Part shown: positions 1 to 64,000 of the stretch, in pieces | Position numbering within the stretch: position 1 is the first letter of the stretch | Layout of the letters: each line of letters opens with the position of its first letter | NCBI GenBank assembly: GCA_017525915.1 | Contig: JAFXSC010000026.1 | Location: 118,702 to 182,701, forward strand | Length of the DNA stretch: 64,000 nucleotides | Direction: 5' to 3' | Origin: Ruminococcus sp. | Lineage (GTDB): Bacteria > Bacillota > Clostridia > Oscillospirales > Ruminococcaceae | Notes under the pieces: model-generated | What the model was told of the DNA's origin: nothing | Database searches by the model: none | What the model saw: the letters and a program-made list of their open reading frames with translations, nothing else | Translations under genes and position numbers: made by a program

Positions 1-144
1 AGCGCCGTGGGCGAAGCTTTTTTTCAGTTCTGAATGGGAGTTAATGAATATCTCGACAGCCGATATACCGTTCACAGCAAGCTCATAAAGGCATTCCTCG
101 AGAGGCTTCGGGTAAAGACAGGCTGTTGATACTCCGGCTATCAT
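1..144 (-). CDS. Sugar-phosphate isomerase/epimerase-like protein, N-terminal part only
   Basis: Only the first 48 codons lie in the window; the rest runs off the left edge. The start MIAGVSTACLYPKPLEECLY followed by GISAVEIFIN resembles the first beta-alpha unit of xylose-isomerase-like TIM barrels (AP endonuclease 2 / sugar-phosphate isomerase family), in which the early Glu of the VEIF strand lies near the metal site. The ATG has a GAAGGGAG ribosome site just upstream and a good promoter at 169-197. Substrate cannot be told from this fragment. Confidence 0.6.
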   Translation of the reverse strand, partial: MIAGVSTACLYPKPLEECLYELAVNGISAVEIFINSHSELKKSFAHGA

Positions 145-168
145 ATTCTCACTCCCTTCGTTTTTTCT

Positions 169-197
169 ATTGTAACATATTTCTGCAAAAATAGCAA
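169..197 (-). promoter_or_regulatory. Sigma-A promoter for the truncated isomerase-like gene
   Basis: On the minus strand: TTGCTA, 17-bp spacer, TACAAT, about 25 bp before the ATG at 144. Confidence 0.7.
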
Positions 198-289
198 GTA
201 GTAGTTTGTGTACAGCAGCAAAAGCTCCGCATAAATCAGAAACGGGCAGGCTGATGCAGGCATTGCTCCACAAAAATAGTAAGACAGAC

Positions 290-314
290 AAAAAAGCTCC
301 CCTTTGAGGGGAGC
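290..314 (-). terminator. Intrinsic terminator of carB
   Basis: Seven-bp stem GCTCCCC/GGGGAGC with a 5-nt loop, followed on the minus strand by six T. It sits just after the carB stop codon. Confidence 0.85.
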
Positions 315-322
315 TTCTGGTA

Positions 323-3300
323 TTACTTGATATCGCCGTGGTGAGCCTGAAGTGACTTGACGCCGAAGTGCTTGTTGTCGCGGTGAGCCTTGATACCCTC
401 TGCGCTTGCCTTAGCGGCAGCCATAGTAGTGATATAGGGAACGCGGTGCTTGATAGCAGCCTTGCGGATATAGCTGTCATCGTGGACGCTGGTCTTGCCG
501 GCAGGGGTATTGATAATGAGCTGTATCTCGCCGTTTGCAATCTCGTCTGCGATGTTGGGACGTCCCTCGTAGATCTTGAAGATCTTCTTGCAGGGGATGC
601 CTTCTTCCTTTATCATCTCGTAGCTCTTGCCTGTTGCGAGGATATTGAAGCCGAGGTCACTGAAAGCGTGAGCGATGTCGAGCAGCTCAGCCTTATCCCT
701 GTCGCAAACGCTGAGGAGAACTGTTCCGCCGTCGGGAAGCCTTGTCTGAGTAGCCTCCTGAGCCTTGTAGTAAGCCTCTCCGAAGGTAGGAGCGATACCG
801 AGAACTTCGCCGGTTGAACGCATCTCAGGTCCGAGAACAGGGTCAACCTCCTGGAACATATTGAACGGGAATACAGCCTCCTTGACGCCGTAGTGGTTTA
901 TCTGACGGTCGCGGAGCTCCGGAACCGGTGAAGGTCTTCCGGTGAGCGATGAGGTGATTATATCGGTAGCGATCTTTACCATATTGATGTCGCAGACCTT
1001 TGAAACGAGCGGAACTGTACGCGATGCACGGGGATTAGCCTCGAGAACGTAAACCGTATCGCCCTCGATAGCGTACTGCATATTCATAAGACCGCATACG
1101 TTCATCTCAACTGCTATCTTCTTGGTGTACTCCTTGATAGTAGCGACCTGCTTGTCGGTGAGGTTCATGGAGGGCAGGATGCAAGCGGAGTCGCCGGAGT
1201 GTACGCCTGCGAGCTCGATATGCTCCATAACAGCCGGAACGAAGCAGTGTGTGCCGTCGGAAATAGCGTCAGCCTCGCACTCGGTAGCGTGGTTGAGGAA
1301 GCGGTCGATGAGGATAGGTCTGTCGGGAGTTACGCCGACTGCGGCTTCCATATATACTCTCATCATGTCGTCGTCGTGAACTATCTCCATGCCGCGTCCG
1401 CCGAGAACGTAGGAAGGACGTACCATAACTGGGTAGCCGATGCGGTTTGCTATTTCAAGCGCTTCGTCAACGTTTACAGCCATGCCAGCCTCGGGCATCG
1501 GGATACCGAGCTTGTCCATCATAGCACGGAAGTGGTCACGGTCCTCGGCAAGGTCGATGGTCTCGGGAGTTGTACCGAGGATATTTACGCCGTACTTCTT
1601 GAGGTCACCCGCGAGGTTAAGGGGAGTCTGTCCGCCGAACTGTGCGATAACGCCGACCGGCTTCTCCTTGTCGTGGATAGCGAGAACGTCCTCGAGAGTA
1701 AGGGGCTCGAAATAGAGCTTGTCGGAGGTATCGTAGTCTGTGGATACTGTCTCCGGGTTGCAGTTTACGATAATGGACTCAAAGCCGAGCTTTTTGAGAG
1801 CGAGTGCAGCGTGAACGCAGCAGTAGTCGAACTCGATACCCTGACCGATACGGTTAGGACCGCCGCCGAGTATCATTATCTTGGGCTTGTCGGTATTTAC
1901 GGGGCTCTTGTCCTCGTCGAGGTGGTAGGTGGAGTAGTAGTAAGCCGCATTCTGGGTACCGCTTACATGAACGCCTTCCCATGCCTCCTTGATACCGAAG
2001 CCGATGCGGGCGTTGCGAATCTCCTCCTCTGTAACTTCGAGGAGAGAGCTGAGGTAGCGGTCTGAGAAGCCGTCGAGCTTAGCCTGTTTCAAGACGTTTT
2101 CAGCCGGAACAGAGCCCTTCATGGTGAGAAGCTGCTCCTCCTCGTCAACAAGCTCCTTCATCTGCTCGATGAAATACTTCTTTATCTTTGTGAGGTTGTG
2201 GAGCTCGTCAACAGTTGCGCCCTTGCGGAGAGCCTCATACATAACGAACTGTCTCTCGCTTGTGGGGAAACGGAGCTGTTCGAGGAGCTTTTCCTTTGAC
2301 ATCTCGTGGAAATTCTTGGCAAATCCGAGACCGTAGCGGTCCTTTTCGAGTGAGCGGATTGCTTTCTGGAAAGCCTCCTTGTAGGTCTTGCCGATGCTCA
2401 TTACCTCGCCGACAGCTCTCATCTGAGTGCCGAGCTTGTCCTCGGCGCCCTTGAACTTCTCGAAAGCCCAGCGTGCGAACTTGATAACGATGTAATCGCC
2501 GTCGGGATAATACTTATCGAGAGTGCCGTACTTTCCGCAGGGGATATCCTTCAGAGTAAGACCGCAGGCGAGCATAGCCGAAACGAGGGCTATCGGGAAG
2601 CCTGTTGCCTTTGAGGCAAGTGCGGAGGAACGTGAAGTTCTGGGGTTTATCTCAATAACAACGATGCGTCCTGTCTCGGGGTCGCGTGCGAACTGGCAGT
2701 TGCAGCCGCCGATGACCTGAATGGACTCTATGATACGGTAGGACATCTCCTGAAGTTCCTTCTGGACGTCCTCAGGGATAGTGAGCATAGGAGCGGAACA
2801 GAATGAGTCACCGGTATGAACGCCGATAGGGTCGATGTTCTCGATGAAGCAAACGGTTATCTTGTTGTTCTCAGCGTCGCGGACAACTTCGAGCTCGAGC
2901 TCCTCCCAGCCGAAGATGCACTCCTCAACGAGGACCTGTCCGACGAGGGAAGCCTGGAGACCTCTTGCACAAACGACCTTGAGCTCGTCAACGTTGTATA
3001 CCATGCCGCCGCCGGCACCGCCCATAGTGTAAGCAGGACGGAGAACTACCGGGTATTTGAGCTTTTCAGCAATCTTTACAGCCTCGTCAACGGAGTAAGC
3101 GACCTCGCTTCTGGGCATACCGATGCCGAGTTCTTTCATAGCGTTCTTGAATTCGATACGGTCCTCACCGCGCTCGATAGCGTCAACCTGAACGCCTATT
3201 ACCTGAACGTTGTATTCTTTGAGGACGCCAGCCTTGTCGAGTTCCGAACAGAGGTTAAGTCCGGACTGACCGCCAAGGTTAGGAAGGAGAGCGTCGGGAC

Positions 3301-3544
3301 GTTCCTTCTTTATAATCTGGGTAAGTCTTGAAAGGTTGAGCGGCTCGATGTAGGTGATATCAGCAACATCGGGATCCGTCATGATAGTTGCGGGGTTTGA
3401 ATTGACGAGAACTATTTCGTAGCCCAGTTGTCTGAGGGCTTTGCAGGCCTGAGTACCGGAGTAGTCAAACTCGCACGCCTGACCGATGATGATAGGTCCT
3501 GAACCGATTATCATTATCTTATTGATGTCCTGTCTTTTTGGCAT
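323..3544 (-). CDS. carB: Carbamoyl-phosphate synthase large subunit
   Basis: Catalyses ATP-dependent synthesis of carbamoyl phosphate from bicarbonate and ammonia supplied by the small subunit, feeding pyrimidine and arginine synthesis in the cytosol. The 1073-residue length is full size. Residues 1-400 form the first carboxyphosphate half, with the ATP-grasp loop RPAYTMGGAGGG near 169; the second half carries the matching loop RPSYVLGGRGME; the last ~140 residues form an MGS-like allosteric domain ending in the INTPAGK region. The start MPKRQDINKIMIIGSGP is canonical. It is a single-gene unit with its own promoter (3638-3666) and terminator. carA is not adjacent, so the small subunit must be encoded elsewhere. 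No PyrR or pyrimidine attenuator is obvious in the ~90-nt leader. Confidence 0.97.
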   Translation of the reverse strand: MPKRQDINKIMIIGSGPIIIGQACEFDYSGTQACKALRQLGYEIVLVNSNPATIMTDPDVADITYIEPLNLSRLTQIIKKERPDALLPNLGGQSGLNLCSELDKAGVLKEYNVQVIGVQVDAIERGEDRIEFKNAMKELGIGMPRSEVAYSVDEAVKIAEKLKYPVVLRPAYTMGGAGGGMVYNVDELKVVCARGLQASLVGQVLVEECIFGWEELELEVVRDAENNKITVCFIENIDPIGVHTGDSFCSAPMLTIPEDVQKELQEMSYRIIESIQVIGGCNCQFARDPETGRIVVIEINPRTSRSSALASKATGFPIALVSAMLACGLTLKDIPCGKYGTLDKYYPDGDYIVIKFARWAFEKFKGAEDKLGTQMRAVGEVMSIGKTYKEAFQKAIRSLEKDRYGLGFAKNFHEMSKEKLLEQLRFPTSERQFVMYEALRKGATVDELHNLTKIKKYFIEQMKELVDEEEQLLTMKGSVPAENVLKQAKLDGFSDRYLSSLLEVTEEEIRNARIGFGIKEAWEGVHVSGTQNAAYYYSTYHLDEDKSPVNTDKPKIMILGGGPNRIGQGIEFDYCCVHAALALKKLGFESIIVNCNPETVSTDYDTSDKLYFEPLTLEDVLAIHDKEKPVGVIAQFGGQTPLNLAGDLKKYGVNILGTTPETIDLAEDRDHFRAMMDKLGIPMPEAGMAVNVDEALEIANRIGYPVMVRPSYVLGGRGMEIVHDDDMMRVYMEAAVGVTPDRPILIDRFLNHATECEADAISDGTHCFVPAVMEHIELAGVHSGDSACILPSMNLTDKQVATIKEYTKKIAVEMNVCGLMNMQYAIEGDTVYVLEANPRASRTVPLVSKVCDINMVKIATDIITSSLTGRPSPVPELRDRQINHYGVKEAVFPFNMFQEVDPVLGPEMRSTGEVLGIAPTFGEAYYKAQEATQTRLPDGGTVLLSVCDRDKAELLDIAHAFSDLGFNILATGKSYEMIKEEGIPCKKIFKIYEGRPNIADEIANGEIQLIINTPAGKTSVHDDSYIRKAAIKHRVPYITTMAAAKASAEGIKAHRDNKHFGVKSLQAHHGDIK

Positions 3545-3637
3545 ACTTATCTCCCAACCCGTACCATCTCCGGGAAATGCCGGAAATACGCACGAAAATG
3601 TAATTTTGAAGCGTCATTGCACAACTTCTTACCTTAT

Positions 3638-3666
3638 ATTGTAACACATAATCATGAGAAATGCAA
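3638..3666 (-). promoter_or_regulatory. carB promoter
   Basis: Minus strand TTGCAT, 17 bp, TACAAT. The transcript would have a leader of about 90 nt before the carB ATG at 3544. Confidence 0.75.
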
Positions 3667-3937
3667 GAACTTTTTTGTGAGCGATACGGGCGGATACAAT
3701 TAGTAATCAGTGCATAGTGCAGGGACGCACAATGCGCTTCCGTAGTAAATACAAACGGCTGGGCGGCATCGTCACGCTGCTTCGCCGAACCAGAGGTCGG
3801 CTGGCATTGTTTTAACAGGCAGTACGGACGTTTAAATGTTCCCCCCTACAAGGTGATGTGCAGCCGGACGTTAAAATTGCGGCACGAACGTCAAAAGGCG
3901 TCCCAACAAGCTGACGGCTGACCAATTATAATCGCGC
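3667..3937. other. Intergenic region between carB and GH95, no gene seen
   Basis: About 270 bp with no plausible reading frame. It contains low-complexity intergenic text (around 3711-3745) similar in wording to the spacers near 16550 and 55570, but no full 50-bp double-hairpin element. Confidence 0.5.
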
Positions 3938-3966
3938 TTGCCAAAATCACAGAAGTATGCTATAAT
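3938..3966 (+). promoter_or_regulatory. Promoter of the GH95-GH26 operon
   Basis: TTGCCA, exactly 17 bp, TATAAT. The ATG of the GH95 gene lies 70 bp further on. Confidence 0.8.
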
Positions 3967-4016
3967 AATATGATAAGCCATAAACAATACGCAAATAATA
4001 TGATAAGCTGTAACCA
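3964..4016 (+). repeat. Direct repeat just after the -10 box, possible operator
   Basis: Two copies of a 23-bp sequence beginning AATAATATGATAAGC (3964-3986 and 3994-4016), with a 30-bp period, i.e. about three helical turns. Position over the transcription start suggests a regulator site for the glycosidase operon; no regulator gene is adjacent. Confidence 0.5.
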
Positions 4017-4035
4017 AACCATAAGGAGATAGTGA

Positions 4036-6354
4036 ATGAATACTGAAACATTACTTGAATATGACGCTCCGGCAGAAGACTTCAACGAGGCTCTTCCAGT
4101 CGGAAACGGCAGGATAGGCGGCATGGTCTACGGCAGAGCTGCCGATGAACTCATAGGTCTGAACGAGGATTCCGTATGGTCCGGCGGTCTCCGCCACAGG
4201 ATAAACCCCGACGCCCGCGAGGGTCTTGCCGAGGTCAGGGCTCTGCTTGCTGAGGGAAGGATACCCGAAGCCGAAAAGACAGCGTTCGAGAAAATGCAGG
4301 GCGTTCCGGAGAATATGCGCCGCTATATGCCACTCGGTGACCTTCATATCAATATGGAGCTTGGCGGCAAGGCAAGAGATCTCCGCCGTACGCTCGACCT
4401 GTCCGAGGCTGTTGCCGGAACTACATTCACAGTGGGCGATGTCCGCTATACAAGGAATGTCTTTGTATCAGCGCCCGATGAGGTAATGGTGATAAGGATA
4501 AGCGGAAGCGCTTCCGGAAGCGTTACACTATCCTGCGATATAGACGGCAGAGAGGACTACTACGACGACAACCGTCCCTGTGCCCCGAATATGCTCCTTT
4601 ACACAGGCGGTACCGGCAGCCGTGACGGCATCTTCTTTGCAGCCTGCCTCGGTGCATCAGCTCAGGGCGGCACCGTCCGCACCCTTGGCGGCAGGCTTTG
4701 TGTAAGCGGTGCTGATGAAGTCCTGCTCGTGCTCTCGGTGAGAACGAGCTTCTATGGGGATAATTATGAGCGTTCGGCAGTAACTGATGTGGAAATGGCT
4801 CTGCGTTCGCATTACGATGAGCTCTATACTCGCCATGTCTGCGACTACAAGGAGCTTTTCGACCGCGTTGAGTTCTCCCTTGAGGACAACAGCTCTACCG
4901 ACCTCACAAAGCTCACCACCGACAGGCGCATCGACCGTCTGAAGGGCGACGAGCTCGACAATAAGGAGTGCAAGCGTCTTATCAACGACAACAAGCTCAT
5001 GGAGCTCTATTTCAATTTCAGCAGATACCTCATGATATCCGCGAGCCGTCCCGGTACACAGCCGATGAACCGTCAGGGCATATGGAACAGCGAGATGCTC
5101 CCTCCGTGGGGAAGCCGCTATCCCGTGAATATCAATACCGAGATGAACTACTGGCCTGCCGAGGTCTGTGCCCTCCCGGAGTGTCACCTTCCCCTTTTCG
5201 ACCTCCTCGAACGCATCTGCGAGAATGGAAGAAAGACCGCGAAGGAGATGTACGGCATAGACAAAGGCTTCGTGTGCCACCACAATACCGATATATGGGG
5301 AGATACCGCACCGCAGGACAAATATGTCCCCTCTACGCTCTGGCCGACCGGCGGAGCATGGCTCGCGCTGCATATCTTCGAGCATTACGAATATACCCTC
5401 GACAGGGAATTCCTTGCCGATAAGTACCATATATTAAAAGAAGCGGCAGAGTTCTTCACCGGCTTCCTCATTGAGGACAGCGAGGGAAGGCTTGTCACAA
5501 GCCCCTCTGTTTCGCCGGAGAACACCTACCTCACAGCTGACGGCGTGAAGGGCTGCCTCTGCATGGGACCCTCTATGGACTCCCAGATAATAACCGTGCT
5601 GTTCAACGATGTCATAAAGGCTTCGGATATACTAGGAAGGGATAAGGAGTTTGCCTCAAAGCTAGCAAAGCTGCTGGAAAAGCTCCCCCAGCCCGAGATA
5701 GGCAAGTACGGTCAGATAAAGGAATGGGCTGTTGACTACGACGAGGTCGAGGTCGGACACAGGCACGTTTCCCAGCTCTTTGCGCTCCACCCGGCAGACC
5801 TCATAACTCCCCACAGGACACCAAAGCTTGCAGATGCGGCAAGGGCTACGCTCGTCCGCAGACTTATCCACGGCGGCGGCCATACCGGCTGGAGCTGTGC
5901 ATGGATAAGCAATATGTGGGCAAGGCTCTATGACGGCAGAATGGTCTATGAGAACCTGAAAAGGATGCTCTCGACCTCGACTGCACCGAATATGCTCGAT
6001 ACCTACCCACCCTTCCAGATAGACGGAAACTTCGGCGCTGCGAACGCGATAGCGGAGGCTCTTCTTCAGAGCTGCGGCGGTGAGATAAATCTCCTTCCGG
6101 CTCTCCCCGATGAGTGGAGCACAGGTCATATCCGCGGTCTCCGTGCAAAGGGCGGCTTCGGCGTGGATATGGAGTGGAAGGACGGAAAGCTCACAGGTGC
6201 TGTTATAACCTCAGACCACGGCGGGGAGTGTCATCTCCGCGCAAACTGCGTGGTAAGCGTGAGCTGCGGCGGAGCAACGGTCGGCTCGCGCATCGAGGAC
6301 GGCGTTGTGATATTCCCGACAGAAGCCGGAAGAAAGTATCAGGTAAAGCCATGA
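4036..6354 (+). CDS. Glycoside hydrolase family 95 (alpha-L-fucosidase / alpha-L-galactosidase type)
   Basis: A 772-residue enzyme covering the whole GH95 fold: N-terminal beta-sandwich beginning EALPVGNGRIGGMVYG with LNEDSVWSGG, then the (alpha/alpha)6 catalytic barrel. GH95 uses a Glu general acid and an Asn-activated water. By motif these are E495 in SVSPEN, N365 and N367 in NINTEMNYWPAE, and D663 in DGNFG; all are present. There is no signal peptide, so it should act inside the cell on imported oligosaccharides, as part of xyloglucan, galactoglucomannan or glycan breakdown. Whether it prefers L-fucose or L-galactose is not settled by the sequence. An AAGGAGAT site precedes the ATG, and its stop overlaps the next start (ATGA), so it is translationally coupled to the GH26 gene. 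Confidence 0.92.
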   Translation: MNTETLLEYDAPAEDFNEALPVGNGRIGGMVYGRAADELIGLNEDSVWSGGLRHRINPDAREGLAEVRALLAEGRIPEAEKTAFEKMQGVPENMRRYMPLGDLHINMELGGKARDLRRTLDLSEAVAGTTFTVGDVRYTRNVFVSAPDEVMVIRISGSASGSVTLSCDIDGREDYYDDNRPCAPNMLLYTGGTGSRDGIFFAACLGASAQGGTVRTLGGRLCVSGADEVLLVLSVRTSFYGDNYERSAVTDVEMALRSHYDELYTRHVCDYKELFDRVEFSLEDNSSTDLTKLTTDRRIDRLKGDELDNKECKRLINDNKLMELYFNFSRYLMISASRPGTQPMNRQGIWNSEMLPPWGSRYPVNINTEMNYWPAEVCALPECHLPLFDLLERICENGRKTAKEMYGIDKGFVCHHNTDIWGDTAPQDKYVPSTLWPTGGAWLALHIFEHYEYTLDREFLADKYHILKEAAEFFTGFLIEDSEGRLVTSPSVSPENTYLTADGVKGCLCMGPSMDSQIITVLFNDVIKASDILGRDKEFASKLAKLLEKLPQPEIGKYGQIKEWAVDYDEVEVGHRHVSQLFALHPADLITPHRTPKLADAARATLVRRLIHGGGHTGWSCAWISNMWARLYDGRMVYENLKRMLSTSTAPNMLDTYPPFQIDGNFGAANAIAEALLQSCGGEINLLPALPDEWSTGHIRGLRAKGGFGVDMEWKDGKLTGAVITSDHGGECHLRANCVVSVSCGGATVGSRIEDGVVIFPTEAGRKYQVKP

Positions 6355-7967
6355 GGGAGCATCTGAGAAAGGGTCTGTGCCTTCTGACAGCGGCAGTTAC
6401 AGCCGCAGTACCGGTTTCCTGCGGAAAGAAGAAGACTTCCACGTCTGAGCCTCCCGTGCAGATAGCCGAAACTGAGGAGGTCACGACAGTTCCCCCGACG
6501 GCGGCTCCGCCTTCGGAGACATATCCGGAGTATCCCGTTTCATTCCCGAAGATAGAGGAAAAGGATACCGGCAACCTCTATGAGGCTGAAAATGCAACTC
6601 TGCGCGGTCAGCTCACAAGGGAATACGATAAGGACAATTACAGCGGCGAGGGCTATATCACGGGCTTCGGCAGCAGCGGCAGTTCAAGCGTTACCTTCGG
6701 CGTCGAGACCCCGACCAATCAGCATTATGACCTGTCGTTCAGCATAGCATCAGGCAGGAAGGTGGACTGTCTCGTCAGCATAAACGGCAGTCCTCTTACG
6801 GCATTCAAGACCACATCGGACGGCAAATTCACGCAGATAACGATCCATGGCGTTTTCCTAACGAAGGGACACTCCGATATTGAGCTCCGTCCGCAGAACG
6901 GCAATATCTGTCTGGACTACCTCAAGCTCGAAAACAGTGATACGCTCGGCAAACTTGGATATGAGGCGGACGGCGGACTTTCCAACAGGGAAGCCGGCGA
7001 CTCAGCAAAGGCGCTCATGAAGTTCCTTGCGGACAGCTACGGGAAGTATATCATCACAGGGCAGTATGCTGCGGACAATGACAATTCCGAGCTCGACACC
7101 ATTTACAGCGTAACGGGAAAGTATCCGGTCATAAGGTTCGCGGATTTCAGCGTACCGAAGGGCTCCTACGACGAGAGCTTCAGGCGTGTTGATGCCTGCG
7201 AGGAGTGGTACAGGAACGGCGGTATCGTCGGTGTATCGTGGTACTGGCAGAGTCCCTCCGAGAAAAGCTCGGTATATGCGGACGAAAGCGACTTCGTGCT
7301 TGCAGATGCGGTGACGGATACCGATATAGCGTCCCTCGATCAGGAGGAGATACGCGGACTTTACGGCGAGGGAAAGATCACGCGCCAGACATACAGTCTT
7401 ATCCTCGACATAGACAATATGGCAGGTCAGCTCACACAGCTCAGGAGCAAGGGTGTTCCCGTGCTCTGGAGACCCCTTCCCGAAGGAAGCGGCAGCTGGT
7501 ACTGGTGGGGAGCTTCCGGCAGCAAGGCTTACAAATGGCTCTGGCAGCTCATGTACGAGCGCTTTACAGGATATTTCGGGCTCGACAATCTCATATGGAT
7601 ATGGAACGGTCAGAGTAAGGACACTCTTGTTGACAGCTCGACATATGATATAGCGGCAGCAGACCTCTATTTCAAGGGCGAGAGGGACTACGGCGACCGT
7701 TTCTATGAGAGCTTTGCAGGCTTGCAGAAACTTGTGGGGAAGGATAAGCTCATAGCCATAAGCGAATGCGGAAGTGTACCCGATGCGGACAGTTCCTTCC
7801 GTGACAACTCGGTGTGGTCGTTCTTCGCACTCTGGCACGGCGACTGTGTTGAGGACGGAAACGGCGGATATTCCGACAAGAACACGAGCAGACAGGCGCT
7901 TATAAGGCTGTACAATTCAGCCGGAGCACTCACCCTCGACAAGTATAAGGAACTTAGTAAGCAGTGA
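6351..7967 (+). CDS. GH26 beta-mannanase-like lipoprotein with a CBM35-like module
   Basis: A 538-residue protein starting at the ATG that overlaps the GH95 stop. The lipobox VPVSC at residue ~24 predicts a membrane-anchored lipoprotein. A Pro/Thr-rich linker leads to a CBM35-like beta-sandwich (about 74-198, starting GNLYEAENA), then a GH26 barrel (about 218-535). The two catalytic Glu appear retained: acid/base E378 in WRPLPEGSG and nucleophile E472 in AISECG. Two usually conserved His positions are changed: the residue before the acid/base is Pro377 (family RPLHE) and WHW is W297-Y298-W299. It may therefore have altered specificity or reduced activity. Likely cuts mannan-type backbones at the cell surface while GH95 trims imported side chains. 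Confidence 0.88.
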   Translation: MREHLRKGLCLLTAAVTAAVPVSCGKKKTSTSEPPVQIAETEEVTTVPPTAAPPSETYPEYPVSFPKIEEKDTGNLYEAENATLRGQLTREYDKDNYSGEGYITGFGSSGSSSVTFGVETPTNQHYDLSFSIASGRKVDCLVSINGSPLTAFKTTSDGKFTQITIHGVFLTKGHSDIELRPQNGNICLDYLKLENSDTLGKLGYEADGGLSNREAGDSAKALMKFLADSYGKYIITGQYAADNDNSELDTIYSVTGKYPVIRFADFSVPKGSYDESFRRVDACEEWYRNGGIVGVSWYWQSPSEKSSVYADESDFVLADAVTDTDIASLDQEEIRGLYGEGKITRQTYSLILDIDNMAGQLTQLRSKGVPVLWRPLPEGSGSWYWWGASGSKAYKWLWQLMYERFTGYFGLDNLIWIWNGQSKDTLVDSSTYDIAAADLYFKGERDYGDRFYESFAGLQKLVGKDKLIAISECGSVPDADSSFRDNSVWSFFALWHGDCVEDGNGGYSDKNTSRQALIRLYNSAGALTLDKYKELSKQ

Positions 7968-7975
7968 TTATTTGT

Positions 7976-8025
7976 GGTGTCCGCTGACGCGGACAGATCT
8001 AAATATTATCGCCGAAGGCGATACC
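7976..8025 (+). repeat. Interspersed 50-bp double-hairpin element, copy A
   Basis: Begins GGTGTCC and ends GATACC. Hairpin 1 is GTCCGC-TGAC-GCGGAC, then an A/T-rich spacer with AAATATTA, then hairpin 2 TATCGCC-GAA-GGCGATA. The following text AACTTTCAATTCTCAACTCT is also found beside copy C. Confidence 0.75.
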
Positions 8026-8108
8026 TTAACTTTCAATTCTCAACTCTCAACTCAAAATAACTAAGCACTAATCACTTATTATGAATTAGAGAAAAGGGGT
8101 GGCAAATC

Positions 8109-9425
8109 ATGCCGTTCAATGAGATAAAGCTCAGAAGACCGATATCTGAAGCTCAGCAGCAGCTCACGGATAAGCTTCTCCGCGAGGTCGGCGACAAAAA
8201 ATACAGCGCCGTCAGCTTCAAGCTGCACGAGGTCCTTGTGACCACACCATTCTCGGATATCAGCGATATCTTCACCCTTATGGAGGAAGATTTCAAAGCC
8301 CTCGGCAAAAAACAGCGCGGCACTTTCGCGGAGCTGAGGTCAAGGTCTGAGGCAGCTGCACTCAAAAAATACGAGATAAGGGTAAGGGTAAGCCTCGGGA
8401 AGATATACGATATCCTCGCTAAGACCGCAGGGCTCTCGGACGAGGAAAAGAACTCCCTCATGGAGCTTGAATGCCGCCTTGTCGAGAAGTATTCCGTGCC
8501 GCGTGAATGCGTGAAGCAGCTCTACCGCAGGGCAAAAAGCGCCGACAAGCGCGTTATAGTTGCGGCGGAGTCGATATATCCGACCGATACTGTGAAGGCA
8601 ATCCTCGAAAACTGCGGCTACGGTTCGTATGACGGACTCACTGTCACATCTGAGATGAAGGACCCCACCGGCGAGAGCTATTATCCTGATGTCCTCGAAA
8701 AAGCCGGTGTCAAGCCGGACAGGCTCCTGCATATAGGCGGAGACGTTGCCTTTGATATAGAGCTCCCTATCGTCAGGGGCTCGAAGGCTCTGCTCATCGC
8801 CTCCCCTGCCGCCCTCATGGATAAGTCCGGAAGGGTAAGGGCTTACTGCGAGGAGAACGATATCTTCAGGTACGGCGGCCCGGAGCGTTTTGCGCTGCGG
8901 TGTGCCTTTGGACTATATTCGCTCTATGGCTTTGACATTCCGCAGAACAAGACCGCTCTCAGCGACTTCTGCGGAGATGAGTACATGATGGGCTTCCTCA
9001 CTCTTGGTGCGCTGAGCCTTGTACCCGGTCACGACCCCGGAAAAGAGCCCGGAAGGTCAGTTCTTGCCGCGCTTGAAAAGAATGAGAAGTGCTGTGCCGG
9101 AAGGGACGACTTCATTGCGATGTATGAGGAATATTTCGGCGATATCAGCGAGAGCTCCGGCAGGGAAGCCTGTGAGGTGCCGCTGGATTTTGTCGTGAAG
9201 TGCTGCACCTCAGCCGACAGAAAATTCCTTGAGGAGCATATTTCCGCGAAGGTCTTCAAAAAATGGAGCAGCTCCGTAAAGGATCCGGAAATAGCCATAA
9301 ATACAGGCATCAAGCCAAAACAGAACGCTGCTTCGCGGCTTGCCGACAAAATGTTCCCTCCGGGGACAAAGGTCCGCAGCATAACCGACAGCATTCTTGC
9401 AAAGGGGCATAAGAAGCTCCGCTGA
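8109..9425 (+). CDS. HAD-superfamily-like protein with a degenerate active site
   Basis: A 438-residue soluble protein resembling the HAD-like proteins of the COG5610 type. The usual motif I, of the form SFDxFDTL, reads SFKLHEVLV (residues ~36-44), so the nucleophilic Asp is Lys and the general acid Asp is Glu. Motif II is reduced to VAAES. The motif III region [10 protein letters not shown] and the motif IV region HIGGDVAFD remain recognisable. This pattern suggests a pseudo-enzyme with a binding or structural role. The C-terminal ~200 residues match nothing I recognise. RBS AAAAGGGGTGG precedes the ATG. Copy A of the 50-bp repeat separates it from the GH26 gene; its promoter is unclear. Confidence 0.6.
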
Positions 9426-9477
9426 CCGGTTTCATCATTTCTCACGCCTTATCCGGAAAAAGTTACATAATTATCCG

Positions 9478-9506
9478 TTGCACCGCCTGTTCCGCTGTGA
9501 TATCAT
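9478..9506 (+). promoter_or_regulatory. spo0A promoter
   Basis: TTGCAC, 17 bp, TATCAT. It lies 51 bp before the chosen ATG and shows that the longer reading frame starting at 9497 cannot be the translated one. Confidence 0.65.
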
Positions 9507-9556
9507 ATTATACGGACGTCTTGAAGACGCATGAAAAATATGGAGGTCAAAACAGT

Positions 9557-10312
9557 ATGAACAACAAGGTAAGGGTACTTATCGGCGATGATTCAGCCGA
9601 AAACGGTGTAAGTGTGGCTAACCGGCTCAGAGAAAGGGGTATGTACGCATATACCCGGAGGAAGGACTGCAATGTTATCCTTGAATCTATAAGGAACGAT
9701 CCCCCGGACGCTGCCGTTCTCGATATTACTGCACAGAACGGCGATGTTGTGTCGATAATGAAGCGCGTGAGGGATTCGGGCGGAAAGATACCCGTATTCA
9801 TCGTAACATCGCAGTATGACAATGAATTCATCGAGCGTCAGGTCATGGATAACGGCGCTTCAAAATTCCTGTTGAAGCCGTTTGACACAGACGATCTCTT
9901 CACCGCGATAACCTCGGCGCTCGGTGACAGGGCGAACAGCCTCAGCGACGACATGGAGGTCGTTGTTACCGATATGATACATCAGCTCGGAGTTCCTGCC
10001 CACATCAAGGGATATCACTACCTCAGAACGGCGATACTCTATTCTATTGAGGACAAGACGCTTCTCGACAGCGTTACCAAAATGCTCTACCCCACGGTCG
10101 CAGGCATCTACGATACTACTTCATCGCGCGTTGAACGTGCTATCCGCCATGCGATAGAGATAGCATGGGACAGGGGAAATGTCGATACCCTCAATTCATT
10201 CTTCGGCTACACCGTTGATACCGGCAAGGGGAAACCCACAAATTCGGAATTTATCGCGCTCATAACCGATAAGCTCCGTCTGCGCTACAAATCCGCTCTC
10301 AGGAGGGCATAA
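9557..10312 (+). CDS. spo0A: Stage 0 sporulation response regulator
   Basis: A 251-residue two-domain response regulator, the master switch for entry into sporulation and other stationary-phase programmes. The receiver domain (1-125) keeps acidic pair D11-D12, phosphoacceptor D56 in AAVLDI, and the Lys of LLKPF. The usual IMP stretch after the Asp is replaced by ITAQNG. The C-terminal DNA-binding domain is very well conserved: [26 protein letters not shown]-like helix and [17 protein letters not shown] are signatures of Spo0A. The start was chosen by GGAGGT 8-10 bp upstream. The gene stands alone; spoIVB, its usual upstream neighbour, is absent. Confidence 0.93.
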
Positions 10313-10346
10313 TGTCTTCGGGGCGGTCAATATAAGGAGGAATAAT

Positions 10347-10856
10347 ATGTCATTCAGAAAAACCGAGCTCTCAAAGCTCAGCTTTGATCCCTTCGCAAAG
10401 ATAGGAAAGGAGTGGATGCTCGTTTCCGCCGGAAAGCCCGGCAGCTTCAACACTATGACCGCCTCATGGGGACAGGTCGGCGTGCTCTGGAGCAGGAACG
10501 TTCTCACCTGCTATATCCGCCCCAACAGGTACACCTTCGGATTTATCGAGAAGGAGGAGCTATTCACGGCTTCGTTCTTCAGTGAGAAATACCGCAGCGC
10601 TCTTTCGTTCTGCGGCTCTCATTCGGGAAGGGACTGCGACAAGATGAAGGAGACAGGACTTACTCCTGTTGAGATCGGCGGCAGCACAGGCTTTGAGGAA
10701 GCTGATATCGTGCTCGTCTGCCGTAAGCTTTACAGCTATGACCTTGAGGAGAAGGGATTCCTCACAGATGACGGCATAGCGGAGCAGAATTACAGCAGCG
10801 CACCGTATCATCGCGCCTATATTGCAGAAATAGTCGGCGTATATGTAAAGGAATAA
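10347..10856 (+). CDS. Flavin reductase-like (FMN-binding split barrel) protein
   Basis: A 169-residue protein of the flavin reductase-like / flavoredoxin family. The core KIGKEWMLVSAG, FNTMTASWGQVGVLWSR and YTFGFIEKEE strands match the split-barrel flavin-binding fold, in which the T/S-rich strand holds the FMN phosphate. Cytosolic, probably an NAD(P)H or ferredoxin-linked flavin reductase; the physiological acceptor is not evident. RBS AAGGAGG precedes the ATG. It starts 34 bp after spo0A and may be cotranscribed with it, ending at the strong terminator 10865-10890. Confidence 0.85.
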   Translation: MSFRKTELSKLSFDPFAKIGKEWMLVSAGKPGSFNTMTASWGQVGVLWSRNVLTCYIRPNRYTFGFIEKEELFTASFFSEKYRSALSFCGSHSGRDCDKMKETGLTPVEIGGSTGFEEADIVLVCRKLYSYDLEEKGFLTDDGIAEQNYSSAPYHRAYIAEIVGVYVKE

Positions 10857-10864
10857 GAAAAGCT

Positions 10865-10890
10865 GGCGCACTTCAATGTGCGCCGTTTTC
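10865..10890 (+). terminator. Intrinsic terminator after the flavin reductase-like gene
   Basis: GGCGCAC, 6-nt loop, GTGCGCC, then GTTTTC and further T residues. Confidence 0.8.
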
Positions 10891-10941
10891 TTTGTTTAGT
10901 GCTTACTGTCCCAGTAACAAAAAGAAAATGAGATTTATTTA

Positions 10942-10970
10942 TTGACAATATGAATAAATAGATGTATAAT
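10942..10970 (+). promoter_or_regulatory. Consensus sigma-A promoter
   Basis: Perfect TTGACA, 17 bp, perfect TATAAT, 39 bp before the TTG start of the lipoprotein gene at 11010. Confidence 0.9.
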
Positions 10971-11009
10971 AATGATGTATATTTACTCCATTGTTAATGG
11001 GATGGTTTA

Positions 11010-11552
11010 TTGAAAAGAGCACTGGCATTTTGCCTTGTCTGTATTTCGGTAATGCTCTGCTTTGCAGGCTGCGGCAAGGAAGGCGGCAGCAGCGGCGGTA
11101 AAGGAGATAAACAGGCTTTTCTGGAGGAATTTCTCAAAGCTACCTATGATGAACCCGACGGCAATATCCACTATTCCTATCAGGCTCCGAGTGCTTTCAT
11201 TGAAATGGCTAAGGAAAAGGGAAAATGGGACGATCTCGTTAACAATTACAAAGGCAATTTTTTCTTGGATTCAACAGGGAGCAGGTATATTCCGGAATCA
11301 GTGGAAAAGGTAGGTAAGCTGTCCAATGAGGAGTTGAAGTACGCTGAGAACTATTTTCAGGAGGAATATGAAGAAAAAGTCACGGTAAGATCGGGCGATG
11401 TATACTATCTGGTCATTGAGATATCCTACAAGGATAAGGATCCGACTAAACTCAGCGGATACATTGTGGTTCTTGATGTTGACGGAGAGGGGTACAAGAT
11501 ATTCTTCGGAACTCCGAATGAGCTTAAAAATAAGTATTCAGAAATTGATTGA
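11010..11552 (+). CDS. Lipoprotein of unknown function
   Basis: A 180-residue protein with a type II signal peptide: KR, hydrophobic stretch LAFCLVCISVMLCF, lipobox FAGC. The mature part is a small mixed-charge domain with a Gly/Ser/Lys-rich tether after the Cys; I recognise no family. Translation appears to start at TTG, since ATGs just upstream are out of frame, with a weak GGGATGG ribosome site. The following zinc-ribbon gene begins 20 bp after its stop, so the two are probably cotranscribed from 10942-10970. The neighbourhood suggests a cell-envelope role. Confidence 0.7.
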   Translation: MKRALAFCLVCISVMLCFAGCGKEGGSSGGKGDKQAFLEEFLKATYDEPDGNIHYSYQAPSAFIEMAKEKGKWDDLVNNYKGNFFLDSTGSRYIPESVEKVGKLSNEELKYAENYFQEEYEEKVTVRSGDVYYLVIEISYKDKDPTKLSGYIVVLDVDGEGYKIFFGTPNELKNKYSEID

Positions 11553-11572
11553 TAATTAAAGGAGGAAAGACT

Positions 11573-13507
11573 ATGTTTTGTAAAAACTGCGGAAAGCAGA
11601 TGAACGACGGGGCAAAGTTCTGTCCCGAATGCGGAACAAGGCTTGACGACCAGACGCAGACAGACGCACTCAACGAGAATTTCGACGGCGGCGAGGACAC
11701 AATGCTCCTCACCGAGGACAGTGCACCGCTGAACGAGAACTTCGACGGCGGCGAGGACACGATGCTTCTCACCGAGGACAGTGCACCGCTGAACGAGAAC
11801 TTCGATGGCGGCGAGGACACGATGCTTCTCACCGAGGACAGCGCTTCGCTGAATGAGAACTTTGACGGCGGCGAGGACACGATGCTCCTCACCGAGGACA
11901 GTGCACCGCTGAACGAGAACTTTGACGGCGGCGAGGACACAATGCTTCTCACCGAGGACAGTGCACCGCTGAACGAGAACTTTGACGGCGGCGAGGACAC
12001 GATGCTTCTCACCGAGGACAGCGCACCGGTCAACGATAACTTCGACGGCGGCGAGGACACGATGCTTCTCACCGAGGACAGCGCACCGCTGAATGATAAC
12101 TTCGACGGCGGCGAGAACACCATGCTTCTCACCGAGGACAGCGCACCGGTCAACGATAACTTCAACGGCGGAGAGAATACGATGCTCCTTTCTGACGAGC
12201 CTGAACCGTCTGTTGCTCCCGTACCTGTTCCTGATATACAGAACAGCGTTCCGGACTTCGGCAATAACCAGTTCAACGGTGCAGCCCAGCAGAGCGGCAG
12301 CTCCGATATCTTCGGCAATACCGATCCCTTCGGTGCAAATAAGCCTGTTGACGACAACACAGACACTATGAATATCCCTCCGCTGTATCAGCAGAACGAT
12401 CAGCAGCAGTATCAGCAGGGACAGTACGCTCAGGGTCAGCAGTATGCACAGCAGCAGTTCGACCCGTACGCTCCGCCGCAGGGACAGCCCGGTGCACAGC
12501 AGCCCTACTTTGAGGATCCGTCACTGTACGGAGCACCTGTTCAGGAGGAGAAGCGCCGCGAAAAACTCGGCGGTGTAAGGATATTCTTTGCAGTGCTGTT
12601 CACCATAGTTACAGTAGTATGTCTCTTTGCACTGAGCCTCTGTGCTTCGATAAAGTTCGGCGCAAACGGCAAGTCACTCAAAAAGAGCATCAAAAACCTC
12701 GACAAGGACGTTGTCCTCAGCGGTGAATTTGACGGTGCTCCGCTTTCTGACGACATCTACAAGACCCTCGGCATCAGAAAGATCACAGAGGGCAATGCCG
12801 ATAAGGAAGACTTCAAGAACTATCTTGAGGGTACGAATATTCTTGAATTCATCGGCGAGAAGGTCGAGAACTACGCAAACTACATAATCGACGGCGACGG
12901 CGATGACCCGTCAGTTACCTCTGATATGATAACGAACGAGTTCTTCGGCAACAAGAGCAATAACAAGGTAGCTCAGAAGGAGCTCGGCAAGAAGTTCAGC
13001 TCGTCCGACCTCAAGACTATCAACAAGAAGCTCAAGAAGAACGACGTTGACAAGAACCTCTCCGTAAAGAAGTGGAAGGACAATGTCGGCTTCGACCTCA
13101 AGAACGCAAAGTATGCCTTCTCTTATCTGACACTCGGCATCGTGCTTGCTATCGTTCTTGTATTCCTCATCTGGATAGCTCTCATCGTTGACCGCAGAGG
13201 CAAGCACCTCGCAGGCTTCTACGGAAAGATATTCGGCATCAGCGGCTTCCTCATGTTCATCATCGGCGCGGCTGTACTTGCTGCTTCACCGATAATCTAT
13301 GCTGTTACCGGAAACATCATCTTCTATCTTGTATTCCACATTCTTCTGAAGTTTGGTATCATCGCTATCGGAACAGGTTTCGTTGAGCTTCTGCTCGCAT
13401 TCATGTTCAAGCGTATCAAGCGCAGGATAAAGGTCAAGGAAAAGACCGCGAAGGCTGTTGAGGCAGCTAAGGAAAGCGCTGCCGGCGAAGGCGCATACCA
13501 GAACTGA
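11573..13507 (+). CDS. Zinc-ribbon membrane protein with nine 20-residue acidic repeats
   Basis: A 644-residue protein, with start set by AAAGGAGG upstream of the ATG. It opens with a CxxC-CxxC zinc ribbon (CKNCGKQM, CPECG). Residues ~33-212 are nine near-identical units of the form LNENFDGGEDTMLLTEDSAP. A Gln/Pro/Tyr-rich disordered region follows, then a TM helix (around IFFAVLFTIVTVVCLFAL), a charged Lys-rich domain of ~140 residues, and three further TM helices near the C-terminus. Each repeat offers an acidic-flanked Thr with Leu at +3 (DTMLL), the kind of site read by FHA domains after phosphorylation. An FHA protein and a PP2C phosphatase lie at 53197-55456. Function unknown. Confidence 0.8.
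   Translation: MFCKNCGKQMNDGAKFCPECGTRLDDQTQTDALNENFDGGEDTMLLTEDSAPLNENFDGGEDTMLLTEDSAPLNENFDGGEDTMLLTEDSASLNENFDGGEDTMLLTEDSAPLNENFDGGEDTMLLTEDSAPLNENFDGGEDTMLLTEDSAPVNDNFDGGEDTMLLTEDSAPLNDNFDGGENTMLLTEDSAPVNDNFNGGENTMLLSDEPEPSVAPVPVPDIQNSVPDFGNNQFNGAAQQSGSSDIFGNTDPFGANKPVDDNTDTMNIPPLYQQNDQQQYQQGQYAQGQQYAQQQFDPYAPPQGQPGAQQPYFEDPSLYGAPVQEEKRREKLGGVRIFFAVLFTIVTVVCLFALSLCASIKFGANGKSLKKSIKNLDKDVVLSGEFDGAPLSDDIYKTLGIRKITEGNADKEDFKNYLEGTNILEFIGEKVENYANYIIDGDGDDPSVTSDMITNEFFGNKSNNKVAQKELGKKFSSSDLKTINKKLKKNDVDKNLSVKKWKDNVGFDLKNAKYAFSYLTLGIVLAIVLVFLIWIALIVDRRGKHLAGFYGKIFGISGFLMFIIGAAVLAASPIIYAVTGNIIFYLVFHILLKFGIIAIGTGFVELLLAFMFKRIKRRIKVKEKTAKAVEAAKESAAGEGAYQN
11669..12208 (+). repeat. Tandem 60-bp coding repeat, nine units
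   Basis: In-frame 60-bp units encoding the LNENFDGGEDTMLLTEDSAP-type repeat. The first six are closest to one another; the last unit drifts (NFNGGENTMLLSDEPEP). Copy number is likely to vary between strains. Confidence 0.95.
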
Positions 13508-13517
13508 ATATAACAAG

Positions 13518-13545
13518 ACCCCTGTACTGCGGTACAGGGGTTTTT
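13518..13545 (+). terminator. Intrinsic terminator
   Basis: ACCCCTGTAC, TGCG loop, GTACAGGGGT, then TTTT. Its ACCCCTGT core resembles the three terminators downstream in this cluster. Confidence 0.88.
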
Positions 13546-13558
13546 ACATCGAAAAAGC

Positions 13559-13587
13559 TTGACAGCCGGCAGAATTTGCCATATAAT
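13559..13587 (+). promoter_or_regulatory. Promoter of zinc-ribbon cassette 1
   Basis: TTGACA, 17 bp, TATAAT; 45 bp before the ATG at 13632. Confidence 0.88.
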
Positions 13588-13631
13588 TAAATCAAGGGGG
13601 TAACCTGGACTTGCGTTTATGAGGTGATATT

Positions 13632-13928
13632 ATGGCATATTGCAGAAAATGCGGAATGGAAATAGATGACGAAGCAGTCGTTTGTGTACACTGCGGAGTT
13701 CCGACGGACAGATTCCAGAAGACTGTCGGCAATGGTGAAGACAAAACAAGTATTCTTTTGGTAATAGCATCATTTTTTATGCCTGTAATCGGCTTCATTA
13801 TTGGTGCTGTCTATATTTCCGGCGGAAAGAAAAATGCTGGCAAGAATTACGTCGGCGCAGCCTTTATTGCATTGTCCTTATTTTTATTATTGATTATTTT
13901 GGGCGCTAATGCTTCATCGCCTGAATGA
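13632..13928 (+). CDS. Small zinc-ribbon membrane protein (cassette 1)
   Basis: A 98-residue protein: N-terminal zinc ribbon (CRKCG at 4-8 and CVHCG near 24-28), a ~15-residue charged linker, and two TM helices (LVIASFFMPVIGFIIGAVY and VGAAFIALSLFLLLIILGA). The start follows a GAGGTGATATT ribosome site. The first ~30 residues are nearly identical to those of the gene at 14307 (AYCRKCGxEIDDEA and CVHCGVPTD), so the two are recent paralogues with different C-terminal parts. Its own promoter and terminator make it monocistronic. Function unknown; the arrangement suggests an inner-membrane protein with a cytosolic metal-binding head. Confidence 0.8.
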   Translation: MAYCRKCGMEIDDEAVVCVHCGVPTDRFQKTVGNGEDKTSILLVIASFFMPVIGFIIGAVYISGGKKNAGKNYVGAAFIALSLFLLLIILGANASSPE

Positions 13929-13940
13929 CAGAATAAAACA

Positions 13941-13980
13941 AAAACCCCTGTGTTGTGAGATGCACAGGGGTTCATTTTTT
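13941..13980. terminator. Bidirectional terminator between convergent genes
   Basis: AACCCCTGTG, 10-nt loop TTGTGAGATG, CACAGGGGTT, with an A-run on the left and a T-run on the right. It serves cassette 1 and the convergent Xre gene, whose stop codon (13972-13974) overlaps the end of the stem. The stem-loop is identical to the one at 14731-14760. Confidence 0.85.
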
Positions 13981-14187
13981 ATACGGCTGTTTTTCATCAG
14001 TCAGTCCGAGGATATAGTCCGTACTCGTTTTGTACAGTTCTGCAAGTTTGATGATAATGCCTACGGGAATATCTCTGAGTCCGCGCTCGTACTTGGAATA
14101 GAGCGACTGGTCACAGAAAAGATACTCCGAGACCTGCTTTTGCGTCAGGTCGCTGTCCTCGCGGAGATTTCTTATCCTAACAAACAT
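13972..14187 (-). CDS. Xre-family transcriptional regulator
   Basis: A 71-residue protein that is essentially one HTH_3 domain: IRNLREDSDLTQKQVSEYL, the recognition helix around DQSLYSKYERG, and LAELYKTSTDYILGL. No sensor domain. The start is the ATG preceded by GAGGTGATGATT; longer in-frame starts overlap or precede that ribosome site. It is transcribed away from cassette 2, and the shared intergenic region holds two palindromes that fit as its operators (14240-14254, 14267-14281). A -10 TATAAT for it lies on the minus strand at 14206-14211, with no close -35. Probably an autoregulated repressor of the neighbouring gene. Confidence 0.85.
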   Translation of the reverse strand: MFVRIRNLREDSDLTQKQVSEYLFCDQSLYSKYERGLRDIPVGIIIKLAELYKTSTDYILGLTDEKQPYKK

Positions 14188-14230
14188 AATCATCACCTCA
14201 TAATTATTATAAATCAGGCTGTGAAAATGC

Positions 14231-14259
14231 TTGACAAATAGGACAAATTGTCCTATAAT
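14231..14259 (+). promoter_or_regulatory. Promoter of zinc-ribbon cassette 2
   Basis: TTGACA, 17 bp, TATAAT. The spacer contains the first operator palindrome, so regulator binding would block RNA polymerase. Confidence 0.9.
14240..14254. promoter_or_regulatory. Operator 1, likely Xre site
   Basis: Perfect 15-bp palindrome AGGACAAATTGTCCT lying between the -35 and -10 boxes. Confidence 0.75.
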
Positions 14260-14266
14260 AAAGTTA

Positions 14267-14281
14267 TGGACATATTGTCCT
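14267..14281. promoter_or_regulatory. Operator 2, likely Xre site
   Basis: TGGACATATTGTCCT, sharing the GGACA/TGTCC half-sites of operator 1 with centres 27 bp apart, just downstream of the -10 box. Confidence 0.7.
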
Positions 14282-14306
14282 AAACTATTCAAACGAGGTG
14301 GTATTT

Positions 14307-14726
14307 ATGGCATATTGCAGAAAGTGCGGAAAAGAAATCGACGATGAAGCGATCATGTGTGTGCATTGCGGAGTGCCGACAGACCTTTACAATAAAAAAT
14401 CCGAACCTGAGCAGAGTGTATCGGAGACTAAAAAAGCAGAACCGGCAAATCTGAAGGAAGAAGCCGAATTGTTTAAAGAAAAAGATCCGGGTATGGTCAA
14501 AACTATAACAGTTCTTAATTGGATAGCGATTATAGGAATATTATTGGCGTTTACGGTTTCATTTTTATTCTACCCCTTGCTGAGCCTGCCTGCATTTATT
14601 TATTCGTTTGTAATTATGTCAAATGGATATAAAAGGCTCGGCTCGGTATATATGTTAATGTATCTGCTTTTAGGAATATTCATTTGGTGTTTTAACTTCT
14701 TTGTCTTGCTGGCTTTAATGAAATAA
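14307..14726 (+). CDS. Small zinc-ribbon membrane protein (cassette 2)
   Basis: A 139-residue protein with an N-terminal CRKCG/CVHCG zinc ribbon nearly identical to cassette 1, a Glu/Lys-rich linker of ~45 residues, and a hydrophobic C-terminal half with two or three TM segments (IAIIGILLAFTVSFLFYPLL and YMLMYLLLGIFIWCFNFFVL). The ATG is preferred over a GTG nine bases upstream because GAGGTG is correctly spaced for it and because cassette 1 starts the same way. It is divergent from the Xre gene, and its promoter is overlapped by two palindromic operators, so expression is probably repressed by that regulator. Function unknown. Confidence 0.8.
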   Translation: MAYCRKCGKEIDDEAIMCVHCGVPTDLYNKKSEPEQSVSETKKAEPANLKEEAELFKEKDPGMVKTITVLNWIAIIGILLAFTVSFLFYPLLSLPAFIYSFVIMSNGYKRLGSVYMLMYLLLGIFIWCFNFFVLLALMK

Positions 14727-14728
14727 CA

Positions 14729-14765
14729 AAAACCCCTGTGTTGTGAGATGCACAGGGGTTTTGCT
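14729..14765. terminator. Intrinsic terminator of cassette 2
   Basis: Stem AACCCCTGTG/CACAGGGGTT with loop TTGTGAGATG, identical to 13943-13972, with A-run before and TTTT after. The duplication of the terminator shows whole cassettes were copied. Confidence 0.85.
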
Positions 14766-14775
14766 TTGAAATAGC

Positions 14776-14804
14776 TTGACAAACCGTGAAAATTGTTATA
14801 TAAT
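14776..14804 (+). promoter_or_regulatory. Promoter of zinc-ribbon cassette 3
   Basis: TTGACA, 17 bp, TATAAT, 46 bp before the ATG at 14850. Confidence 0.88.
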
Positions 14805-14849
14805 TTGAACATGGACGCGCAGTCCTTGAATAAAAAGTGAGGTGATAAT

Positions 14850-15113
14850 ATGGCATTTTGCAGCAAATGCGGAAAAGAGATGGAAGAGGGAAGCTTTGTT
14901 TGTCCCTACTGCGGAAATGATGAAGACAAGGTAAATGTCGGACTGATGATACTTGCTGTTCTTATACCTATTGCAGGAATAATAATGGGTATCGTTAATC
15001 TTTCCAAGGGAAAGAAGAAATCCGGTACGGCTTACCTCGTTGCAGGAATCATTGCATGGGTATTGGGCATGGTGATCACCTTTGCCGTTAATCCTTCGGT
15101 ATTCAAAGCATAA
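14850..15113 (+). CDS. Small zinc-ribbon membrane protein (cassette 3)
   Basis: An 87-residue protein: zinc ribbon CSKCGKEM and CPYCG, a short acidic linker DEDKVN, and two TM helices (GLMILAVLIPIAGIIMGIVNL and AYLVAGIIAWVLGMVITFAV) separated by a Lys-rich turn (SKGKKKSG). The layout resembles small zinc-ribbon proteins with a two-helix membrane hairpin, common in Firmicutes and without known function. It has a GAGGTGATAAT ribosome site, its own consensus promoter, and the terminator at 15123-15160 shared with convergent rpsT. Confidence 0.8.
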   Translation: MAFCSKCGKEMEEGSFVCPYCGNDEDKVNVGLMILAVLIPIAGIIMGIVNLSKGKKKSGTAYLVAGIIAWVLGMVITFAVNPSVFKA

Positions 15114-15122
15114 GAACGTAGC

Positions 15123-15160
15123 AAAAACCCCTGTGTCGTGAGTACACAGGGGTTCATTTT
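15123..15160. terminator. Bidirectional terminator (cassette 3 and rpsT)
   Basis: AACCCCTGTGT, short loop, ACACAGGGGTT, with A-run on the left and CATTTTG on the right. Same core stem as the other two cassette terminators but with a different loop. Confidence 0.85.
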
Positions 15161-15179
15161 GTATTGTTAAAAGAGCTTA

Positions 15180-15440
15180 TCAGTCAGCAGCATTGAGCTT
15201 CTTAGCGAGCTGAGACTTCTTTCTTGCAGCCTTATTCTTGTGCATAAGACCCTTAGCGCAAGCCTGATCTACTCTCTTGATAGCAACCTTGATAGCTTCT
15301 GCCTTGTCAGCAGCACCGTTAGCTACAGCAGCGTCAGCCTTCTTGAGAACTGTCTTGAGATTGGACTTTCTTGCCTTGTTGGCAGCAGCCTTGGTAGTGT
15401 TTACCTTGACTCTCTTCTTAGCAGACTTAATGTTCGGCAT
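15180..15440 (-). CDS. rpsT: 30S ribosomal protein S20
   Basis: An 86-residue, Lys/Ala-rich protein starting MPNIKSAKKRVKVNTTKAAA, with the family signature RVDQACAKGLMHKNKAARKKSQLAKKL. It binds 16S rRNA early in 30S assembly. The start was chosen by an AAGGAGGTG ribosome site; the open frame extends 31 codons upstream into the leader, which is not translated. rpsT divergent from gpr is the ancestral arrangement in Bacillus and Clostridia. A ~110-nt leader with two hairpins (15501-15540) could allow autoregulation. Confidence 0.97.
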   Translation of the reverse strand: MPNIKSAKKRVKVNTTKAAANKARKSNLKTVLKKADAAVANGAADKAEAIKVAIKRVDQACAKGLMHKNKAARKKSQLAKKLNAAD

Positions 15441-15500
15441 TTTGTTACACCTCCTTGAAATTATGCGGAATGTATATCTGCCCGCATTGTACAGATAATA

Positions 15501-15540
15501 GAGTACGAATGTACTCCGATAAGTGCAACGCACACTTATC
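15501..15540 (-). promoter_or_regulatory. Hairpins in the rpsT leader
   Basis: Two stem-loops within the transcribed leader: GAGTAC-GAAT-GTACTC at 15501-15516, and an 8-bp stem GATAAGTG/CACTTATC at 15519-15540. They end ~60 nt before the start codon. Confidence 0.5.
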
Positions 15541-15557
15541 CTACTGAGACATAAATA

Positions 15558-15586
15558 ATTATAACATTTTTCGCCGGTATTTTCAA
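15558..15586 (-). promoter_or_regulatory. rpsT promoter
   Basis: Minus strand TTGAAA, 17 bp, TATAAT. Confidence 0.8.
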
Positions 15587-15662
15587 TAGGCAGAACTTAA
15601 AATATTGACCGTTTATTTAATGTTGAATTCCGGCATATTGTACAAACAGGCAGGAGGCGGCT

Positions 15663-16508
15663 ATGGAAATAAGAACAGATCTTGCGGTCGAAAGCTTCGG
15701 GGAGGACGTTCTTCCGGAAGGAGTGCGCCGGGAGGTGCGCGGAGAGACGTTTGCAGTGACTGAAATAATCATCAGCGACGAAAGCTGCCGTGATACGCTC
15801 GGGAAGGGCAGGGGCAGGTATATCACCCTCGATACCGGCAGTCTGAGCCGTTTTTCGGACGGTTATCAGGCTATGGCGGAGGAGTTTTCCGGCGAGCTTG
15901 CGCGGCTCGTTCCGGAGGGGGATATCCTTGTGGTGGGACTTGGCAACAGCGACATGACCCCGGATGCTCTCGGTCCGCAGACCGCTGCGAAGGTGCTTGC
16001 GACCAGACATCTCCGTGATGAGCTTGGCGATGAGGGAGATTTTCTCGTGTCACTGCGCCGCGTGAGTGCCTTTGCGGGCGGAGTTCTCGGACAGACGGGC
16101 ATTGAGACCGCGGAGATAGTCCGCGCTCTTGCCGGACAGCTGAGACCTGCGGCGGTCATTGCAATTGACGCTCTCGCCTGCTCGGACATAAGCCGTCTCG
16201 GTACGACTATACAGCTCACGGATACCGGTATTTCGCCGGGAAGCGGAGTTTCCAACGCGCGGAAGGAGCTCTCGGAGAACAGCCTTGGTATACCTGTCAT
16301 TGCCATAGGCGTGCCGACCGTGGTGGATATGCACACGATAGTGCGGAGCCTTACCGGTGAGGATATCGACTGCTCACTGCCAAATATGCTTGTGACACCG
16401 CGTGATATCGACCGCCTTACCGAACGAGCTTCGCAGCTCATAGCCTTCGGGATAAACCTCGCACTACACCCCTCACTTACCTTCGAGGACGTAAGGGGAC
16501 TGTTTTAA
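15663..16508 (+). CDS. gpr: Spore germination protease GPR
   Basis: A 281-residue aspartic protease (family A25) that degrades small acid-soluble spore proteins at germination. Diagnostic motifs are intact: RTDLAVE at 4-10 near the autoprocessing region, VVGLGNSDMTPDALGP and AIDALACSDISRLG with the two Asp linked to activity, TDTGISPGSGVSNARKELS, and VIAIGVPTVVDM. The N-terminal propeptide is very short: RTDLAVE begins at residue 4, whereas longer prosequences are known in Bacillus. RBS GGCAGGAGG lies just upstream. No convincing sigma-A promoter precedes it, consistent with but not proof of a forespore promoter. spoIIP, usually next, is missing. Confidence 0.93.
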   Translation: MEIRTDLAVESFGEDVLPEGVRREVRGETFAVTEIIISDESCRDTLGKGRGRYITLDTGSLSRFSDGYQAMAEEFSGELARLVPEGDILVVGLGNSDMTPDALGPQTAAKVLATRHLRDELGDEGDFLVSLRRVSAFAGGVLGQTGIETAEIVRALAGQLRPAAVIAIDALACSDISRLGTTIQLTDTGISPGSGVSNARKELSENSLGIPVIAIGVPTVVDMHTIVRSLTGEDIDCSLPNMLVTPRDIDRLTERASQLIAFGINLALHPSLTFEDVRGLF

Positions 16509-16609
16509 CTTAGAGTTCAGAACTAATAGCTCAGAGCTGAGAAAGTATTAAGTGCATAGCGTAGGGGGAGTTGACCACATCGCCCCACGAAATAATAAAG
16601 AATAAAAGA

Positions 16610-16659
16610 GGTGTCCGCTGACGCAGACGGATTTTAGTATCATCGCCGAAGGCGATGAA
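16610..16659 (+). repeat. Interspersed 50-bp double-hairpin element, copy B
   Basis: GGTGTCCGC-TGAC-GCAGAC (one mismatch in hairpin 1), A/T-rich spacer, then CATCGCC-GAA-GGCGATG. The compensated T-to-C and A-to-G change in hairpin 2 relative to copy A argues that the stem is kept. Confidence 0.7.
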
Positions 16660-16682
16660 TTATGAATTGATAATTACGCATT

Positions 16683-16710
16683 AAAAAGGCGGACATATGT
16701 CCGCCTTTCG
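16683..16710 (-). terminator. Terminator of the leftward DUF805-psd operon
   Basis: A 24-bp perfect palindrome around GGACATATGTCC, with five T residues following on the minus strand. Confidence 0.75.
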
Positions 16711-16719
16711 TTAGCCTTG

Positions 16720-17259
16720 TTATGCCGGCATTAAGATCCTTTCTGCCGAAGTTCCCCACTGATTATCGCCGAGGTCACCGGGTCTGAGGTGCCAGATGAG
16801 CAGCGGTATCATACCCACTCCGGTGAGGGCAAGCAGTACGCTCCAGCCGGATTTTCCGATATCGTGGAGCCGCCTGATGTTCAGCGCGAGCATCGGTATG
16901 AATAACAGCAGCGAGCAGAGACTTGAAATACCGGGCAGGATTGATGCGACAACGAGCTGTATCAGCAGTTTCATGAGCTGGTAGAACAGTGCGCCGTACC
17001 AGTATTCAAGAACGGTCGAGCGACCGCTGAAATTGACAAAATTGGTGAAAAACAGCCTTACAGCGTCCTTGAAGCCCACATACACAGGGCTGTTCACTTC
17101 GCCGCTGACCATGAGCGGCACGGCAGACGGCTTCTCCACGGTACTTTCACGCGCCTCGGCAGCCGCTATACGCTGTTCCCAGCCGGGCTGGAGAGAACCG
17201 CAGCTTTCGCAGTATTTCGCGTTTTCAAGGAGCACAGCTCCGCAGTTGGGACATATCAT
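16720..17259 (-). CDS. Zinc-ribbon and DUF805 membrane protein
   Basis: A 179-residue protein with an N-terminal zinc ribbon (CPNCG at 3-7, CESCG near 17-21), an Ala/Glu-rich linker, and a C-terminal DUF805 domain: GRSTVLEYWYGALF, two hydrophobic helices (LVVASILPGISSLCSLLLFIP) and the family signature RRLHDIGKSGWSVLL, ending LGDNQWG. DUF805 proteins are small inner-membrane proteins of unknown role. Its start overlaps the psd stop by 4 bp, so it is the last gene of the phosphatidylserine decarboxylase operon, perhaps lipid-related. Confidence 0.85.
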   Translation of the reverse strand: MICPNCGAVLLENAKYCESCGSLQPGWEQRIAAAEARESTVEKPSAVPLMVSGEVNSPVYVGFKDAVRLFFTNFVNFSGRSTVLEYWYGALFYQLMKLLIQLVVASILPGISSLCSLLLFIPMLALNIRRLHDIGKSGWSVLLALTGVGMIPLLIWHLRPGDLGDNQWGTSAERILMPA

Positions 17260-18143
17260 ACACTTGCCTCCGTTCCTCTGGAATGACAGGCTGAGCCTAT
17301 CCTTTCGCCGTATTTCACGGCAGTTTCAAAGCCCTCCGACGAATTTTTCATAATATCCCCGTCGATATCGGCTCTGTCTTTTTCAAGGAGGACGACGATA
17401 GTTGAACCTCCGAATTCAAATTTTCCCTTTTCGTTTCCGCGAACGATATTTCCGGCACCGTTGCAGTTGCATATCCTTCCGACCATCATCGCGCCGACCT
17501 CTATCTGTGCCGCTCTGCCGAAATTATCGGTATCGAGAAGGGTATACTCGCGGCTGTTGCGCTTGTAGATATTGTACCTTTCGAGCGCGATAGGGTTGAC
17601 GGTGTGGAGCTCGCCGGGAATGAACACATTCTCCGACTTCCTTCCGCTGTCGAAGTAGCAGTAGCGGTGGTAATCGTCCACCTCAAGGCGGAATATCAGG
17701 CAGAGCCCTCCGCGGAAGCCCTCCGCGAGCTTTTTGCTGCCGAGAAGGTCGGAAACGCGGTAGCGCGAGCCCTTTATCCGGAAAATGCTCCTGCGGTCTA
17801 TGCGGTATACCGTAAGCTTCGAGTCGCAGGGACTTATCAGGTGCTCCGGCGTCATATCCACGGGACGCTTTCCGGGAAGAACCTTCCTTGTGAAGAAATC
17901 GTTGTAGGAGCGGAACTTCCTCTGCTCGAACTGCGACATATCAATACCGCTTCTTCTTATAAACGGCTTTATCATGAGCTTTGAGCAGCGGCTGTCCATG
18001 AATGCTCCGGCAGCGCGTGAAAGGAAGGGTGCCGTCATGAATTTGAGGAGACAGCGTCCCCACACCGAGCCGTAGAGCCTTTTCAGGAACTTGTTCTGTC
18101 CTTCGTTCGTGACGATGATATCGCCTTTTCTGGTCTTTATCAT
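17256..18143 (-). CDS. psd: Phosphatidylserine decarboxylase
   Basis: A 295-residue pyruvoyl-dependent decarboxylase that converts phosphatidylserine to phosphatidylethanolamine at the membrane. The self-cleavage site appears as EFGGSTIVVL (GST form), which yields the small alpha chain carrying the pyruvoyl group. The catalytic Asp and His are visible in SPCDSKL, DDYHRYCYFD and GELHTVNP. N-terminal residues are basic and hydrophobic, suited to membrane association. The length and LYGSVWGRCLLKF start match the clostridial (type II) subfamily. It overlaps the genes on both sides by 4 bp. Coupling to a dehydratase-like pair is unusual, and no pssA is visible. Confidence 0.93.
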   Translation of the reverse strand: MIKTRKGDIIVTNEGQNKFLKRLYGSVWGRCLLKFMTAPFLSRAAGAFMDSRCSKLMIKPFIRRSGIDMSQFEQRKFRSYNDFFTRKVLPGKRPVDMTPEHLISPCDSKLTVYRIDRRSIFRIKGSRYRVSDLLGSKKLAEGFRGGLCLIFRLEVDDYHRYCYFDSGRKSENVFIPGELHTVNPIALERYNIYKRNSREYTLLDTDNFGRAAQIEVGAMMVGRICNCNGAGNIVRGNEKGKFEFGGSTIVVLLEKDRADIDGDIMKNSSEGFETAVKYGERIGSACHSRGTEASV

Positions 18144-19369
18144 AATCTTGCGTTAGCGAGCATGAGCTTGATGCGGTTTTCCTGGTTGACTCTTGTAGCG
18201 CCGGGGTCGTAGTCGATAGCGACGATGTTCGCATTGGGATTATCCTGCTTGATAGCGCGGGACATACCCTTTGCGACGATATGGTTCGGCAGACAGCCGA
18301 AGGGCTGGGCGCAGATGATATTCTCAACGCCGGATTTCGCAAGAGCAGCCATTTCAGCCGGAATGAGCCAGCCCTCGCCCATAACGACGCCCTGACTGAT
18401 ATACTGGTCAGCGAGCTTTCTGAGGTGCTCAAAATCGTGGAGGGGCTCGAAGCTTCCCTGCTGCTTCATGACCTTGATGAGCTCCTTCTGCTTTGCGTAG
18501 ATGATCTTATAGCCGAGCTTATAGGCAAGCGACATCTTGTTGTGGTTGTCGTAGATGTCCGCGTCGTTGAAGGTACCTGCGGCGCAGTACATAACGAATT
18601 CAAGGAGTGAGGGCACAACAGGCTCGCAGCCCTCGGAAATGAGGAAGTCCTCGAGGTGATTGTTTGCGAGCGGCGAATACTTGACGTATATCTCGCCGAC
18701 GATGCCGACCTTTATCTTCTTCTCCTTCGAGAGCTCGATAGTAGCGAAATCGTTGAGGATATCGCGGTATATCTTCTTGGTCTTCAGGTACTTCTTATCC
18801 TTCTTGCGGAAGATATTGCCAAGACGGTTCTCCCACTTGTCGAGCATTTTCTTTGAATCACCCTTGTTTATCTCATAGGCGCGGCACTTGTTGTAGCAGG
18901 TCATGAGAAGGTCGCCGTATAGCACGGCGTGAAGGAGCTTGATGAATATAGGCGCAGTAATGCGGAACGCACTGTCTTTCTCGAGACCGCTGAAATTGAG
19001 TGACACAACGGGTATCTGGGGATACTTCCTGTCGAGAGCCTTTCTGAGAAGGTGGATATAGTTGGACGCACGGCAGCCGCCTCCGGTCTGTGTGATGAGG
19101 AGGGCGGTCTTGTCGAGGTCGTATTTGCCGCTGTTGAGAGCGTCCATGAACTGTCCTATTACGAGGAGAGCCGGATAGCAGGCATCGTTGTGGACGTTTT
19201 TCAGTCCCTCGTCAACGACTGCACGAGAATCGTTCTGGAGGAGCTCCATTTTGAAGCCTTCCGCAGCGAATATCTTGCAGAGCATTCTGAAATGGATAGG
19301 AAGCATATCCGGTACGAGGATAGTATGGGTCTTTTTCATTTCCTCGGTGAATTTAACATAATCTGACAT
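18140..19369 (-). CDS. 2-hydroxyacyl-CoA dehydratase-like protein
   Basis: A 409-residue protein homologous to the C-terminal third of the very large (~1400-residue) acyl-CoA dehydratase activase-related proteins of Firmicutes, and more distantly to the HgdB/FldB dehydratase subunits. Cys in NDACYPALLV, GGGCRASNY and QPFGCLPNHI are candidates for iron-sulfur ligands. It is encoded separately here, 27 bp after the gene for the ATPase part, and overlaps psd. The usual chemistry of the family is radical dehydration or reduction driven by an ATP-dependent electron donor. The substrate is unknown. Confidence 0.75.
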   Translation of the reverse strand: MSDYVKFTEEMKKTHTILVPDMLPIHFRMLCKIFAAEGFKMELLQNDSRAVVDEGLKNVHNDACYPALLVIGQFMDALNSGKYDLDKTALLITQTGGGCRASNYIHLLRKALDRKYPQIPVVSLNFSGLEKDSAFRITAPIFIKLLHAVLYGDLLMTCYNKCRAYEINKGDSKKMLDKWENRLGNIFRKKDKKYLKTKKIYRDILNDFATIELSKEKKIKVGIVGEIYVKYSPLANNHLEDFLISEGCEPVVPSLLEFVMYCAAGTFNDADIYDNHNKMSLAYKLGYKIIYAKQKELIKVMKQQGSFEPLHDFEHLRKLADQYISQGVVMGEGWLIPAEMAALAKSGVENIICAQPFGCLPNHIVAKGMSRAIKQDNPNANIVAIDYDPGATRVNQENRIKLMLANARL

Positions 19370-19396
19370 TTAACTACCTCCATAAGTGAATGAGGA

Positions 19397-22339
19397 TCAT
19401 TTATCTGATCTCGGCTGCTCCATAGCCGCAACGAGACTTCTCAGTCTTATCCTTGCGGCGCCGAGGTTGTTTATCTCGTCTATTTTGAGTTGAGTGTAGA
19501 GCTTTCCGTGGCTTTCGAGTATGCTTCTCACCTCATCGCTGGTAACGGCGTCGATTCCGCAGCCGAAGGAAACGAGCTGAATGAGCTGCATATCTGGCTG
19601 GGTGGTGACGTACTGAGCAGCGCGGTAGAGCCTTGAATGATAGGTCCACTGATTGAGGACGCCGAGCTTTGGAGTACGCGCGAGCTGAGCAACGCTGTCC
19701 TCGGTTATCACAGCCATTCCGAGACTGGTGATGAGCTTGTGGATGCCGTGGTTTATCTCCTTGTCGATGTGGTAGGGACGTCCCGCGAGCACGATGATAT
19801 TGCGCTTTTCGGCACGCGCCTGATCTATGATGTCCCTTGCCTTGTTGGCAGTTTCGGTGCGGAAGCGCTCCATAGCCTGATACGCCTTATCGACCGCCTC
19901 GGGTATTTTTCCCTTGACGTTGTACTTCGCAAGCGACCTTGTCATTACGTTTATGACGTTCTTGCGGATATTGAGGTCCATGTAAGGGTGGAGGAAGTTG
20001 CCGGCGTTTAGGCGCGGATTGTTCGCAAGGAGGAGCTCCGGATAATATGCAACGATAGGACAGTTGAAGTGGTTGTCGCTGCCGCCTTCGTCGATATTGT
20101 AGCTCATGCAGGGGTAGAATATGAAATCTGCGCCCTTGTCGAGAAGGTTTTCGATGTGACCGTGAGTGAGCTTTGCAGGATAGCATACCGTATCCGAGGG
20201 GATAGTGTGCTGTCCGAGGTAGTACATACCGCGCGAGCTTTCGTCCGAGACTATCGTGCGGAAGCCGAGGCTCGTGAACAGGGTGTGCCAGAAGGGAAGC
20301 TGTTCATAGAAGCTGAGAGCGAGCGGAAGTCCGACTGTTGCGCGGTACTTCTTCGGCTGACCCGTCTTGACGGTGTTGATGATGCTGTCATATTTGTACT
20401 CGTAGAGGTTGGGAATCTTGTTCTTTACAGCCACACCGCTGCCCTTTTCACAGCGGTTGCCGGAAATGAAACGGCGGCCCTTGCCGAAGTTGATGATGTT
20501 GAGCTGACAGTGAGCCGTACAGCCGCCGCAGTTCGCAGAACGCGAGGTGTAGTTGAAGTTTTTGAGCTCGTCAGCGGATATGAGGGAGGACTTTTCGCCG
20601 GAAACGCGCTCCTTTGCGTAGAGGGCGCAGCCGAAGGCTCCCATAAGACCGGAAATAGCCGGACGGATAACATCCCTGCCCATTTCCTTCTCGAAGGAAC
20701 GCAGTACAGCGTCATTGAGGAAGGTACCGCCCTGCACGACGATATTCCTGCCGAGCTCGTCGGGGGACTTTGCACGGATTACTTTGTAGATAGCGTTCTT
20801 GATGATAGAGCTTGAAAGACCTGCGGAGATGTCCTCAACGGTAGCGCCGTCCTTCTGAGCCTGCTTTACGGAGCTGTTCATGAAAACGGTGCAGCGCGAG
20901 CCGAGGTCAACAGGGTGCTCGGCAAAAAGTCCGAGCTGCGAGAATTCCGCGATATCGTAGCCGAGAGCCATTGCGAAGGTTTGTATGAAAGAGCCGCAGC
21001 CCGAGGAGCAGGCTTCGTTGAGCATGATGCTGTCGATGCTCTTGTTCTTTATCTTGAAGCACTTGATATCCTGTCCGCCGATGTCGATGATGAAGTCAAC
21101 GTCCGGGCAGAAGTAGGCTGCCGCCTTGAAGTGGGCGACGGTCTCGACAATGCCGTGGTCTATCGAAAGACCGGCTTTTATGAGGTCCTCGCCGTAGCCT
21201 GTTACAGCCGAGCCGCGGATAACGATATCCGGGTTCATTTCCGCATAGATACGGCGGAGCTGTTCGGAGATCTTGTCGAGGGGCTGACCCTGGTTGGAGG
21301 AATAGTGGTGGTAGAGTATGCGTCCGTCGTCGGTGATGAGGACGAGCTTTGTGGTGGTCGAGCCGGCGTCTATACCGAGGTACGCATCTCCGGAATATGT
21401 ACGGATATCAGCATATCCAAGGTCGAACTTCTTGTGTCTGTCGATGAATTCGTCATACTCAGCCTGCGAGCGGAAAAGAGGTTCGCCTGTGACAATGCTG
21501 TCGGAAGCCTTTGCGGAAGCCACCTTTTCTATCAGCTCATTTATCTCGAAGCTGTCCGCGGAGGTCGCAGCATAGAGAGAGCAGCCGTAAGCCACGAATA
21601 CCGGAGCCTCGTCCGGGAACACGGCGTGTTCGCTGTCGAGACCGAGAGTGCTAACGAAAGCCTTTCTCAGACCCTTGAGGAAGAACAGAGGACCGCCGAG
21701 GAAAAGCACTTTTCCCTCGATAGAGCGTCCCTGAGCGAGACCGGAAACGGTCTGGTCAACGACTGCCTGGAAGATACTTGCGGCGATGTCCTCACGCCTT
21801 GCACCCTGATTGAGGAGGGGCTGTATATCTGATTTGGCGAATACTCCGCAGCGCGAAGCGATAGGGTAGACCTTCTGGGCATGGAGCGAGAGCTCGTCGA
21901 GCTCATCGGCAGTGATACCGAGGAGGGTTGCCATCTGGTCGATGAAAGCGCCTGTACCGCCGGCACATGAGCCGTTCATACGCTGCTCAACACCGCCCGT
22001 GAGGAAGATTATCTTTGCGTCCTCTCCGCCGAGCTCGATAACAGCGTCAGCGTCGGGGTGGGACTTCTTAACGGCAAGGAAAGCCGCGTGTACTTCCTGC
22101 ACGAAGGATATACCGGCAGAATTTGCAAGTCCGAGACCTGCCGAGCCGGTTATGCACACATTGAAGGTCTCGCCGGGGTGATCGGCGCGGATCAGCTTGA
22201 GCTGGTCGGTAACGGTCTCCTTGACCTTTGAAAGATGTCTCTGGTATTTTGAATAGAGGATATTCCCTTCAGCATCGGTGATAACGGTCTTGACCGTGGT
22301 CGAGCCGACGTCTATTCCGAGAGAGAGCTTGTTTGTCAT
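19397..22339 (-). CDS. Acyl-CoA dehydratase activase-like ATPase (BadF/BcrA type, double)
   Basis: A 980-residue protein with two ASKHA ATPase domains and a third domain. Domain 1 (~1-260) starts LGIDVGSTTVKTV, with cluster-type Cys in NGSCAGGTGAF and SRCGVFAKSD. Domain 2 (~318-580) starts LGIDAGSTTTKLV, with NEACSSGCGSF and SRCTVFMNSS. The ~640-980 region is DUF2229-like, with PSDTVCYPAKLTHGH and a Cys-rich SANCGGCTAHCQL segment before it. Activases of this family bind a [4Fe-4S] cluster between subunits and use ATP to inject low-potential electrons into a dehydratase or double-cubane protein. The partner is most likely the product of the next gene. Confidence 0.85.
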   Translation of the reverse strand: MTNKLSLGIDVGSTTVKTVITDAEGNILYSKYQRHLSKVKETVTDQLKLIRADHPGETFNVCITGSAGLGLANSAGISFVQEVHAAFLAVKKSHPDADAVIELGGEDAKIIFLTGGVEQRMNGSCAGGTGAFIDQMATLLGITADELDELSLHAQKVYPIASRCGVFAKSDIQPLLNQGARREDIAASIFQAVVDQTVSGLAQGRSIEGKVLFLGGPLFFLKGLRKAFVSTLGLDSEHAVFPDEAPVFVAYGCSLYAATSADSFEINELIEKVASAKASDSIVTGEPLFRSQAEYDEFIDRHKKFDLGYADIRTYSGDAYLGIDAGSTTTKLVLITDDGRILYHHYSSNQGQPLDKISEQLRRIYAEMNPDIVIRGSAVTGYGEDLIKAGLSIDHGIVETVAHFKAAAYFCPDVDFIIDIGGQDIKCFKIKNKSIDSIMLNEACSSGCGSFIQTFAMALGYDIAEFSQLGLFAEHPVDLGSRCTVFMNSSVKQAQKDGATVEDISAGLSSSIIKNAIYKVIRAKSPDELGRNIVVQGGTFLNDAVLRSFEKEMGRDVIRPAISGLMGAFGCALYAKERVSGEKSSLISADELKNFNYTSRSANCGGCTAHCQLNIINFGKGRRFISGNRCEKGSGVAVKNKIPNLYEYKYDSIINTVKTGQPKKYRATVGLPLALSFYEQLPFWHTLFTSLGFRTIVSDESSRGMYYLGQHTIPSDTVCYPAKLTHGHIENLLDKGADFIFYPCMSYNIDEGGSDNHFNCPIVAYYPELLLANNPRLNAGNFLHPYMDLNIRKNVINVMTRSLAKYNVKGKIPEAVDKAYQAMERFRTETANKARDIIDQARAEKRNIIVLAGRPYHIDKEINHGIHKLITSLGMAVITEDSVAQLARTPKLGVLNQWTYHSRLYRAAQYVTTQPDMQLIQLVSFGCGIDAVTSDEVRSILESHGKLYTQLKIDEINNLGAARIRLRSLVAAMEQPRSDK

Positions 22340-22390
22340 TTCTTCACCTCAGTAATTGATATACATATTATTCACAGTGCGGGACAGGCA

Positions 22391-23497
22391 TCATTCCTGA
22401 TCGCCGCTGTCGTTATTCTCGTCAGTGTCGCTTTCTGTCTCAGTTTCAGCGGCGGCGGTGGTGGTCTGCTTGGTCGCAGGTTCAGCCGAAACGCCCTTCT
22501 TTACGGTAACAATGAAGCCGCTGTAATTATTTCCGGAAATGGTATACGAAAGTCCGCTCGGAACAGGCACGTCTGTTTCCTCCGCGCCGGGGTCTGCGGC
22601 AACGAAATACACCTCATATTCCTGGCCGCTTTCGTCCTTGAATTCGAGATGTTCGCCGGTGTAGGGGTGCTCCTCGATGAGCTTGATATACTCCTCCATA
22701 CAGAGTCCGTTCTTAGTCATATAGTAAGCGTGCGGTTCGCCGACATAGCGGAAGTGCCACGGCTCGTACTGTATCTTGGTGATGTTCTCCTTGTTCTCGG
22801 GATAGCGCAGAATGAAGCCGTATTTGTAGCAGTTTTCGGTGAACCATGCGTAGTCGCCCGTACCCTGATAGTCATAGTCGGGAATGGTCGAGAAATCGAA
22901 GGCATAGCCGCTCTCGTGTTCGCTGTATCCGGGCTTTGCGACCTTTGTGGACTCCTCGGTGCCGTTGGCTTCGAGGTCAGCCTCATAGAGCTGGCGCTGG
23001 AAATCGGTCGTGCGGTAGGAGCCGTAGATGATAAGGCTGTCGTTGTGGTATTTGTTGTAGAAATCGCCTATCATCTTCGTCATGGCATCGTATACCGGAC
23101 GGAGAATGGTATAGGTCATGTCAACGGTGCCGTAGTATTCGATATTGTTGGCGTAATTCTGTTCGAGGATGCTCACGAGGTCCTCATCTCCGGTGGAGAA
23201 ATACTGGTGGTCGCTGTTGACGAGGATGAGGTCTCCGCGGAACTGGTCCTTTGTGCGGACGAGACAGCTCGAATAGATGATGCGGTTAGGGTCGAGCGGC
23301 TCGGTCACGGGCTCTGTGATATCCGGAACGGTCTCGGTCTGTGCAGCTGTTTCTGCTTCGCCGATCTTTTTGCTGCCGTCGAAGGCGTTCTTAACTATGA
23401 AGGCGCCTGAAGCGAGAAGGACGGCGCATATTGCAAGCTCCGTGATGCGCTTGGTGCGCCGGATGCTTTTTTCCTTGCTGAGTTTTTTCTGAGCCAT
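22391..23497 (-). CDS. D-alanyl-D-alanine carboxypeptidase, VanY/M15B type
   Basis: A 368-residue membrane-anchored peptidase. A basic N-terminus and one TM helix (LAICAVLLASGAFIVKNAF, ~21-39) place the rest outside the cell. The M15 zinc site is complete: H194 in GYSEHESGYAFD, D201 in the same motif, and H248 in EPWHFRYVG with catalytic E245. It would trim the terminal D-Ala from peptidoglycan stem peptides. A C-terminal ~100-residue extension ends in a Thr/Glu-rich tail (TTTAAAETETESDTDE). It ends 51 bp before the activase gene and may be cotranscribed with that operon. Confidence 0.9.
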   Translation of the reverse strand: MAQKKLSKEKSIRRTKRITELAICAVLLASGAFIVKNAFDGSKKIGEAETAAQTETVPDITEPVTEPLDPNRIIYSSCLVRTKDQFRGDLILVNSDHQYFSTGDEDLVSILEQNYANNIEYYGTVDMTYTILRPVYDAMTKMIGDFYNKYHNDSLIIYGSYRTTDFQRQLYEADLEANGTEESTKVAKPGYSEHESGYAFDFSTIPDYDYQGTGDYAWFTENCYKYGFILRYPENKENITKIQYEPWHFRYVGEPHAYYMTKNGLCMEEYIKLIEEHPYTGEHLEFKDESGQEYEVYFVAADPGAEETDVPVPSGLSYTISGNNYSGFIVTVKKGVSAEPATKQTTTAAAETETESDTDENNDSGDQE

Positions 23498-23612
23498 TAT
23501 TTTTACTCCTTGTCTGCCGCTTTAGCGGTAATGCTTTTGTTCTTTGTTTCTGGTATTTGTTATCGTCTGACCTCCGGCAGGAGCCTTCCGGTCAAAACTG
23601 CATTCATATTGT

Positions 23613-23621
23613 ATTATACCA
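23613..23621 (-). promoter_or_regulatory. Extended -10 promoter for the VanY-type gene
   Basis: TGGTATAAT on the minus strand; the -35 region is poor, so an extended -10 is inferred. The leader would be ~110 nt. Confidence 0.5.
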
Positions 23622-23859
23622 TATATTCGTGTGAAAATATAGTGTTGGCGGCACATCTTTGGCATTGAGTTGAAATTCAGAGAGTTTTTGTGTCTTGGTT
23701 TTGTGCATATCGACAGTGATATGGAAATATCTCCGTTCTGCCTCAAATCAGAATTGTACAACTTCCACACATTATTGATGCCGCGATTGTTCACCCCGTC
23801 AAGAGCGTAAAAAAAAGACCTTCTGTTTACCGCTTATTGCACAATCTTTTAAAAAACCC
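23622..23859. other. Intergenic region, no gene supported
   Basis: A 90-codon leftward frame (23522-23794) crosses the promoter above, has no ribosome site, and has a composition unlike its neighbours. I see no RNA or repeat here. Confidence 0.5.
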
Positions 23860-23888
23860 TTGAAATAAGCACAATTTAATGATATAAT
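23860..23888 (+). promoter_or_regulatory. Promoter of the repeat-rich zinc-ribbon gene and mscL
   Basis: TTGAAA, 17 bp, TATAAT, giving a leader of about 113 nt. Confidence 0.8.
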
Positions 23889-23958
23889 AATAATGTCAAG
23901 ATATGCCCTGTCAGACGCGCAGATGTTTTTTCTGTGTACGAATAGAGACAAGCAGCTT

Positions 23959-23978
23959 CCAGCCGTTCTTGCGGCTGG
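23959..23978 (+). promoter_or_regulatory. Leader hairpin
   Basis: Seven-bp G/C-rich stem CCAGCCG/CGGCTGG with a 6-nt loop, ending 17 nt before the AAGGAG ribosome site of the next gene. No T-run follows, so it is not an intrinsic terminator. Confidence 0.4.
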
Positions 23979-24007
23979 TATATTTTACAGTTAAGGAGTG
24001 ATTTTCA

Positions 24008-25531
24008 ATGATTTGTCCTAAGTGTGGAAACGAAAATCCGCCGAAACTCAAATTCTGCGTCAAATGCGGTACCAATCTCGAGAATCCGCAGGAAGTCAAC
24101 TATGAATCGGTCGATATGGGCGGCTATCATACGGAAGAAGAACCCAATGCCGGAAGCTTTAAATTCGGCAGCGGCACCTTCACTATAAGCGACAGAGCTC
24201 CAACAGATTCATCATCATCTGACCTATACACCGCCGACGAACTCAACGCCGACGAAGAAGAATTCGATTTCAGCAGCTTCGATGAGCCATTTATTCCCAA
24301 GCTCGATACGGAAAGAGTTGCCCTGCCTCACAGTCAGCAGGGCGGTATGCCGCAGATGGGCGGTATGTCCCAGATGAACGGTATGCCCCAGATGGGCGGT
24401 ATGCCCCAGATGAACGGAATGCCCCAGATGGGCGGTATGCCCCAGATGGGTGGAATGCCCCAGATGGGCGGTATGCCCCAGATGAATGGTATGCCCCAGA
24501 TGAACGGTATGCCTCAGATGGGCGGTATGCCCCAGCCGATGATGTACGCACAGCCGCAGATAATCGGTTACGACCAGAGCGGTATGCCGATATACGGTCA
24601 GGCTCAGCCGATGATGTATGCCCAGCCGCAGATAATCGGCTACGACCAGAACGGTATGCCCGTTTACGGTCAGGCTCAGCCAATGATGTATGCCCAGCCG
24701 CAGATAATCGGCTACGACCAGAACGGTATGCCCGTTTACGGTCAGGCTCAGCCGATGATGTATGCACAGCCGCAGATGAAGAACGAAAACGGAGAACCGG
24801 TGCAGCAGCCGTTCCCGCAGCCGATGATGTACGGCGGTGTTCCGCCGATGAACGGTATGCCGGTCTATGGTGCTCCGCAGCCGCAGCAGCCTCAGCCTCC
24901 AAAGAAGGAGGATAAGGACCGCGTGGATGTTCCCGATGATTTCTGGGAGTTTTTTGACGGCGGAAAATCAACAAAACACGCCCCCGATGCTATGGACGAT
25001 TTCTTCGGAAAGCACAGCAGCGATATGGGCGGAGCTTCGCAGGACGGCGGAGATTTCGGCAGATTAAAGAAATTTGAGAAGAAGCAGATAGACTATATGG
25101 GCGATACTCCCCTTGTTGACGCGGATAAGCTCAACCCCAACACAGCTTCAAAGTTCAACAAGATGTATATGCGCTCAACGACCACTGCTGTCAATGCAGA
25201 TGATCTTGCTGTAAAGGAGCAGGCTCCCAGGCAGGATTATATGAGAGCAACGCGCGATGTTGACGTAAGCAGGCTGAATGCCTACGAACCGATAAAGTCA
25301 AGGGTAACAATGGGCGCAGCCGGCGAAGCCGATGCCGGTGAGCTCGAAGCTTACGTCCCCGAACACCGTGAAGCCCTTATGTCTGGAGATATGCGTGCGG
25401 TGGAAGCTATCCCGAAGAAGCGTACTACCTATAACGACGAGATAGACGCTATCGAACTCCCTGATTATATGCAGGCGCGTAAGACTGTCAGGGACGATCA
25501 ACCAGAAATTCCCGGCTTGCCGGAAATTTAA
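24008..25531 (+). CDS. Zinc-ribbon protein with Met/Gln/Gly/Pro repeats
   Basis: A 507-residue protein starting with a zinc ribbon (CPKCGNENPPKLKFCVKCG). An acidic segment (~70-95) is followed by about ten 6-residue GMPQMG/N units, then three 24-residue units containing MMYAQPQIIGYDQNGMPVYG. The C-terminal ~190 residues have no TM helix, but show recurring short motifs such as DYM and acidic-flanked Thr (RSTTTAVNADDL, QARKTVRDDQ). Most of the chain is likely disordered. It is followed 31 bp later by mscL, probably in one transcript. I do not recognise the family; a scaffold or phase-separating role is only a guess. Confidence 0.7.
   Translation: MICPKCGNENPPKLKFCVKCGTNLENPQEVNYESVDMGGYHTEEEPNAGSFKFGSGTFTISDRAPTDSSSSDLYTADELNADEEEFDFSSFDEPFIPKLDTERVALPHSQQGGMPQMGGMSQMNGMPQMGGMPQMNGMPQMGGMPQMGGMPQMGGMPQMNGMPQMNGMPQMGGMPQPMMYAQPQIIGYDQSGMPIYGQAQPMMYAQPQIIGYDQNGMPVYGQAQPMMYAQPQIIGYDQNGMPVYGQAQPMMYAQPQMKNENGEPVQQPFPQPMMYGGVPPMNGMPVYGAPQPQQPQPPKKEDKDRVDVPDDFWEFFDGGKSTKHAPDAMDDFFGKHSSDMGGASQDGGDFGRLKKFEKKQIDYMGDTPLVDADKLNPNTASKFNKMYMRSTTTAVNADDLAVKEQAPRQDYMRATRDVDVSRLNAYEPIKSRVTMGAAGEADAGELEAYVPEHREALMSGDMRAVEAIPKKRTTYNDEIDAIELPDYMQARKTVRDDQPEIPGLPEI
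24344..24537 (+). repeat. 18-bp coding tandem repeat (GMPQMG/N)
   Basis: About ten and a half 6-codon units of GGTATGCCCCAGATG plus GGC or AAC, in frame in the zinc-ribbon gene. Confidence 0.9.
24536..24775 (+). repeat. 72-bp coding tandem repeat
   Basis: Three full 24-codon units and a partial fourth, encoding the MMYAQPQIIGYDQNGMPVYG block. Units two and three differ by only a few silent bases. Confidence 0.9.
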
Positions 25532-25562
25532 TATTATTATGAAGGAAAAGGAGTAATCAAAA

Positions 25563-25961
25563 ATGAAGAAGTTCCTTGCAGAATTCAAGGCATTTGCACT
25601 CAAAGGCAACGTAATGGATATGGCTATCGGTGTTATCATCGGTGCTGCGTTCGGAGCTATCGTCACCGCATTCACCGATGACTTCATCAATCCTATCATC
25701 GCTGCTATCGGCGGCGCAGAAGTCGGCGGTCATACAGAGATCGGAAGCACCGGTCAGTACATAGAGTGGGGTCACTTCATCACAGCCATTATCAACTTCA
25801 TCATAATGGCATTCTGCGTATTCCTTATGCTCAAGGGCATGAACGCTCTCATGTCCGTCGGCAAGAAGAAGGAAGAGGAAAAGCCCGCTGAGCCTCCGAA
25901 GGAAGAAGTTCTCCTTACAGAGATCAGAGACCTCCTCAAGCAGCAGGCCAACAAGCAGTAA
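25563..25961 (+). CDS. mscL: Large-conductance mechanosensitive channel
   Basis: A 132-residue homopentameric channel that opens under membrane tension to release solutes. It has the amphipathic N-terminal helix KKFLAEFKAFALKGN, the pore helix VMDMAIGVIIGAAFGAIVTAFTDD with the Gly/Ala-rich constriction, a periplasmic loop, TM2 (HFITAIINFIIMAFCVFLML) and a C-terminal charged bundle (KEEVLLTEIRDLLKQ). The length is typical. RBS AAAAGGAGT precedes the ATG. It sits 31 bp after the repeat-rich zinc-ribbon gene, which is an uncommon partner. Confidence 0.96.
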   Translation: MKKFLAEFKAFALKGNVMDMAIGVIIGAAFGAIVTAFTDDFINPIIAAIGGAEVGGHTEIGSTGQYIEWGHFITAIINFIIMAFCVFLMLKGMNALMSVGKKKEEEKPAEPPKEEVLLTEIRDLLKQQANKQ

Positions 25962-26010
25962 CCTCTGAACAATGATCACCGTAAGGTGATATCTGAGAGA
26001 AGTAATTTTT

Positions 26011-26050
26011 GAGGGAATCCCTTTCTAAAAAAGGGTTCCCTCTTTATTTA
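26011..26050 (+). terminator. Intrinsic terminator after mscL
   Basis: Long stem GAGGGAA..CCCTTT / AAAGGG..TTCCCTC followed by TTTATTTA. Confidence 0.82.
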
Positions 26051-26092
26051 TATATAACTGTCCTGATGATATTACGTTCAGTGCGGATGTTA

Positions 26093-26527
26093 TCAGAGGA
26101 ACTCTCTCAGCTCGAAGGCGAGGCGCTCCTCGGTGCCGATGAGGCGTTTAGCAATGTCCTTAGAGCGTTCGTCGGCGGCTTTGTACTGGTTGAAATACTT
26201 GTTTATCGACTTTATGCCCATATTGCAGCCGTCTGTCATAAGGTCGGCGACTGTGCTGTCGGAGGAATCGACGGCGAGGTGGGATTTTGTCTTTATCCAC
26301 GCCATTCCCTTTATCACAGCGGAGGGCTCCTTGCCCTCGTCGTGGTATTCGCCGAGGAGAGCCTGAATATCCTTAGCTATTTCCATATTCTCCTCGCGGC
26401 TTTTCATAAGGCTGCCGCGTAGCTTCTGGCTTTTGACCCTGCCGAGCACGTCGTCGATAGCCGATACTCCCATTTTTGCTCCGGAATCGCACTCACGGAG
26501 CAGTTTTACAGTGTCCTGTTCTATCAT
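26093..26527 (-). CDS. Predicted four-helix protein, unknown function
   Basis: A 144-residue, all-helical, soluble protein starting MIEQDTVKLLRECDSGAKMG. Heptad-like helices, conserved-looking Asp/Glu and the pattern DSSDSTVADLMTDGCNMGIKSINKY recall ferritin-like four-helix bundles, but no clear di-metal ExxH pairs are present. The start is set by GGGAGGTAC in front of the ATG; the longer frame begins inside the preceding gene. It is the last gene of a leftward run after dnaJ and the gene at 26578-26961. Function not recognised. Confidence 0.65.
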   Translation of the reverse strand: MIEQDTVKLLRECDSGAKMGVSAIDDVLGRVKSQKLRGSLMKSREENMEIAKDIQALLGEYHDEGKEPSAVIKGMAWIKTKSHLAVDSSDSTVADLMTDGCNMGIKSINKYFNQYKAADERSKDIAKRLIGTEERLAFELREFL

Positions 26528-26577
26528 AAAAAAGTACCTCCCTATACGGATATTATGTCCGCGCAGGGAGGTTTTAT

Positions 26578-26961
26578 TCAATAGCCGTAATTTCCGGAGT
26601 AGAGGTCTGTCATCTGCTGCAAGCCGAATTTTCCGGCAAATACCTCAAAATCATTTTGTGCATCGGTAAGGCTGTAACCCTCCGCTTCGAGAATGTCCTC
26701 GTCCAGCTCACTGAGTGCGGAGTAAAATTCAAGCCCTATGATAAGGTTATCTCTGGAGTTGTCATCGGCGAGCCGGTTGACCTCGTCAACAGTCTCCCTG
26801 ACCCTTCCGCATTTCAGCCGGCTTATCAGGTCGTCAGCAAGGTCTCTTTTTTCCTGCGGCAGCTCAGCTACGGTTGACTGCACCTCTGCATTGAACATAA
26901 CGCGGGCAATGACTTTTGACATCTCGTGTATCTGACGCATTATCCAGTCCTGTTCAAACAT
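26578..26961 (-). CDS. DUF6483-like helical protein
   Basis: A 127-residue helical protein with the N-terminal motif MFEQDWIMRQIHEMSKVIARVMF, similar to the DUF6483 family (EQDYIMRxIKEM). The middle is Arg/Asp-rich (EVNRLADDNSRDN) and the C-terminus ends in an aromatic tail, GLQQMTDLYSGNYGY. No membrane helix or known catalytic motif. RBS GGGAGGTC precedes the ATG. It lies 54 bp after dnaJ, separated by a hairpin, so it may be partly read from the heat-shock operon. Confidence 0.65.
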   Translation of the reverse strand: MFEQDWIMRQIHEMSKVIARVMFNAEVQSTVAELPQEKRDLADDLISRLKCGRVRETVDEVNRLADDNSRDNLIIGLEFYSALSELDEDILEAEGYSLTDAQNDFEVFAGKFGLQQMTDLYSGNYGY

Positions 26962-26982
26962 GGCGGACCTCCCTTAAAATTG

Positions 26983-27011
26983 ACGGACTGCCGTTATTCA
27001 CAGCAGTCCGT
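26983..27011 (-). terminator. Hairpin after dnaJ, weak terminator
   Basis: Nine-bp stem ACGGACTGC/GCAGTCCGT; on the minus strand it is followed by CAATTTTAA, so termination is probably partial. Confidence 0.5.
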
Positions 27012-27015
27012 TATC

Positions 27016-28167
27016 TCAGCTCAGTTTTGACTTGAGCTTATCGAAGAAGCTCTCGCGCTTTGAGTAATTCTTTTCGGTGAGTGAAGACTCAAACTCCTTG
27101 AGGAGGTCCTTCTGCTTCTTGGAAAGGTTCTTGGGTACTTCGATATAAACCTTGACGTACTGGTTTCCGCGCTCTGTACGGTTGAGCTTCTTGACGCCCT
27201 TGTTCTTGAAGCGGAATACCGTTCCGGTCTGGGTACCCTCGGTGAGGGTGTACTTCTCGTCGCCGTCGATAGTGGGTATGGTTATCTCGCCGCCGAGAAC
27301 AGCCTCGGTGTAGGTTATCGGTACATCGCAGTATATGTCATAGCCTTCGCGCCTGAATACAGGATGCGGCTTGACGATAACGCTGATGAGGAGGTCTCCG
27401 GAAGGTCCTCCGTTGATACCGCAGTCACCGTTTCCTGCACTTCTGAGGGTCTGACCGTCCTGAACGCCGCCCGGAATATCTATCGGTACAGTTTTCTGGG
27501 TCCTTACTCTGCCGAGACCGCGGCATTTCGGACACGGGTTCTTGATGATCTTGCCCTTGCCTGAGCAGTGCGGACAGGGCTTGGTCGAGGAAATAGCACC
27601 GAAGGGAGTGCGCTGTGTGGATTTTACGGTACCTCTGCCCTGACAGTCGGTACAGATCTCCGCGGAAGTACCGGAGTCCGCACCTGTACCCTTACAGGAA
27701 TCGCACTGGCACATACGGTTGACCTTTATCTCGACCTTTTTGCCGAAGCAAGCCTCCATGAAATCGAGGGTGACGCTCTCCTGAAGGTCATTTCCGCGGC
27801 GCGGCGCATTGGCTGAATTGGAACGGTTAGCGCCGCCGCCGAAGCCGAAGCCTCCGCCGAAGATATTTTCAAGGATATCGCCGAGATCGCCGAAGCCGCC
27901 CATACCGCCGAAGCCTTCGCCGCCGCCGTAATTGGGGTCAACGCCGGCGTGACCGTACTGGTCGTAGCGGGCACGTTTTTCGGGATCGGAAAGCACTTCG
28001 TTAGCCTCGTTGACTTCCTGGAACTTTTCGACATAGGAAGGGTCGTCCGGGTGAAGGTCAGGGTGACATTCCCTTGCTTTTTTTCTGTAAGCTTTTTTGA
28101 TCTCGTCCTCAGAAGCGCCCTTTTCAATACCCAGCACTTCGTAGTAATCTCTTTTGTTTTCAGCCAT
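27016..28167 (-). CDS. dnaJ: Chaperone DnaJ
   Basis: A 383-residue type I Hsp40 co-chaperone that delivers clients to DnaK and stimulates its ATPase. The J domain (1-~70) contains HPD in CHPDLHPDDP; a Gly/Phe-rich stretch follows; four CxxCxGxG zinc motifs (CDSCKGTG, CTDCQGRG, CPHCSGKG, CPKCRGLG) precede the C-terminal substrate-binding domains. The start MAENKRDYYEVL is preceded by GGAGAAAATT; an in-frame TTG four codons upstream overlaps the ribosome site. It is the last gene of the hrcA operon, separated from dnaK by an unusually long repeat-filled spacer. Confidence 0.97.
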   Translation of the reverse strand: MAENKRDYYEVLGIEKGASEDEIKKAYRKKARECHPDLHPDDPSYVEKFQEVNEANEVLSDPEKRARYDQYGHAGVDPNYGGGEGFGGMGGFGDLGDILENIFGGGFGFGGGANRSNSANAPRRGNDLQESVTLDFMEACFGKKVEIKVNRMCQCDSCKGTGADSGTSAEICTDCQGRGTVKSTQRTPFGAISSTKPCPHCSGKGKIIKNPCPKCRGLGRVRTQKTVPIDIPGGVQDGQTLRSAGNGDCGINGGPSGDLLISVIVKPHPVFRREGYDIYCDVPITYTEAVLGGEITIPTIDGDEKYTLTEGTQTGTVFRFKNKGVKKLNRTERGNQYVKVYIEVPKNLSKKQKDLLKEFESSLTEKNYSKRESFFDKLKSKLS

Positions 28168-28306
28168 AATTTTCTCCAATCGCGGACTTTGTAGGGAACG
28201 CCGTCTCCGGCGTTTCGCGCATTAATCTGGTATGTATGTTTTGCGGGACTTGCAGGGGCGCATTCCGTGCGCCCGTATTAGTTGAAAATTGAGAGTTGAA
28301 AGTTAT

Positions 28307-28356
28307 GGTATCGTCTGACGGCGATAAGATTTAATCCGTCCGCGCGAGCGGACACC
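28307..28356 (-). repeat. Interspersed 50-bp double-hairpin element, copy C
   Basis: Inverted relative to copies A and B. Contains GTCCGC-GCGA-GCGGAC and TATCGTC-TGAC-GGCGATA, with the same 50-bp length and GGT/ACC ends. Confidence 0.75.
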
Positions 28357-28370
28357 TCAATTCCGCATTA

Positions 28371-28483
28371 TTATAGATACACCACAAGGGCGGCGGAGAG
28401 CCTCCGCTGGCTTTTACGCCGATACACTTATGCACCGGAAGTCTTTCTCCGCTGTCCCTGCTTATAGATACACCACAAGGGCG
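28371..28483. repeat. Direct repeat in the dnaK-dnaJ spacer
   Basis: An exact 22-bp sequence beginning TTATAGATACACCACAAGGG occurs at 28371-28392 and 28462-28483, with a copy of GGCGGAG..CTCCGC hairpin sequence between. The second copy flows into a hairpin AAGGGCGAAA/TTTCGCCCTT that has its T-run on the plus strand. Confidence 0.75.
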
Positions 28484-28525
28484 AAATCCATTTCGCCCTT
28501 TTTTATGATGTTTTATTTTAGCTTA

Positions 28526-30379
28526 TCACACTTCTGTGAAGTCGGCATCAACAACGTCATCGCCGCCGTTATTGCTGTTATCCTGTGCAGCACCGCCCAT
28601 ATTAGCGAACTGTGAAGGATCAATGCCGCCGCCGTTTGGATTAGCCTGCTGGTAAATTTTAGCGGAGAGGTCGTAGAATGCCTTCTGGAGCTCCTCCTTC
28701 AGCTTGCTGATCTCATCGTTGTTGTCAGCTGCGATAGCGGACTTGAGAGCTGTGCACTTAGCCTCGATATTGGCCTTCTCATCAGCGGATACCTTGTCGC
28801 CGAAATCTGTAAGAGCCTTCTCGCACTGGAATACAAGGTTCTCAGCCTCGTTCTTGTTATCGACAGCCTCACGGCGCTTCTTGTCCTCAGCAGCGTACTG
28901 CTCAGCTTCCTTGACAGCCTTGTCGATGTCGTCCTTGGACATATTTGTCGAGGAGGTGATAGTGATGTTCTGCTCCTTGCCTGTGCCGAGGTCCTTAGCG
29001 GAAACGTGAACGATACCGTTCTGGTCGATATCGAATGTTACCTCGATCTGGGGGATTCCTCTCGGAGCGGGAGCGATGCCGTCGAGACGGAAGGTACCGA
29101 GCTGCTTGTTGTCTCTTGCGAATTCACGCTCGCCCTGGAGGACGTTGATATCAACAGCAGGCTGGTTATCGGAATAGGTAGAGAATACCTGAGACTTCTT
29201 GGTCGGGATAGTTGTATTTCTCTCGATCATTCTTGTGCAGACGCCGCCGGCAGTTTCGATACCGAGTGAAAGCGGAGTAACATCGAGGAGAAGCAGACCG
29301 TTCTTGACGTCGCCGCCGAGAACACCGCCCTGGTATGCAGCACCGAGAGCTACGCACTCATCAGGGTTGATGCCCTTGAAGGGGTCCTTGCCGATGAGCT
29401 TCTTTACAGCTTCCTGAACAGCGGGGATTCTTGAAGAACCGCCGACCATAAGGACCTTGTTGATCTCGGAGATGCTGAGACCGCTGTCGCTGAGAGCCTG
29501 ACGTACAGGTCCCATTGTGGACTCAACGAGGTCAGCAGTGAGCTCATTGAATTTAGCCTGTGTAAGAGTGAGGTCGAGGTGTTTAGGAGTGCCGTTGGCA
29601 TCAACAGTGATGAACGGGATATTGATGTTTGAAGTAGTTGTGGAAGAAAGCTCTATCTTGGACTTTTCGGCAGCGTCCTTGAGTCTCTGTGCAGCCATCT
29701 TGTCCTGCGAGAGGTCGATGCCCTCAGCCTTCTTGAACTCCTCAACGATCCAGTTGATTATGCGCTGGTCGAAGTCGTCGCCGCCGAGACGGTTGTTACC
29801 TGCTGTTGCAAGGACCTGCTGAACGTCTTCGCCCATTTCGATGATAGATACATCAAAGGTACCGCCGCCGAGGTCGTAGACCATAACGGTCTGCTCTTCT
29901 TCCTTGTCGATGCCGTAGGAAAGAGCAGCTGCGGTAGGCTCGTTGATGATACGCTTAACTGTAAGACCTGCTATCTGACCTGCGTCCTTGGTAGCCTGTC
30001 TCTGTGAGTCTGTGAAGTAGGCAGGAACAGTGATAACAGCCTCAGTTACGGGCTCTCCGAGGTAAGCCTCAGCGTCAGCCTTCAGCTTCTGGAGAATCAT
30101 AGCGGAAATTTCCTGAGGAGTGTAGTTCTTGCCGTCGATGTTTACCTTGTAATCAGAGCCCATGTGTCTCTTGATAGAGGAAACGGTCTTGTCGTGGTTG
30201 GTGATAGCCTGTCTCTTGGCGACCTGACCTACGAGACGCTCACCGTTGTTTGTGAAGGCAACTACTGAAGGAGTAGTTCTTGCGCCCTCGCTGTTGGGGA
30301 TAACTACTGCGTTGCCGCCTTCCATAACAGCTACGCATGAATTTGTTGTACCAAGGTCAATACCTATAATCTTGCTCAT
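28526..30379 (-). CDS. dnaK: Chaperone DnaK (Hsp70)
   Basis: A 617-residue ATP-dependent chaperone. The nucleotide-binding domain begins [15 protein letters not shown] and contains [13 protein letters not shown] and the [13 protein letters not shown] loop. The hydrophobic linker [14 protein letters not shown] leads to the beta-sandwich substrate domain and a helical lid, ending in a Gly/Asn-rich stretch and the conserved acidic tail [20 protein letters not shown] precedes the ATG. It lies in the order hrcA-grpE-dnaK-dnaJ, typical of Firmicutes, transcribed leftward under CIRCE. Confidence 0.98.
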
Positions 30380-30489
30380 AATATATTCCTCCTGATTTCT
30401 AATTCATAATTCAAAATAAGAATTACGAACGGGTTTTTGTTCTGAACAGCAGGACTCATAATTATGAATTATGAATTCTGCATTATGAA

Positions 30490-31122
30490 TTAAACTGCGA
30501 CCGCCACCATAGCGGGACGTATCAGCTTATCGCCGAGCATATAGCCCTTCTGGAAAACGGCACACACATGGTTCTCTGCGTAGTCCGTACCCTCCTGCTG
30601 CTGGATAGCGTTGTGGAAATTCGGGTCAAATTCAGCTCCGAGAGCTTCTATCTCAGAGACGTTCATCTTGTTGAGAAAGCCCTTGAGCTGTCCGAATATC
30701 ATCTGCATACCGTTCTTGAAGTTATCGTCGGTGCAGTCTGCACCGAGAGCTCTTTCAAAGCTGTCGATAACGGGAAGAAGGTCCTCGATGCACTTGACAG
30801 AAGCGTTCTGGTAGGTCTCAGCCTTTTCCTTCGCGGTGCGTTTCCGGTAGTTGTCGTACTCAGCGTAGAGCCTTGTGAATTTGTCGCTCCACTCCTCGTT
30901 CTGTTCCTCGAGCTTTGCAACCTGTTCTTCAAGCTCGGCGAACTGCGTTGCGGTGTCGTTGTACTCGCTCACCTCATCGTCCTCGTCCGTGGAAGCATCA
31001 TTCTCAGCGGCTTCGAGCGCTTTTTCGATGAGCTCGCTGTCTATCTCGACGTTCGGCTCGCTGCTCTCCCCGATGGGAGTGCCGTCGGTCGCCTGACCGC
31101 CGTTTTCTAATATTTCTTCCAT
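30490..31122 (-). CDS. grpE: Nucleotide exchange factor GrpE
   Basis: A 210-residue protein: acidic, disordered N-terminus (~1-60), long coiled coil (AELEEQVAKLEEQNEEWSD and on), then the conserved core ARLYAEYDNYRKRTAKE-like helix and the beta domain ending MLGDKLIRPAMVAVA. It releases ADP from DnaK. The start MEEILENGG was chosen because AAAGGAGC lies just upstream; the longer frame begins inside hrcA. The spacing from hrcA is 16 bp, so it is cotranscribed. Confidence 0.95.
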   Translation of the reverse strand: MEEILENGGQATDGTPIGESSEPNVEIDSELIEKALEAAENDASTDEDDEVSEYNDTATQFAELEEQVAKLEEQNEEWSDKFTRLYAEYDNYRKRTAKEKAETYQNASVKCIEDLLPVIDSFERALGADCTDDNFKNGMQMIFGQLKGFLNKMNVSEIEALGAEFDPNFHNAIQQQEGTDYAENHVCAVFQKGYMLGDKLIRPAMVAVAV

Positions 31123-31138
31123 TTCTCGTGCTCCTTTC

Positions 31139-32191
31139 CTACGGCTTCGAGTCGTAGTCATCGACTGTGCCGGAGATTATGTCACCTTCGCTTTCTGACA
31201 TGAGATAGGAGATCTTCTGTGTCAGATAATCAACGTAGGGGATTATCTTTTTATAGTCAACTCGCATCGGACCGATAACTCCGAGCGAGCCGGCTTCCTT
31301 GCCGTCCTTGCGGTATTTTGAAACGATAAGGCTTGAATTGCCTATCGCAAAGCTGTCGGACTCAGAACCGAACTTTACCTGTATGCCGCTGAAAGTACCT
31401 TCAAGCAGCTCGGAGAGTTCGTCTTTGTGCTCGATGAAGCGGACGACTTCCATTTTATCGAGGTCCTCGCAGGATAGCAGCTTTTCGCCTCCGCTTATCG
31501 TAAGCTCCTGCTGTCTCAGGTCCTCTGAAAGCTCGCAGATACCGCGTACCAGAGGTGAAAGCGATACCATATATGCGCTTACGGCAGCGACCATTTTATC
31601 GAACATCTCGTCCGAGAGCTCATCAACGGAGACGCCGCTGAGGTTTTCCTCGACATATTTTGTGAAGAATTCGAGCTGTTCGTGGCTGAGGTCGAATTCA
31701 AGTCTGCAAGCCTTGTTCTTTATGCTTCCGCTCGAGGTTATCAGGAGAATGACGTAGAGCCTTTTTCCGGTAGGTATGACCTCGACCTTTGATATCACCG
31801 AGAAGCGCGGCACAGCATTTGTAACGACCGCGGCACACTGAGTGATCTCTGTGAGGGCGGCTGCGGCGTTCTGAACGAGCAGCTCCTCGGGGGTATCCTT
31901 GCCGCCAAGCATCTCATCGAGACGGGACTTTTCCTCGTCCGGGAGATCGGAGGGCGTCATTATCTCGTCGATATACAGCCTGTATCCGGCGAAGGTAGGT
32001 ATTCTTCCTGCGGAGGTGTGAGGCTGTTCGAGGTAGCCCATCTGTTCGAGGGCAGCCATATCGTTCCTGATAGTAGCGGATGAAACGTTTATATTTTCAA
32101 GTTTTGAGATCGCCTTCGAGCCGACCGGTTCGCCTGTCCTGACGTACTCATCGACAACTGCGGCGAGTATTTTCAGCTTCCTGCCGTCCAT
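31139..32191 (-). CDS. hrcA: Heat-inducible transcription repressor HrcA
   Basis: A 350-residue repressor that binds CIRCE and responds to GroEL availability. The winged-helix N-terminus reads LKILAAVVDEYVRTGEPVGSKAI and SSATIRNDMAALEQMGYLEQPHTSAGRIPT, which is diagnostic. The C-terminal GAF-like part ends LGVIGPMRVDYKKIIPYVDYL. The start MDGRKLKI is preceded by AAGGTGGG. A perfect CIRCE lies 47 bp upstream, showing autoregulation of the whole hrcA-grpE-dnaK-dnaJ operon. Confidence 0.97.
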   Translation of the reverse strand: MDGRKLKILAAVVDEYVRTGEPVGSKAISKLENINVSSATIRNDMAALEQMGYLEQPHTSAGRIPTFAGYRLYIDEIMTPSDLPDEEKSRLDEMLGGKDTPEELLVQNAAAALTEITQCAAVVTNAVPRFSVISKVEVIPTGKRLYVILLITSSGSIKNKACRLEFDLSHEQLEFFTKYVEENLSGVSVDELSDEMFDKMVAAVSAYMVSLSPLVRGICELSEDLRQQELTISGGEKLLSCEDLDKMEVVRFIEHKDELSELLEGTFSGIQVKFGSESDSFAIGNSSLIVSKYRKDGKEAGSLGVIGPMRVDYKKIIPYVDYLTQKISYLMSESEGDIISGTVDDYDSKP

Positions 32192-32237
32192 GGCGTTCCC
32201 ACCTTTCAATGGCGTCAGCACTTAATACTGGCGAGTG

Positions 32238-32264
32238 TTAGCACTCATCATCTCTGAGTGCTAA
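32238..32264. promoter_or_regulatory. CIRCE operator
   Basis: Perfect match to TTAGCACTC-N9-GAGTGCTAA, immediately downstream of the hrcA promoter. This is the established HrcA binding site. Confidence 0.97.
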
Positions 32265-32268
32265 CTAT

Positions 32269-32297
32269 AATTTATCACTATTATGGCGCTTTGTCAA
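32269..32297 (-). promoter_or_regulatory. hrcA operon promoter
   Basis: Minus strand TTGACA, 17 bp, TAAATT. The CIRCE element begins 5 bp downstream of the -10 box and would cover the transcription start. Confidence 0.8.
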
Positions 32298-32445
32298 GCA
32301 TTTTATACATTTTCGGCATTTTTAACAGTTTTTGTCACATTTTGAACTGTTCGCTGTGCATTGCGACACAGGCTGTGTCCGGAGCCCAGGGTTATACTAT
32401 TATAATATAGGGGCACTCGCACTCGGTATTTATATTTAAGTAAGT

Positions 32446-32468
32446 AGGGGCGGATACTATCCGCCCCT
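32446..32468. repeat. Perfect palindrome with GCGGATA core
   Basis: Eleven-bp arms (AGGGGCGGATA and its complement) around a single central base, in the hrcA-glyS spacer. The same GCGGATA-N-TATCCGC core recurs at 35623-35637. Confidence 0.7.
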
Positions 32469-32597
32469 GCCGCCGGTGTCCCTTGCCGCGGCCGGATTAC
32501 AATACGCTGCCGGACATCATAACAAAGCACTATGCTCCGAGCACTGTCTGCTCACCTTGTTCTTAGCTCTGAGCACAAAGTTCTCTCGTCTAACCAC

Positions 32598-32626
32598 TTG
32601 ACATTTCCGGGATTTTGTCTTACAAT
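32598..32626 (+). promoter_or_regulatory. glyS promoter
   Basis: TTGACA, 17 bp, TACAAT, 47 bp before the ATG. The short leader leaves no room for a T-box. Confidence 0.88.
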
Positions 32627-32673
32627 ATAATAGATACGGTAATACCGGAAAATTTTTGAAATGAGGTCTCTAT

Positions 32674-34080
32674 ATGCTGAAAAACAGTGAAAAAGTAATG
32701 GACAAAATCGTCGATCTCTGCAAATCCAAGGGCTTTGTATACCCTGGTTCGGAGATATATGGCGGTCTCGCAAATACATGGGACTACGGTCCGCTCGGTG
32801 TTGAGCTGAAAAACAACATCAAGAAGGCATGGCTCAAGAAGTTCGTTCAGGAGAACAAGTACAACGTAGGTCTTGATTCCGCTATCCTTATGAATCCCCA
32901 GACATGGGTGGCTTCCGGTCACATCGGCGGCTTCTCCGACCCGCTCATGGACTGCAAGGAGTGCAAGACCCGTCACCGTGCCGACAACCTCATCGAGGAC
33001 TTCGACGGTACAAACGTTGCAGGCTGGTCCAACGAGAAGATGATGGACTACATCAAGGAGAAGAATATCCCCTGCCCGAACTGCGGAAAGCACAATTTCA
33101 CCGATATTCGCCAGTTCAACCTTATGTTCAAGACCTTCCAGGGCGTTACCGAGGACAGCAAGAGCGAGCTCTATCTCCGTCCCGAGACAGCACAGGGCAT
33201 CTTCGTAAACTTCGCTAATATCCAGAGAACTACCCGTAAAAAGGTACCTTTCGGCGTTGCACAGGTCGGCAAGTCCTTCCGTAACGAGATAACTCCCGGA
33301 AACTTCATCTTCCGCGTTCGCGAGTTCGAGCAGATGGAGCTTGAATTCTTCTGCAAGCCCGGCACAGACCTCGAATGGTTCGATTACTGGAGAAGCTACT
33401 GCAAGAACTTCCTTCTCACACTCGGTCTGAAGGAGGAAAATCTCCGTCTCCGCGATCACGACCAGGAGGAACTCTGCTTCTATTCCAAGGCAACCACCGA
33501 CTTCGAGTACCTCTTCCCGTTCGGCTGGGGCGAGCTCTGGGGCGTTGCCGACAGAACCGACTACGACCTCACTCAGCACATCAAGACAAGCGGCAAGTCA
33601 CTTGAATACTTCGATCCCGAGACCAACGAGAAGTATATTCCCTACGTTATCGAGCCTTCTCTCGGTGTTGAGAGACTGTTCCTCTCTGTCGTTACCGAGG
33701 CTTATGACGAGGAGGAGCTCGTTTCCACCGACAAGAACGGCAACGAGAAGAAGGAAGTCCGCACAGTTATGCACTTCCACCCGGCTCTTGCGCCGTTCAA
33801 GTGCGCTGTACTGCCCCTCGTGAAGAAGCTTTCTCCCAATGCCGAGGAGGTATTCGCTATGCTCTCCAGGAAGTTCATGGTCGATTTCGACGAGGCTGGC
33901 ACCATCGGCAAGAGATACCGCCGTCAGGACGAGATCGGTACTCCTTTCTGCATCACCTACGACTTCGATACACTTGAAAAGGATAACTGCGTAACGGTCC
34001 GCGACCGTGATACCATGCAGCAGGAGAGAGTTCCGATAAGCGAACTCGTTGCATACATCGAGGCAAAGATTGAGTTATAA
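32674..34080 (+). CDS. glyS: Glycine-tRNA ligase, homodimeric type
   Basis: A 468-residue class II synthetase that charges tRNA-Gly. It is the dimeric (eukaryote/archaea-like) form rather than the GlyQ/GlyS tetramer. The N-terminus [23 protein letters not shown], the zinc-like CKEC and CPNCG pairs, the class II motif 2 [25 protein letters not shown] and motif 3 [10 protein letters not shown] are clear. The C-terminal anticodon-binding domain covers ~370-468 ([12 protein letters not shown] onward). RBS GAGGTC precedes the ATG. Monocistronic with its own promoter and terminator. Confidence 0.97.
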
Positions 34081-34111
34081 ACCCGGCTTTGCAGCACAAT
34101 AATCATATCGG

Positions 34112-34140
34112 AAAAGGACGGTTTCTGCCGTCCTTTTTTA
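34112..34140 (+). terminator. glyS terminator
   Basis: AAAGGACGG, 6-nt loop, CCGTCCTTT, then TTTA. Confidence 0.88.
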
Positions 34141-34542
34141 TTGCACTGACCGTTTTTTGCGGTCACCTCTGAACGCAAAAAAAGAATATGCCTGTCTGGA
34201 TAAAAATTAACCGCATTGTCATTTTTTCAGAGGCATCTGAATAATAATTTACAGGGCGGTAAAAAGTCAGAAATGAGGGAAAAACAGTTATCCGGAGGCT
34301 GGATTTTTGTCCCTGAAGGCTTTGGTTGCCTGATGAAAACGGCTGGAATTATACAGGGAGTTTTAACGAAACTGCAAATTTTGTTACGATTCTGTAATTT
34401 TTTACTGCTATATATTTTGTTTTGTTAATGATGTATTTACATTTTGGACATAGTTTGTACATGGAATATGTGCTTATTTACACTATTGCCCCCGTTTTCG
34501 TCAATCATTTTTGGTTGCAAAATGGAAAAATCTTCAAAAGTA
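34141..34542. other. Intergenic region, no gene supported
   Basis: About 400 A/T-richer bases. A 70-codon rightward frame (34216-34428) has no ribosome site and no recognisable sequence. I found no riboswitch consensus (c-di-AMP and c-di-GMP types were considered). Confidence 0.5.
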
Positions 34543-34571
34543 TTGCCATTTTCAGCTAAATGTGGTATCAT
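34543..34571 (+). promoter_or_regulatory. Promoter of the SleB-type hydrolase gene
   Basis: TTGCCA, 17 bp, TATCAT, 59 bp before the ATG at 34631. It rules out the longer reading frame that starts upstream at 34511. Confidence 0.75.
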
Positions 34572-34630
34572 TAGCACGGTTCAGAAAAAGGACCAAAAAT
34601 AATGCTTCAATGTTACGAAAGGATGAGTTG

Positions 34631-35539
34631 ATGAGAGAAGCAAAAAACGTAGCGACTGTCCTCGGAGCTGTTGCTGTTTGTCTGTTCGGCGGGATGGGTA
34701 TTGCTTACAAGGCTACACCCGAAATGAGCTCAGGTAATGATGTGGAAATCGAAGAGCCCGCAAGCGAAGAGATGACAACCGCTGCAAATGAAACTTCTGT
34801 TAGCACAACAACCGCAATCGTTACTACTGCACCGAATACTACGACCAAGCATATTACTGTTACAACCACTGCTCCCGCACCGACGACCACCGTTGCTGTT
34901 ACAACTACACAGCCGGCTGCCGTTATCGAGACAGAGCAGGAGGAGGTATTCACTCCTGAGGGTGAGATCTCAAATGAGCTCGCTGTGTACTACGGCGTAA
35001 GACTCAGCGCGGACAGCGCTCCCTCCTACCATGAGACCTCCGGTACCACAACAACAGTTACAACTCCGGTTGTAACAACTACATCGGAAGTAACCACTAC
35101 TACTTCTGAGACAACAACTACAACAACTACGACTACAACTACTACGACGACCGCTCCGGTTGTCACAACGACTGTTACAACGGCGTCCAAGCCGGCAGAT
35201 AACGGTCTCCCGATAAGCGACAGCGATTTCATGATCCTCTGCAATGTCGTTGCTCACGAAGCAGGCTGCTCGTGGATAAGCGAATACGAAAAGGCAGAAG
35301 TTGTTGAAGTCATCATGAACCGCGTGAACAGCCCGTTGTTCCCGAACACGATAACAGCAGTGCTTTCACAGCCCTATCAGTTCACAGGCGCTCCGTCCTA
35401 CGCATTCAACGGCTACTATGTGTCGTACTGCACAGAGGCCTGCAAGAATGCAGTAAGACTTTATTTCAGTGATCCCTCACAGTTCAACCACGGATACTTC
35501 TATTTCTGGGGTGACGGATATCACAATCATTTCAGTTGA
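34631..35539 (+). CDS. SleB-type cell-wall hydrolase with Thr-rich linker
   Basis: A 302-residue exported protein. An N-terminal hydrophobic segment (ATVLGAVAVCLFGGMGIAY) acts as signal or anchor. A long Thr/Val/Pro-rich linker with one run of 14 Thr follows. The C-terminal ~110 residues are a Hydrolase_2/SleB domain: MILCNVVAHEAG with the catalytic-position Glu, VVEVIMNRVNSPLFPNTITAVLSQPYQFTG, and a Tyr/His-rich C-terminus. SleB-like enzymes are lytic transglycosylases best known from spore cortex, but are also found in non-sporulating bacteria. The start follows an AAAGGATGA ribosome site. An in-frame ATG seven codons upstream is possible. Confidence 0.85.
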   Translation: MREAKNVATVLGAVAVCLFGGMGIAYKATPEMSSGNDVEIEEPASEEMTTAANETSVSTTTAIVTTAPNTTTKHITVTTTAPAPTTTVAVTTTQPAAVIETEQEEVFTPEGEISNELAVYYGVRLSADSAPSYHETSGTTTTVTTPVVTTTSEVTTTTSETTTTTTTTTTTTTTAPVVTTTVTTASKPADNGLPISDSDFMILCNVVAHEAGCSWISEYEKAEVVEVIMNRVNSPLFPNTITAVLSQPYQFTGAPSYAFNGYYVSYCTEACKNAVRLYFSDPSQFNHGYFYFWGDGYHNHFS

Positions 35540-35580
35540 TCGGCCGAGCCGCTTCTGAAAAAACAAAATGCTAACAGATC

Positions 35581-35613
35581 AAGTGCCCCGGCATTTCGCC
35601 GGGGTGCTTTTTT
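35581..35613 (+). terminator. Terminator of the SleB-type gene
   Basis: CCCCGGC, ATTTC loop, GCCGGGG, then TGCTTTTTT. Confidence 0.88.
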
Positions 35614-35622
35614 CTTTGCCGT

Positions 35623-35637
35623 GCGGATAATATCCGC
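35623..35637. repeat. GCGGATA palindrome, second copy
   Basis: GCGGATA-A-TATCCGC followed by CCC, sharing its core with 32446-32468. Confidence 0.6.
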
Positions 35638-35664
35638 CCCGGCTTCTTTCTGCTCGTTAAATGC

Positions 35665-35693
35665 TTGACATTGGCGGCGGTATTTGGTATAAT
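35665..35693 (+). promoter_or_regulatory. Promoter of the polysaccharide cluster
   Basis: TTGACA, 17 bp, TATAAT. It lies downstream of the first in-frame ATG at 35661, so the translated start must be the one at 35769. Confidence 0.9.
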
Positions 35694-35768
35694 GAAAATG
35701 AGTTATTATACTCGCATACAGAAAAAAGGAGACCCCGCCGGGCTTTTATGCCTTCCCGGGGAAAAGAT

Positions 35769-37154
35769 ATGAACAGTAAAAGAGACCTGTACAAACGTTT
35801 TATTACCTTCGGGGCGGCTATCCTCCTGCTCGGAGCGCTGACAGCCATTTTTGCCTTCGTATGGTACAGATATTACAGCAGCGCCATCATCGAGCCGTAC
35901 TACCGGCGCGGCAACTGGGTGCTCATCGGTATATACTGCCTCCTGACCGCCCTTTTCTTCAAGGCTTACGGCGGCTTCAAGGTTGGCTACCTCAAAAAGA
36001 CGGATATGCTCTATTCGCAGGTCATATCCATGATATGCGTGAATGTCGTCGCGTACTTCGTAGTCAGCCTTATCGGCAGACACTTCATGAAGGTCTCGCC
36101 GATGCTCTTCATGACGCTTACGGACTTCGTGTTCATCACGCTCTGGACCTTCACCACCGGCAAGCTCTACTTCCTGATTTACCCTCCGCGCAAGCTCGTG
36201 ATACTCTACGGCAGTAGCCAGGCAGCCTCTCTCGTCCTGAAAATGAGTCAGCGCGTCGATAAGTATATGATATGCGAATCGGTCAGCATAGACGAGGATC
36301 CCGAATTCATAAAGGAGCAGATACGTCGCTACGAGGGCGTTATAATCTGCGATATACCAGCCGGGCTCCGCAATGATTATCTGAAATACTGCTTTGAAAA
36401 TTCTATCCGCGCGTATATCGCGCCAAAGATATCCGATATTATAGTAAGAGGTGCTGACGATATCCGCCTTTTCGATACACCTCTCCTGCTTTGCAGGAAC
36501 TACGGTCTTGACTATGAGCAGAGAGTGGTGAAACGCGCATTTGACATTATATTCACCCTTGTCGTGCTTGTACCGGTGCTTCCGGTCATGCTCATAGCTG
36601 CCATTGCGGTAAAGCTCTGCGACCGCGGTCCGGTGCTCTACAAGCAGAAGCGCCTCACCAGGGACCACAAGGAGTTCTACGTCTACAAGTTCCGCAGCAT
36701 GATAGTTGACGCGGAAAAGGACGGCAAGCCGCGTCTTGCCGCCGATGAGGACGAGCGCATCACGCCGGTCGGAAAGGTGCTCCGGAAGTTCCGCATAGAC
36801 GAGCTGCCGCAGCTTTTCAATATCCTCAAGGGCGATATGTCGCTTGTGGGACCGCGTCCCGAGCGTCCGGAGCTTACCGAGGAATACAAGAAGCAGATGC
36901 CGGAGTTCGAGTACCGCCTTAAAGTCAAGGCAGGGCTTACCGGCTATGCACAGGTGAACGGCGTCTATGACACCTCGCCCTACGACAAACTGAAAATGGA
37001 TCTCATGTATATCGAGAATTACTCGATAATAAGGGATATCCAGATAATACTCATGACACTCAAAACAATGATAGCTCCCGGAAAGACCAACGCCCAGACC
37101 GGCGAGGGGATAATCCTCGGAGAAAGAGAAAATGATAAGGAGAACAGCAGATGA
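35769..37154 (+). CDS. Polyprenyl-phosphate sugar phosphotransferase (WcaJ/WbaP-like)
   Basis: A 461-residue membrane enzyme that transfers a sugar-1-phosphate to undecaprenyl phosphate, the first step of a surface polysaccharide unit. The N-terminal half has four TM helices (starting ITFGAAILLLGALTAIFAFVWY) and a Rossmann-like CoA-binding-fold region. The C-terminal half is the bacterial sugar transferase domain: TM helix FDIIFTLVVLVPVLPVMLI, then GPVLYKQKRL, YKFRSM, RKFRIDELPQLFNILKGDMSLVGPRPE and GLTGYAQVNG. RBS GGGGAAAAGA. Its stop overlaps manC by 4 bp. Which sugar is loaded is not evident. Confidence 0.92.
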   Translation: MNSKRDLYKRFITFGAAILLLGALTAIFAFVWYRYYSSAIIEPYYRRGNWVLIGIYCLLTALFFKAYGGFKVGYLKKTDMLYSQVISMICVNVVAYFVVSLIGRHFMKVSPMLFMTLTDFVFITLWTFTTGKLYFLIYPPRKLVILYGSSQAASLVLKMSQRVDKYMICESVSIDEDPEFIKEQIRRYEGVIICDIPAGLRNDYLKYCFENSIRAYIAPKISDIIVRGADDIRLFDTPLLLCRNYGLDYEQRVVKRAFDIIFTLVVLVPVLPVMLIAAIAVKLCDRGPVLYKQKRLTRDHKEFYVYKFRSMIVDAEKDGKPRLAADEDERITPVGKVLRKFRIDELPQLFNILKGDMSLVGPRPERPELTEEYKKQMPEFEYRLKVKAGLTGYAQVNGVYDTSPYDKLKMDLMYIENYSIIRDIQIILMTLKTMIAPGKTNAQTGEGIILGERENDKENSR

Positions 37155-38215
37155 AAACGACAGCAGTAATCATGGCAGGCGGACGCGGCGAGCGTTTCTG
37201 GCCGAAGAGCAGGAATTCATGTCCGAAACAGTTCCTTTCGCTCACAAAGGACGGCGAAACGATGATACAGAAGACCGTCAGAAGGCTCAGCGCCATTGTT
37301 GAGGCGGAGGATATATTCATCGTTACCAACAGCGCATATATCGGACTTGTGAAGACGCAGCTCCCGCAGATACCCGCAGAGAATATACTCGCGGAGCCCT
37401 GTGCAAGGAACACAGCTCCCTGTATAGCCTTTGCGGCGGCAGTCATCGCAAAGAAGTATGACGATGCGGTGATGCTCGTACTGCCTTCTGACCACCTCAT
37501 AAGCTATGAGAAAATATACATCAGCACTCTCCGCAAGGCGATAAGCGTTGCAGAGGAGGGCAAAAACCTCGTTACTATCGGTATCACCCCGACCTATCCG
37601 GAGACCGGCTACGGCTACATCTGCTTCGGCGATGAGAACGGCAGCGCGTTTTCCGTTGAGCGCTTTGTTGAAAAGCCCGACCTTGCGACAGCAAAGAGCT
37701 ATCTTGCTTCCGGAAATTATCTCTGGAACAGCGGAATGTTTGTATGGAAGGCTTCCTCGATACTTTCAAACCTCCGCGAGCTCATGCCGGAGGTATATGA
37801 CGGTGCCGTGCGTATAGGCGAGAGCTACGGCACGGACGCTTTTGGCGATGTGCTTGTGAAGGAATTCACAGACTTCCCTTCCGAGTCGATAGACTTCGGC
37901 GTTATGGAGAAGGCGGAGGACATCTACACCATACCGGGAAGCTTCGGCTGGGACGATGTCGGAAGCTGGCTTGCTATCGAGCGCATCAACCAGACCGACG
38001 ACCTGAAGAACTACTTCGACGGCGATGTTGTAGCCGTTGACTCGAAGCGTACCACGGTGTGCGGCGGAAAGCGCCTTATCGCGGCTATCGGCACAAGGGA
38101 CGTCATCATCGTTGATACGGACGATGTGCTTCTGGTATGCTCGAAGAACAACACTCAGGACGTCAAGAAGGCTATCGCCCAGCTCAAGGAGCAGGGACGC
38201 ACGGAGCTTATTTAA
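37151..38215 (+). CDS. manC: Mannose-1-phosphate guanylyltransferase
   Basis: A 354-residue nucleotidyltransferase making GDP-mannose from GTP and mannose-1-phosphate. The signature AGGRGERFWPKS with PKQFL at the N-terminus and FVEKPD in the middle are clear; SFGWDDVGSW is the sugar-binding motif. It is the short form, lacking the C-terminal phosphomannose isomerase domain. Translationally coupled to the phosphotransferase gene and followed by gmd, so its GDP-mannose is probably channelled to the rhamnose branch. Confidence 0.95.
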   Translation: MKTTAVIMAGGRGERFWPKSRNSCPKQFLSLTKDGETMIQKTVRRLSAIVEAEDIFIVTNSAYIGLVKTQLPQIPAENILAEPCARNTAPCIAFAAAVIAKKYDDAVMLVLPSDHLISYEKIYISTLRKAISVAEEGKNLVTIGITPTYPETGYGYICFGDENGSAFSVERFVEKPDLATAKSYLASGNYLWNSGMFVWKASSILSNLRELMPEVYDGAVRIGESYGTDAFGDVLVKEFTDFPSESIDFGVMEKAEDIYTIPGSFGWDDVGSWLAIERINQTDDLKNYFDGDVVAVDSKRTTVCGGKRLIAAIGTRDVIIVDTDDVLLVCSKNNTQDVKKAIAQLKEQGRTELI

Positions 38216-38248
38216 TTCGGATTTCGGAATGCGAAATTCGGAATTATT

Positions 38249-38298
38249 GGTATCGCCTGTCGGCGATAATATTTAAATCCGTCCGAGAATCGGACACC
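38249..38298 (-). repeat. Interspersed 50-bp double-hairpin element, copy D
   Basis: Same orientation as copy C. Hairpins GTCCGA-GAA-TCGGAC and TATCGCC-TGT-CGGCGATA around a TATTTAAATCC spacer. Hairpin 1 has changed on both arms relative to A, keeping the stem. Confidence 0.75.
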
Positions 38299-38330
38299 AC
38301 AACTAATCACTGATCACTAAGAACTTTTAA

Positions 38331-39380
<1,050 letters not shown>

Positions 39381-39381
39381 A

Positions 39382-40533
39382 ATGAGGATAGAATTTGACG
39401 CTCTGCCGCTGGTGAGCGAGAAAATGACCGGTATAGGCTGGTGCGAGGCTGGACAGACTACCGCTCTCGCAAGGCTCCACCCGGAGGACGCTTTCCGCTA
39501 CAATTTCTTCTCCGGCAAGGACAATGCCGGGAAAATGGAGCGCATCAAGCCCTTTGCCGGCGACAGGATAAAGGTGAAAATGGCTCGCTTCTCGGGTTAT
39601 ATGTACCGCGCCGCGAGTACCTTCGTACCGGTGCCTTACTCCTCGTTCTTCGGGAAGAAGGCGGACGTTACCCACTTCTTCAATTACATCGTGCCGCCTG
39701 GAGTTCACGGAAAAACCGTTGTCACAGTTCATGACATGGTGTACAAAGCGTTCCCGGAGACGGTGCGCGGACGCACGAAGCTCATGCTCAACATGGGACT
39801 GAAAAGCTCGATGAAGCGTGCGGACGTCATCGTCACCGATTCCGAATTCTCAAAAAGTGAGATAATAAAGTATTTTCCGCAGCACGAAGCCAAGATAAGG
39901 GTCGTGCCGTGCGGAGTTGACACGGAGAGATTTCACCCTTGCACCGAGCCGGAGCGTATCCCGGAGGTAAAGGCATCGCTCGGGATAGAGGGGGATTACT
40001 TCCTCTACCTCGGCACTATCGAGCCGCGCAAGAACCTCGAAAGGCTCATCACCGCCTACAAGGCTCTTGTGAACAAGCTCGGGTATAGCGCCCCGAAGCT
40101 CGTTCTTGCCGGCGGAAAGGGCTGGCTCTACGACGGGATATTCGCCCGCGCGGAAAATCTCGGCTTGCAGGACAAGGTTATATTCACGAAATATGTTCCG
40201 GCGGAGGATATGAACGCGCTCATGTGCGGAGCGCTCGCATTCGTGTTCCCGTCGCTTTATGAGGGCTTCGGTATGCCGCCTCTCGAGGCTATGGCGTGCG
40301 GAGTTCCGGTGCTGACTTCCGGTGAGGCTTCGCTGCCAGAGGTAACAGGCGACTGCGCTGTTATATGCGACGCATATTCTCCCAAGAGCATCGCACAGGG
40401 ACTTTACCGGCTCTATGCCGATGATGGACTGAGAAAGGAGCTCTCCGCGAGGGGATATGAGCGCTCGAAGCAGTTCACATGGGAGCGTTCTGCGGAAATG
40501 CTCCATGAAATATATGCAGAGCTTATGAAATAA
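39382..40533 (+). CDS. Glycosyltransferase family 4
   Basis: A 383-residue GT-B enzyme, starting one base after the gmd stop. The N-terminal domain contains HDMVYKAFPE and VTDSEFSKSEI. The C-terminal domain has the GT4 nucleotide-sugar site YLGTIEPRKNLERLI and the EX7E-type motif in PSLYEGFGMPPLEAMACGVPVLTS. Most similar in pattern to mannosyl- or rhamnosyl-transferases of O-antigen and cell-wall polysaccharide clusters. Acts on the cytosolic face; the donor is likely GDP-mannose or GDP-rhamnose made by its neighbours. Confidence 0.9.
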   Translation: MRIEFDALPLVSEKMTGIGWCEAGQTTALARLHPEDAFRYNFFSGKDNAGKMERIKPFAGDRIKVKMARFSGYMYRAASTFVPVPYSSFFGKKADVTHFFNYIVPPGVHGKTVVTVHDMVYKAFPETVRGRTKLMLNMGLKSSMKRADVIVTDSEFSKSEIIKYFPQHEAKIRVVPCGVDTERFHPCTEPERIPEVKASLGIEGDYFLYLGTIEPRKNLERLITAYKALVNKLGYSAPKLVLAGGKGWLYDGIFARAENLGLQDKVIFTKYVPAEDMNALMCGALAFVFPSLYEGFGMPPLEAMACGVPVLTSGEASLPEVTGDCAVICDAYSPKSIAQGLYRLYADDGLRKELSARGYERSKQFTWERSAEMLHEIYAELMK

Positions 40534-40571
40534 GTAATTGACCCGAATAGTTTACCAGGGGAGGGAAAGCT

Positions 40572-41702
40572 ATGAGCGGAAAACTCAGGGTACTTGAAGT
40601 AAATAAGGCTTATTATCCGCATATCGGCGGTATCGAGACTATCATCAGGCAGTATGCCGAGGAGCTCGGAAAGACCGGCGGCTTTGATGTAAAGGTGCTT
40701 GTCTGCCGCGATGACAGGGGAGGTATGCGCCGCGAGAAGATAAACGGCGTTGATGTTACGCGCTGCGGAAGTCTCGGAACATATTTCTCGTGTCCTATCT
40801 CCATGCAGTTTATCAGGAAATTCCGTGAAATGGCTGAAAAAGCCGACGTTGTGCATATCCATGTGCCGTTCCCTCTTGCTGATGCAGCGCTGATGCTTTC
40901 CGGATACAAGGGGAAGGTCGTTGTGTCATGGCACAGCGATATCGTCAAGCAGAAGAAGCTCATGCTGCTCTACAAGCCGCTGATGTACAAGCTGCTCAGG
41001 CGTGCGGACAGGATACTTGTAGCCACAGAGGGGCATATCATCGGCTCGGACTATCTCCCGGAATTCTGGGACAAGTGCGTTGTCGTCCCCTACGGCATAG
41101 TGCCGGAGGATTACAGGCGCGTCAAGCCGGGAAACTTCCTCGAGGACAAGTGTACCTACCACAACAGCGTGAAGGTGCTGTTCAGCGGAAGGCTCGTCTA
41201 TTACAAGGGCGTTGATGTGCTCATCGAGGCGTTCCGCGGAGTAAGCGGCTGCGAGCTGTTCATATCCGGTGCCGGCGAGCTTGAATCCGAGCTGAAGGCA
41301 AGGGTAAGGAATACGGACATCGAGGAAAGAGTGCATTTCCTCGGCTTCCTTTCGCAGAAGGAGCTCCGCATGGCGTTTGCCGACTGCGATATCTTCGTGC
41401 TGCCGTCCGTTGAGCGCAGCGAGGCTTTCGGCATAGTCCAGCTCGAGGCTATGGTCTACGGAAAGCCGGTAATAAATACATCGCTCCCCTCGGGAGTGCC
41501 TTATGTGAGCATTCACGGCGATACCGGAATGACGGTGCCGCCTTCTGATACCTACGCGCTTGCATTTGCGATAAACAGGCTCGCGGACGACCGTGAGCTG
41601 CGCGAGGAAATGGGCAGGGCTGCTGCCGAGCGCGTTGACAGGGTGTTCAACGAGAAAATAGTGATAGAAAAGCTTTGCGGAGTGCTCTCCGGAAGCCTGT
41701 GA
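40572..41702 (+). CDS. Glycosyltransferase family 4
   Basis: A 376-residue GT4 enzyme with N-terminal NKAYYPHIGGIETIIRQYAEEL (the GGxE loop), VVSWHSDIVKQKK in the acceptor domain, VLFSGRLVYYKGVDVLIEAF and the EX7E motif in SVERSEAFGIVQLEAMVYGKPV. The sequence resembles the WbdA/WbpY type of D-mannose or D-rhamnose transferases. RBS GGGGAGGG. Follows the first GT4 by 38 bp and is followed by rmd after 8 bp. Confidence 0.9.
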   Translation: MSGKLRVLEVNKAYYPHIGGIETIIRQYAEELGKTGGFDVKVLVCRDDRGGMRREKINGVDVTRCGSLGTYFSCPISMQFIRKFREMAEKADVVHIHVPFPLADAALMLSGYKGKVVVSWHSDIVKQKKLMLLYKPLMYKLLRRADRILVATEGHIIGSDYLPEFWDKCVVVPYGIVPEDYRRVKPGNFLEDKCTYHNSVKVLFSGRLVYYKGVDVLIEAFRGVSGCELFISGAGELESELKARVRNTDIEERVHFLGFLSQKELRMAFADCDIFVLPSVERSEAFGIVQLEAMVYGKPVINTSLPSGVPYVSIHGDTGMTVPPSDTYALAFAINRLADDRELREEMGRAAAERVDRVFNEKIVIEKLCGVLSGSL

Positions 41703-41710
41703 GGTAATAT

Positions 41711-42643
41711 ATGAAAGCGCTTATAATTGGCGGAGCAGGCTTCGTCGGAGGCTATCTCATTAGAGAACTCGCGTCCGTGGGCTGGGAGGTATCTGCCACC
41801 TGTCTGCCGAATGAGGCTATAACAGGAGACTGCACCGTCCTCACGCTCGATGTCCTTGATAAGGAAAGCATAAAGCCGGTACTGGAGCAGGTAAGGCCTG
41901 ACGTCGTGTACCACCTTGCCGCACAGAGCTCTGTTGCGGTGTCATGGAAGCGTCCGCAGCTCACGGCTGAGATAAACGTCGTGGGCACAATAAACGTCCT
42001 CGAAGCGATAAGGGAGTACGGCGGAAACGTCAGGACACTCCTCATAGGCTCGGGCGAGGAGTACGGCTTCATAAGAGAGGGCGCCTGTCCTCTCGGCGAG
42101 GATGAGCCTCTGCGTCCGGGCAATATCTACGCGGCTACGAAGGCGTGTCAGGGCATGATTGGCGAGATTTACGCCCGTGCCTACAAAATGGATATAGTCA
42201 TGGTGAGAGCGTTCAACCATTCCGGTCCGGGACAGGCTGAGATATTCGTCATATCCGACTTCTGCAAGCAGATAGCCGAGGCGGAAAAGGGTCTGCGCGA
42301 GCCGGTCATGAAGGTCGGCAATCTCTCCGCAATGCGCGATTTCACCGATGTCCGCGACGTCGTTAAGGCTTACCGGCTGCTCGGGTCGAAGGGCGTTTCC
42401 GGAAGGACCTACAACATCGGACGCGGCAGGGCTGTGGAGATACAGTTTATCCTCGACACAGCACTGAAACTGGCTGCCGTACCGATAGAGGTCACAAGGG
42501 ACCCTGCGCGTATGAGGGCTTCGGATATACCTCTCATCGAGCCGGACGTATCGCTCATAAACGCCGATACCGGCTGGAGGGCTGAGATAACTATGGAACA
42601 GACTATCGCCGACACGCTGGAATACTGGCGCGGAAGGCTCTGA
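41711..42643 (+). CDS. rmd: GDP-6-deoxy-D-mannose reductase
   Basis: A 310-residue SDR enzyme that reduces the Gmd product to GDP-D-rhamnose. Motifs: GGAGFVGGYLIRELA for the cofactor, HLAAQSSVAVSW, GSGEEYG, the catalytic YAATKACQ, and FNHSGPGQ with RMRASDIPLIEPD near the C-terminus, which favour Rmd over the GDP-fucose synthase family. GDP-fucose synthase would be the main alternative. Together with manC and gmd it completes a GDP-D-rhamnose route within the cluster. Confidence 0.85.
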   Translation: MKALIIGGAGFVGGYLIRELASVGWEVSATCLPNEAITGDCTVLTLDVLDKESIKPVLEQVRPDVVYHLAAQSSVAVSWKRPQLTAEINVVGTINVLEAIREYGGNVRTLLIGSGEEYGFIREGACPLGEDEPLRPGNIYAATKACQGMIGEIYARAYKMDIVMVRAFNHSGPGQAEIFVISDFCKQIAEAEKGLREPVMKVGNLSAMRDFTDVRDVVKAYRLLGSKGVSGRTYNIGRGRAVEIQFILDTALKLAAVPIEVTRDPARMRASDIPLIEPDVSLINADTGWRAEITMEQTIADTLEYWRGRL

Positions 42644-42653
42644 GGAGAGAAAT

Positions 42654-43331
42654 ATGAAAAGGATCATCGCGGCATTATTAGCCTGCACGGTGATAACAGG
42701 AGCATTTGTCTCCTGCGGAAGTGAAAGCAGCAGTTCGGAAGGCACAGCGTCCGCCGGCTCGGAGTCACAGGCTGACTACTGCGGAAAATGGAAATGGGAC
42801 AGCGACCAGTATTTCAACATCGACAGTGACGGAGTAATAAAAATGGAGGTTGCCATACCGGCAGACAGCATGATGACCTTCAACAGCGACGGCTCCGGAG
42901 ATATCGGCGGAGTTGGATTCGGTCCGGGAGAGTTCGATTATGACGGCGAGACCTACCGTCTGCACATCGGCGATGCCAACGATATGACCCTCAAAAGGCT
43001 CGAACCGAACGACGGTACGGAATTCTACGGTGTATACAGGCTTGAGAGCGGTACGTTATACGAAGGCATCGCGAGAGGCTATAACAACAGGGCTGTCAAG
43101 AACGGCGACGATACAGAGTTCGGTAAGGAAGATATAGAGCTCCGGCTCGATATCGGCGAGGGCAGGACCAATGTGATAGTGCTTTATACCATCGGTGAGC
43201 TGCTTCCAGATGACAGGATAAGCTTTACGATAAGCGGCGAAACGCTCGGCGGAACATATTCAGTTGACGGCGACGTTATGACTGTCAATTCCGACGCCGG
43301 AAACTCAAAGGAACTCAAACGTGTGAAGTAA
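42654..43331 (+). CDS. Lipoprotein of unknown function
   Basis: A 225-residue lipoprotein: basic MKR, hydrophobic IIAALLACTVITGAF, lipobox FVSC at ~21. After a Ser-rich tether the mature part looks all-beta with repeated WKW, FNSDGSGDIG and GGTYSVDGD turns, as in small secreted beta-barrel proteins that respond to cell state in Clostridia. Family not recognised. RBS GAGGAGAG. It follows rmd by 10 bp and so probably belongs to the polysaccharide transcript. Confidence 0.7.
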   Translation: MKRIIAALLACTVITGAFVSCGSESSSSEGTASAGSESQADYCGKWKWDSDQYFNIDSDGVIKMEVAIPADSMMTFNSDGSGDIGGVGFGPGEFDYDGETYRLHIGDANDMTLKRLEPNDGTEFYGVYRLESGTLYEGIARGYNNRAVKNGDDTEFGKEDIELRLDIGEGRTNVIVLYTIGELLPDDRISFTISGETLGGTYSVDGDVMTVNSDAGNSKELKRVK

Positions 43332-43355
43332 GCCTTTGATGAAGGGAGATACAAA

Positions 43356-43694
43356 ATGGCTGATACAAAGCTCAGCAGAAAAAAGCTCGTGACCTTCGAC
43401 GGCCACGAGAAGGTAAGCGCTCTGAAGGCTGCCGCAAAGCTCACGGATTTCGGCGAAAAGCAGAATGAAGCCAATGAGCTGCTCGCAGCCGCGATAGAAG
43501 CCCTCGGCGCAAGAATAGGCGCTCTTGAGGAAAAGCAGGTTCAGAACGAGGAGATAATGCGGAAGATAGCGGCAGAGCTCTCCGCCTTCAAGAAGGAGCT
43601 CGACCGGGTAAGGCTCTCCGAAAAGCTTAACTCCGGCACTATCGAACGCCTCAGCAATGCTCTCAGGCTCGCGGAGGAAAACTCCGGGGACTGA
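43356..43694 (+). CDS. Small coiled-coil protein, unknown function
   Basis: A 112-residue, strongly helical, charged protein. Residues ~40-105 show continuous heptads (IGALEEKQVQNEEIMRKIAAELSAF style), typical of a coiled coil. There are no membrane segments and no known motif. RBS AAGGGAG precedes the ATG and codon use matches its neighbours, so it is probably real. It closes the polysaccharide cluster before the ATP synthase promoter. Confidence 0.6.
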   Translation: MADTKLSRKKLVTFDGHEKVSALKAAAKLTDFGEKQNEANELLAAAIEALGARIGALEEKQVQNEEIMRKIAAELSAFKKELDRVRLSEKLNSGTIERLSNALRLAEENSGD

Positions 43695-43749
43695 ATAGCA
43701 ATATATACGAAAATTTATAGCGAATTTCGGTGAAAATGCTGTAAAGCCC

Positions 43750-43778
43750 TTGACTTTGACAGCAAACTGTTGTATTAT
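43750..43778 (+). promoter_or_regulatory. ATP synthase operon promoter
   Basis: TTGACT, 17 bp, TATTAT, 78 bp before atpB. Confidence 0.75.
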
Positions 43779-43856
43779 TATTAGTGGAATTCTTTGCGGT
43801 ATACAGCGCGGCACAGCGCTGTCTGCCGTACTGTATGAAGGGAAGGCGGTGTGAGA

Positions 43857-44549
43857 ATGGGAAACCTCGCAGACAGGCTCATGGAAGAGCTTGAATGCCG
43901 GACAAGCTTCACTATCCCGATATTCGGAGGGATACCCGTTCCGGAATCCTGCGTGATGACATGGTTCATCATGGCGGTGCTCGTGATCGGTTCGATAATA
44001 TTCACAAAGAGAATGAAGGTCGTGCCTACGGGCTTCCAGTGCCTTGTTGAGAGCTTCGTGCTTTGGATGGATAACTTCTTCCTCGAGATACTTGGCAGCA
44101 AGGGAAAGAAATATCTTCCCATACTGGAAACTCTGCTCCTGTACATAGGTATCTCAAATATTATCGGTCTTGTCGGACTAAGGCCCCCGACAAAGGACCT
44201 CGGCGTTACCGCAACGCTGGCAATATTCGCAATACTGCTGATACAGTTCAGCGGCATACGTGAGAAGGGCGTAAAGAAATGGCTCCACAGCTTCTGTGAG
44301 CCGATGGCGTTCATGCTCCCGATAAACATTATGGAGCTCGTCATCAAGCCCCTGTCGCTGTGTATGCGACTTTTCGGAAACGTTCTCGGTGCATTCGTAA
44401 TCATGGAGCTGCTGAAGCTCGTTGTGCCGGTGGGCGTACCGCTCGTGTTCAGTTTCTACTTTGATGTTTTCGACGGCGCGATACAGGCATATGTATTCGT
44501 ATTCCTCACCTCGCTGTTCATGTCGGAGGCAATCGAGGAAGCGGAGTAG
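43857..44549 (+). CDS. atpB: ATP synthase F0 subunit a
   Basis: A 230-residue membrane subunit forming the ion half-channels next to the c ring. The essential Arg is in PLSLCMRLFGNVLGAFVIMELL, and five to six TM helices are visible. The ATG at 43857 was chosen over an in-frame GTG two codons earlier on ribosome-site spacing (GGCGGTG). No atpI precedes it. First gene of the operon atpB-E-F-HA-G-D-C. Confidence 0.94.
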   Translation: MGNLADRLMEELECRTSFTIPIFGGIPVPESCVMTWFIMAVLVIGSIIFTKRMKVVPTGFQCLVESFVLWMDNFFLEILGSKGKKYLPILETLLLYIGISNIIGLVGLRPPTKDLGVTATLAIFAILLIQFSGIREKGVKKWLHSFCEPMAFMLPINIMELVIKPLSLCMRLFGNVLGAFVIMELLKLVVPVGVPLVFSFYFDVFDGAIQAYVFVFLTSLFMSEAIEEAE

Positions 44550-44593
44550 CATTGCCGCAAACAAAGACTATTATTATCTGGAGGTAAAATATT

Positions 44594-44815
44594 ATGGGAC
44601 TTTTAGCAATTGGTGCAGGTCTTGCCGTTCTTACCGGCATAGGCGCAGGCATAGGTATAGGTATAGCGACTTCAAAGGCTGCTGAGGCTATCGCCCGTCA
44701 GCCGGAGGCAAAGGGAGACATCAACAAGGCGCTCCTTCTCGGATGTGCCCTCGCAGAGGCTACCGCTATCTACGGCTTCGTTATAGCCCTGCTCATAATC
44801 CTGCTGCTCAAATAA
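44594..44815 (+). CDS. atpE: ATP synthase F0 subunit c
   Basis: A 73-residue hairpin of two TM helices joined by the RQPEAKGD polar loop. The ion-carrying carboxylate is E55 in LAEATAIYG. Sodium-type c subunits need a Gln in helix 1 and Ser after the Glu; here the helix 1 motif is GAGIGIGIA (Ile in place of Gln) and the Glu is followed by Ala. This points to proton coupling. RBS GGAGGT. Confidence 0.95.
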
Positions 44816-44830
44816 TCACAGGGATACAGC

Positions 44831-44883
44831 GAGCCTGTCTGAGAACCGCCGGGAGCTTTCTCCGCGCGGAACAGAACAGGCTC
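44831..44883 (+). promoter_or_regulatory. Nested hairpin in the atpE-atpF spacer
   Basis: Outer stem GAGCCTGT/ACAGGCTC (8 bp) enclosing CCGC/GCGG and GGAG/CTCC. No T-run. The location, right after the c-subunit gene, suits a role in mRNA stability or in setting c-subunit excess; that role is inferred. Confidence 0.55.
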
Positions 44884-44916
44884 TTATGCAAATTCAATAC
44901 ATAAGGAGGAAGCTCC

Positions 44917-45408
44917 ATGCTTGATATAGACATCTGGAATTTCATATGGGCGGGTATAAATCTTATACTTCTCCTGATACTTATGAAGATATTCCTGTTC
45001 AAGCCTATAAGAAAAATGATGGATAAGCGCACCCAGATGGTGCAGGACGAGCTCGATTCGGCAAAGAAGACCCGCGAGGAGGCTGAACAGCTCAGGGAGC
45101 AGTATGACAGCGAGCTCGATTCCGCGAAGGACGAGGCTCAGAAGATCATAGACAAGGCTCACGAGGACGCTGAGACCGAACGTGCCGCTATCATAAAGAG
45201 GTCGAAGGAGGAGGCGGAGCGCATCGTTGCCGACGCCGGAAAGTCCATCGAGAACGAGCGCAGACGCGTACTCGCACAGGCACAGACCCAGATCGCCGAC
45301 CTCGCTGTTGAGGCTGCTTCAAGGATCATCGGCGAAAACGTTGACGATGAGAAGAACCGCCGTCTCGTTGATAAATTTCTCACTGAGGAGGAGGGGATCG
45401 GCAGGTGA
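44917..45408 (+). CDS. atpF: ATP synthase F0 subunit b
   Basis: A 163-residue peripheral stalk subunit: one N-terminal TM helix ([20 protein letters not shown]) with the conserved KPI at its end, then a long charged coiled coil ending [23 protein letters not shown]. Its stop overlaps the start of the delta-alpha fusion gene, so the two are translationally coupled. Confidence 0.95.
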
Positions 45409-47432
45409 ACGACAGAGAAAAGCAGTTCCTCGAGGAACTGAAAGCTGCTAAGATACCTCAGGCTGATGTGGACGAAACAGCCGCCGTCCTCGGTTCATGC
45501 AGCGATATCTCCGATACTCTCGGAAATCCTCTCGTTACCCATGAGGAAAAGCGTGCGGTCATCGCAAAGCTCTTCCCGGAGAGTATGCAGAAGCCCCTCA
45601 TGAACGCTGTCCGCAGCGGTCTTGTTGAAAAGCTCCCGGAGATAATGGAACTCTATACCGACTTCCTTATTGAGCAGGAGGGAAGCATACGCGCATCCGT
45701 GCGCTATGTTACGCCCCTCACAGAGCTCCAGCAGGCTGACCTGAGAAAATTTATAATCGAAAAATTCGGAAAGAACGACGTTTCCGTAGAATATATCCGC
45801 GATCCCGATATCATCGGCGGCTTTATCCTCAATGCCGGGGATATCGAGTACGACAAGAGCTACCGCACGAGCCTCCGCGCACTTCGCGAGACACTTCACG
45901 GAAAGGCGGCAGAGCTTGCCGAAAGAGGTCAGGAAGGCACAGCGCCCTCCGGAGACATCATCTCCGTCCTCAGATCTGAGGTAAGGGACTTCGATGTGAA
46001 GTCCGGTGCTACCGAAACAGGTTTCATCGTGCGTATAGGTGACGGTATTGCTTCTGTACGCGGCATGAACTCCGTAATGTACGGCGAGCTCGTTGAGTTC
46101 GAGACCGGTATACGCGGAATCGTCCAGAACCTTGAAGAAAACTCGGTTGGCGTCGTCCTCCTCGGAGACGACCACGGTCTTACTGAGGGCTCGTCCGTTA
46201 TCCGCACCGGCAAACGTGCAGGCGTAGGCGTGAGCGATGAGCTTCTCGGCAGAGTAGTTGATGCCCTCGGCGCACCGATAGACGGTCTCGGCAGCATAAA
46301 GGCTGAGGACTACTTCCCCATTGAGCGCGAGGCTCCGGGCGTTATCGAGCGAAAGCCGGTAAACGTTCCGCTCCAGACCGGTATACTTGCAATAGATTCG
46401 ATGTTCCCGATAGGCAGAGGTCAGCGTGAGCTCATCATCGGCGACCGCCAGACCGGAAAGACCTCCATTGCCCTTGATACTATCATCAACCAGAAGGACA
46501 AGGATGTTATCTGCATCTATGTCGCTATCGGACAGAAGTCCTCGACTGTTGCACAGGTGGTCAATACCCTTAAAAAGTACGGCGCTATGGACTATTCCGT
46601 AGTTGTATGCGCCTCCGCGAGCGACCCTGCGCCGTTCCAGTACATCGCCCCCTATTCGGGCACTGCTATGGCTGAATACTTCATGTCCAAGGGCAGGGAC
46701 GTTCTCATAGTTTACGATGATCTCTCCAAGCACGCCGTTGCATACCGTGCAATGTCGCTGCTGCTCCACCGTCCGCCCGGACGTGAGGCTTACCCAGGTG
46801 ACGTATTCTACCTCCATTCGAGACTTCTCGAGCGTTCGAGCCGTCTTGACGACGAGCACGGCGGCGGCTCACTTACTGCCCTGCCGATAATCGAGACGCT
46901 TGCCGGAGACATCTCTGCGTATATCCCGACCAACGTAATATCTATCACGGACGGTCAGATATTCCTCGAGAGCGAACTTTTCAACTCCGGTCTGAGACCT
47001 GCCGTGAACTACGGACTTTCGGTATCGCGTGTCGGCGGTGCCGCCCAGACCAAGGCAATGAAGAAGGCTGCCGGAAACCTCCGTATCGACCTTGCACAGT
47101 TCAAGGAAATGGAGATATTCACGCAGTTCTCGTCCGAGCTCGACCAGGCTACGACCGATCTCCTTGCTCACGGTCATATGCTCACAGAGCTGCTGAAGCA
47201 GCCGCTCTACAATCCGCTGCCGCACTATGAGCAGGTAATACTGCTCTATGCCGCACAGCATGAGCTTTTCAAGGGCATACCGCTGAAGGAGCTCCGCGAG
47301 TACCGCACCGAGCTGATGAACTATATCCGCACCTACGGCCAGGACATCATAGAGGAGATAGAGGATAAAAAAGTGCTCACGGACGATCTTGCCGAGCGTA
47401 TCGAGCGCATCGTTACCGCATTTGAGGAATAA
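45405..47432 (+). CDS. atpHA: Fused ATP synthase delta and alpha subunits
   Basis: A single 675-residue frame. Residues ~1-175 are the delta (OSCP-like) subunit: [22 protein letters not shown], then [23 protein letters not shown] and [25 protein letters not shown]. Residues ~183-675 are a full alpha subunit: [30 protein letters not shown], the P-loop GDRQTGKT at 347-354, [11 protein letters not shown], and [15 protein letters not shown]. The linker is only about ten residues ([11 protein letters not shown]). No stop codon, frameshift, or in-frame ATG/GTG/TTG with a ribosome site lies near the junction (~45936). Normally atpH and atpA are separate genes. The fusion would tether alpha to the peripheral stalk. 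The delta part seems to lack some of the usual first helix (RYAxALF). Confidence 0.93.
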
Positions 47433-47434
47433 TT

Positions 47435-48331
47435 ATGGCTAATATAAGAGAAATACGCGAGCGTATCGGAAGTATAAAGCAGATACTGAAGATAACGAAC
47501 GCGATGTACCTCATGTCATCCTCCAAGCTGAAAAAGGCAAGGAAGTCCCTCGAGGACACCGAGCCCTACTTCTACAAATTACAGGAGACTATCGACAGTA
47601 TCCTTGAACACACCCCCCACACGAGGCAGTTCTACTTCGACCGCCGCACGGGCATCGCGGAGGAGAACCGCAAGAAGGGCTATATCGTCATTACTGCCGA
47701 CAAGGGACTCTGCGGCAGCTACAACCACAATGTCCTCCGCTTTACGGAGCAGGAGCTTGCGGCACAGTCCAACCTTGACAACTGCAAGCTTTTCGTAATG
47801 GGACAGGTCGGAAGGATCTACTTCCAGAACCGCCGCAAGGACTCCGTTGACAGCGAGTTCCTGTACACTACCCAGAACCCTACGCTCTATCGCGCTATGG
47901 AGATAGCGCAGCTCGTCATCAGCAAATTCGAGGACGGCGAGCTTGACGAGGTATATCTGATATACACCGACATGGTGAATTCAAATGTCATGGAGACAAG
48001 GAAGCTCAGGCTTCTTCCGTTTGAGCGCAGGCATTTCGGAAAAGCTCCCGACGGTACGCTGAAAAAGCTCCCGAAGGCATCGTTCCTGCCCTCTCCGGAG
48101 GTAGTAATGGAGAATATCATACCCAACTACGCGAAGGGAGTTATCTACGGCGCAATGGTCGAGGCGTTCTGCTGTGAGCAGCAGTCGCGCATGACGGCTA
48201 TGGACGCCGCCACGAACAGTGCGAAGGACATGATAAAGGAGCTTTCGCTTCTCTACAACCGCGCCCGTCAGGCTGCAATAACGCAGGAGATAACCGAGGT
48301 GTGCGGCGGCGCTCAGTCAATAAGTGATTAA
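47435..48331 (+). CDS. atpG: ATP synthase F1 subunit gamma
   Basis: A 298-residue central-stalk subunit. It starts ANIREIRERIGSIKQILKITNAMYLMSSSKLKKA, has the central GYIVITADKGLCGSYNHNV, and ends with the C-terminal helix AATNSAKDMIKELSLLYNRARQAAITQEITEVCGGAQS. The start lies three bases after the delta-alpha stop. Full length. Confidence 0.96.
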   Translation: MANIREIRERIGSIKQILKITNAMYLMSSSKLKKARKSLEDTEPYFYKLQETIDSILEHTPHTRQFYFDRRTGIAEENRKKGYIVITADKGLCGSYNHNVLRFTEQELAAQSNLDNCKLFVMGQVGRIYFQNRRKDSVDSEFLYTTQNPTLYRAMEIAQLVISKFEDGELDEVYLIYTDMVNSNVMETRKLRLLPFERRHFGKAPDGTLKKLPKASFLPSPEVVMENIIPNYAKGVIYGAMVEAFCCEQQSRMTAMDAATNSAKDMIKELSLLYNRARQAAITQEITEVCGGAQSISD

Positions 48332-48409
48332 TGCGACACACGGAATCTCATGCTTTATACAATAAAACATGACCCATGTTGCAGGGCGCCCTTTGGGCGT
48401 CCGAACTAA

Positions 48410-49882
<1,473 letters not shown>

Positions 49883-49888
49883 TGCTCT

Positions 49889-50299
49889 ATGGCAAGAAGC
49901 TTTCATCTTGAAATAATCGCGACTGACCGCATTTTCTACAAGGGCGAATGCGAGCATCTTGTCGTGACAGCGATCGACGGACTTGTTGGTATAATGGCGG
50001 GGCATGAGCCTGTCGTCACAACACTTCCGACCGGCGAGCTGAAATACATGGTCGATGGCAAATGGCGGTATGCCGCAATATCAGGCGGATTTATACAGGT
50101 CATGCCGGAATCTTCGATAATCCTCGCGGATAACTGCGAGCTTCCCGAGGAGATAGACATAAAACGTGCTCAGGAAGCGCGTGAAAGGGCGCAGGAGCGC
50201 CTTCGCCAGAAGCAGAGCATCAAGGAATACTACCAGACGCAGGCGGCGCTGAACCGTGCGATAAACCGTCTGAAAGTCTCGAAGAAGCATTTTAAATAA
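49889..50299 (+). CDS. atpC: ATP synthase F1 subunit epsilon
   Basis: A 136-residue subunit with an N-terminal beta-sandwich (FHLEIIATDRIFYKGECEHLVVTAIDGLVGIMAGHEP) and a C-terminal helical hairpin (AQEARERAQERLRQKQS and on) that can inhibit ATP hydrolysis. Six bp after atpD. Last gene of the operon. Confidence 0.95.
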   Translation: MARSFHLEIIATDRIFYKGECEHLVVTAIDGLVGIMAGHEPVVTTLPTGELKYMVDGKWRYAAISGGFIQVMPESSIILADNCELPEEIDIKRAQEARERAQERLRQKQSIKEYYQTQAALNRAINRLKVSKKHFK

Positions 50300-50308
50300 T
50301 AATCAACG

Positions 50309-50334
50309 AGGGGCAATGATATCATTGCCCTTTA
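50309..50334 (+). terminator. ATP synthase operon terminator (weak T-run)
   Basis: Perfect 20-bp palindrome of GGGCAATGAT and its complement, followed by TTTAAA. Confidence 0.65.
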
Positions 50335-50360
50335 AACATGAACTTTTTGTGTGATAATGC

Positions 50361-50389
50361 TTGACTTTTTGGCAGATTTGTAGTACAAT
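50361..50389 (+). promoter_or_regulatory. secDF promoter
   Basis: TTGACT, 17 bp, TACAAT. Confidence 0.82.
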
Positions 50390-50434
50390 ATTAGTAATTG
50401 TCGTAGAGACACATAAATTATAGGAGGCATGACC

Positions 50435-51817
50435 GTGAAAAAAACAGGAAAATCAACTTTCTTCATTGTCTTTGCTATCATCGCATTGTTTGCGTTTACG
50501 GCTGTTGTCGGACTCGATTCTTCGTACGGCGACAACACAAAGACCTATATCAAGGGCGTTGACGATATCAAGAAGGGTATCGACATACAGGGCGGTATAG
50601 ATATCACCTTCGAGCCTGATTACGACGGCGATGTAAGCTCATCTGAGCTCGATTCCGCAGTCCAGATCATGAAGACCAGACTCGCTACCCTTGGTATCAC
50701 TGACAATGAGGTGTACAGCGACAGCAAGAGCAACAGAATAATCGTCCGCTTCCCTACTCAGGACGATGAGGATTTCGACCCCGATGAGGCAGTATCTACT
50801 CTCGGAAGCATGGCACAGCTCGCATTCTACAAGGGCGATACCGTTGATGCGGAAAAGCTCGTCCTCACCGGTGCCGATGTTGAACACGCCGATTACGATT
50901 ACAGACAGACTGATAACCTCGGAAACAAAAAGTGGATCGTTACCCTTGAACTCAAGGACAGCGGTACCGCAGCATTTGCAGAAGCTACAAGAGAGCTTGC
51001 AGGCTCAGAGACTCCAATCTCCATATGGATGGACGAAACCAAGATCTCAGCTCCTACCGTAAACTCAGTCATCAACGACGGTTCGGCGATAATTGAAGGT
51101 AATTTCACAAGCGAATCCGCAAGAGAGCTTGCAAACCAGATAAACGGCGGTTCACTTCCCTTTGCAATGAAGGCTGTAAGTGTAAACAGGATCTCCTCTA
51201 CTCTCGGTGAGGGCTCACTCGATGCAATGGTCCTTGCAGCAGGCATCGCGTTCATATTCATCGCAATATACATGATAGTTCTTTACAGACTTCCCGGCTG
51301 TGTAGCTGTTATAGCTCTTATCGGTCAGATCGCAGGAAGCATCGCGGCTGTATCAGGCTGGTTCGGCTTCATGAGCGGTTCTACACTTACCATACCGGGT
51401 ATCGCAGGTATCATACTTGCCGTCGGTATGGGCGTTGACGCCAATATCATTACCGGCGAGCGCATAAAGGAGGAGCTCCGTTCAGGAAAGTCCCTTGATT
51501 CCGCTGTAAGGACAGCTTACAAGAGAGCGTTCTCGGCGATCCTTGACGGTAACGTTACAAACGTTATCATAGCAGTAATACTCATGGGCGCATTCGGCGT
51601 TCCCACGAGTCTCTTCTCCAGAATACTCAACAAGACTATATTCTTCGCATTCGGCGCAACTGCTGAGGGCTTCGTTTATTCCTTCGGCTTCACTCTCCTC
51701 GCCGGCGTTATCCTGAACTTCATCATGGGCGTTTTCGCTTCAAGACTCATGGTAACATCTCTCACGAAGTTCAAATGCTTCAAGAACAGAAAGCTGTACG
51801 GAGGTAAAGTGAAATGA
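50435..51817 (+). CDS. secD: Protein translocase subunit SecD
   Basis: A 460-residue RND-type membrane protein that, with SecF, uses the proton gradient to pull proteins out of the Sec channel. One N-terminal TM helix, the motif GIDIQGGIDITFEP, a periplasmic P1 domain, then five TM helices with GMGVDANIITGERIKEELRSG. A GTG start seven bases after AGGAGG fits better than the ATG six bases earlier, which nearly touches the ribosome site; either adds or drops only two residues. Overlaps secF by 4 bp. Confidence 0.95.
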   Translation: MKKTGKSTFFIVFAIIALFAFTAVVGLDSSYGDNTKTYIKGVDDIKKGIDIQGGIDITFEPDYDGDVSSSELDSAVQIMKTRLATLGITDNEVYSDSKSNRIIVRFPTQDDEDFDPDEAVSTLGSMAQLAFYKGDTVDAEKLVLTGADVEHADYDYRQTDNLGNKKWIVTLELKDSGTAAFAEATRELAGSETPISIWMDETKISAPTVNSVINDGSAIIEGNFTSESARELANQINGGSLPFAMKAVSVNRISSTLGEGSLDAMVLAAGIAFIFIAIYMIVLYRLPGCVAVIALIGQIAGSIAAVSGWFGFMSGSTLTIPGIAGIILAVGMGVDANIITGERIKEELRSGKSLDSAVRTAYKRAFSAILDGNVTNVIIAVILMGAFGVPTSLFSRILNKTIFFAFGATAEGFVYSFGFTLLAGVILNFIMGVFASRLMVTSLTKFKCFKNRKLYGGKVK

Positions 51818-52800
51818 GCGAAAAGAAGACAAGCAGCAAAAAGAAACAGCCTACTCCCGCAGTTCCCACCGGAAAGGTGTATGACTTCTGCAGCAAGAAG
51901 GCGATAATACTTGTTGTAGGTATAATCGTGCTCGCGGCGCTTATCGTAGGCATCATAATCCGCGGAGACAACCGCTCGATCGAATTCAAGGGCGGTACGA
52001 TGAAGACCTACACCTATGAAAAGGGCAACAGCATCGACAAGAGCAAGGTCAAAGAGATCGTCGGCACGCTGACAAGCTCTAAGATCACTGTAAGAGAGGG
52101 TGAGGATGCCAAGACAGGCGCTCCCCAGTTCACGATAAACCTCCGCACAGGTGATTTCGATATCGAATCCCAGAACAAGCTCACAGACCTCCTCAAGGCT
52201 GAGTATCCCGAGCACGGCATCGTTGCAAGCGACGCTACAACCGTTACCTCATCTACCGGTAATGAGTTCCTTCTCAAGTGTGTTGTCGCAGTAGTATTCG
52301 CAGCTATCATCATTATCATATATGTTGCTATCAGATTCCGCAGGATCGGCGGCTGGTCAGCAGGCGCGTGCTCCGTACTTGCCCTCCTTCAGGACATCGT
52401 TACTGCAATGGCAGTATCCTACCTGTTCGGATTTGAGTTCAGCGCAAATACAGTTGCGGTAATACTTACGATACTCGGTTACTCCATCAACAACACCATC
52501 GTTATTTACGACAGAATAAGAGAGAACCGCAAGCTCATGCAGAAGGCTTCACTCAACGAGGTTATCAATACCGGCTGCTCGCAGTCCCTCACACGTTCGA
52601 TAAGAACATCTCTCACAACTATCAGCACAATGCTCATCATTACAATAGTTGTGCTCGCAAAGGGCTATACTTCACTTCTCAGCTTCTCAGTACCGCTCAT
52701 GGCAGGACTTATCTCAGGTACCTACACTTCACTTTTCGTAGCACCTGTTACATGGTCATGGTGGAAGGGCAGAAGCAAAGCAGAACCCACAAAGGCATAA
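51814..52800 (+). CDS. secF: Protein translocase subunit SecF
   Basis: A 328-residue partner of SecD. After a Lys-rich N-terminus there is TM1 (AIILVVGIIVLAALIVGIII), the SIEFKGGT motif, a shortened P1 domain, and five further TM helices with LGYSINNTIVIYDRIREN and the TTISTMLIITIVVLAKGY block. Translationally coupled to secD. Ends at a bidirectional terminator. Confidence 0.95.
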   Translation: MSEKKTSSKKKQPTPAVPTGKVYDFCSKKAIILVVGIIVLAALIVGIIIRGDNRSIEFKGGTMKTYTYEKGNSIDKSKVKEIVGTLTSSKITVREGEDAKTGAPQFTINLRTGDFDIESQNKLTDLLKAEYPEHGIVASDATTVTSSTGNEFLLKCVVAVVFAAIIIIIYVAIRFRRIGGWSAGACSVLALLQDIVTAMAVSYLFGFEFSANTVAVILTILGYSINNTIVIYDRIRENRKLMQKASLNEVINTGCSQSLTRSIRTSLTTISTMLIITIVVLAKGYTSLLSFSVPLMAGLISGTYTSLFVAPVTWSWWKGRSKAEPTKA

Positions 52801-52802
52801 TA

Positions 52803-52832
52803 ACAAAGGCTCCTGTACGGGAGCCTTTTGTT
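52803..52832. terminator. Bidirectional terminator between secF and the FHA/PP2C operon
   Basis: AAAGGCTCC, 5-6-nt loop, GGAGCCTTT, followed by TTGTTA on the plus side and preceded by AAC on the other. Confidence 0.75.
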
Positions 52833-53172
52833 ACTTTATCCGTTCGTCGCTGTGGACGATGATGATGCTTCTGACAATACGGAAATTATCACCGGGACCT
52901 TTCTGCAGGAACTCTTCATCGGCAGTGGGTACGCTTTTTCGTGCACCAAAAGCTTTCTGGAGCTCTCCGTTTTCATCGGGCTGGAGCATGAGTACTCGCT
53001 CACCGGGTTTAGCCTCCGGCGGAAGCTCAGCGCTTACCCTCTGCGCGATCTGGTTCTTTTTACGTTTTTTGCGGTTGATAAGCACAATGGCAGTCCACAT
53101 GATCATATTCAGCACAATATATATCACAACTGCTGCTGCAACTACCATGCGCTCTTCTGAAGTAAGGCTCAT
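52831..53172 (-). CDS. Single-pass membrane protein of the FHA/PP2C operon
   Basis: A 113-residue protein with one TM helix (VVAAAVVIYIVLNMIMWTAIVLI) followed by a very basic stop-transfer segment (NRKKRKKNQ) and an ~75-residue cytosolic tail ending FRIVRSIIIVHSDERIK. No family recognised. It lies 24 bp after the PP2C gene, and its cytosolic tail could be a target or anchor for that enzyme. Confidence 0.65.
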   Translation of the reverse strand: MSLTSEERMVVAAAVVIYIVLNMIMWTAIVLINRKKRKKNQIAQRVSAELPPEAKPGERVLMLQPDENGELQKAFGARKSVPTADEEFLQKGPGDNFRIVRSIIIVHSDERIK

Positions 53173-53196
53173 AGCGGACTCCCCCCCTTTTGCTGT

Positions 53197-53964
53197 TCAG
53201 AACTCGGCGCGAAGTACGGCGCCGGATATATTATCCTTTTCATTGCGTATCTTGACGAGCTCGATCATCTCGCGAAGTCTTGCCTCGATAGAGGACCTTG
53301 TTGTGACCTGCTGGGGCGAGAGGATATCGAGTATCTCCTCGTTGGTAACATCGTGGCGCAGACCGTCCGAGCATATCAGGTAATGCGCTCCGCTTTCGAG
53401 GTTGCCGAAGCTTATCTCAGGCGAAACATCGCCGGTAACGCCGATGCATTGTATCAGGGCATTGCGGCGCGGGTCGCGGAGTGCCTCCTCCGGGGTCATT
53501 CTTCCGAGCTTTATCTCGCGGTTGACGAAGGTATGGTCATCGGTGAGCTGAACAACGTCACCGGAGATCTTATATACTCTCGTGTCGCCGACGTGGAATA
53601 TCATATACTGTGAATTCACGCAGAGCATACCGGTAGCGGTTGTGCCGAGCTTTATGCCGTTGTGCTCGCCGTAGGCGATTATGCGGCTGTTGAGCTCCTT
53701 GAGCCTGTCAACGGTTATTGAGGCTATCCTGTCCCAGTTCCAGCTTGTGAGCTCCTGCTCGAAGCAGCTGTCGAACCATTCGGAAAAGCTCCGGACGACC
53801 TCTGCGCTTGCGACCTCACCCTTGGCAAGACCGCCCATGCCGTCGCAGACCATGAGCATAGCCGCCTTGCACAGCGAGGTCTCGGCGGTTTTTATGCACA
53901 GGCTGTCCTGGTTCACACTCTTTGAAATGCCGACATCGGTATCGGCAACAACGATATAGTTCAT
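53197..53964 (-). CDS. PP2C-family protein phosphatase
   Basis: A 255-residue metal-dependent Ser/Thr phosphatase. Motifs in order: NQDSL (~22), VCDGMGGLAKGEVAS with metal-binding Asp and Gly, GTTATGMLC, HVGDTRVYKISG, LTDDHTFVN, CSDGLRHDV, and the C-terminal EKDNISG with the last metal Asp. No TM segment. The start MNYIVVADTDVG is set by GAGGAGTCG; the longer frame runs back into the FHA gene. It lies 19 bp after that gene. It would reverse Ser/Thr kinase action; no kinase is in the window. Confidence 0.93.
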   Translation of the reverse strand: MNYIVVADTDVGISKSVNQDSLCIKTAETSLCKAAMLMVCDGMGGLAKGEVASAEVVRSFSEWFDSCFEQELTSWNWDRIASITVDRLKELNSRIIAYGEHNGIKLGTTATGMLCVNSQYMIFHVGDTRVYKISGDVVQLTDDHTFVNREIKLGRMTPEEALRDPRRNALIQCIGVTGDVSPEISFGNLESGAHYLICSDGLRHDVTNEEILDILSPQQVTTRSSIEARLREMIELVKIRNEKDNISGAVLRAEF

Positions 53965-53983
53965 TTTACGACTCCTCAGGGGA

Positions 53984-55456
53984 TCAGAAAGTGAAATCGA
54001 ATTCCTCGTTTGAGAATTTGATGACGTCTCCGCCTTTGAGCTTGATCTCGGTCTGGACGGGGACGGGGTTTCCGTTGATGAAGGTCCTGTTGGTGGAATT
54101 GTTGTCGGTGAGAAAGCATTCTCCTCCGCGAAAGTGAACGGTCGCATGGACGCGGCTCACGGTCTTGTTATCAGTGATGCAGAGATCTACCTTTGCTCTC
54201 TCCTTTCCGATTCTGTATACGGGCTTATCGACAACAAAGGTCTCGCCTGTCGAGCGGCGCGTGAACACCGGCTCGGGAGCTTTTTCTTCAACGGGCAGGG
54301 TCGCGCTTGTTTCTTCCGCGCGGTCGATAGTGGGAGCGTCGGTCGTAACGTCGTCGTTTTCGGGCGACAGACCGGGAGCTTCATTTACGGCAGGTTCGGC
54401 AGCCGGAGCTTCGGCAGGCTTGCCGATATTTATTTTCAGGCGGCTGTCATCTTCAGCAGTAGCGGTTTCAGGAGCGGAAGGTGAGAACATAGCGCCGGGA
54501 GCGAACATTTCCGCAGCTGTGGGAGCCGCAGGAGCGCCGTAACCGGCAGGAGCGGCATAGGGGTCAGCCGCAGGAGCACCGTAACCGGCAGGAGCGGCGT
54601 AGGGGTCAGCGGCAGGAGCACCGTAACCGGCAGGAGCGGCATAGGGGTCAGCGGCAGGAGCGCCGTAACCGGCAGGAGCGGCATAGGGGTCAGCGGCAGG
54701 AGCACCGTAACCGGCAGGAGCGGCATAGGGGGCAGCCGCAGGAGCGCCGTAACCGGCAGGAGCGGCATAGGGGTCGGCCGCAGGTGCACCGTAACCGGCA
54801 GAAGCGGCGTAGGGATCGGCAGGCTGAACATAAGCAGCCGGATCTGGAGCTGCCGGGACGGGTGCAGGTGCAGGCTCAGTGAATTCCTGCTTGGGGATAA
54901 TGCTGTATGTCACGGGCGAAACGTTCATAATGTATTCCTCGGTAGCCGTCACGGAGAACTGCGGATTGCTGTTCACGAAGCCGAGGAAGCTGCTTACTGC
55001 ATTGTAGTCGTCCTGAGTTGCATAGCTTGCACCCGAAGCAATCATGTTCATGGCATAGCCGCAGCCGCCGTTGAAGGGCTGGTTGCCGAACAGAGTGGCG
55101 TAGACGAAGAAAAGCTCACCGCTTGAGCTGTCTATGATGATATTATCCGGATCAAAGACGATGTTCTGGGGATTGAGGCCGTTGTTCACAGCTGACTTGT
55201 AGGTCTCCATTATCTGTGCAGCCATCATGAAGAAGTGGTCTTTTCCGATGGGATTGCGGAGGAATCTGCTGAGCGGAACGCCTTGAGCGCCGATGAACAT
55301 AAGTCTTCCGGCGTCCTCGACGGTAGGCTGCATGAAGCCTCTGATGTAGTGCTGGGAGAAGTAGAGTATCTCATTGCTGTTGATAGATTCGGAGGAGCTT
55401 ATCTTGCAGCGGATGCCTATCTGACCCTGTCTTTCGATAACTTTGAATTTAGCCAT
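53984..55456 (-). CDS. FHA-domain protein with Ala/Pro/Tyr/Gly repeats
   Basis: A 490-residue cytosolic protein. The N-terminal ~190 residues (MAKFKVIERQGQIGIRCKI and on) resemble the DUF6382-type domain found before FHA domains in Clostridia. Residues ~215-310 are seven 14-residue units of the type DPYAAPAGYGAPAA. A flexible acidic/Ala-rich part follows. The last ~100 residues are an FHA domain: YRIGKERAKVDLCI, NKTVSRVHATV, DNNSTNRTFINGNPV, containing the Arg, Ser, His and Asn used for phosphothreonine binding. RBS GAGGTGATATTT. First gene of the operon with PP2C. Confidence 0.9.
   Translation of the reverse strand: MAKFKVIERQGQIGIRCKISSSESINSNEILYFSQHYIRGFMQPTVEDAGRLMFIGAQGVPLSRFLRNPIGKDHFFMMAAQIMETYKSAVNNGLNPQNIVFDPDNIIIDSSSGELFFVYATLFGNQPFNGGCGYAMNMIASGASYATQDDYNAVSSFLGFVNSNPQFSVTATEEYIMNVSPVTYSIIPKQEFTEPAPAPVPAAPDPAAYVQPADPYAASAGYGAPAADPYAAPAGYGAPAAAPYAAPAGYGAPAADPYAAPAGYGAPAADPYAAPAGYGAPAADPYAAPAGYGAPAADPYAAPAGYGAPAAPTAAEMFAPGAMFSPSAPETATAEDDSRLKINIGKPAEAPAAEPAVNEAPGLSPENDDVTTDAPTIDRAEETSATLPVEEKAPEPVFTRRSTGETFVVDKPVYRIGKERAKVDLCITDNKTVSRVHATVHFRGGECFLTDNNSTNRTFINGNPVPVQTEIKLKGGDVIKFSNEEFDFTF
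54528..54821 (-). repeat. 42-bp coding tandem repeat, seven units
   Basis: In-frame 42-bp units of the FHA gene encoding DPYAAPAGYGAPAA, nearly identical at the base level; a site of likely length variation. Confidence 0.9.
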
Positions 55457-55502
55457 AAATATCACCTCATAGAATAGAATTTGTTCTGGAGTTATCGTAA
55501 TA

Positions 55503-55531
55503 ATTATACAATAAATCAACTGAAAAGTCAA
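55503..55531 (-). promoter_or_regulatory. FHA/PP2C operon promoter
   Basis: Minus strand TTGACT, 17 bp, TATAAT, ~47 bp before the FHA start codon. Confidence 0.85.
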
Positions 55532-55679
55532 CACTAATCGGGGAAAGTATTGAGCAGAATCAGTGGCCGGTGCATAGTTTGGCGCTGAGAAATAAGAACT
55601 TGGTGCAGGGGGGCTTTTGGACGCCCGTAGCTTAGTTCCTGGCTCTGAGTTCAATTTCTTCTTTCCGGAATAAAAATGC

Positions 55680-55708
55680 TTGACAAACCGGCAGAGTTGT
55701 GATATAAT
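55680..55708 (+). promoter_or_regulatory. SRP RNA promoter
   Basis: TTGACA, 17 bp ending in GTGA, TATAAT. Strong consensus promoter, as expected for a stable RNA. Confidence 0.88.
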
Positions 55709-55744
55709 ACTATTCAGAGCGTATGTCTGCTCAATACTCAGAAG

Positions 55745-55878
55745 AAATTCCGAAATATAGATGTGTGGGCCCTGTGCAACATCGCCCCGTGAACCATGTC
55801 AGGCGGGAGACCGAGCAGCATTAAGCGGATCGCTTTGTGTGCCGCAGCAAGCCCGCACATCTATGTTCCGGAATTTTT
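55745..55878 (+). ncRNA. ffs: Signal recognition particle RNA (small bacterial type)
   Basis: The domain IV hairpin is intact: GTCAGG, then CGG-GAGA-CCG (tetraloop at 55807-55810), then AGCAGC, matching the Ffh-binding core. The flanking text GTGAACCATGTCAGG and GTGTGCCGCAG is typical of clostridial SRP RNA. A 14-bp closing helix (ATAGATGTGTGGGC with its partner in GCCCGCACATCTAT) is extended by AAATTCCG/CGGAATTT, whose 3' end runs into a T-tract and so also acts as terminator. No Alu domain is seen. The exact 5' end is uncertain and may lie nearer 55715. Adjacent dnaX-ybaB-recR is the usual neighbourhood. Confidence 0.88.
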
Positions 55879-55918
55879 TGTGCCGGAATGCTTATTGCCA
55901 TGAGGAAGGAGCATCTGT

Positions 55919-56833
55919 ATGATATTCGCTATCGCCGCAAGAAGGACCAAGCGCGTTCTCATATCACTGAAACGCTCTGCCGTCAGGGCACTCGCTTCTG
56001 ATGCGGTTCTCTCTGCCGCTGCTTTTGCGATATATCTTCTCTCCGGCAGGAATACGATAATGCTCAGCGATGCACTTCTCCTCATGCTCGCAGTTTTCCT
56101 TCCGCTCTGGCTGTTCTTCTTCTTCCTTGAGATAAAGAAGTACGGCATGAAGATATTCCACCGCTATGACGAGGATATCATCGGGAGCGCATTTACCGGT
56201 CTGGACCGGAAGTCACGCACCTTCGAGCTCGGAGTACACATTTTCCACTCCGGGAATTTCAGAGAGGCACTCGAGGTCTTTACGGAACTCGATACCTCCG
56301 ACCTTCCGAGAAGCCGCGAGGAACAGGGGATAATCTCCTTCTACCGCGCAAGATGCTATCAGATAATGGGGATATACCCCAACGCTCTTATAAACTACGA
56401 AAAAGCCGAGGAAAACGGGTTCATCCTTCCGGAGATGCCGCTTTTCAAGGCGCGCTGTCTCTCTGAGAGCGGCGATACAAAACGCGCTGTACAGACTCTC
56501 ATGGGTCTTATTGATACAGATCACCATTACAGCAGCCGTGCGCGCTGTGAGATAGGCAACATCTACCTCAAGCTCAATGACGGCAAAAACGCCCTCAGAT
56601 GGTACAATGAGGCTATCGAACGCCGCGAGAGCTACGCTTCCGCACTCGGCGGAGCTGCTGTCGCATATAATCTTCTCAGGGACTTTAACAAGGCTTCTGA
56701 GTATTTCCGCCTTGCCATGCTGAACAATATCGAAGATCCCAGCGGCTTCACCAATTATTTCGAGGAAGTACAGGCGGCTGTACTGCTCGGCAGCCCTTCC
56801 GACGGCGCTAAATCTGAGCCGGACAGCAAATAA
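55919..56833 (+). CDS. TPR-repeat membrane protein
   Basis: A 304-residue protein with two TM helices near the N-terminus (DAVLSAAAFAIYLLSG and LLLMLAVFLPLWLFFFFLEI), then about four to five tetratricopeptide units (ELGVHIFHSGNFREALEVF, ARCYQIMGIYPNALINYEKA, IGNIYLKLNDGKNALRWYNEAIE, AVAYNLLRDFNKASEYFRLA). Cytosolic scaffold anchored in the membrane. RBS GAGGAAGGAG. Between the SRP RNA and dnaX, an insertion relative to the usual order. Partner unknown. Confidence 0.85.
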   Translation: MIFAIAARRTKRVLISLKRSAVRALASDAVLSAAAFAIYLLSGRNTIMLSDALLLMLAVFLPLWLFFFFLEIKKYGMKIFHRYDEDIIGSAFTGLDRKSRTFELGVHIFHSGNFREALEVFTELDTSDLPRSREEQGIISFYRARCYQIMGIYPNALINYEKAEENGFILPEMPLFKARCLSESGDTKRAVQTLMGLIDTDHHYSSRARCEIGNIYLKLNDGKNALRWYNEAIERRESYASALGGAAVAYNLLRDFNKASEYFRLAMLNNIEDPSGFTNYFEEVQAAVLLGSPSDGAKSEPDSK

Positions 56834-56870
56834 AGCACGACCGCAGCTCCGGGAAAAGGAGGAGAAGCAC

Positions 56871-58472
56871 TTGTATAAGGCTCTATACCGCAAATGGCGT
56901 CCGATGACCTTCGATGACGTCATATCCCAGCAGCATACTACCGATACACTGAAAAATCAGATAATCAGCGGCAAGACCGCTCACGCCTACCTGTTCACGG
57001 GCTCGCGCGGCACCGGTAAGACTACCTGTGCGCGTATCCTTGCAAAAGCTGTGAACTGCCGCAATATGAAGGACGGCAACCCCTGCCTTGAATGCGATAT
57101 ATGCCGTGACGCCGACAGCGGCGCTCTTACGGACATTGTTGAGATAGATGCGGCTTCAAACAACGGTGTCGACAATATCCGCGACCTGCGCGATGCGGCT
57201 GTATATACCCCTGATCGCGGCGCATACAAAGTATATATCATAGACGAGGTGCATATGCTCTCGCCGGGCGCCTTCAATGCCCTTCTGAAAATTATGGAGG
57301 AACCGCCTCCCTACGTCAAATTCATACTCGCCACCACCGAGATACACAAGGTGCCGGCGACTATCGCTTCACGCTGCCAGAGGTACGATTTCCGCCGCAT
57401 AAAGGCTGAGGATATCGCTGCAAGGCTGAAATACATCGCTCAGCAGGAGGATATCTCCCTCACCGACGACGGAGCTGCCATGATAGCAAAGCTTGCGGAC
57501 GGAGGTATGCGTGACGCCGTTTCACTGCTCGACCAGTGCTCGGTCTGCGCCGAGGTCATAGATGCTGCTGCCGTATCTGATACCGCAGGTATTGCCGGAC
57601 GCGACCACCTCTATGATATGCTCGAAGCGATAAACAGTTCCGATACCGCGAAGGCTCTCAGCATAACCGGGAACCTCTACAATATGTCCAAGGACCTTTC
57701 AAGGCTCTGTGAGGAACTCATCGCCCAGCTCAGGAACATCATGCTGCTGAAGGCTTCGCCGGAAAACGCCGCGAGCCTGATAGTATGTATGCCGGACGAG
57801 CTCGAAAGGCTGAAAGCTCTTGCAGCCGCCGCGGACCTCGGTACCGTAATGGCGCGGCTGAATGCTTTGCAGGAATGCCGCGAGCGTATGCAGAAGGTCA
57901 TGAACAAGCGCGTTGAATTTGAAATGGCGCTGATAAGGCTTTGCGGAAACCTATCCGCACCTGCCGTAAATACCGACAACAGCGAAGTGCTTGAAAAGAT
58001 AAGGAAGCTCGAGGAAAGGATGGCTTCCGTCCGGAACGCTCCTCAGACCGGCGGGGCACCTGCCGCTCCGGAGGTGCTTACAGCAAGAAATCCGGCACCG
58101 GATACCGAGCCCCAACCTACTGTCGATATAAGGAAACTCAGACCGGAGGACCTTGTTCCCTGCGACCGCTGGGAGGAGATAATGGAGGAATTCCGGAAGA
58201 TAAATCCTGCCGTTGCGGGAAGCCTTGACGGTTCGACCGCGGCTACTGCCGGGAACATAATCTTCATAACCTCGCAGAACCGCTTCTTCATCACGCTTTT
58301 CAAGAACAAGGAGAATGCGGTGCCTCTGAGTGAGACCATCAGCCGTGTACTCGGACAGCGCTTCATAATCAGGGCAAAATGCGCGACAACGGTCGATCAG
58401 CAGAAGAATATGGCGGAGGAGCTTATAAAAAAGGCTCAGGCAAGCCAGATAGAGACTGCTGTTGAGGGCTGA
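56871..58472 (+). CDS. dnaX: DNA polymerase III subunit gamma/tau
   Basis: A 533-residue clamp-loader ATPase. It has the start LYKALYRKWRPMTFDDVISQQ, Walker A GSRGTGKTT, zinc-binding Cys in CLECDIC, Walker B YIIDEVHML, and sensor motif KFILATTEIHKVPATIASRCQRYDF. The C-terminal ~150 residues are the tau-like part. Translation starts at TTG, preceded by a strong AAAAGGAGGAG. No A-run slippage site was noted. Confidence 0.96.
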   Translation: MYKALYRKWRPMTFDDVISQQHTTDTLKNQIISGKTAHAYLFTGSRGTGKTTCARILAKAVNCRNMKDGNPCLECDICRDADSGALTDIVEIDAASNNGVDNIRDLRDAAVYTPDRGAYKVYIIDEVHMLSPGAFNALLKIMEEPPPYVKFILATTEIHKVPATIASRCQRYDFRRIKAEDIAARLKYIAQQEDISLTDDGAAMIAKLADGGMRDAVSLLDQCSVCAEVIDAAAVSDTAGIAGRDHLYDMLEAINSSDTAKALSITGNLYNMSKDLSRLCEELIAQLRNIMLLKASPENAASLIVCMPDELERLKALAAAADLGTVMARLNALQECRERMQKVMNKRVEFEMALIRLCGNLSAPAVNTDNSEVLEKIRKLEERMASVRNAPQTGGAPAAPEVLTARNPAPDTEPQPTVDIRKLRPEDLVPCDRWEEIMEEFRKINPAVAGSLDGSTAATAGNIIFITSQNRFFITLFKNKENAVPLSETISRVLGQRFIIRAKCATTVDQQKNMAEELIKKAQASQIETAVEG

Positions 58473-58537
58473 CAGATAAAGTTAAAAAGCAAGTCATTGC
58501 TTTGAATAAAAAAATATATTCTAAGGAGAATTTGAAA

Positions 58538-58885
58538 ATGAAAGCAAGAATACCCAAGAATGTGGGCGGCGGCGCTCAGAATATGAACTCAATGATAAAG
58601 CAGGCTCAGAAGATGCAGGACCAGATCACTGAGCTCCAGGAAGATATCGAGGGCAGAGACTTCTCCGCTGTTGTAGGCGGCGGTGCTGTTGAGGTCGTTG
58701 TTACAGGAAAGAAGAACATCAAGTCACTTACTATAAAGCCCGAGGTCGTTGATCCTGAGGATATCGAGATGCTCCAGGACCTCATCATCAGCGCTGTTAA
58801 CGAGGCTGTCAACAACGTTGAAGCTACAACTGAGGCTGAGATGAGCAAGATCACCGGAGGAGTTGCACTTCCCGGTCTGTTTTAA
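58538..58885 (+). CDS. ybaB: YbaB/EbfC nucleoid-associated protein
   Basis: A 115-residue DNA-binding dimer with the family pattern MIKQAQKMQDQITELQEDIE, VGGGAVEVVVTGKKNIKSLTIKPEV and DLIISAVNEAVNNVEATTEAEMSKITGG. The N-terminus is Lys/Gly-rich. The ATG follows CTAAGGAG; an in-frame TTG twelve codons upstream lacks a ribosome site. Lies between dnaX and recR as in most bacteria. Confidence 0.95.
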   Translation: MKARIPKNVGGGAQNMNSMIKQAQKMQDQITELQEDIEGRDFSAVVGGGAVEVVVTGKKNIKSLTIKPEVVDPEDIEMLQDLIISAVNEAVNNVEATTEAEMSKITGGVALPGLF

Positions 58886-58890
58886 GGATA

Positions 58891-59493
58891 ATGGCTGACC
58901 ATAATGCGCTTCCTCTCGTCATACTCGCGGAGAAGTTTGCCTCGCTGCCCGGTATCGGCATGAAATCGGCACAGAGACTTGCTTACCACGTCATGTCTAT
59001 GGACGAGACCGCTGTCGAGGACTTCGCGAATGCCCTCCTCGATGCAAAGAGGAACGTCCGCTGCTGCAAGTGCTGCCAGAATCTCACCGAAAGGGAGATA
59101 TGTCCCATATGCAGCGATGACGACAGGGACAAAAGCGTGATATGCGTGGTCGAGGGACCCAAGGACGTTACAGCGTTCGAGCGCACGAGGGAGTACAACG
59201 GCGTTTACCATGTGCTCCACGGTCTGCTCTCACCTATGGACGGAGTTACTCCGGACAAGCTCCGCTTCAAGGAGCTGCTTGCGAGGATATCCGAGGGCGG
59301 CGTGGAGGAGGTCATAATGGCTACAAATCCCACCGTTGAGGGCGATGCTACCGCGATGTATGCCGCAGGTCTGCTGAAACCGCTCGGCGTAAAGGTCACA
59401 AGGCTCGCCTTTGGTCTGCCGGTGGGAGGCATACTCGAATATGCCGACGAGGTCACGCTCTACAAGGCTCTCGAAAACAGGAACGATATGTGA
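58891..59493 (+). CDS. recR: Recombination protein RecR
   Basis: A 200-residue mediator of RecFOR gap repair. It has the helix-hairpin-helix SLPGIGMKSAQRLAYHVM, a four-Cys zinc finger (CCKCCQNLTEREICPIC), and a Toprim domain with VICVVEGPKDV and EVIMATNPTVEGDATAMYAAGLL. Five bp after ybaB, coupled to it. Followed by a strong terminator. Confidence 0.97.
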   Translation: MADHNALPLVILAEKFASLPGIGMKSAQRLAYHVMSMDETAVEDFANALLDAKRNVRCCKCCQNLTEREICPICSDDDRDKSVICVVEGPKDVTAFERTREYNGVYHVLHGLLSPMDGVTPDKLRFKELLARISEGGVEEVIMATNPTVEGDATAMYAAGLLKPLGVKVTRLAFGLPVGGILEYADEVTLYKALENRNDM

Positions 59494-59528
59494 AAAACGG
59501 CTGTCCGTTCGGGACAGCCGTTTTTTTC
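59493..59528 (+). terminator. recR terminator
   Basis: ACGGCTGTCC, GTTC(G) loop, GGACAGCCGT, then seven T. Confidence 0.92.
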
Positions 59529-59538
59529 TCGTCAGGTC

Positions 59539-59567
59539 TTGACAACAATGGCATTCTGATGTATAAT
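59539..59567 (+). promoter_or_regulatory. tRNA-Thr promoter
   Basis: TTGACA, 17 bp, TATAAT. Initiation would fall at about 59574, at the edge of the partial tRNA copy. Confidence 0.88.
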
Positions 59568-59575
59568 ATATGTGT

Positions 59576-59606
59576 ACTTGTGTGGCACAGTAGATAGTGC
59601 AGCGCA
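59576..59606 (+). pseudogene. Partial copy of the tRNA-Thr 5' half
   Basis: About 31 bases match the first part of the functional tRNA (acceptor strand, D arm, start of the anticodon stem) with only about four differences, for example GTGGCACAG for GTAGCACAG and TAGATAG for TTGGTAG. The match stops in the anticodon stem after AGCGCA. It lies 48 bp upstream, in the same transcript. Confidence 0.75.
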
Positions 59607-59623
59607 CAAATACAATAGAATAT

Positions 59624-59699
59624 GCTTGTGTAGCACAGTTGGTAGTGCAGCGCATTCGTAATGCGCAGGTCGCAGGTTCGAGTCCCGTCACAAGCTCCA
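59624..59699 (+). tRNA. tRNA-Thr (anticodon CGU)
   Basis: Complete cloverleaf: acceptor GCTTGTG/CACAAGC, D arm with GTTGGTAG, anticodon stem GCGCA/TGCGC with loop TTCGTAA (anticodon CGT in DNA), T arm with GGTTCGAGTCC, discriminator T and an encoded CCA. Confidence 0.95.
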
Positions 59700-59883
59700 T
59701 CGGCGAGCTGCCGGGCGCTTCCACGAAGTCGCTCGCAGGCTCGCTTTCTTATTTAATTAAGATGCGGTCGGTCCTGCTGACGGCAGAGTATCCGAAGTGT
59801 TTCAGATCATCAGCGTCCCGCTATAACGTGGGGCGTTAGTTATATCATAGCGTTGACGTGAGACACCTGACAAGGAGAGAATC

Positions 59884-60267
59884 ATGAGAATAGAGCATAT
59901 CGCAATGTATGTGTACGACCTTGAAGCGGCGAGGAAATTTTTCACGGACTTTCTCGGCGGAAGTTCAGGCGAAGGCTATCATAATAAGAATACCGGTTTC
60001 AGGTCATACTTCATCAGCTTCGGGGACGGTGCAAGGCTTGAGCTGATGAACAAGCCCGGAGTGGCTGATGCTGACATGAGAGCGGAGCGTACTGGTTATT
60101 CGCATATCGCTTTCAGTGTCGGGAGCCGGGAGAAGGTAGATGAACTGACGGAACGTCTGAGGGCGGCAGGCTATGCCGTAAGAAGCGGTCCGCGGACGAC
60201 CGGCGACGGTTATTACGAGAGCTGCATAGCTGCTGTTGAGGATAATATCATTGAGATAACTATATAA
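59884..60267 (+). CDS. VOC-family (glyoxalase-like) protein
   Basis: A 127-residue protein of two beta-alpha-beta-beta-beta units. MRIEHIAMYVYDLEAARKFFTDFLGG, YFISFGDGARLELM, GYSHIAFSVGSREKVDEL and DGYYESCIAAVEDNIIEI match the glyoxalase/bleomycin-resistance fold. Candidate metal ligands are His5, Glu in ARLELM, His in YSHIAF and the last Glu in NIIEI. Substrate unknown. RBS AAGGAGAG. Begins a set of small genes with 3-15 bp spacing. Confidence 0.88.
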   Translation: MRIEHIAMYVYDLEAARKFFTDFLGGSSGEGYHNKNTGFRSYFISFGDGARLELMNKPGVADADMRAERTGYSHIAFSVGSREKVDELTERLRAAGYAVRSGPRTTGDGYYESCIAAVEDNIIEITI

Positions 60268-60279
60268 GGAGTGAGCAAA

Positions 60280-60678
60280 GTGAAACGGGAACTGGGTATT
60301 GCACGCTGCGGACTTGCCTGCTGTCTGTGCTCGGAGAATGTGAAATGCAAGGGCTGCGGACAGGACGGCTTTCTTGAACTGGACTGGTGCAAGGACGCTG
60401 AATGGTGTGAGAACAGGAAGTGCTGCATTTCAAAGGAGTTCGTGAGGTGCTGTGAATGTGGCGAGAGCGATTGCCGGAAGGGACTTTTCAGCAGCAAGAT
60501 AAAGCCGCTCGCGTTTACGGAATTTGCCCGCAGGTACGGCGTTGAGGAGCTTCTTGACTGCCTTGAGCGAAATGAGAAGGCAGGTATCGTTTACCACCGT
60601 GAGGGCATTATCGGTGACTACGATGATTTCGACGATGTGGAGAAGCTTATTGACTTTATCAGGAACGGAAAAAGGTGA
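60280..60678 (+). CDS. DUF3795-type Cys-rich protein
   Basis: A 132-residue protein with many Cys in its first 65 residues (ARCGLACCLCSENVKCKGCG, then WCENRKCC, CCECGESDC), typical of DUF3795, which is thought to bind metal. The C-terminal half is helical and contains FARRYGVEELLDCLERNEKAGI. Translation probably starts at GTG, eight bases after AAGGAG; a GTG three codons earlier overlaps that site. Cotranscribed with the VOC and GNAT genes. Confidence 0.8.
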   Translation: MKRELGIARCGLACCLCSENVKCKGCGQDGFLELDWCKDAEWCENRKCCISKEFVRCCECGESDCRKGLFSSKIKPLAFTEFARRYGVEELLDCLERNEKAGIVYHREGIIGDYDDFDDVEKLIDFIRNGKR

Positions 60679-60683
60679 TATAA

Positions 60684-61130
60684 GTGATACAGAGAGCAGA
60701 AGCAGACGACCTGCAGGAGATATTGCAGCTCCAGTACCTTGCGTATCAGAGTGAAGCAGACCTTTTCGGGAGCAGGGACATTCCGCCGCTGAAGCAGACG
60801 CTTGATGAAGTTGCTGAGGAGTTCAGAAGCGGCATAATACTGAAAATGACCGATGATAATAATGCAATAATCGGCTCTGTAAGGGCGAAAGAGAAAGGCG
60901 GTACGGTTTATATCGGCAAGCTTATGGTACACCCGGATCACCGTCGTAAAGGCTTTGGGACGATGCTTCTGTGCGGGATAGAAAAATGCTTTTCCGGCAA
61001 GCGTTACGAGCTTTTCACAAGCACGCGGAGTATTGATAATATCCGGCTGTATCAGAAGCTTGGCTACACGGTGTTTGCCCGGAAAGCCGTTAATGACGAG
61101 CTTGAATTTGTCTACATGGAAAAGCGATAG
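60684..61130 (+). CDS. GNAT-family N-acetyltransferase
   Basis: A 148-residue acetyltransferase, probably with a GTG start (AAAAGGTGAT upstream). The acetyl-CoA site is GKLMVHPDHRRKGFGTMLLCGIE (R/Q-x-x-G-x-G/A form), followed by NIRLYQKLGYTVFARK in motif B. Substrate unknown. Five bases after the DUF3795 gene. Confidence 0.87.
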   Translation: MIQRAEADDLQEILQLQYLAYQSEADLFGSRDIPPLKQTLDEVAEEFRSGIILKMTDDNNAIIGSVRAKEKGGTVYIGKLMVHPDHRRKGFGTMLLCGIEKCFSGKRYELFTSTRSIDNIRLYQKLGYTVFARKAVNDELEFVYMEKR

Positions 61131-61145
61131 GAAACGGAGGGAAAT

Positions 61146-61778
61146 ATGGCGTTTGATTTCAAGAAGGAATACAGGGAATTCTATATGCCGAAGGACAAGC
61201 CGCAGCTCATAGAGGTACCGCCGATGAACTACATCGCGGTGCGCGGACAGGGGGACCCTAACGCGGAAAACGGCGAATACAAGAAGGCGATAGAGGTGCT
61301 CTATGCGGTGGCGTATACGCTGAAAATGAGCTATAAGACCGACCGCAGGATAGACGGCTTCTTTGAGTATGTCGTGCCGCCGCTGGAGGGCTTCTGGCAG
61401 AGTGGGAACGGCGATACTTTCGACTATGCGGACAAGTCGCAGCTGAGGTGGATATCTGTTATCAGACTTCCGGATTTTATCACGGAAGAGGACTTCCGGT
61501 GGGCGGTCGGGACAGCTTCGGCTAAGAAAAAGCTTGACTGCTCCACGGCGGAATTCCTGACTGTGAACGAGGGGGTGTGCGTACAGATGATGCACGTCGG
61601 CTCCTACGACGACGAACCTGCGACGGTTGCTGCTATGGACAGTTTCATCGCTGAAAACGGCTATGTGAACGACATCGGCGGCGACCGTCTGCACCATGAG
61701 ATATACCTCTCAGACCCGCGGAAAACTTCGCCTGAGAAGTGGAAAACGGTCATCCGTCACCCGATAAGGAAAGGCTGA
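61146..61778 (+). CDS. GyrI-like small-molecule-binding protein
   Basis: A 210-residue protein of the GyrI-like/SOUL-type fold. MAFDFKKEYREFYMPKDKPQLIEVPPMNYIAVRGQGDPN is characteristic of the stand-alone GyrI-like family of Firmicutes; later KTVIRHPIR closes the domain. These bind small amphipathic compounds and some hydrolyse xenobiotics. No DNA-binding domain is attached. RBS ACGGAGGG. Last gene of the VOC-DUF3795-GNAT group. Confidence 0.85.
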   Translation: MAFDFKKEYREFYMPKDKPQLIEVPPMNYIAVRGQGDPNAENGEYKKAIEVLYAVAYTLKMSYKTDRRIDGFFEYVVPPLEGFWQSGNGDTFDYADKSQLRWISVIRLPDFITEEDFRWAVGTASAKKKLDCSTAEFLTVNEGVCVQMMHVGSYDDEPATVAAMDSFIAENGYVNDIGGDRLHHEIYLSDPRKTSPEKWKTVIRHPIRKG

Positions 61779-61832
61779 AACGGGGGAACGTAATGAGCTT
61801 TTTCAGCGGTGCGGCGGCAGGGACGTATGCCG

Positions 61833-61861
61833 TTGACAAATGACTGCCGGAGTGGTATAAT
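61833..61861 (+). promoter_or_regulatory. Lipoprotein gene promoter
   Basis: TTGACA, 17 bp, TATAAT, 48 bp before the GTG start at 61910. Confidence 0.88.
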
Positions 61862-61909
61862 CACATATATAAGGACAATTCTGAAATTATGGCTTGAGGA
61901 GGAATTTTT

Positions 61910-62515
61910 GTGAAAAAAGGGTTAAGTCTTATCCTTGCAGCCTGTCTGCTCGGAAGCAGCGTGTGTGGCTGCGGAGACGACGGCGGCACTGACAGCAAAA
62001 GCACCGGTGGCACCGGCACGGAAGCAGTTCAGCAGGACGAATCGTATAAGGTAAAATCAAAGATATCAACGGCAAATTCTGCCGCTTCGGCTACGCAGAA
62101 GGCGGTCGAGTCCACGCTTACCGAACTCGACGAAAAGGGCGTGAAGCTCGAATACCGCGGCTGGATAAAGTTCCGGAAGGGTGCTATAAGCGCGGATACT
62201 GAGCTCAGGAAGGACAATGCCTCGGAGCTGCTTCACACCGGGATAACGAACTATCTCGACAAGTTCGATGATCTGGACGGGGCGTTCTATATTGACAGAG
62301 GTTCATGTGTAGCGGTCGTTGCGACTATGGACGGGGAGTTCGTCGGCAGCTATCCTTCGGGCTATACCAGAGCCACGGACTATCTTGGCGGCGGCGAGCT
62401 CGGCGGCTGTGATATCTCCGAACAGCTCGGTAAGGTCGTTCAGAGATTTGTGGACGATCCTCCGACCGGCAGCTGGGGAACCGTTGACGGAAACGATCAG
62501 CCGACGTCGTGGTGA
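61910..62515 (+). CDS. Lipoprotein of unknown function
   Basis: A 201-residue lipoprotein starting at GTG after GAGGAGG. Signal peptide KKGLSLILAACLLGSSVCGC with lipobox VCGC. After a Gly/Ser/Thr tether there is a helix with SKISTANSAASATQKAVESTL that looks like the start of a pilin-type helix, then a compact domain with GAFYIDRGSCVAVVATMDGEFVGSYP. No known family. Monocistronic. Confidence 0.72.
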   Translation: MKKGLSLILAACLLGSSVCGCGDDGGTDSKSTGGTGTEAVQQDESYKVKSKISTANSAASATQKAVESTLTELDEKGVKLEYRGWIKFRKGAISADTELRKDNASELLHTGITNYLDKFDDLDGAFYIDRGSCVAVVATMDGEFVGSYPSGYTRATDYLGGGELGGCDISEQLGKVVQRFVDDPPTGSWGTVDGNDQPTSW

Positions 62516-62540
62516 GCCTGCCGGTCTGAAAATGGCATAA

Positions 62541-62571
62541 AAAAACGGACAGCTTCGGCTGTCCGTTTTTT
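62541..62571. terminator. Bidirectional terminator
   Basis: ACGGACAGC, TTCG, GCTGTCCGT with A-run on the left and T-run on the right, serving the lipoprotein gene and the convergent Xre gene. Confidence 0.9.
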
Positions 62572-62845
62572 ATCCTCTGATATCGTCGATAACGGCGCGG
62601 AGGTGGAGTATCTGCTCGTTTGTCAGTCCCTCAACTTCAAGGGTTGGCTTGTCGTTCAGCCCGAGGAGGTAGTCCGTGCTGACAGAAAAGGTCTTTGCAA
62701 TGCGTACGAGCATATCTATGGAGGGCTGAATATAGCCGCTTTCCCAGTTGCTTATACACTGTTTTGAAACACTCAGCCGCTTGCCAAATTCGACCTGATT
62801 AATACCCAGAGAATTTCTTAATTCTTTTATACGTTCATAAAACAT
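62570..62845 (-). CDS. Xre-family transcriptional regulator
   Basis: A 91-residue HTH_3 protein: IKELRNSLGINQVEFGKRLSV, recognition helix SKQCISNWESGYIQPS, and LVRIAKTFSVSTDYLLGLND. The C-terminal ~25 residues (EGLTNEQILHLRAVIDDIRG) form a short helix. The start MFYERIK follows GGAGGTGATATC. Divergent from the micropeptide genes; palindromes at 62872-62884 and 62919-62931 are likely operators. Same organisation as the Xre unit at 13972-14187. Confidence 0.87.
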   Translation of the reverse strand: MFYERIKELRNSLGINQVEFGKRLSVSKQCISNWESGYIQPSIDMLVRIAKTFSVSTDYLLGLNDKPTLEVEGLTNEQILHLRAVIDDIRG

Positions 62846-62871
62846 GATATCACCTCCATTAGTCAATTATG

Positions 62872-62884
62872 ACAATACTATTGT
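62872..62884. promoter_or_regulatory. Likely Xre operator, site 1
   Basis: Perfect 13-bp palindrome ACAATACTATTGT in the divergent intergenic region. Confidence 0.65.
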
Positions 62885-62894
62885 AAATATATAC

Positions 62895-62923
62895 TTGACA
62901 AATATGAAATACTATGGTACAAT
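62895..62923 (+). promoter_or_regulatory. Promoter of the micropeptide pair
   Basis: TTGACA, 17 bp, TACAAT; the -10 overlaps operator site 2. Confidence 0.85.
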
Positions 62924-62931
62924 AATATTTG
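62919..62931. promoter_or_regulatory. Likely Xre operator, site 2
   Basis: ACAATAATATTTG, an imperfect copy of site 1 (one mismatch in the palindrome) over the -10 box and start region; centres are 47 bp apart. Confidence 0.55.
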
Positions 62932-62949
62932 ACGAAAGGAGGTGTAGTT

Positions 62950-63060
62950 ATGGGCAGCAAAAAGAATAGAAGTATTTTGTTAGATGTTATACTAACCATA
63001 TTGACTGGCGGTTTGTGGTTAATAGTGTTATTAATAAGATATTTAAAAAACAACAGTTAA
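62950..63060 (+). CDS. 36-residue single-TM micropeptide
   Basis: Sequence: basic head MGSKKNRS, hydrophobic helix ILLDVILTILTGGLWLIVLL, basic tail IRYLKNNS. A strong AAAGGAGGTG lies seven bases before the ATG and a consensus promoter drives it, so expression is well supported despite the length. The LTILTGGLWLIV motif is of a type found in small membrane proteins of Firmicutes. Divergent from the Xre gene and probably repressed by it. Function unknown; toxin, signal or membrane-modulating roles are all possible. Confidence 0.75.
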   Translation: MGSKKNRSILLDVILTILTGGLWLIVLLIRYLKNNS

Positions 63061-63106
63061 ATAAGAATAATATGAGTTAATAATAAGTGAAGAGCGGTGA
63101 AATAAT

Positions 63107-63223
63107 ATGGGAAAACACGGATTAGAGCTTAATTTTAATATAACTAAGATTAGCGGAGGAGGCGGGAGTGGTCCTGGTTGTCTAACTCACATTATTTTAA
63201 CGATTTTTACCTGCGGTCTATAG
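63107..63223 (+). CDS. 38-residue Gly-rich micropeptide, possibly truncated
   Basis: Translated MGKHGLELNFNITKISGGGG, then SGPGCLTHIILTIFTCGL and TAG. The ending LTIFTCGL parallels LTILTGGLW in the preceding peptide, and the stop codon sits exactly where Trp (TGG) would be. Reading past TAG would give a short PIIHCVKKK tail before the next stop. The ribosome site is weak (AGCGGTGA). It may be a TGG-to-TAG broken paralogue or a complete short peptide. Same transcript as 62950-63060, ending at 63271-63308. Confidence 0.55.
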   Translation: MGKHGLELNFNITKISGGGGSGPGCLTHIILTIFTCGL

Positions 63224-63270
63224 CCTATAATACATTGTGTAAAAAAGAAATAGTATTAATTGTTGATTGT

Positions 63271-63308
63271 AAAAAGGAGAGAAGCGATGCGTCTCTCCTT
63301 ATTTTATT
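63271..63308 (+). terminator. Terminator of the micropeptide transcript
   Basis: AAGGAGAGA, 9-nt loop, TCTCTCCTT, then ATTTTATT. Confidence 0.82.
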
Positions 63309-63335
63309 GACAAACCGCCGGAAAAATGCTATCAT
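63307..63335 (+). promoter_or_regulatory. Promoter of the DUF3592-like gene
   Basis: TTGACA, 17 bp, TATCAT, 18 bp before the ATG; the AGAGGTGATATT ribosome site lies within the short leader. Confidence 0.8.
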
Positions 63336-63352
63336 AGCTGAGAGGTGATATT

Positions 63353-63754
63353 ATGCAGGAAATGATATGGGGCGTCATAGGTATTATAATAATGATAGTC
63401 TCGGTCGTGTTCCTTGTGCGGCTGTTACAGCTCAAAAAGCACGGAATTACGGTGCTTGCGGAGGTTCTGGAGGTCTCGGAGCTGACGGTCGGCAGGAAGA
63501 AGCGTGTGAACGGCTACGCCCACAAGATGCGCTATGAGGTCAACGGCAAAATGATCGAGGCGGTGGACAAGGCAGGCTATAATCAGCCGTTTGAGGTCGG
63601 TTCAAAGCAGCTCATCGTCTATGACCCGAAGAAGCCGGAGCGGTTCGAGTACGAGGACGGTCTGAAAAAGAACATCGTGCTGTTTGCGGTTATGATCGCG
63701 GTAACGGTGGTATTTTCGGCGTACTGGATAGCAGGCGGCACAGGCATACTGTGA
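63353..63754 (+). CDS. DUF3592-like membrane protein
   Basis: A 133-residue protein with an N-terminal TM helix (MIWGVIGIIIMIVSVVFLVRLL), an extracytoplasmic or cytosolic beta domain (ITVLAEVLEVSE, HKMRYEVNGKMIEAVDKAGYNQPFEVGSKQLIVYDPKKPERF) and a second TM helix (NIVLFAVMIAVTVVFSAYWI). The YEVNG and V-YDPKKPERF patterns match DUF3592, a widespread family of unknown function. Monocistronic. Confidence 0.8.
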   Translation: MQEMIWGVIGIIIMIVSVVFLVRLLQLKKHGITVLAEVLEVSELTVGRKKRVNGYAHKMRYEVNGKMIEAVDKAGYNQPFEVGSKQLIVYDPKKPERFEYEDGLKKNIVLFAVMIAVTVVFSAYWIAGGTGIL

Positions 63755-63795
63755 GAATACACAAAAACGATAGACGCATACTGCTAAAAATTGGC

Positions 63796-63824
63796 TTGAC
63801 AAACCCTGAAAATAGTGATATAAT
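63796..63824 (+). promoter_or_regulatory. Tandem promoter P1, probable rRNA operon
   Basis: TTGACA, 17 bp ending TAGTGA, TATAAT: consensus with an extended -10 (TGA before TATAAT). Confidence 0.85.
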
Positions 63825-63902
63825 AACATTACTGTCAAACGCGGGCAAGTGCGAAGGTAAAACAGAAACGAAAAAATTTCTGAAAAAATTTCAAAAAAGC
63901 AC

Positions 63903-63931
63903 TTGACAAAAGCGAAAAACAGTGATATAAT
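63903..63931 (+). promoter_or_regulatory. Tandem promoter P2, probable rRNA operon
   Basis: TTGACA, 17 bp ending CAGTGA, TATAAT, 107 bp after P1. The downstream text GGTAACTTGAAAATTGAACA resembles the leader that precedes rRNA genes in Firmicutes; the 16S gene itself would lie just outside the window. Confidence 0.85.
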
Positions 63932-64000
63932 ATTAAAGCTGTCTCGCGAGGGGCGGCGAACGGTAACTTGAAAATTGAACAATGCTAAGAAAAAAGTAAC

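Follow-up and report, generated by a model that had tools for sequence, protein, structure and literature searches.

Fusions of stator subunits in F-type ATP synthases

In F-type ATP synthases, the single δ subunit of each F1 is taken to set the number of stators, and hence of proton channels, at one per enzyme, and several peripheral stalks are present in the A- and V-type rotary ATPases. The Ruminococcus enzyme considered here would resemble the A- and V-type enzymes if more than one of its stalk positions were occupied, but its subunits are of the F type. The closest described system is an engineered FoF1 from Bacillus PS3, in which the N-domain of δ was deleted and the C-domain fused to α (Ueno et al. 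2025, PMC12229609). This δΔN-α FoF1 assembles and works. On average it has two stalks by gel, while cryo-EM shows as many as three, every stalk having its own subunit a. Its H+/ATP ratio is 5.8 as compared with 3.0, and it can synthesise ATP with roughly half of the proton motive force that is usually needed. The authors argued that the δ N-domain, which lies on the three-fold axis, restricts the number of stalks to one. They also briefly mentioned a natural δ–α protein from Acidaminococcus fermentans in which the N-domain is missing, and similar features of the UniProt entries G4Q3K6 and A0A1I2C5T3 (PMC12229609). The PDB chain 9jc1_I, which is titled delta-alpha and is presumably the engineered protein of that study, matched residues 100–669 of the protein described here in one stretch. 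Fusions of b with δ, which an earlier note on this DNA had mentioned for mycobacteria, are indeed documented in Gordonia and some mycobacteria (PMC5709465; PDB 9vkp_d). The same note was not aware of a well-described δ–α fusion; an engineered one is in print, with a short mention of natural ones (PMC12229609). No report of a full-length natural δ–α or b–δ–α chain was found in the open-access literature searched. When three fused proteins were compared with NCBIfam, the top 25 models listed for each included no fusion model, and atpA came first every time.

The window, i.e. the whole stretch of 64,000 nucleotides that was analysed, encodes a fusion which is a variant of the δ–α kind already in print, with the N-domain retained. 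As in δΔN-α FoF1, the C-terminus of δ is joined to the N-terminus of α and there is no separate δ gene, but the engineered enzyme is devoid of the N-domain whereas the window protein is natural and has kept it, as judged from a Pfam match beginning at profile position 24 and from modelled helices. The b–δ proteins are likewise stator fusions involving δ; their partner is b, whereas b is a separate gene in the window. Canonical F-type ATP synthases have the same subunit set and operon order, and the window differs from them in having δ and α in one gene.

The fusion gene and its operon

The fusion is real, one uninterrupted gene encoding δ and a complete α (Table 1), and both the open reading frame and the Pfam domains bear out the earlier description of an unbroken frame with a linker of about ten residues, the last δ helix being separated by some 10 residues from the conserved N-terminal helix of α (residue 184 onwards). 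Both domains of δ were found, with the Pfam OSCP profile (PF00213) matching residues 20–164 at 86.5 bits against a cut-off of 22.3 and covering profile positions 24–172 of 172, the first 23 positions being without a match. The full F-type α profile scored above its curated cut-off, and ATP-synt_ab_N (residues 204–269), ATP-synt_ab (326–541) and ATP-synt_ab_C (548–673) all exceeded theirs. The source genome (3.09 Mb, 67 contigs, 99.9% complete) gave one δ match and one α match, both of them the fusion gene, and no second δ or α was matched elsewhere in it. The predicted structure, a single chain and not a complex, is poor (mean pLDDT 56.1, pTM 0.35), with helices over residues 3–92 and pLDDT blocks of 76–87 up to residue 90.

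The operon order is a-c-b-[δ–α]-γ-β-ε, with every neighbour of the fusion confirmed by Pfam and subunit b encoded, as usual, by a single gene. On the 3′ side of ε, at 50429–52800, two frames resemble SecD and SecF by eye.

Table 1. Features of the ATP synthase operon, in window positions.
Feature	Position	Strand	Evidence or remark
atpB, subunit a	43851..44549	+	Pfam ATP-synt_A, 152.6 bits
atpE, subunit c	44594..44815	+	Pfam ATP-synt_C, 71 bits
atpF, subunit b; 3′ end overlaps the fusion start	44917..45408	+	Pfam ATP-synt_B, 109.5 bits
Ribosome-binding-like purine run ahead of the fusion GTG	45385..45396	+	Sequence
δ–α fusion gene	45405..47432	+	GTG start, 675 aa, no internal stop
δ part (residues 1–172)	45405..45920	+	N-domain helices (weak model), then C-domain; Pfam OSCP
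Linker (about residues 173–183)	45921..45953	+	Differs among relatives; alignment of 75 sequences
α part, complete	45954..47432	+	NCBIfam TIGR00962 atpA, 767.3 bits, cut-off 484.45, residues 183–674
α N-terminal helix region (residues 184–197)	45954..45995	+	Strongly conserved in 75 sequences; ATG, GTG and TTG absent in the window
GTG at residue 198, after ribosome-site-like GAGGTAAGG	45996..45998	+	Energy −6.9; not conserved
atpG, subunit γ	47435..48331	+	Pfam ATP-synt, 307.4 bits
atpD, subunit β	48419..49882	+	Pfam ATP-synt_ab, 253 bits; limits are those of the open frame, within which the true start may lie
atpC, subunit ε	49889..50299	+	Pfam ATP-synt_DE_N and ATP-synt_DE

Conservation within Ruminococcus

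The alignment of related genomes proposed in the earlier note indicates that the fusion is conserved. A search of the genus, with counts read off the printed table, gave a δ match in 120 of 125 genomes, and in 116 of these 120 δ was in the fused position, as judged from open-frame length. The frames were of 577–699 aa in 114 genomes, 420 aa in G033 and 545 aa in G025, where the frame lies at a contig start. A stand-alone δ was the only δ in four of the 120 genomes (180–183 aa in these) and accompanied the fusion in 11 of the 116, whereas 105 of the 120 had none. Among the best 80 of 188 confirmed loci, 79 had a fused frame of 667–694 aa; in the other, L141, the fused frame has 577 aa and the record contains 92 N. 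At the level of sequence, the frame was open across the junction in 74 relatives, which were aligned with the window to give 75 sequences; L050, too, proved to be fused, and L001 and L002, which are the window itself, were excluded from counts of relatives. Named records with the fusion include the cultured strains R. flavefaciens FD-1, 007c and ATCC 19208. A sequencing or assembly error hiding a stop and a start at the junction is refuted by the 74 open-frame relatives together with the cultured isolates, and its probability is negligible.

The R. flavefaciens FD-1 records (L150 and L151) hold two δ–α copies on separate contigs, through duplication or mixed strains, and G002, for which 6% contamination is listed, gave two equal-scoring δ–α matches. 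Another genome of the genus has a weak δ match (G061:C19:34967-35251) within a 758-aa frame that is possibly a b–δ–α chain.

Across the 75 sequences the end of δ and the N-terminal helix of α are conserved and the linker between them is not: it spans 9–24 residues (alignment columns 194–217), varies in both length and sequence, and is polar, with S, G, K, E, D, A and N as its commonest residues. A polar linker of variable length, over which the model blocks at residues 171–190 have pLDDT values of 48 and 38, could be a substrate for a host protease, with the surplus δ degraded and a normal 3:1 enzyme formed. No conserved cleavage motif was seen in the linkers of the 75 sequences, however, and cleavage alone would leave unexplained both the stronger conservation of the δ C-domain and the existence of C-domain–α fusions without an N-domain, both reported below, and this explanation is considered unlikely.

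Internal translation starts

Internal translation starts would be another source of free α, as the earlier note had envisaged, and would give an enzyme with one δ–α chain and two plain α subunits. Candidate starts were examined through a codon table and by scoring ATG, GTG and TTG, within 28 codons surrounding the expected α start, for pairing of the upstream sequence with the end of the 16S rRNA; interior windows gave the background, and separate α genes served as a positive control. None of these three codons occurs in the 28 codons of the window. Among the 74 Ruminococcus relatives, 28 had any start codon near the junction and 46 had none, and a junction start with a ribosome-like site was present in 2, compared with a background of 7.4% of 962 interior windows; the fusion's own start, in contrast, reached an anti-SD energy of at least −4 in strength in all 74 scored (one of the 75 rows was unscored). 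Because of this difference, 2 of 74 against 74 of 74, internal initiation is very unlikely, and an internal start as a conserved feature of Ruminococcus is rejected. The idea that internal initiation supplies free α is therefore unsupported in the genus; the fusion, its conservation, the puzzle of stoichiometry and the known b–δ fusions stand.

Individual codons in the window do have suitable upstream sequence, namely GTG 45996 (Table 1) and ATC 45960 (ribosome-site energy −6.6). Initiation at GTG 45996 would, however, delete the N-terminal helix of α, and a start codon at this position is present in 9 of the 75 aligned sequences, 8 of these with a ribosome-like site. In the last δ helix an ATG is common (67 of 75 sequences), but only 3 of these have a site, and the window has CTT at this position.

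When all kinds of fusion described in the next section were considered (68 loci), junction starts reached −4 or better in 19 and −6 or better in 10, which is close to the interior background of 121 fused and separate α sequences, in which 418 of 1573 windows (26.6%) reached −4 and 176 of 1573 (11.2%) reached −6; of the separate α starts serving as positive control, 50 of 53 reached −4. By kind, the −4 threshold was reached in 4 of 20 full δ–α, 14 of 39 δ C-domain–α and 0 of 8 b–δ–α junctions, and the C-domain fusions reached −6 in 8 of 39, as compared with the 11.2% background. Since the C-domain fusions outside the genus are somewhat above background, some of them may have internal starts. 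Less clear cases in this respect are L205, L215, L231 and L246, which are δ C-domain–α fusions, and L104, a full fusion.

Fusions beyond the genus and their history

Searches of the family, order, class and phylum and of 80 further loci revealed five arrangements, labelled with a custom δ profile built partly from the same loci, with Pfam as a check on ten loci and the window. In the first, δ and α are separate genes. The second, full δ–α, occurs in Ruminococcus, g31 and g45/g100, and at single loci in f22, f35 and f45. The third, a δ C-domain joined to α without the N-domain, was found at 39 loci (579–668 aa, stop to stop). The fourth consists of a b-like part (a membrane helix and coiled coil), the δ C-domain and α in a frame of 737–781 aa, with a separate b gene upstream, at eight loci (L206–L209 and L248–L251, with L250 assigned by hand on Pfam evidence); ATP-synt_B (cut-off 28) was above its cut-off in two of three tested (29.3 and 32.5) and below it in one (23.9). 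The fifth is a mini-δ, a C-domain alone in its own gene of 74–113 aa beside a separate α, at seven loci (L234–L237, L266, L272 and L273), which were relabelled accordingly and of which one was tested with Pfam. At the b–δ–α loci no ε was detected in L206, L207 and L248–L251, and L208 and L209 have a short ε.

Among loci L194–L253, 54 of 55 extended α frames (575 aa or more) carried a fused δ, L230 being the sole exception. In the order sample, 76 of 147 genomes had an α match and 25 of these 76 an α frame of at least 575 aa; 23 of the 25 were read, and a fused δ was present in all 23. In the class sample 29 of 119 α-bearing genomes had an extended frame, 17 were read and all 17 were fused, and in the phylum sample there were six extended cases among the matches listed, of which four were read and three were fused (25, 29 and 6 are visual counts from printed tables). 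In the plasmid collection, no annotated fusion appeared among the five matches listed of 559 matching records. A few loci showed other compositions: L210 has a tandem pair of δ C-domains preceding α, L108 (genome G361) a separate δ frame with two C-domain matches, and L205 a full stand-alone δ adjoining δ C-domain–α, the genomes of its genus being of 0.7–0.9 Mb. At L213:6275-8659 and L228:6425-8815, γ and β share one stop-free frame of 795–797 aa. In L213 the junction has GGAAGAG and then a GTG, which points to internal initiation rather than to a functional fusion.

A rapidly built tree of 121 α sequences with the fused parts removed, from a sample chosen to hold extended α frames, implied at least 14 changes between fused and separate states, gain not being told from loss by the tree alone. 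Mini-δ rows and L270, in which no δ was detected, were counted as separate, and L007 (a partial α) was omitted. The b–δ–α rows formed one clade. In a more careful tree of 34 rows, 11 Ruminococcus fusions formed one clade (99/96), with four separate-gene g24 rows as their nearest neighbours (100/99). A single clade of the Ruminococcus and g31 fusions was rejected (p-AU 0.00015), as was one of the Ruminococcus and g45 fusions (p-AU 0.008), these constraint tests being weakened because a first tree had already been inspected when the groups were chosen. L204, from which most of the N-domain is gone, nests inside the g31 full-length fusions (97/93), and this position suggests that loss of the N-domain came after fusion in g31. 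Arrangements of this sort are common among the Clostridia sampled, and similar fusions occur several times in related bacteria.

Constraint on the two domains of δ

Identities of the δ domains were compared between pairs at matched α identity; since the pairs share history, the values are descriptive. The fused Ruminococcus C-domains were 65% identical at an α identity of 75–85% and 79% identical at 85–97%, and the corresponding N-domain values were 39% and 55%. In the same α bins, unfused δ subunits gave 39% and 66% for the C-domain and 35% and 60% for the N-domain class-wide, and 47% (10 pairs) and 71% (43 pairs) for the C-domain and 32% and 64% for the N-domain within the genus. By these values, conservation of the C-domain is higher in the fused set than in both unfused controls, and conservation of the N-domain is similar in fused and unfused sets and slightly lower in the fused set among close pairs. 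The Pfam match begins mostly at profile positions 18–28 in fused δ, as opposed to 1–4 in the stand-alone δ of the genus, and the start of the first helix is therefore altered in the fused proteins.

Stoichiometry and the number of stalks

The puzzle pointed out in the earlier note, that α is present three times and δ once per complex, stands; the fusion gene holds the sole F-type δ found in the genome. The reading that is preferred here, with a probability of roughly 0.74, is that of a genuine single-chain δ–α protein in an F-type ATP synthase which stays uncut and would provide three δ subunits, and three potential anchors, per head. The chain would enter the enzyme uncut, in which case the α3β3 head would have three copies of δ, one per α, and the stator would probably find three docking sites on each head where there is normally one. 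To judge from the engineered enzyme, each δ C-domain would be placed next to the N-terminal helix of its own α and would offer a dock for a b dimer. The central hollow atop F1 has room for the N-domain of one δ, and those of the other two must be displaced. One, two or three of the potential stator anchors of a head might then be occupied. A likely benefit would be a stator anchor that is not losable, and a possible further benefit would be more than one stalk, each with its own subunit a, leading to a higher H+/ATP ratio and to synthesis at low proton motive force. With the sole δ of the bacterium tied to every α, the count of one δ per enzyme would be broken. Counting against this reading are the GTG at 45996 with its ribosome-site-like sequence, the poor structural model, the somewhat raised frequency of junction starts in C-domain fusions outside the genus, the stand-alone δ of some genomes of the genus, and the presence of the N-domain, which is said to limit the enzyme to one stalk (PMC12229609).

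The last point also bears on a version of the preferred reading which overlaps with it, namely that the chain is intact but the enzyme ordinary, with one δ docked, one stalk and two δ idle. Retention of an N-domain argued to restrict stalks to one (PMC12229609) and the single b gene are in agreement with such an enzyme, but the nesting of L204 inside full-length fusions and the greater conservation of the C-domain than in unfused sets are not readily accommodated by it; it is regarded as a credible outcome, if a little short of an even chance. More tentative, with the odds against it, is the suggestion that Ruminococcus has a natural multi-stalk enzyme, in which three δ–α chains would carry two or three b dimers on one rotor, a separate subunit a going with each dimer, and the H+/ATP ratio would be raised, and that this is one stage of a route taken repeatedly in Clostridia. 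If this were true, the route would lead from separate genes to full δ–α, after which the N-domain would be lost, as seen within g31; a different α lineage would have arrived at b–δ–α proteins tying each α to the membrane. The b–δ–α chains sharpen the question of stalk number, because an uncut chain would bring a membrane anchor to every α. Given culturable rumen strains and the frequency of the fusions, natural multi-stalk enzymes would be directly testable.

Other rotary ATPases and c subunits

The F-type enzyme is probably not the sole rotary ATPase of the bacterium, since its genome also matches the D subunit of V/A-type enzymes. Such a match was found in 35 of 40 Ruminococcus genomes; four of the five without it (G046, G057, G062 and G102) have a stand-alone-δ F-type gene, as do none of the other 35. 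The c subunits of the window type have a GIGIG motif and EA and look proton-type. Those of the Ruminococcus stand-alone-δ operons have an acidic residue in helix 1 and ES or ET in helix 2, which we take to resemble a sodium site. The type of c subunit follows lineage and not fusion, as the separate-gene sister loci share the window type.
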